Source: a virus
DNA length: 21,070 nucleotides
Strand: one strand, 5' to 3'
IMG/VR virus record: IMGVR_UViG_3300044949_000424
Span: 1 to 21,070 of that record
Part shown: positions 1 to 21,070 of the stretch, piece by piece
Layout of the letters: every line of letters begins with the position of its first letter
How positions within the stretch are numbered: the first letter of the stretch is position 1
Notes under the pieces: model-generated
Databases searched by the model: none
What the model was told of the DNA's origin: nothing
The model's input: the letters and a program-made list of their open reading frames with translations, nothing else
Made by a program: the position numbers and the translations under genes

Positions 1-2370
1 CAATCTTTCTAGATTTACAACTGGAGAAACGTCACTATTTGTTGACGACATTTCTAGCGTCATGATGAAACTATTAGAGTTTCCACGAATCAGTCTACGT
101 CGGTTCAAGAATGAACCCGATGCTGGCTTACCAGAACGATCCAATAGAGTGCCATATTCTACAGCGCCATAAGGTACAACGTAAACACCAGTTGTTTCTT
201 GTTGTGAGTTTGAAGAGAATGCGCCTCTTAGACGATAATCAACAGTACCCACTGGGAACTTTAGATCTGAAGAGATTAACATCACTCTGTCAACGTCGAT
301 GTTTGCCGTTGGAGGAGCATCAAGATTAAATGTAGCAGTTCCAGAAGAAGAGAACACTGCCTTATTAATCACAAACATTAGATCTTGATTTTGATATGGA
401 GTCCATGTCGACGAGTTCTGTGAACGGAACAATGAACCAGCATATGGTTGCTCAGAAATACGACGTGTTGGCGATGCACCTAGAACGTTTTCGCCAATCT
501 CAGCGATGAACAATTCATAGTCTGGTGAATCCGATCCAACGATAATTGCGTATTCTCTTGCAGGCTCCAAGTATACTGGATCATCAAAGGTAAACTTCGT
601 CAAAGTAGACGCATCAGTTGTGCTTGGTAGATTTGAAATCTTTACGTCTTTTGTTTGTAGCGTCTTAGATGCAAGATAGTTCTTGGTTGGATATCCGTTC
701 AAAACTTCTGCGATTTTTACTGTGACTGGTAGTTGCATTGTACTACGTCTTTGTAGTTCAGCGCTGGTTGTAAATCCACCAGCAGCAGGTTTTGTCTTGA
801 AGAACAGATCAACAGAGGTCACAAAGATACCATAATCAGAATTATTGTCTACTGGTTTTGGTGTGAAGAATGTCTGAGATAGACCATCACCCAATGGAAT
901 GCGAGGTGTAGTTGAACCAGTAGAGCCTGTGACTGGACTCTTATTGGCTGCAGAGTTAAAGGTTCTATCTGAAGGAGGAATCGGAGCAACAGGAGAATCA
1001 GAATCAACTTCTGGAAGAGGCGAAAGAACTGGCGTTGTTTGCACTCTTTGAGTTGTTTTTAGAATACCTGATGCTGCGTATGTTGCAGTTGCTCTCATGT
1101 CATAATCTGGTTTGTTATGACTTTCAGTATCGGTGACAGTGAGAACACGATTGCCTGTCTTAAACTTGAAGGTAGAGAATGATGGAATATGGAAAACTCC
1201 AGGTAGAGTACCGTATTCATCTACTATAAAGTTTCCAAAGGAATAGTAAGTATTAGAAGTTACATTAAACGTAAGAGCACTGTTCAAAACAGCGATATCT
1301 TGATTTACTGAAACGACACGACGAATAGTACCGACGCCAGTACCACTTACGAAGTAAATCAAATTACCATTTGCAAGATTAGTTCCACTTGTTGTGTTTA
1401 GAATAACTGTGCAAGCATTAGGTACTAATGTGTTAGCAAATACGCCAGATCTATGAGACCAAGAACTTGTATTGATGGTAACAGAAGTATTGAGGACACT
1501 ACGAACATTTGTAGTTGATGCAAAATATCCTTTGTTATATTGATTTGCAGCCAAAGGCTTGGCGGATATGGTCGTTGCATTCCAGATGAATGTGTTTGAG
1601 TTGGCGCCAGAATTTGTTGAGTTGGCAACCATGACGCCAGAAATTGGCTCAATCGCGAGAGCACCTTGATTGTTCACATTGAAGTAGCGAACAACGCCCT
1701 TGAATGTTGCTAGGTCAAATCGTGGCTCTCCAGTCGAGGTTTGATAAACTATGTCGCCGCTATTATAGTCGCCAGCCATAGAACCAATTGTGTTAACACC
1801 GACTGAATTGACGTTTAGATTGATATAGTTTTGATTCACATAAAGAACATTTTCACCAGAGGTGGCTAGAACTGTACCATAAGCGTTACCGCGATCTGGA
1901 GCAACAACTCCTTCTCCTATGTAAAACTCATCAGAAGTGTTTAGATTTGTTACAACAGCAATGTTACAATTGGCATACACGATGCCAGAAGATGCATTCT
2001 CTAGAAACAACTGAGCCTGATCGTCAAAATTTCCTGACAAACCACGAAGAACGATGGTATTGTTTCCAGTAAAGAATGATTCGACTATCGCATTAAAAGT
2101 GTTTACAGTATTTGAAGAACCTTGGAATGCTTTATCTGTTGTAGCGATTGTAATGGAATTGTTTCTTTCAATGGTGATGACTTTCTTAGAGTCTAGGACA
2201 AGTTTACCTGGATTTTGACTGAATTGATTGACTGCGATGTCATCAAAAAAGATTTTGCCAATTTTATATGGCTTTAAATTTTGCCCCAAGAAATTGACTT
2301 GCTTCTCTCGAATGTATGGGACGAGATTAGTGTCGACAACGACTTTTCCGAAATTTGTGGTTATTGTCAT
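1..2370 (-). CDS. Large virion structural protein, 3' end off the window (790 codons present)
   Basis: An uninterrupted frame runs from ATG at 2370 to the left edge, so the C-terminus is missing. Near the N-terminus (about residues 16-47) is VPYIREKQVNF...LKP...FFDD, a signature I recall from large T4-like structural proteins, usually downstream of or fused to DUF4815 domains. A Pro-rich linker lies at about 440-470. Residues about 497-670 read like the C-terminal beta domain of those proteins: FVTSVDLFFKTK, PVTVKIAEVLNGYP, FTFDDPVYLEPAREYAIIV, SLFRSQNSSTWTPYQNQDL. About residues 320-380 contain a diverged copy of the GT-type module found in gp7 and gp8. The start is supported by an AAAGAGAAG purine tract just upstream, and the gap from the preceding stop is 22 bases. 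It probably works with the 1518-residue protein as a peripheral baseplate or fibre component. The reading frame is certain; the role is inferred from remembered family features. Confidence 0.85.
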   Translation of the reverse strand, partial: MTITTNFGKVVVDTNLVPYIREKQVNFLGQNLKPYKIGKIFFDDIAVNQFSQNPGKLVLDSKKVITIERNNSITIATTDKAFQGSSNTVNTFNAIVESFFTGNNTIVLRGLSGNFDDQAQLFLENASSGIVYANCNIAVVTNLNTSDEFYIGEGVVAPDRGNAYGTVLATSGENVLYVNQNYINLNVNSVGVNTIGSMAGDYNSGDIVYQTSTGEPRFDLATFKGVVRYFNVNNQGALAIEPISGVMVANSTNSGANSNTFIWNATTISAKPLAANQYNKGYFASTTNVRSVLNTSVTINTSSWSHRSGVFANTLVPNACTVILNTTSGTNLANGNLIYFVSGTGVGTIRRVVSVNQDIAVLNSALTFNVTSNTYYSFGNFIVDEYGTLPGVFHIPSFSTFKFKTGNRVLTVTDTESHNKPDYDMRATATYAASGILKTTQRVQTTPVLSPLPEVDSDSPVAPIPPSDRTFNSAANKSPVTGSTGSTTPRIPLGDGLSQTFFTPKPVDNNSDYGIFVTSVDLFFKTKPAAGGFTTSAELQRRSTMQLPVTVKIAEVLNGYPTKNYLASKTLQTKDVKISNLPSTTDASTLTKFTFDDPVYLEPAREYAIIVGSDSPDYELFIAEIGENVLGASPTRRISEQPYAGSLFRSQNSSTWTPYQNQDLMFVINKAVFSSSGTATFNLDAPPTANIDVDRVMLISSDLKFPVGTVDYRLRGAFSSNSQQETTGVYVVPYGAVEYGTLLDRSGKPASGSFLNRRRLIRGNSNSFIMTLEMSSTNSDVSPVVNLERL

Positions 2371-2389
2371 GTTCTTCTCTTTACCTAAT

Positions 2390-2397
2390 TATTTAAT
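2390..2397 (-). promoter_or_regulatory. Possible late promoter upstream of the 790+ codon structural gene
   Basis: On the minus strand this reads ATTAAATA, matching six of eight positions of the T4 late-promoter octamer TATAAATA. It overlaps the stop codon of the upstream gene. With the usual T4 late spacing it would start transcription near 2383, leaving a leader of about a dozen bases that includes the ribosome-binding purine tract. In such AT-rich DNA this could be chance. Confidence 0.3.
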
Positions 2398-5300
2398 CTT
2401 TGCCAGTTACAGTGCTAGTGTTGAATGAATCGCCATGATATTGAGTATATCTGCCGCCACCGCTTGCTCCTAGATTCTCATTACCAAGAATAATTGGTGG
2501 GCTCAATGTTGGGTTAGGTGATTCTGGTATTACTATATCCTCGATTGGGGAAACTGGAACAGATGGGAACCATGCAGTACCATCAAAGGATCCACCATAA
2601 GCGAATGGACTTCTTGGAATGTTGCTCCACCATGGATCAAACTCAAAGTAAATTGGTAGATCTCTTCCTCTTTCTCTATTTGTAGGTGGCTTATTATGTG
2701 AAAGCAATCCCTCACAAACATATGTATGTGCTTCTTCAACAGTGAGTTTAATAACCTCACCATCATCAAACTCTGAAATTCCAAGGACTTCATATTGTCT
2801 TGGAGCAAGTCCAACCATATCACCGACCTCAAGATCTTCAGCATTCACCCACTTTCCATCCATATAGAACTTGTGAGTGAGTGAGCAAACGAAATCGACA
2901 TGTTCGAATTCGATTTGAATTCGTGGACAATCTTGTACTGATTCAACATGAGTGACCATGTACGTTCCAAGATCCATCGTCAATTCATGATTTGTCTTGA
3001 CATACATTCCTGGCTTAATATCACCAGCAGGTCTGCTTATTCCACCCATCAATTCAATCATCATCCAAGGAGCAGGGCAAGAATCTGGCGGCGTAATGTC
3101 AACTGGATCTGCACCAATAACTGGAGCAGGTCCTGCAGGCGGAGCAACAATGATAACTGAGCCAGGATCTGTTGGTGGATTATCACCAGGATTTACGATA
3201 ATCTGAGTATTTGCGTTACTCGATGGGATTGGTAGTGTTGATGGTGAGGGTGATTCAGTGACGATTTCTCGGATTACAACTTGCTTTTCAACAATTCTTT
3301 CTGGAACCGTGATCACTTCTGGCTTCAACGTTTCAGAAACCCAATAGTCTGTTTCTGGAGTAATCGAAAGCGTTCCGTTGAATTGCCCGAACAAGAATGG
3401 CTGAACCGAAACAGCCTTATCTGCAGCAAGCCCTTGCACAATGGCTGGAGATTCAGTATATTGCAGAGTCACTGTCTTTTTATTTGTTCTTGCAGAACTT
3501 ACAGCAATGCGCTTGAATCCAACTGAATTGACATTCATTGGAGGGATCAAGAATCCACCCTCTAGAGCCGCATTGAAGTCGGAGTTTTTGTAGTCTGCAA
3601 TATTGAAATTGATGAAATTTTCACCAACCATACCATACTTTTCTTTCTCTGTACCATCCTCATATTGAGTCTTGTCAGACATAGCCAAGTTTTCAACATT
3701 GTTTAGTGAGGTGAAGAATTCAACTTTCTGTATTCTCTTTTCAAGAGAAGAAATGTCCTTCATGGTGAATCGACGATTTTCGTTATAGATCATCTTCACT
3801 TCACGAATATCTGCCACATATGGTGGTAGTTTAATCGTGTAAAGAGTCATTGCGTCATCAACGTCCTCTGGAGGTAGAGGCTGAGGAGATGATTTTCCTC
3901 TGATAACTCTGAATTCTTTATCTTTCGAGAGAACCAGTTTGTCGATTCTAGGTAGATAATACTGGAACGTTACTTCGCTGACCTCATCTGGTGATGGGAT
4001 ATTTGCGTTTACGAATGATAGAGATCCGTCACCCAAAGTTCTGGTTGCACGGAAATCTAGACAATCTCTTAGATTGTAAACTGTTCCATCCTTTGCAGTG
4101 TAGATTGGAATTGCACCATTCTCATATTGAGTCTGAGAGTATGAATCTACAGAGAAGAACGAAACGTTTGCACCAGAAGCATAAACGTGTTGATACATGT
4201 CAACATGGACTAGTAGTTTTGCTGTTGGGCTGTCATATCCAGACTTCAAGACCAATTTAGCATGATCGTACATGTCATCTTTCTGACCGTAATCGACATA
4301 GAAACGATTGGTAATGTCATTTACGTTGTTTATATCAGGATAATGAGTTGTATTACCAGCCAAGACTTTGTTTACTTTTACAACATCTGGAACGAACAAT
4401 GAAATTTCATCACCTGGACGAACAGTATTATACGTTACATCACCTAAGAAAATAAACCCTTGAGCGACGTTGATGTTTGCAACAGCACCATAACCTGGCA
4501 ATGTTACTGTGGTGTTTCCGTTTTCTGCAGTTGGATAGGTGAAGTTTGTTCTAGACCCTAACCAAGTTGTATTGCTGATGTAGTTTTTCTTTCTAATTTT
4601 ATCTTCTGCATCATTTTGTTTCACGTTAATCAAAACATCGACAGTCTTTAACTGAGGAACATTTGTGTCAATAGTAATCTGTGTAGAAGTCACAGTTAAA
4701 TTTGCAGAAGTTAATTGTAGCGTATCGCCATTTGAGACACCTGAAGCGCCGCCATTATCTCTTACAACTACAATGAGATTATCTTGAATGGCGCTAGTAG
4801 AATCTGCCCATGGGATTGACTCGAATGAGTCTAGTCCTGCAGTTGTACCTACAATGAAAATGCTTGGTGTTGTATTTGGTCTTGTTAGCAACTTGTTATA
4901 GTTGTAATCAACATTATTCAACGTTGAACGACTTACATAGTTTGCTGGTAAACGGAAGATCAATGCAGTCTTTATTTTATCTTCTAGCGAAACTTCTCCA
5001 GTTTGATACTTGGAGAAACTGGAAACGTTCATAGAAGAATTAGCCACAGCGACAGTCACGTTATTGACAGATGGTCCAGAAACAAATGATTCAGCGTGGT
5101 CAATGTGATAATTGAGTTGAATCACGGTATTTTGATCTGGAATACCACCATTATCGAATGTGCGGCTGATTTGAAGAACCACATTATCATTGAATAGATC
5201 AGAACGAGTTATTGTTCTTGTTTGACCTGATGTATTTTGTGTATAATCTGTTTGCTTAAAGACGAATAGTGGTTGAGAAGTGCCAGTACCTTCGAAAGTA

Positions 5301-6949
5301 TAATCCCATGCTGTATTGACTGTTAGGAAGTCACCAGCAGTATTAATACTTACAACTTCGCGAACCATGTCCCCTACGCGAATAATGCTACCAACAGAAA
5401 TGTTTGGTGGCGTGAAGACTTGAGCCACTGCACTATTTGCATTTAGACGATATCCATTTTGCTGGACATTTGCTTTAGATACGTTAGCAATATTATCAAG
5501 TCTAATTGGGAGAACTGTGACAGTTATATTGGCATATGCATTTGTATTAGCACTGAATCTGTTAGAGACATTTATTGAGGTCGCGTTTGCAGCGAGACCT
5601 GAAACTTTAACAACCTTTGGCTGCATATTGATGTCAGTCAAATAGAGTTTGTATACTCCATTAGAATCAGTTGTTGTATTGAACAAGTCTGCAGAGTAGC
5701 GAATAAAGTTCTTAACTCTTGCGGTTCCAATTTTAGTATTTTGATAAATTGATGCGTTAGCGGTGCCTGCATATGTTCCAGTAGCGCGAACGTTTGAAGA
5801 ATCAACGCAGTGAATGTCTACTGTTTCTAGAGCAGCAATATTAATGAAACCATTTGATGTTCCGCGCAATGCTGTAGTGTAAACATAATTTCCATAAGAA
5901 ACATCAACATCAATATCATTTAGAGCCTTAACGTCGGAGGCGCTTCTTGGTTTTGCTGCATCAATCTTCAGAGTGCCGATTGTTTCAAACTCAAAGCCCT
6001 TTACATAAGCCTTTCCTGGCTCGATAGAAATCGTATAGTTATTTGCATCAGTGCCATTTTGTATAGAAGCGCGGAATGGACGAACTGTGTAGTCTCCAGA
6101 CTCGTCGAATGTTCTACGAGCCAAAGTCTTTTCTAGTTCAGCGTAAATTGGATACTTGACTTGTTTGGTGATTGCACCATTCTCAACGCGCATCAACTCA
6201 AAGAATTGAGATTCATCGACAACTGTGTCGAGTGGGCGAGTTGAAAGAGCAAGATTAAACTGATAGCGATCCGCGCCTGGAGCCTGATAATTGAATGATG
6301 ACTGTGCTGGATCGAGAAGCGTTGTATCGATATCGCTGTCTACAATATCATCAGAAATTTCAAGACCAATCTTTACATTTGCAGAAGTTGAATATGGGCT
6401 CACAACTGCTGTTTGATCTGGAACCTGAACGAAGAATCCGTCGACGTAGAATACGCCTTCATTGACGGAACATACTGTTGCATTACCGTTTGCAGAAGAA
6501 CCGACTAATTGAGCCTGTGTATCTGTTCCAACGATCTTAATAGCCTCACCATCGGCGAATTCAACGCCTGTGATATATTTGATGAGTAGAGTTGGGATAC
6601 CGTTTTCTGGGTAGTATGTGGTGAGAACTTTGGCTTGGGCTGAACCATCTGCACTACGGATTACTTTCTTATCGAATTCTTCAATGTCAATATCAGTACC
6701 TGCAAAGGTTTCTGAAAGTTTGATAAACTTCACTTTATTATCTAAAGTGAGGTTTCCACCGATAACAGGAGATCCGTTTTGGAAGATATGATCACCAAAT
6801 TGCTTGATTTGGTTCTGGATCATCGACTGAATTTGCGTTAATTCACGAGCCTGAACTGCACGACCTGGCTTAAACAATATGCGGACATAGTTATTGTCTA
6901 GCGCATTATTCTGGAAATCGTCGTTATATGGTTCTATGTTAAATTCCAT
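2393..6949 (-). CDS. DUF4815-type virion structural protein with an embedded Hint (intein-like) domain
   Basis: This 1518-residue protein begins FNIEPYNDDFQNN...VRILFKPGRAVQARELTQIQ...IKQFGDHIFQNGS, the characteristic opening of DUF4815 structural proteins of large T4-like phages. That domain covers roughly the first third. Beta-rich domains follow, including a GT-type module at about 510-560 (VGDMVREVVSI..AGDFLTVNTAW). A Pro/Ser/Thr-rich linker at about 1215-1290 leads into a Hint domain at 1291-1419, then a 99-residue Pro/Gly/aromatic-rich tail. No catalytic glycosidase or protease domain was recognised. It lies 14 bases after gp8, with a GGGT tract before ATG, where T4 has gp9-gp12. It is likely a baseplate-periphery or fibre-attachment protein. 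The family call is strong; the exact position in the virion is unknown. If the Hint domain is active the mature protein would be shorter than encoded. Confidence 0.9.
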   Translation of the reverse strand: MEFNIEPYNDDFQNNALDNNYVRILFKPGRAVQARELTQIQSMIQNQIKQFGDHIFQNGSPVIGGNLTLDNKVKFIKLSETFAGTDIDIEEFDKKVIRSADGSAQAKVLTTYYPENGIPTLLIKYITGVEFADGEAIKIVGTDTQAQLVGSSANGNATVCSVNEGVFYVDGFFVQVPDQTAVVSPYSTSANVKIGLEISDDIVDSDIDTTLLDPAQSSFNYQAPGADRYQFNLALSTRPLDTVVDESQFFELMRVENGAITKQVKYPIYAELEKTLARRTFDESGDYTVRPFRASIQNGTDANNYTISIEPGKAYVKGFEFETIGTLKIDAAKPRSASDVKALNDIDVDVSYGNYVYTTALRGTSNGFINIAALETVDIHCVDSSNVRATGTYAGTANASIYQNTKIGTARVKNFIRYSADLFNTTTDSNGVYKLYLTDINMQPKVVKVSGLAANATSINVSNRFSANTNAYANITVTVLPIRLDNIANVSKANVQQNGYRLNANSAVAQVFTPPNISVGSIIRVGDMVREVVSINTAGDFLTVNTAWDYTFEGTGTSQPLFVFKQTDYTQNTSGQTRTITRSDLFNDNVVLQISRTFDNGGIPDQNTVIQLNYHIDHAESFVSGPSVNNVTVAVANSSMNVSSFSKYQTGEVSLEDKIKTALIFRLPANYVSRSTLNNVDYNYNKLLTRPNTTPSIFIVGTTAGLDSFESIPWADSTSAIQDNLIVVVRDNGGASGVSNGDTLQLTSANLTVTSTQITIDTNVPQLKTVDVLINVKQNDAEDKIRKKNYISNTTWLGSRTNFTYPTAENGNTTVTLPGYGAVANINVAQGFIFLGDVTYNTVRPGDEISLFVPDVVKVNKVLAGNTTHYPDINNVNDITNRFYVDYGQKDDMYDHAKLVLKSGYDSPTAKLLVHVDMYQHVYASGANVSFFSVDSYSQTQYENGAIPIYTAKDGTVYNLRDCLDFRATRTLGDGSLSFVNANIPSPDEVSEVTFQYYLPRIDKLVLSKDKEFRVIRGKSSPQPLPPEDVDDAMTLYTIKLPPYVADIREVKMIYNENRRFTMKDISSLEKRIQKVEFFTSLNNVENLAMSDKTQYEDGTEKEKYGMVGENFINFNIADYKNSDFNAALEGGFLIPPMNVNSVGFKRIAVSSARTNKKTVTLQYTESPAIVQGLAADKAVSVQPFLFGQFNGTLSITPETDYWVSETLKPEVITVPERIVEKQVVIREIVTESPSPSTLPIPSSNANTQIIVNPGDNPPTDPGSVIIVAPPAGPAPVIGADPVDITPPDSCPAPWMMIELMGGISRPAGDIKPGMYVKTNHELTMDLGTYMVTHVESVQDCPRIQIEFEHVDFVCSLTHKFYMDGKWVNAEDLEVGDMVGLAPRQYEVLGISEFDDGEVIKLTVEEAHTYVCEGLLSHNKPPTNRERGRDLPIYFEFDPWWSNIPRSPFAYGGSFDGTAWFPSVPVSPIEDIVIPESPNPTLSPPIILGNENLGASGGGRYTQYHGDSFNTSTVTGKD
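2693..3079 (-). other. Hint / bacterial intein-like (BIL) domain within the DUF4815 protein
   Basis: Residues 1291-1419 of the host protein carry the ordered blocks of a Hint fold. Block A starts with a Cys nucleophile (C1291, after PPDS) and runs on to GDIKPGMYVKTNHE. Block B holds CSLTHKF, with S1356 and H1359 giving an SxxH variant of TxxH, followed by GKWVNAEDLEVGDMV. Block F is VIKLTVEEAHTYVCEGLLS (H1408), and block G is H1418-N1419. The residue after Asn is Lys, not Cys, Ser or Thr, so the usual C-extein nucleophile is absent. At 129 residues there is no room for a homing endonuclease. These traits fit mini-Hint/BIL domains, which cleave or splice by altered routes, rather than a standard mobile intein. 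The motif reading is direct; activity is inferred. Confidence 0.8.
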
Positions 6950-6963
6950 GAATTTTTACCCGA

Positions 6964-8976
6964 TTAGAATGACAGTACAATTTTTACCTGGTCGATCTGA
7001 TTATCTTTTCTAATAATATTAGATCTATTTTCCATATAAATCAATTCTCCGCTAAACAACTTAATCTGAGAGTTTGATATGGATAGAATAGGAACCGATG
7101 CTCCAGAGGTCACACCCTTGACGATCTGTTTACTTTCAAAGGTTCCGCTTATATTATTTATGTAGAGATAATTATCGCCTGGATCCCAGTGAGCCACATT
7201 CGCGACTGCTGTGGCGCTAGAGAGAGATGTTCCCACATATACTGTTTCATCGTCCGAGAAGTTGGTTAGACCAGGATCAGAAACTTCTAGTCTTGTAGTT
7301 ACTCTATAATTGGACTGATTGGCTGTAAATGCTCCATTAGCGACTAATGGATCGACAACTATACCGACTTGATTAAAGTCGAATGTATTTGTAGAGTCGC
7401 TCATCGGAATGGTTTCGTTCTCAGTATCGTCTAATTCTACTGAAACCATGAGGCTATGAGTTCCGAGTTCCTCTTGAGGGTCTGCTCCATGACCACCGTT
7501 TGGCGAAAAGGAAATGTCGAAGACAGCGTTCGAGCGAGTTACCGTCATTATCTGAGAGTTTGCTGGGTATGTAAATGCGCTGTTTACAGTTAATTGAGTT
7601 CCACTGACAACGCTGATTACATTACGAGATTCAGAGTTCACAGTTACAATATCATTTACAAAAATATTCCCAGTGAATGATTGCATTGATACGTTAGAAA
7701 TATTAGCACTCACGGTGGCAGAAGAAACATTAACTGTTCCACCAATCGTCACAAAACCTAATTGTTCCGCTGCTGGTTTAAATGTTACCACCCCAGTTGT
7801 ATAATTATTTCCACCGTTTAGAATAGTGACTGCAGTAATAATTCCGCTTGAAACTGTAGCAACAATATTTGCACCGAGTCCATCTGCACCAGTGATTTCT
7901 AAAATTGGAGCAGCATTGCTATTTCCTGCATTTAAATATCCAGAACCGCCCCATAGAACTTTAATAATATCAATTCTTCCTGATGTTGCGGATTCTACAA
8001 CCACAGCGTCGTTCGAAACAGGCATCCATTTATTGGTAAAGAACTTCTGCTTTAAACCTGCTGGAATTGTATACAGATACTTCCATTTGTATCCATCTGC
8101 AGTTAGGATAAATGGATTTTCTGGAAGTTGACCGTCAATACTAATAGTTGGTTCTATCGTAGAGTTAGCGCGAGCGTTATTGAACAAACACTTGAATACT
8201 TGATCTCGGCTGTTACGCACATAGAATGTATTTGCAGTATATGGATAGGTATTATCCTTTCTAGAAATAGTTGTATTCGAGAAAGATAATGATAAGTTAG
8301 AATTTAGAGAAATTACTTTATTGCTTCTTACAGCAACGAGTTCTTTACTATCGTTTCCGATAATTACTACGTTTCCAGATTCAACATTTCCGATAAAATT
8401 CGCAGAATTTCCTACTACAACTGTTCCATTCGCCTTTAATACTACGGTAGAATTGGTATTAGTATTTGCAAAGTTACTATTAACAATCAAATGATCTGCG
8501 TTCGTAACAGATACAACGGTCTTAGTTGCTGAATTGACTACGATCTTATCCCCTGGGAATATGAATGTATTGAACGATGTTCCGTTACCGACTACAACAT
8601 TTGAAGCAAAAATATTTGCTGTTCCAGTTAAAACAACATCAGCGTTTGCATTTACTGTACCAAGACTAATATAGTCCTCATATGACAAAATCGGTATATG
8701 GTCTTCATAGTTATCATAGACTGTATTCGCGCTCCAATCTACTCGAGGAACAACTGGTTGAAGGTCTGCATTATTGACCTTTTTAACACCAACCATATTT
8801 CTAAAAAAAGCATTTCTCTCGTTAGTTGTCCAAACAATAGGTTCTACGTTTAGAGGACCAACGCCTGTTCCAATTGCTCTTCCGATGGTAATGTATGTGT
8901 TACTTTGGCTAGAAAAATTTTGTTGAACATCATTGATCAACAAGTTAGAAAATGAAGGTGTGAGTAGAGATGCCAT
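6964..8976 (-). CDS. 8: Baseplate wedge subunit gp8-like, enlarged by repeat modules
   Basis: This 670-residue protein is about twice the length of T4 gp8 (334). Family landmarks are WTTNERNAFFRNMVGVKKV and PRVDWSANTVYDNYEDHI near the N-terminus, NTFYVRNSRDQVFKCLFNN then LTADGYKWKYLYTIPA at about 249-306, and the ending LIYMENRSNIIRKDNQIDQVKIVLSF (646-670), which matches the typical end of marine gp8-like proteins. The extra length comes largely from GT-type beta modules at about 117-170, 183-230 and 412-468, plus Gly-rich GxGY units at about 338-400. In T4, gp8 dimers sit in each wedge with gp6 and gp7 and help link to the peripheral baseplate. The start ATG lies 7 bases after the gp7-like stop, giving a gp6-7-8 order as in T4. 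Confidence 0.85.
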   Translation of the reverse strand: MASLLTPSFSNLLINDVQQNFSSQSNTYITIGRAIGTGVGPLNVEPIVWTTNERNAFFRNMVGVKKVNNADLQPVVPRVDWSANTVYDNYEDHIPILSYEDYISLGTVNANADVVLTGTANIFASNVVVGNGTSFNTFIFPGDKIVVNSATKTVVSVTNADHLIVNSNFANTNTNSTVVLKANGTVVVGNSANFIGNVESGNVVIIGNDSKELVAVRSNKVISLNSNLSLSFSNTTISRKDNTYPYTANTFYVRNSRDQVFKCLFNNARANSTIEPTISIDGQLPENPFILTADGYKWKYLYTIPAGLKQKFFTNKWMPVSNDAVVVESATSGRIDIIKVLWGGSGYLNAGNSNAAPILEITGADGLGANIVATVSSGIITAVTILNGGNNYTTGVVTFKPAAEQLGFVTIGGTVNVSSATVSANISNVSMQSFTGNIFVNDIVTVNSESRNVISVVSGTQLTVNSAFTYPANSQIMTVTRSNAVFDISFSPNGGHGADPQEELGTHSLMVSVELDDTENETIPMSDSTNTFDFNQVGIVVDPLVANGAFTANQSNYRVTTRLEVSDPGLTNFSDDETVYVGTSLSSATAVANVAHWDPGDNYLYINNISGTFESKQIVKGVTSGASVPILSISNSQIKLFSGELIYMENRSNIIRKDNQIDQVKIVLSF

Positions 8977-8983
8977 TTTATCC

Positions 8984-11900
8984 TCAATATGCAGTCAGAG
9001 TGACAACATTAAATGTGTGATTTTCTGGTAGAGTAATGTATTTATCATTACCAGGAGAGGTCCAGTTTGTATCCACGGTGAGAGTGTTACCTGTTACTGC
9101 AGTTACAGTTTTAGTTTCAGAGTCTACGGTTATCTGGTTTCCGATGTAGATTACACCAGCAAAACTTACTGGACTATTGGCATTAGCATTATTTGCAGTA
9201 ACAGTATTAGTGCTAGTATTCACAGTTCCTGATACTGTAGCAATCTGCATAAAGTTAGGAATCACTTCGTAAACAAGGTTAGCCACATTTGCATTTATCG
9301 CAACATTTAGATATAGATTATTTCCACTAACTGTAAGAACTTTTGCGTTTGCTACTGTGGCGCGTTTGTACATTATCTCACCAGAATCAGCGCCAGCGAA
9401 TAGAGAATTGACGTTTAGAACTGTAGCACTTGCGATGTTTACAACTTTTCTGACTTGATTATTAATCATAATCGTATCATTAGGGAGAAGTTGAGTTGTA
9501 AACGCAGTTCCTGTACCAACTACTTTAGTGTTTCCGCTAAAGATTTGAACTGTGCCAGTTTGTGCCATCATCAAATTCGAAGCAAAGATATTAAAACTGA
9601 TATTATCACTTTCAAGAACTATCTCATCAATATTATTTGCATTGCCAAATACAGTGACAATTGCGTTGGAGAGTTTAGTCACAGTATTTCCAGTTCCATA
9701 AAAGTCGAATCCAGCGTTAACAGTTAGTAGAGTATCGCTGGTAACTGAAGTCACACGGCGAACTTGATTGTTAACTTTAATGATGTCATTGACTGCGATA
9801 TTTGTATTAAACTGAGTTGAAGAGCCTAGAACCTTTGTATTCTGTTTGTAAAGAGGCAGCCCCGAACCATAGTAAGAGAACACTCCATTTACTTGAAGTT
9901 CAGTATCAGAGGTGACAACAGTTACTTCTCTAATCTCATTATTGATTGTAATAATGTCGCCAACATTTACTTCTGGGTCAAAGTTGGTTCCTGATCCAAT
10001 CACCACATTAGACCACAAGTATGCAAGATTATCGGTTCCAGAATAACGGAATGCACTATTCACAAGCAAGTAATCGTTATTGACGATATTACTCACCAAT
10101 TTAACCTGATTATTAATCGTTATGATAGAATTGACAGCCAAGTTGGTTGTGAACGTAGATGAGTTATTTCCCACCACTACATTACTGCAGGCAGTGACAT
10201 TTACTGTTCCTGTGATTGGACGATTTACTTCTACTGTGCCAGAGACTGCAGGATTTATAGTTACAGTTCCAGGGATAGATGCAAATGCTGCATTACCGCG
10301 AAGTTTACCCTGACCAGTGTATATGAAGTTTCCATCTATCTTGAGTTGTGTGTTGCTATCTACTGCTGTAATAATTCTAGAAATTGGCTGTCTAAATCCA
10401 TCATCAATAATAAACAAATCGCCAACATTAACTCTCGTATTTGAGTACTGTGGATCAGAAATAGATGGCAAGAATAGAGTTTGGAATCCTGTAACAACAT
10501 TTGAATAAGAGTTAGTTACAGTTACAGCCTCTGTTCCATTTCCTGGCATAATCAACGAAACATTTGATTCAGAGTAAAATTGTTGATCTTTTTCTCCCTT
10601 CATAACAGTCTTAGAGATCAACGCCATTCCAGCAGGGTGCACGATATTTCTAATTGGAACTTCGAAGTCTACTAGATTCTTTTCGGACTGTACAATGTAT
10701 GAGAAATTGTGGAAGACTTTGTCGTCTTGGAAAACTTTATCTGCGCTTGGGAATCCGTCAGAATTCAAATAGAATCCGTCGAATTCAATCAATCCATTAG
10801 CGAACAATGCTCTGGCGCGAGCACGACCGTTTCCATAGTACATTGGATTTGGCAATCCAGTCGCGATCACTTCAGCGAAATATTGTTCAGGTGCTGGAAC
10901 GTTTGCAGAAGTGTTCACATTACAGAATATGCCATTTGCAGTTTTCAAGTCAATTGTTCTGTCAATTCTACCAGAATAATTATAAAGCCTCAAGAGTCCA
11001 CTTGTGTTATTGAAATACTTGACATTGGCTTTAAATGTTGCAGTTTCGAAAGAAGAACCCTGATAGATGTATTCTGTTTCTGTGAATGGATTTTCTGTTA
11101 GAATTGGATTGATAATCGTATCTGCGACCTTGAGCGAGACTTCTGGAACTCCGACATAATCGTATCCACGATAAACTAGTCGAATATCTCTCACTCTACC
11201 GATAGCAGAAGTTTGAATCTTCTTTTGTTCACCATCACCGAACAAGTATGCAGTGAGCGTTGCTTCAGAGCCATCTTGACGGAAAAGAACATTTCCAGTT
11301 CCAGAGGTATTAAAGGCAGTGTTTACTCTTAGAATTGTATTATTGACGATAGTGGTGACTCTTCTCAATTCATTATTGACTCTAATGACGTTTTGAGAAT
11401 TTAAATTTGCTGTGAAATCTGTCGCCGTTCCGACAACAATCGTATTGCCTTCGAATATATTTACTGTTCCTGGCAAAGTGGTATATGTTGGTGATTGTCT
11501 ATCAACGATCACGCTTGGTCTTACTAGATGACCTTCGCCGCGATCAATGAGCGTCACTGATTTAATTACGCCTTCACCATCTACAACAGAAACATATCCA
11601 TTGCCACCATATCCTCTACCATCAAATTTGATAATGTCGTTTACATTATATCCAGAACCACCATTATCGATGTAGACATGAGCAATCAATCCAAGATCTT
11701 TGAACGTTTGTCTAGTATTGGCTTTATCTTCATAAGCAGTATTATAATTATAATTCTCAGATAACTGAGTATCATAGTATGAATTGATAGACAATTCAGG
11801 TTCCGATCTAAATCCACCACCACCATTAAGCACGGATATTAACGCGATACCACCAGTATTAACCGTCTCAAAGTCCATAATTTGGATGAGTTGGCTATTT

Positions 11901-13585
11901 GCATTTGCTGGTATCAAATATGTTGTCAGCGAATTAAAGGTAAATGTTTTATCTACAGTAAATAACGCACCGTTGGATGTGTCTGTGGTATTTAAAACAT
12001 TTAGAACTGGGCTGGCGCCACCTAAAACATCTAACAGTGGACCAGTATTTGCAATATCATAGATCAATAGACTACCAGTTGCTTCTGTTCCAAAACCACC
12101 CTTTGCAGCAAAAGTTCCGATTCTGTATGCTGGTTGATTGGTTAATGTGCTAGGATATCCGCTAGTTGTAGTCAGATGGAAGTTGTTTGTAATAGTGGAA
12201 ATTGTTCTTCGTTGTCCACTGACTTCTAATCTTTGTCCAACTTTTAATTCTACGTCGAAGGCTGTATTATTACCAATAACAACAGTTGATGTATCAACAT
12301 TAACTGTGCCAGATATTTGAGTGTTTCCATTCGGAGTTGCTATCTTTGCAGTGAACTTTGCATCTGTATAGTTCGTGCCGTTAGCCCAAACGACTGCATA
12401 ATTCAAGAAATAGTCGTCAGCGTCTGCTTCAGTTACGTTAATGAGAGCGTTGCGAGTATTCAATGTGAACACTGCCAAATTGGCTGTGTTGATTGGCAAA
12501 TCTCCAACAAAATCAATCACAGTCTTATCGAATGTGATTGGCTCTAAAAAGTTTCTTTGACTATTTGACGTACAGGCACTTACATTGACGTTTAATACTC
12601 GAAGGTCTGTGCTCAAATTTGCATCTGGGTCATCACCAAGAGAACGTAGAACGATAACTTCAGTATTCGAATACTCGCGATAACCAAATCCACCGAAGAT
12701 CATATTTACGGCTTCAATAGAACCTTGAGAAACATCATTAACTATCGCAGCAGCGTCATTGGCTTCTGCAGATAAGCCGAGTCCACCTGTTACAACAACT
12801 GGATCTCCTACGTTATAGAATAGACCACGACGTCTTTGTGCTGGATCGGTTCGAATGTTAGAATCTACGCGGATATTAGACAAAGTTCCGATAATTCTTT
12901 CTCTGAATACTCTTGCTGTGCCATTTTCATCAACATAGTTTACTTCAACGAATTCGCCATTGTTGAAGTATTTCTTGACGTTAGTTACATAAATCTCTAG
13001 AACTTCTTTGGCGTTAGTTGGGTCGATAGTTCTTTCTGCTCTCTCAATGACACAGGTTGCACCTGAATCGACTCCAACGACCTGCCTTCTTTCCAAAAGA
13101 TTTGGATCAACATATCGATTTTGTTCGGTGATAGTAATTCTAAATGCTTTTGGTTGTATCCACTTTCCATCGGACGCAATAAAAATCTGTTCTTTTGGAT
13201 AAAGGATTTCGATGTCTTCATCGAATAAAGCCTTGAACAACCAGCGCAAAGATTCATCACTACCCTTCTTGCTATAGAATTCTCTAGCAGCCTTTAGAAT
13301 CTTTTCTGTGCTGAGAGATGAATTTTCTGGGAAATATGGAAGAAGTTCTTCTTTAAAGTATTTGACAAATTCTGGTGGAGTTTGATCTATATCGCGATAG
13401 TTATCAATATTCATCGCATGGTAAATTGTATTACCAGCAGTATTGGAAATTCCATCAGGTGAGTTGTTTTCTAGCCATTGATAATACAACTCAAGAAAAC
13501 GCTTGAATTGTGGGTGATCAGCGTTTACAAAGTCTGGTAATTGAGACTCAATTAAACCTGAAATTGTTTTTTCTACTGCTGACAT
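8984..13585 (-). CDS. 7: Baseplate wedge subunit gp7-like, very large repeat-rich protein
   Basis: From ATG at 13585 the protein has 1533 residues, against 1032 in T4 gp7. A TTG at 13597 is in frame and would add MSHN, but the ATG follows the gp6 stop by one base, as at the gp25/gp6 junction, so I prefer it. The first about 150 residues carry a recognisable baseplate signature: FKRFLELYYQWLE, AREFYSKKGSDESLRWLFKALF, then ILYPKEQIFIASDGKW. The rest is beta-rich, with about eight GT-type modules (roughly 425-481, 705-759, 1018-1091, 1125-1186, 1191-1244, 1246-1300, 1343-1407, 1451-1511) and several GxGY segments (for example DNGGSGYNVNDI). Position between gp6 and gp8 supports the gp7 assignment; T4 gp7 initiates wedge assembly. 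Homology to T4 gp7 beyond context was not testable, so 'large wedge protein' is safest. Confidence 0.8.
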   Translation of the reverse strand: MSAVEKTISGLIESQLPDFVNADHPQFKRFLELYYQWLENNSPDGISNTAGNTIYHAMNIDNYRDIDQTPPEFVKYFKEELLPYFPENSSLSTEKILKAAREFYSKKGSDESLRWLFKALFDEDIEILYPKEQIFIASDGKWIQPKAFRITITEQNRYVDPNLLERRQVVGVDSGATCVIERAERTIDPTNAKEVLEIYVTNVKKYFNNGEFVEVNYVDENGTARVFRERIIGTLSNIRVDSNIRTDPAQRRRGLFYNVGDPVVVTGGLGLSAEANDAAAIVNDVSQGSIEAVNMIFGGFGYREYSNTEVIVLRSLGDDPDANLSTDLRVLNVNVSACTSNSQRNFLEPITFDKTVIDFVGDLPINTANLAVFTLNTRNALINVTEADADDYFLNYAVVWANGTNYTDAKFTAKIATPNGNTQISGTVNVDTSTVVIGNNTAFDVELKVGQRLEVSGQRRTISTITNNFHLTTTSGYPSTLTNQPAYRIGTFAAKGGFGTEATGSLLIYDIANTGPLLDVLGGASPVLNVLNTTDTSNGALFTVDKTFTFNSLTTYLIPANANSQLIQIMDFETVNTGGIALISVLNGGGGFRSEPELSINSYYDTQLSENYNYNTAYEDKANTRQTFKDLGLIAHVYIDNGGSGYNVNDIIKFDGRGYGGNGYVSVVDGEGVIKSVTLIDRGEGHLVRPSVIVDRQSPTYTTLPGTVNIFEGNTIVVGTATDFTANLNSQNVIRVNNELRRVTTIVNNTILRVNTAFNTSGTGNVLFRQDGSEATLTAYLFGDGEQKKIQTSAIGRVRDIRLVYRGYDYVGVPEVSLKVADTIINPILTENPFTETEYIYQGSSFETATFKANVKYFNNTSGLLRLYNYSGRIDRTIDLKTANGIFCNVNTSANVPAPEQYFAEVIATGLPNPMYYGNGRARARALFANGLIEFDGFYLNSDGFPSADKVFQDDKVFHNFSYIVQSEKNLVDFEVPIRNIVHPAGMALISKTVMKGEKDQQFYSESNVSLIMPGNGTEAVTVTNSYSNVVTGFQTLFLPSISDPQYSNTRVNVGDLFIIDDGFRQPISRIITAVDSNTQLKIDGNFIYTGQGKLRGNAAFASIPGTVTINPAVSGTVEVNRPITGTVNVTACSNVVVGNNSSTFTTNLAVNSIITINNQVKLVSNIVNNDYLLVNSAFRYSGTDNLAYLWSNVVIGSGTNFDPEVNVGDIITINNEIREVTVVTSDTELQVNGVFSYYGSGLPLYKQNTKVLGSSTQFNTNIAVNDIIKVNNQVRRVTSVTSDTLLTVNAGFDFYGTGNTVTKLSNAIVTVFGNANNIDEIVLESDNISFNIFASNLMMAQTGTVQIFSGNTKVVGTGTAFTTQLLPNDTIMINNQVRKVVNIASATVLNVNSLFAGADSGEIMYKRATVANAKVLTVSGNNLYLNVAINANVANLVYEVIPNFMQIATVSGTVNTSTNTVTANNANANSPVSFAGVIYIGNQITVDSETKTVTAVTGNTLTVDTNWTSPGNDKYITLPENHTFNVVTLTAY
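9683..10183 (-). repeat. Three consecutive about 57-residue tandem modules in the gp7-like gene
   Basis: Three successive units each read: V(V/I/L)G..(S/T)xF, then (V)NDI or VGDI, I(T/K)(I/V)NN(Q/E)(V/I)(K/R), V.S.T.L.VN..F.YxG. The NNQVK, NNEIR and NNQVR anchors are exactly 57 residues apart, and the matching plus-strand anchors begin at 9764, 9935 and 10106, exactly 171 bases apart. The DNA around the anchors is still visibly similar, which suggests duplication more recent than the other, less regular copies in this gene. Confidence 0.75.
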
Positions 13586-13586
13586 A

Positions 13587-15656
13587 TTATGGCTCAACTA
13601 CGGCATTGATAGTTGTTACAATAGCGGTTGGGTCTGATGTGTCCAATGTGACAATTCTATTTCTTACTGAACTGAAGATCTTCTTTTTAGGAATCGCTTT
13701 TAGGATAAGTGTTCCGAATGGATCATCTATGCTTGTTGGTGAGAAATTATTTATGGTGACTATTCCATTAACATAGTCAATTCTGCCAATATCGTCTGTG
13801 ATAGTTTTCTTGATATTGTTTGTGTCGAAATAGTAGATTCTTAGTGTTCCAGTTCTACCTTGAAGATTGGCACGAGCAGTAGCACCTGATCCACCGCCAC
13901 CAGAAATTGTCACGCTGGCTGAAGTATACCCTGTACCCAAACTTACAATTTCTATTTTCTTGACTGCACCATTCACGATCAACGCTCTTGCCGTAGCACC
14001 AGTTCCGTCACCATCAATGAAAACGTCTGGGGTAGAAGTATATCCGCTACCTGGAGTTAGAATGTCAACTGCTTCAACTCCAGTAAATGACTGGAGGACT
14101 TCTTCCATGAAGCAGTTTCTTTCTACACCTGAAGCGTCCAAATATCCGAATGAAGGAGAGGACGTGAGTCTTTGTGTGGTTGTACCTTGCGTCAATTCAA
14201 CACCGAAGTCCAACTTATAACTTGTAGTTCTTGTTATGTCTGCTGTAAATCTTTTCTCAATAACAACGAACACATCATTGCTTGTGATTGACTGATCTGA
14301 GTCATCAATTGCTCTTGACAATTGAGATACTTTGAATGTTGAATTGAATGTGTCAAGATTTTGATTACAAAATGCTTTAATTGCATTTACGACGCCGACA
14401 TTAATTTCACCAGCAGTTTTATTTGTTCTAGTTGGATCGTAGTTGACATCAGCAGTAATATTCAAATAGTTGTAATCTGCTTCGACGTATTCTGGAGTTA
14501 CCGTGAGAACAGAAAATGGCTTGAGCACGGTATTCTTAATATACTCAGTCTCAGTGGTTGAAATTTCATAGCCACCTAGTGGTTTTGCTGTAAAGAAAAC
14601 TTTTCCATATACTGGAGGATCATTTTCTTCTCCACCCCAAACGTTGACTGCTTCGAAGTAAGGATAATCGCGATTAATCAGAGCAATATAGTCGTTCTTT
14701 GTTACTGCGCGATTTTGCGAAATGTAAGCCTTTGGTGCAGTGAATCTAATTCTTTCAATATCTTCTTCCGCTGCTCCAGAAGTAGATTCGCTCTGTAGCG
14801 TAACCGCCACACTCGCGCCATTTAAAATCGTATCCACAGGTTTGAATGTTTTGAGGCTATTTGCTCCCAATCCAGAGGTGATAATGTAACTTACGATTAC
14901 AATATTTCCATCTGTAAGAGCCTTTCCAATTACATTATCACCAAAATAGATTTGATACTTCCCGTTCTTGTTTTCTTCTAGATAATACACATTGGCATTT
15001 TCGTCGACGTTTGTTGCGTCTTGAGCCAAGAAATAACTCTGAACATTTGCGTTTTCTGCTGAACGCTGAACTGCAACTTGAATTGTTGAAGTATCAATTC
15101 CTACATCTGGGAGTTCAAAATACTGTTTAGGATTTACTGCAGCGTTGTATGTAAAGGTAATTGAGTTAGGTTCGCCTTCTTTAATTTCTAGATTATCAAC
15201 GTTGAATAAACCAGAAGTGGTATTTTTAGAGACGATTCTAGCGGCTGGATTTACGAAAATGTAGTTTACGCCATCCTTAGTTTCAGAAACGAAACGAGTA
15301 AATCTTGGGATGGTTATCGCGCTATTTGAATCGTTTGCAACTGGAGTGATCGTTAGATCAATTACAGCCTTTGCTGCAACTCTAGAACGAGGAACATAAC
15401 CCAAAAGTTTTGCATGAGATACGACTGACTGTCTCTTGATTGCAGTATCAATGAACATCTCATTGGATACCATGTTTAGATAATATCCCATGTAATGAGT
15501 GTTGTATGCGAGAAGATCCAAAAGCACAGACATACCTGAGCCTTCGAAATTATAGTCGCTGAATTCTGATTGAGACTTTAGAAAGTTCTTTAAATTAGAT
15601 TTAATTGCATCAAAATCTAATTCAGCAACTTTAAGTTTTGCTTCTGGATTTGCCAT
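13587..15656 (-). CDS. 6: Baseplate wedge subunit gp6 (baseplate J-like)
   Basis: This 689-residue protein, close to T4 gp6 (660), opens with the highly conserved gp6 N-terminus: ELDFDAIKSNLKNFLKSQ, FSDYNFEGSGMSVLLDLLAY, NTHYMGYYLNMVSNEMFID, and SVVSHAKLLGYVPRSR. The J-like core includes NDYIALINRDYPYFEAVNVWGG (about 321-342) and FSVLTVTPEYVEADYNYLNI (381-400). In T4, gp6 forms the ring that joins the wedges around the hub and changes shape on sheath contraction. Near the C-terminus (531-597) two Gly-rich tandem units are inserted. The ATG follows the gp25 stop by one base (TAA-A-ATG), which indicates translational coupling. The assignment is firm. Confidence 0.94.
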   Translation of the reverse strand: MANPEAKLKVAELDFDAIKSNLKNFLKSQSEFSDYNFEGSGMSVLLDLLAYNTHYMGYYLNMVSNEMFIDTAIKRQSVVSHAKLLGYVPRSRVAAKAVIDLTITPVANDSNSAITIPRFTRFVSETKDGVNYIFVNPAARIVSKNTTSGLFNVDNLEIKEGEPNSITFTYNAAVNPKQYFELPDVGIDTSTIQVAVQRSAENANVQSYFLAQDATNVDENANVYYLEENKNGKYQIYFGDNVIGKALTDGNIVIVSYIITSGLGANSLKTFKPVDTILNGASVAVTLQSESTSGAAEEDIERIRFTAPKAYISQNRAVTKNDYIALINRDYPYFEAVNVWGGEENDPPVYGKVFFTAKPLGGYEISTTETEYIKNTVLKPFSVLTVTPEYVEADYNYLNITADVNYDPTRTNKTAGEINVGVVNAIKAFCNQNLDTFNSTFKVSQLSRAIDDSDQSITSNDVFVVIEKRFTADITRTTSYKLDFGVELTQGTTTQRLTSSPSFGYLDASGVERNCFMEEVLQSFTGVEAVDILTPGSGYTSTPDVFIDGDGTGATARALIVNGAVKKIEIVSLGTGYTSASVTISGGGGSGATARANLQGRTGTLRIYYFDTNNIKKTITDDIGRIDYVNGIVTINNFSPTSIDDPFGTLILKAIPKKKIFSSVRNRIVTLDTSDPTAIVTTINAVVEP
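13866..14066 (-). repeat. Tandem Gly-rich GxGY repeat pair in gp6
   Basis: Residues 531-563 (ILTPGSGYTSTPDVFIDGD, then GTGATARALIVNGAV) and 566-597 (IEIVSLGTGYTSASVTISGG, then GGSGATARANLQG) are two copies of one unit: GxGYTSxxxVxIxGxGxGATARAxxxxG. Related segments occur in the gp7-like and gp8-like proteins. The unit looks like a small beta module often seen in large phage structural proteins. Confidence 0.75.
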
Positions 15657-15657
15657 T

Positions 15658-16050
15658 TTATCTTATTCGCTCTAAGAAGAATGAGATGGTAATTGGTTCA
15701 AGAGTATTTTTAACAAAAAAGGTTACATAAACATCGTATCGCTGCTCTTCATAATTAGGAGCCGCCACTACTTCCGAAATCGTAACTCTAGGCTCAAAAT
15801 TCTTGATTGTTTCGAATATAGAGTCCTGTATCAAAGAAGTCGTGACATTATCTATTGGTTCGAATAGAAATTTCTTCAAATTCGATCCGAGGTCTGGATT
15901 AAAAGGTCTTTCATAATGGCTTGTGAGCAAAAGATTTCGAATCGAAGAAGCAATTGCATTCTCGTTGACCTTTTTCGAAACGTCCTTTGTAACTGGATGT
16001 TTCGTAAAATTTAAGTCTAAATCGGAAAATTTACGTGCGATTAAACTCAT
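15658..16050 (-). CDS. 25: Baseplate wedge subunit gp25
   Basis: At 130 residues it matches T4 gp25 (132). It shows the family's conserved core: IASSIRNLLLTSHYERPFNP (33-52), LGSNLKKFLFEP (54-65), and the EPR motif in NFEPRVTI (residues 86-88), which is invariant in gp25/TssE-type proteins. It ends with ITISFFLERIR. In T4-like baseplates gp25 forms a heterotrimer core with gp6 and bridges the wedge to the sheath initiation site; TssE of type VI secretion is the homologue. It is the first gene after a 58-base gap, so it may begin a transcription unit with gp6-gp8. The upstream ribosome-binding site is weak (GGGC at most). Confidence 0.95.
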   Translation of the reverse strand: MSLIARKFSDLDLNFTKHPVTKDVSKKVNENAIASSIRNLLLTSHYERPFNPDLGSNLKKFLFEPIDNVTTSLIQDSIFETIKNFEPRVTISEVVAAPNYEEQRYDVYVTFFVKNTLEPITISFFLERIR

Positions 16051-16066
16051 ATTGAGCCCATTATGG

Positions 16067-16094
16067 CAGAAATATACGCTAAATTTGCGTTCTG
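16067..16094. other. Short bulged inverted repeat in the gp5/gp25 gap
   Basis: The plus strand reads CAGA, a 5-base bulge AATAT, ACGC, loop TAAATTT, GCGT, TCTG, giving an eight-pair interrupted stem. It has no following T-run on the minus strand, so it is not a clear terminator. It would lie in the leader of a gp25 transcript starting near 16090. Functional meaning is uncertain. Confidence 0.3.
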
Positions 16095-16096
16095 AT

Positions 16097-16103
16097 TATT
16101 TAG
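16097..16103 (-). promoter_or_regulatory. Possible late promoter for the gp25-gp6-gp7-gp8 group
   Basis: The minus strand reads CTAAATA in the only sizeable gap of the minus-strand cluster. It shares the TAAATA core of the T4 late octamer TATAAATA. T4 late spacing would put the start near 16090, leaving a leader of about 40 bases to the gp25 ATG. The position between genes supports it; the sequence match alone is weak in AT-rich DNA. Confidence 0.4.
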
Positions 16104-16108
16104 TATGA

Positions 16109-17806
16109 TCATGAACCGCTATCCGTCTCTGGAGGAGTCCAAGAGACGGTTTCTGTTTTTGGATAGACGTGCTTTGCCATTTTATTTTCTACTTTGGATA
16201 GCCCAACATACTTAATCTCATTTATCGCGTCGGCTATAGCAGAATCGATCGGGAAGTCAATATTTCTTTCTAATGCACCCGTTGCAACTTGATCAATCTT
16301 ATTCAACAATTGATCCTTGAGATCAACCTTTAGCCCTAGAATTAGACCCTTTGTATCCGTGACTGATGCGGCGAAAGTTTCTACCTTAAATGACAATTCT
16401 CCTACTGAAGTAGAAGAAGCGAAATCTTTTATTATAGAATCCGCAGCATTCTTAATTCCAGAATAAACAGCATCGACCGTTGAAGAAAGACCTGAAGTCA
16501 ACTTACCAAATTGCTTGTTACCTGCGGTATTCGCAACATCAATCTTCTTGCTTTCTACTGTGACTTCTTGTAATGCAGAGGTATCCAAGGCAGTTGAGAT
16601 TGAATTTGCTCCAGCCTCAGTTGCCACAGCAATCGCTGAAGAATTTTCAACCTCAGCGGCTTCTTCTGCTGGAGGTGAAGCCCCACCACCTGTCAACCCT
16701 GTACCAGAGGCAGTATCAGCAGCGGATCCACCGCTTCCTGCGACGCTTAGATTATGCGTATCGCCTCTAGAATCTGTGCCTGTCGCCTTCATATTTGTTG
16801 AACCAGCGTTTAATGTTCCGCTGATCTCTACGGAAGAACCAGTGACTTTTGCATCGCTGCCTTTTAAACCCAAAGATCCAGATGATGTAAAGTTTGCAGC
16901 GGCACCAGACTTTATGTTCATTGCATCGGTAGACTCTATATTTACAGTCTTACCTTTAATTCGAATCGCCCCATCAGCAGCCATATTAATTGCTGCGGCT
17001 TCAATATTAATTGTGGATGTTCTTAAATTAAAGTTTCCATCGACTGTAATAGAGGCTTTGCCCTTAACGTAGATGAAATCGTCGCCCATTATGACGCAAT
17101 AATTGTCTTTTTGAACGCGCTCTAATTTGGTTCCATCCTTGTCAAATTCAATATACGCTCCCTTTCTATGGGCAATGTGAACTCTTTCTTGCCCTGGAGT
17201 ATCATCGAATTCTAACGCATGCCCCGATTCTGTTTCTAATGCATTGTTATAGGGATAGGTCGGTTTGAATGGAGGGTTTGGCTCGCTCCAAGTTACATCA
17301 TCAGCCGATTTAATATTCTTTTTGAGATTCTTTTTGCGAGTCGCGATTACAGTTGAATCAGCCTTTCCTCGAGAAAGTCTATTCGTAGTTTGTTCTTTTA
17401 GATACTTTGCTTTTGGATAAACCTCGGAAGCATCACTTGGCTTTTTTGGTCTTGAGTCTAGATTTAAACCTGGATCTGAAAACCCTTTCTCATAATCGGG
17501 TTTAGCCTCAGGTTTACCTGGTAAAATACCCATGATGGCTGGATTCTGTGCGTTCATCCCATCAATAAAGAAACCGAATACCATATCTCCTTCTTTTGGA
17601 GTATATGCATTTGGTCCGTTTACAGGAATAACTGGGTGAGCCCAAGGCAGTTGATCTGTCGGAATCTTATCTTTTTCTTCTGTATGCCACCCGAAGCATC
17701 GAACGCGAACACGCCCAAGTTGCTCTGGATCTTGGCGATCTTCAACGACACCAATAAACCAGATAAATCCCTCAAGCCCAATAAAATTTTTCTTCGCGCC
17801 TGACAT
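16109..17806 (-). CDS. 5: Baseplate hub spike gp5-like: OB-fold and beta-helix, no visible lysozyme domain
   Basis: This 565-residue protein starts with an OB-fold of the gp5/VgrG type (about 10-100): WFIGVVEDRQDPEQLGRVRV, then LPWAHPVIP and EGDMVFGFFIDGMNAQNPAIMG. Residues about 100-185 are a charged, Lys/Pro-rich linker. ALETESGHALEFDDTPGQER (189-208) leads into a repeated strand region with VHIAHRKGAYIEFDKDG, SITVDGNFNL and INIEAAAINM, typical of the gp5C/VgrG trimeric beta-helix (to about 340). T4 gp5 has a lysozyme domain between OB-fold and helix; the linker here is too short and shows no T4-lysozyme-like motif. After the helix comes a Gly/Ala-rich stretch and a probably helical extension (about 375-565) that T4 gp5 lacks. 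Start and the preceding stop overlap by one base (TAATG), with AAGAAGGG upstream. Confidence 0.88.
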   Translation of the reverse strand: MSGAKKNFIGLEGFIWFIGVVEDRQDPEQLGRVRVRCFGWHTEEKDKIPTDQLPWAHPVIPVNGPNAYTPKEGDMVFGFFIDGMNAQNPAIMGILPGKPEAKPDYEKGFSDPGLNLDSRPKKPSDASEVYPKAKYLKEQTTNRLSRGKADSTVIATRKKNLKKNIKSADDVTWSEPNPPFKPTYPYNNALETESGHALEFDDTPGQERVHIAHRKGAYIEFDKDGTKLERVQKDNYCVIMGDDFIYVKGKASITVDGNFNLRTSTINIEAAAINMAADGAIRIKGKTVNIESTDAMNIKSGAAANFTSSGSLGLKGSDAKVTGSSVEISGTLNAGSTNMKATGTDSRGDTHNLSVAGSGGSAADTASGTGLTGGGASPPAEEAAEVENSSAIAVATEAGANSISTALDTSALQEVTVESKKIDVANTAGNKQFGKLTSGLSSTVDAVYSGIKNAADSIIKDFASSTSVGELSFKVETFAASVTDTKGLILGLKVDLKDQLLNKIDQVATGALERNIDFPIDSAIADAINEIKYVGLSKVENKMAKHVYPKTETVSWTPPETDSGS

Positions 17807-19098
17807 TATTTACCCTTCTTAGTCAATTTATTCAGACCATCTTTTGCGACTGGTAGTGCTTCCGAGAAAGAGTCGGAGACTAATTCAACAATAGACTCAA
17901 ATGTATCACCACTAAATTTGTGATTCACGGAAGCGACAAGATATCTACCAGATCTTCTTTTGTCTATTTTCTTACCGCCAGTATTCGCACTCTCAAACAT
18001 TGGGAATTCATATTCAACTACATCACCCGCTTTGAGTTCTATATCTCCAGGTAAAACAACTTGAAGTTTAAAATGATTCAACAACGTCATATGCATTGCT
18101 CTAGGTTGCATCCAAAATTTGATATCATTACTCTTTTCTGAAGTTGTATCGTTAATTGTAAGATAAGTTCTGAAATACGAGAAAGGTGAATTGAACAGAG
18201 TTTGATCCTTAGAATTCTTAAACGTATTCACTGGCTTGTACTTATTCATTAAATTGCCTTGTGCTTCTGCAGTGAGCAAACTGTAGTTTATGTTTTCGAA
18301 TTTTTGAGTAAAGATGTCTATTGAAAGCAATCTCGACGAAAACGATCCATTTGATATAGAAGTAATCATATCAAAATCATTAACGATTGTAAAATCATCA
18401 ATAGAGTCTTTGTTTAATGCTGGATCTCGCTCAGAGTTTTTAATCTCATACTTGAGTTTTTTGTATGGCTTTTGTTTAATTAAAGACTGCAAGGAAGTCA
18501 AATTAAATCCATTTTTATTCTCAAAGAAAAAGTAGCAAAATTTGTTCTTATCATATCCACGAGCAGTAACCCATTGAATAGCCTCGAATGGTCTGTATCC
18601 TGGGATAATTAAATCAAAGGAGCCTGATGTATCTTCTAAATTGGCAATACGTTGTTGATCTACACCCAATTCTTTTAGCAAAATATCAGCGACTATTTCT
18701 CGGATCTTAACTGTCTTATATGCCTTACTTACCGCTAATGTTTCTGAGGAGATTAATTCATCAGAGCAAAAATGTAGAACATAGGCTTGCCCTGATTCTG
18801 TTGATGGTCTGCGATCGGATGCCTTGTAGATTCGAAATAATCTTTCAAGTGGTCTACTCAATCCTGGCTTATCGATACTTATCTTTAAATACTCATTTCC
18901 ACAAAGATAAAATTCACCGAACGTGTCATTACCGTCGTTAATCAAAATGTTTCCATTCATGACAGACGAATATATGTCCTGAAAAATTTGCATTTCAACA
19001 AAAATGTTACGCAAATCTATCGTTTGACCGCTGGAATTTATCAACTCAAGACTATTAATTTTATAGTCTTTTGAGTTTAAAACATTACTATCATCCAT
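17806..19098 (-). CDS. 27: Baseplate hub protein gp27-like
   Basis: This 430-residue protein is somewhat longer than T4 gp27 (391). It lies directly before gp5, its partner in the hub: gp27 trimers form the torus through which the tail tube meets the gp5 spike. Visible hub-type features are the N-terminal strand region with IFVEMQIFQDIYSSVMNGNI (32-51), the SFDLIIPGYRPFEAIQWVTAR segment (about 160-180) followed by FCYFFFENKNGF, and the C-terminal GRYLVASVNHKFSGDTFES and VELVSDSF, which resembles the end domain of gp27/VgrG-N hubs. Its ATG lies inside the end of gp53 (ATGGATGA, 8-base overlap). The assignment rests on these motifs and position. Confidence 0.82.
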   Translation of the reverse strand: MDDSNVLNSKDYKINSLELINSSGQTIDLRNIFVEMQIFQDIYSSVMNGNILINDGNDTFGEFYLCGNEYLKISIDKPGLSRPLERLFRIYKASDRRPSTESGQAYVLHFCSDELISSETLAVSKAYKTVKIREIVADILLKELGVDQQRIANLEDTSGSFDLIIPGYRPFEAIQWVTARGYDKNKFCYFFFENKNGFNLTSLQSLIKQKPYKKLKYEIKNSERDPALNKDSIDDFTIVNDFDMITSISNGSFSSRLLSIDIFTQKFENINYSLLTAEAQGNLMNKYKPVNTFKNSKDQTLFNSPFSYFRTYLTINDTTSEKSNDIKFWMQPRAMHMTLLNHFKLQVVLPGDIELKAGDVVEYEFPMFESANTGGKKIDKRRSGRYLVASVNHKFSGDTFESIVELVSDSFSEALPVAKDGLNKLTKKGK

Positions 19099-19765
19099 TT
19101 GTCATCAAGTTCCTAAATTCATCTTCAACTCGCTGCACATACTTTTCATCAAGTATCTTGATTTTTCTTTTGCTTTCGTTCAATTCTAATTCATAAGTGT
19201 AATTCGAAACTGCTTTGTGAACTGTATCCATCGTGAGCGTATATTCTGGATATGTAATGACTTTACTTTCTACTGCAACAGAGGTATCAGCAACAGTAGG
19301 CAATGCTCTCGGTATAAGTTGTTCTGTAGAATAGTTTAATTCATATTCTGATATTGCACTAGTCGTGACTTTAGTATCAATAACAATACCACCGTACAAA
19401 GTTTTCTTAGTAACTTCTTTCTCATAGTGATGAATTGTTGAACGAGCAACATCTATATTTTGCCCATATTTCTTGTAGATCAATTCTTCTAACGCATCGT
19501 TTTTGATTGGCCAATCATAAAATGGATTTATGATCTGATTGAAGAGAAGAATGATCCAGTTTCTGTATGGATCGCCATAGATTTTGTGAGCCACTATTTC
19601 TGGAGTATCAGTATCTTTTACAGAATACTCATAGGCGATTGAGGTATTGTTTGCGATTTCTCTTAAGAAAGTAGATCTCGCAAGAATATTCGTTACTAAC
19701 TGGGCACTGAGCGTATTAGTGTCTAGTGTATATGATGTTTGAGGAAAACTCTCGAAGTATTTCAT
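19091..19765 (-). CDS. 53: Baseplate wedge subunit gp53
   Basis: This 224-residue protein compares with 196 in T4 gp53. The hallmark is the LysM-like segment at about 52-96: DTPEIVAHKIYGDPYRNWII, LLFNQIINPFYDWP, then LIYKKYG. The rest is less conserved, with a Thr/Val-rich middle and a charged C-terminus (ESKRKIKILDEKYVQRVEDE). In T4, gp53 is the last wedge protein added and clamps neighbouring wedges around the hub. The ATG overlaps the upstream stop by one base (TAATG), indicating coupled translation, and its own end overlaps the hub gene by 8 bases. Confidence 0.9.
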   Translation of the reverse strand: MKYFESFPQTSYTLDTNTLSAQLVTNILARSTFLREIANNTSIAYEYSVKDTDTPEIVAHKIYGDPYRNWIILLFNQIINPFYDWPIKNDALEELIYKKYGQNIDVARSTIHHYEKEVTKKTLYGGIVIDTKVTTSAISEYELNYSTEQLIPRALPTVADTSVAVESKVITYPEYTLTMDTVHKAVSNYTYELELNESKRKIKILDEKYVQRVEDEFRNLMTNG

Positions 19766-20979
19766 TAGAATCCCTGTCGTACAAGTTCTTTGTGCATAAT
19801 TTCGACTTCTTTAAACCTGAGTTGCATTGCGATCTCGATCGGCATTCCGTCTTTAAATGCTGCCCATTGACCTGCGCTTCCATAGTTTACATCTATGCCT
19901 TGAAGTACGCAAGTTGCTAATTTTGGTAGATTGATGTTTGGATTTGAACCGACCATAAATTGTATATCAAATTCTGATGGTGGAATGAAATATCTACCAT
20001 TTCCTATTTTTGGAATTTCTGGTGCAGCAAAAAATCTAAATGTCTGTATAATCTTAATAATTTCCTTGGCTTCCATTTCATCTCTAGGAGAGAATTTAAA
20101 GTCAAACAAAAATTCGCGATTTTGTATTGATTTGAATAAGAGTTCAACTTGAGGATTTTGCGCATAACCTGCAGAAAACAAAAGAACGTCTGTGATGCCT
20201 TGACCGAATGCTCCAGTTTTTTCTGCGCCTATTCCAGCCAACTCACTTAACGCTGCTGATCCAGGAGTTTGACCAAAACTTAAACTTCCAGATTTAGCAG
20301 CCTCAACTGCGCTTTCGGTGATCGTACCACCCGATTGTAAAATCAACCCAGCAGTTCCCAGTGCTTGTGTTAATGAAACTTGGTCGTAGTCGTTTACAAC
20401 AGTTTGATTGACAGTATCAGGCATATAAAGAGAAATTGCACCTGCTGCGCGTCGAGTCTTACGAGTTAGGTCAATTGCACTGACCACTGCTCCAGAAAAC
20501 AAACCAACAACAGCACCACCAACTCCTGCTCCTGCAGTTTTCAAAAGAGTATTTGGATCTCCTCTACCTACACCTTCTAAAAATGCACCCGCACCACTAA
20601 CAGCGCCAAATACTGCACCTAATGCTGCTGATCCACCCACTGCACCTAATGCACTATCGAAATATCCTTGTTGTGAGCCGAGTTGACCGCCTGTATTCAA
20701 GCGATTAGAATCTGTGCGATTCATTACCTCTTGATTGCCTTGGTTAGCCTTTCGCACATTATAACTAGATTTGTTTTGTACAGTTGGAATGAACTTAATC
20801 CAGTGGATATTCTTTGCGTCATTTCCAACTTTAGGCGGAAATCGTAAGTCATTAAATTCATACGGCGTTCTTTCTAGCGAATTTTGTGGACCTGTAGGTG
20901 GTCTGTTATTACCAGACGAAGGTGGCTGAGTAGAAGGTTTCACTACTACTGGTTCGCTTACAGGGGAATTGGTAGGCAT
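19765..20979 (-). CDS. 48: Tail tube cap / tube initiation protein, gp48/gp54-like
   Basis: This protein has 404 residues (T4 gp48 364, gp54 320). The conserved C-terminal tube-like domain (about 275-404) reads NPQVELLFKSIQNREFLFDF, KFSPRDEMEAKEIIKIIQTF, YFIPPSEFDIQFM, LPKLATCVLQGIDVNYG, FKDGMPIEIAMQLRFKEVE and ends MHKELVRQGF, as expected for gp48/gp54 proteins that cap the hub and nucleate tail-tube polymerisation. The N-terminus is Pro/Asn-rich and probably disordered. Residues 106-175 are Gly/Ala-rich and hydrophobic (GAVGGSAALGAVFGAVSGAG; AGVGGAVVGLFSGAVVSAID), followed by AISLYMPDTVNQ. The ATG is preceded by AGGAAT. I favour gp48 over gp54, since only one paralogue is in view, but the two share a fold and the choice is not firm. 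Confidence 0.8.
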   Translation of the reverse strand: MPTNSPVSEPVVVKPSTQPPSSGNNRPPTGPQNSLERTPYEFNDLRFPPKVGNDAKNIHWIKFIPTVQNKSSYNVRKANQGNQEVMNRTDSNRLNTGGQLGSQQGYFDSALGAVGGSAALGAVFGAVSGAGAFLEGVGRGDPNTLLKTAGAGVGGAVVGLFSGAVVSAIDLTRKTRRAAGAISLYMPDTVNQTVVNDYDQVSLTQALGTAGLILQSGGTITESAVEAAKSGSLSFGQTPGSAALSELAGIGAEKTGAFGQGITDVLLFSAGYAQNPQVELLFKSIQNREFLFDFKFSPRDEMEAKEIIKIIQTFRFFAAPEIPKIGNGRYFIPPSEFDIQFMVGSNPNINLPKLATCVLQGIDVNYGSAGQWAAFKDGMPIEIAMQLRFKEVEIMHKELVRQGF

Positions 20980-20984
20980 TAATT

Positions 20985-20990
20985 ATTCCT
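20985..20990 (-). promoter_or_regulatory. Ribosome-binding site of the gp48/54-like gene
   Basis: Minus-strand AGGAAT lies five bases before the ATG at 20979. It supports that start and overlaps the first base of the plus-strand TATAAATA, so the two divergent signals share the 22-base gap. Confidence 0.55.
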
Positions 20991-20997
20991 ATAAATA
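20990..20997 (+). promoter_or_regulatory. T4-type late promoter octamer TATAAATA before the gp4-like gene
   Basis: A perfect TATAAATA lies in the 22-base divergent gap and points to the plus-strand gene, on the pattern recognised in T4 by gp55 with the sliding clamp and gp33. The octamer ends only four bases before the ATG at 21002, so a start at the usual distance would fall at about the initiation codon. The match is exact; use as a promoter is inferred. Confidence 0.5.
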
Positions 20998-21001
20998 GTT
21001 G

Positions 21002-21070
21002 ATGGCTTACTCAGGTAGATACGTCCCGAAAAACCCTAATAAATATTTAGGCGATTCCAAAAGCATTTTT
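21002..21070 (+). CDS. 4: Head completion protein gp4-like, 5' fragment
   Basis: A plus-strand frame opens at ATG 21002 and stays open for all 23 codons to the window edge. The peptide MAYSGRYVPKNPNKYLGDSK closely resembles the N-terminus of T4 gp4 (gp50/65) and its relatives, as I recall it (M-x-Y-x-G-K/R-x-x-P-K-N-x-x-K-Y-x-G-D). In T4, gp4 acts in head completion together with gp2 before tail joining. An in-frame TAG at 20996-20998 restricts the start to ATG 21002 or TTG 20999. No Shine-Dalgarno sequence is visible. The gene is divergent from the baseplate cluster. The fragment is short, so the call depends on this one motif. Confidence 0.72.
   Translation, partial: MAYSGRYVPKNPNKYLGDSKSIF

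Follow-up and report, generated by a model that had tools for sequence, protein, structure and literature searches.

The closest described relatives of the domain analysed here are Hint domains in which Cys1 forms a thioester and Asn cyclises; without a nucleophile at position +1 these mainly cleave, with some ligation possible (PMC7664689, PMC5874633, PMC7765530), and cleaved products predominate among BIL domains of this kind (PMC7664689). A-type BILs measure about 130–155 aa, contain no endonuclease, end in His-Asn followed by a non-nucleophilic residue and reside in bacterial, often secreted, proteins. Our domain lies in an IMG/VR virus record, of which we analysed a stretch of 21,070 bases (the window). 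It agrees with A-type BILs in its size (129 aa, no endonuclease), in Cys1, in its end without a +1 nucleophile (SHN-K), in the variable linkers around it and in the Hint fold, with a TM of 0.87 to each of 2lwy and BIL2 of Tetrahymena BUBL1 (6y75). It differs from them in its carriers, which are phage or prophage proteins and, where classified, tail proteins, in belonging to a family with a conserved Lys at +1/+2 and a His-Glu motif, and in being only about 17–18% identical to the BILs of solved structure.

Class 1 mini-inteins (gp41-1, NpuDnaB, SspDnaB) share the fold and blocks A, B, F and G with the window domain which, unlike them, lacks Cys, Ser or Thr at +1 and sits in a Pro-rich linker, without a conserved host site or an exact restoration of the host sequence. 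Class 3 inteins have no Cys or Ser at position 1 and a block-F Cys in WCT, whereas the window domain has Cys1. Hog-Hint (1at0) shares the fold and the possibility that an outside nucleophile takes up the Cys1 thioester, but the window domain ends in His-Asn and precedes a 99-aa Pro/Gly/Trp-rich tail with no sterol-recognition region. PT-HINT, the pretoxin Hint (PF07591), is the best Pfam match, although the window protein scores below its cut-off and no toxin domain is seen downstream. Structural matches also include BFVD entries from uncultured Caudovirales (e.g. A0A6J5KSY2) labelled "Hint domain containing protein", which are labels only. We give a probability of about 0.6 to the reading that the insert is a catalytically competent, BIL-like autoprocessing Hint domain belonging to a phage tail-protein clade, in which the Lys would serve as helper or as amine acceptor.

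The window contains a minus-strand operon of T4-like baseplate genes, with profile matches to gp6, gp8, a gp25-like wedge protein and a gp5-like hub. The carrier is a DUF4815/VrlC-like tail protein ORF of 1518 aa (P0001; 2393..6949, minus strand, as are all features below), which matches PF16075 (8e-60) and phrog_358 (1e-207 over residues 2–1214). It corresponds to the first half of what Kyanoviridae phages encode whole, in a single ORF. One undivided ORF of about 1580–2500 aa also encodes the DUF4815 protein of Mosig, Melnitz, S-8S29, K471 and Marzo. The next gene, P0003 (1..2370), runs off the window and is homologous to the C-terminal part of the single-ORF VrlC proteins; it aligns to positions 1321–1614 of the 2056 of phrog_358, and a single PHROG profile spans both P0001 and P0003. 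Upstream, P0002 (8984-13597) and P0004 (6964-8976) contain repeats of ~45 aa of the type VVGNGTxFxTxLxVNDxIxVNxxxRxVxxVxxxTxLxVN. The LSHNM at the listed TTG start of P0002 (13583-13597) is a chance overlap with the upstream gene, and translation probably begins at an ATG four codons further on.

Residues 1291–1419 of the DUF4815 protein (2693..3079) form a Hint domain, exactly where the initial annotation had placed it, between a Pro-rich linker (residues 1230–1290, 3080..3262) and a 99-residue Pro/Gly/Trp-rich C-tail (residues 1420–1518, 2396..2692) whose FEFDPWW motif (2627-2647) is also present in relatives without the domain. It starts with Cys-Pro-Ala-Pro and ends with SHN, followed by Lys1420. 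The residues that had been read from the sequence are all in place: Cys1291 (3077..3079), the N-S acyl shift nucleophile; block B, Ser1356-Leu-Thr-His1359 (2873..2884); block F, Glu1406-Ala-His1408-Thr-Tyr1410 (2720..2734); block G, His1418-Asn1419 (2693..2698), for Asn cyclisation; and Lys1420 (2690..2692) at +1, where no Cys, Ser or Thr occurs. There is likewise no homing endonuclease, because 129 aa leave no space for one. To these we add a family-specific motif, His1321-Glu1322 (2984..2989).

The profile and structure comparisons that the initial annotation had called for gave Hint matches in Pfam, in PDB sequences and with Foldseek, so the motifs are no chance resemblance. PT-HINT scored 22.8 bits with the whole window protein and 25.9 bits with the domain alone, under the curated gathering cut-off of 27.7; three homologues matched it too, at best with 1.3e-6, and the best match to Intein_splicing was 3e-4. 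A three-sequence profile retrieved inteins and one BIL domain from PDB sequences with E values of about 1e-3, the gp41-1 intein at 1.5e-3. AlphaFold2 reached a pLDDT of only 49.6 from three sequences, and the run used instead, from seven, gave 93.5 with a pTM of 0.86. Foldseek returned 63 PDB matches to this model at E<=1e-3, and those listed are inteins, BIL or hedgehog domains. The top match was the BIL2 domain of BUBL1 (E 2.4e-10, TM 0.87), and the other TM values were 0.87 for the C. thermocellum BIL 2lwy, 0.85 for the NpuDnaB intein and 0.82 for Hog-Hint 1at0; SspDnaB was also among the best matches. In tblastn searches of isolated phages the window domain found weak intein matches and nothing stronger, and its relatives were located in IMG/VR and in prophages.

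Two close carriers of the domain were found (L001 and L008), and scanning with the conserved region that precedes the Hint yielded 30 loci. In most relatives the same Pro-rich linker passes directly into a Trp/Gly-rich tail, without a Hint (e.g. L011, L014, L026 and L041), and the domain is thus an insert, because close relatives keep linker and tail without it. The window, L001 and L008 form one clade (100/99) among Hint-less sequences in the protein tree, and a further DUF4815 carrier, L049, is far off on it; the Hint state must therefore have changed at least twice. The domain aligns among the three carriers with zero gaps over 129 aa and a dN/dS of 0.15–0.17 (NG86, with synonymous sites close to saturation), whereas the flanks evolve fast, with a dN of 0.39–0.54 in the N-side linker and of 0.25–0.60 in the gapped C-side linker. 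By this measure, the Hint of the window clade is under purifying selection.

A profile of the C-terminal half detected the same type of Hint in another DUF4815 protein (L048–L050) and in other phage proteins (L051–L053), all with SHN-K. The DNA pattern [DE]AHTY-x4-h-h-[S or similar]-HN, which placed no condition on +1, then matched viral contigs in at least 119 places and, combined with a profile search of every ORF retrieved, gave at least 120 different domains in at least 90 clusters at 80% identity. Cys1 could be found in 84 of 90 clusters, the remainder mostly running off the contig end. Seven of the 90 have Ser or Cys at +1 and are read as inteins; in an unbiased scan Ser occurred there once in 80, in an intein. 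We analysed the 77 non-intein clusters with an identifiable Cys1, members without one being excluded. HN and AHTY were thus imposed by the pattern in most members, and Cys1 (77/77) by the choice of the set. Conservation of the block-B His (77/77), the block-B Ser/Thr (77/77), the His and the Glu of the His-Glu motif (73/77 each) and the Lys was not imposed, and the median pairwise identity of the 77 domains is 37%. The window domain has the whole defining set (Cys1, S/TxxH, the HE motif, SHN and Lys at +1 or +2). As judged from these sequences, the HN-K tail-protein Hint clade is large, with at least 77 clusters, and is marked by His-Asn-(x)-Lys.

Two architectures occur. In 38 members the domain is internal, as in the window, usually with HN-K-[S/T/P]-P and Pro-rich flanks, and 36 of them have Lys at +1/+2; in the other 39 it is C-terminal, with 2–20 residues after Asn, often preceded by poly-Gly (Gly makes up 44% of the last 15 residues), and 38 of these have Lys at +1/+2; L188 from Stakelama pacifica (SHN-IKQQTDV) is one such C-terminal member. 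PHROG searches of 32 host proteins matched phrog_5616 (tail fibre) in nine, phrog_31 (central tail fibre J) in five, phrog_1101 (tail protein) in three, other tail families in two each and phrog_358/DUF4815 in one. Pfam matches were to Phage-tail_3 (four), the RcGTA-hub-like Rcc01698_C (two) and DUF4815 (one), and 13 of the 32 matched PT-HINT at E<=0.01. Going by these profiles, the carriers are mostly tail proteins among those classifiable, many internal-type carriers falling outside; the DUF4815 host is therefore not unusual within this family, in contrast to what had been supposed. The DNA pattern also found copies in genomes of Stakelama (S. pacifica DSM 25059), Sphingopyxis (S. flava), several Sphingomonas, Anaeromyxobacter (sp. 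PSR-1) and Pyxidicoccus, although scanning bacterial genomes with a profile gave no match. In the order of one carrier, 3 of 201 genomes contain an HN-K Hint, which fits the expectation for prophage genes.

The signature of the clade is the Lys, which stands at +1 in 38 of the 77 members and at +2 in 36, together 74/77 (these are related sequences, not independent ones), and at +3 or +4 in the remaining three, so that all 77 have it within +4; the background of Lys at +3 to +12 is 2.2% of residues. In the seven intein-like clusters neither +1 nor +2 is ever a Lys. For the same positions in bacterial PT-HINT domains the comparison comprises just five motif matches, at least one of them doubtful, and one has Lys; it is too small to support any conclusion here. 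Well-supported branches of the domain tree force at least eight changes for the +1 group and six for the +2 group, and sister sequences differ in where the Lys stands, such as L136 (HN-IK) and L104 (HN-KL), or L072 and L179. Retention of the Lys while its position shifts points to selection on the residue, beyond inheritance alone, and suggests an unusual cutting or cross-linking of viral proteins.

Under the autoprocessing reading, Cys1291 would attack the preceding peptide bond, producing a thioester where the DUF4815 body and its Pro-rich linker end, and Asn1419, guided by His1418 and His1408, would cyclise and cut the other junction. Without Cys, Ser or Thr at +1 normal transesterification would be impossible, so mainly cleaved proteins are to be expected. 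The Lys behind Asn may assist by holding the scissile bond in position, or by accepting the thioester through its amine, and in the virion the end of the tail protein might be trimmed, or covalently re-joined, during assembly. However, about half of the members end 2–20 residues past Asn, where a C-side cut would free almost nothing, and a single purpose may therefore not cover both architectures. The initial annotation had proposed that selection favours cleavage, or else a splicing that dispenses with the +1 nucleophile; this fits the at least 77 clusters, but the Lys is more than an absent nucleophile. Conserved catalytic residues alone are no proof of cleavage in the virion; the activity, its product and its role are what we infer from the sequences and, within the autoprocessing reading, cleavage most likely holds the larger share.

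The Lys could be catalytic or positioning, perhaps paired with the His-Glu motif, in a domain that simply trims the tail protein. We consider this version, with cleavage as the sole outcome, a serious candidate at somewhat less than even odds: His1321-Glu1322 is conserved like the Lys, and A-type BILs mostly cleave (PMC7664689, PMC5874633, PMC7765530), but it does not by itself explain the need to cut off a C-tail of 2–10 residues. In a less likely alternative the epsilon-amine of the Lys, whether of the same chain or of an adjacent subunit, would accept the Cys1 thioester in place of a +1 Cys, Ser or Thr. Asn cyclisation might then leave the tail protein joined through the Lys side chain, as a built-in cross-link, an outcome that we regard as similarly doubtful. 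The Lys is the sole conserved C-side residue and has moved at least eight times between +1 and +2; an isopeptide bond would require no final acyl shift, so either position could be tolerated. All three exceptions keep a Lys, at +3 or +4. In L175, which has the shortest C-tail (SHN-FK*), the ORF stops directly behind the Lys, and in the Anaeromyxobacter copy (SHN-ATKL*) it stops one residue past it. Behind Asn the window clade has a K-x-P that is absent from the linkers of the Hint-less relatives examined; it therefore seems to be part of the Hint module, with which the Lys would have arrived. Nevertheless, a Lys that merely positioned the cleavage site would give the same pattern, the Lys side chain is largely protonated at neutral pH, and we know of no case of isopeptide transfer to Lys by a Hint domain.

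An inactive structural module that retains the Hint fold seems improbable. Loss of the block-B His in related tail-protein Hints (L036–L038 and phage DLP6) would agree with it, but the HN-K clade keeps this His in 77/77, together with Cys1 and His-Asn, at 37% median identity. These related domains are a second Hint-like type, which in L036, L037, L038 and L043 (Stenotrophomonas phage DLP_6) follows poly-Gly where split DUF4815/VrlC proteins have their C-terminus, and which ends in HHN-I or SHN-A. No Pfam or PHROG family matched them, so that they are recognised as Hints by their motifs and by a partial family-profile match to DLP6 and LucasX.

We also considered an ordinary class 1 mini-intein in decay after drift at +1, as the fold, blocks A, B, F and G and the relatives with empty sites might indicate. 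This is very improbable, because all other catalytic residues are retained with a low dN/dS, the location is in fast-changing linkers and at no conserved site, the flanks do not restore the Hint-less sequence, and a non-nucleophilic +1 is the rule across the clade; we rejected a drifting intein on its +1 residue, its site and selection. Least probable of all is a joining in trans of the split VrlC halves, P0001 with P0003, akin to the link to a neighbouring gene product that had been proposed as a purpose: a Hint does stand at or near the end of the first VrlC half in the window clade and in L048–L050, as the other Hint type does in L036–L038 and phage DLP6, but the split is independent of the Hint because Hint-less relatives such as L011 have the identical one, no partner Hint piece is seen on P0003, and most family members have no known split partner gene.

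Neither the fold nor the general chemistry is new; the HN-K tail-protein clade and its Lys signature are apparently undescribed, no paper on either being found in the open-access literature searched. The tie of this large clade to tail proteins, together with its sharp Lys signature and its copies in named strains, offers a concrete biological setting for BIL-type Hint domains, with tests at single residues. Should the Lys indeed accept the thioester, Hint chemistry would acquire a new outcome, a built-in fastening of tail parts, and protein engineering a new and useful ligation chemistry.

Some members depart from the common arrangements. Proteins in L133, L101 and L180 contain two HN-K Hint domains each, the second in L180 starting six residues past the first. 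In L048, L049 and L050 the DUF4815 ORF stops, after the Hint (about 6690-6980 in L049), inside an apparent S74-type chaperone start (SDINLKSNIQPIDNALNRL), the remainder of which runs on in another frame in L048 and L049. Lastly, L194, from a Gemmatimonadetes MAG, encodes (ORF 5341-6219, minus strand) an HN-K Hint after a short leader ending in ELEAVAGG that resembles a double-glycine leader, in what is apparently not a phage tail protein.
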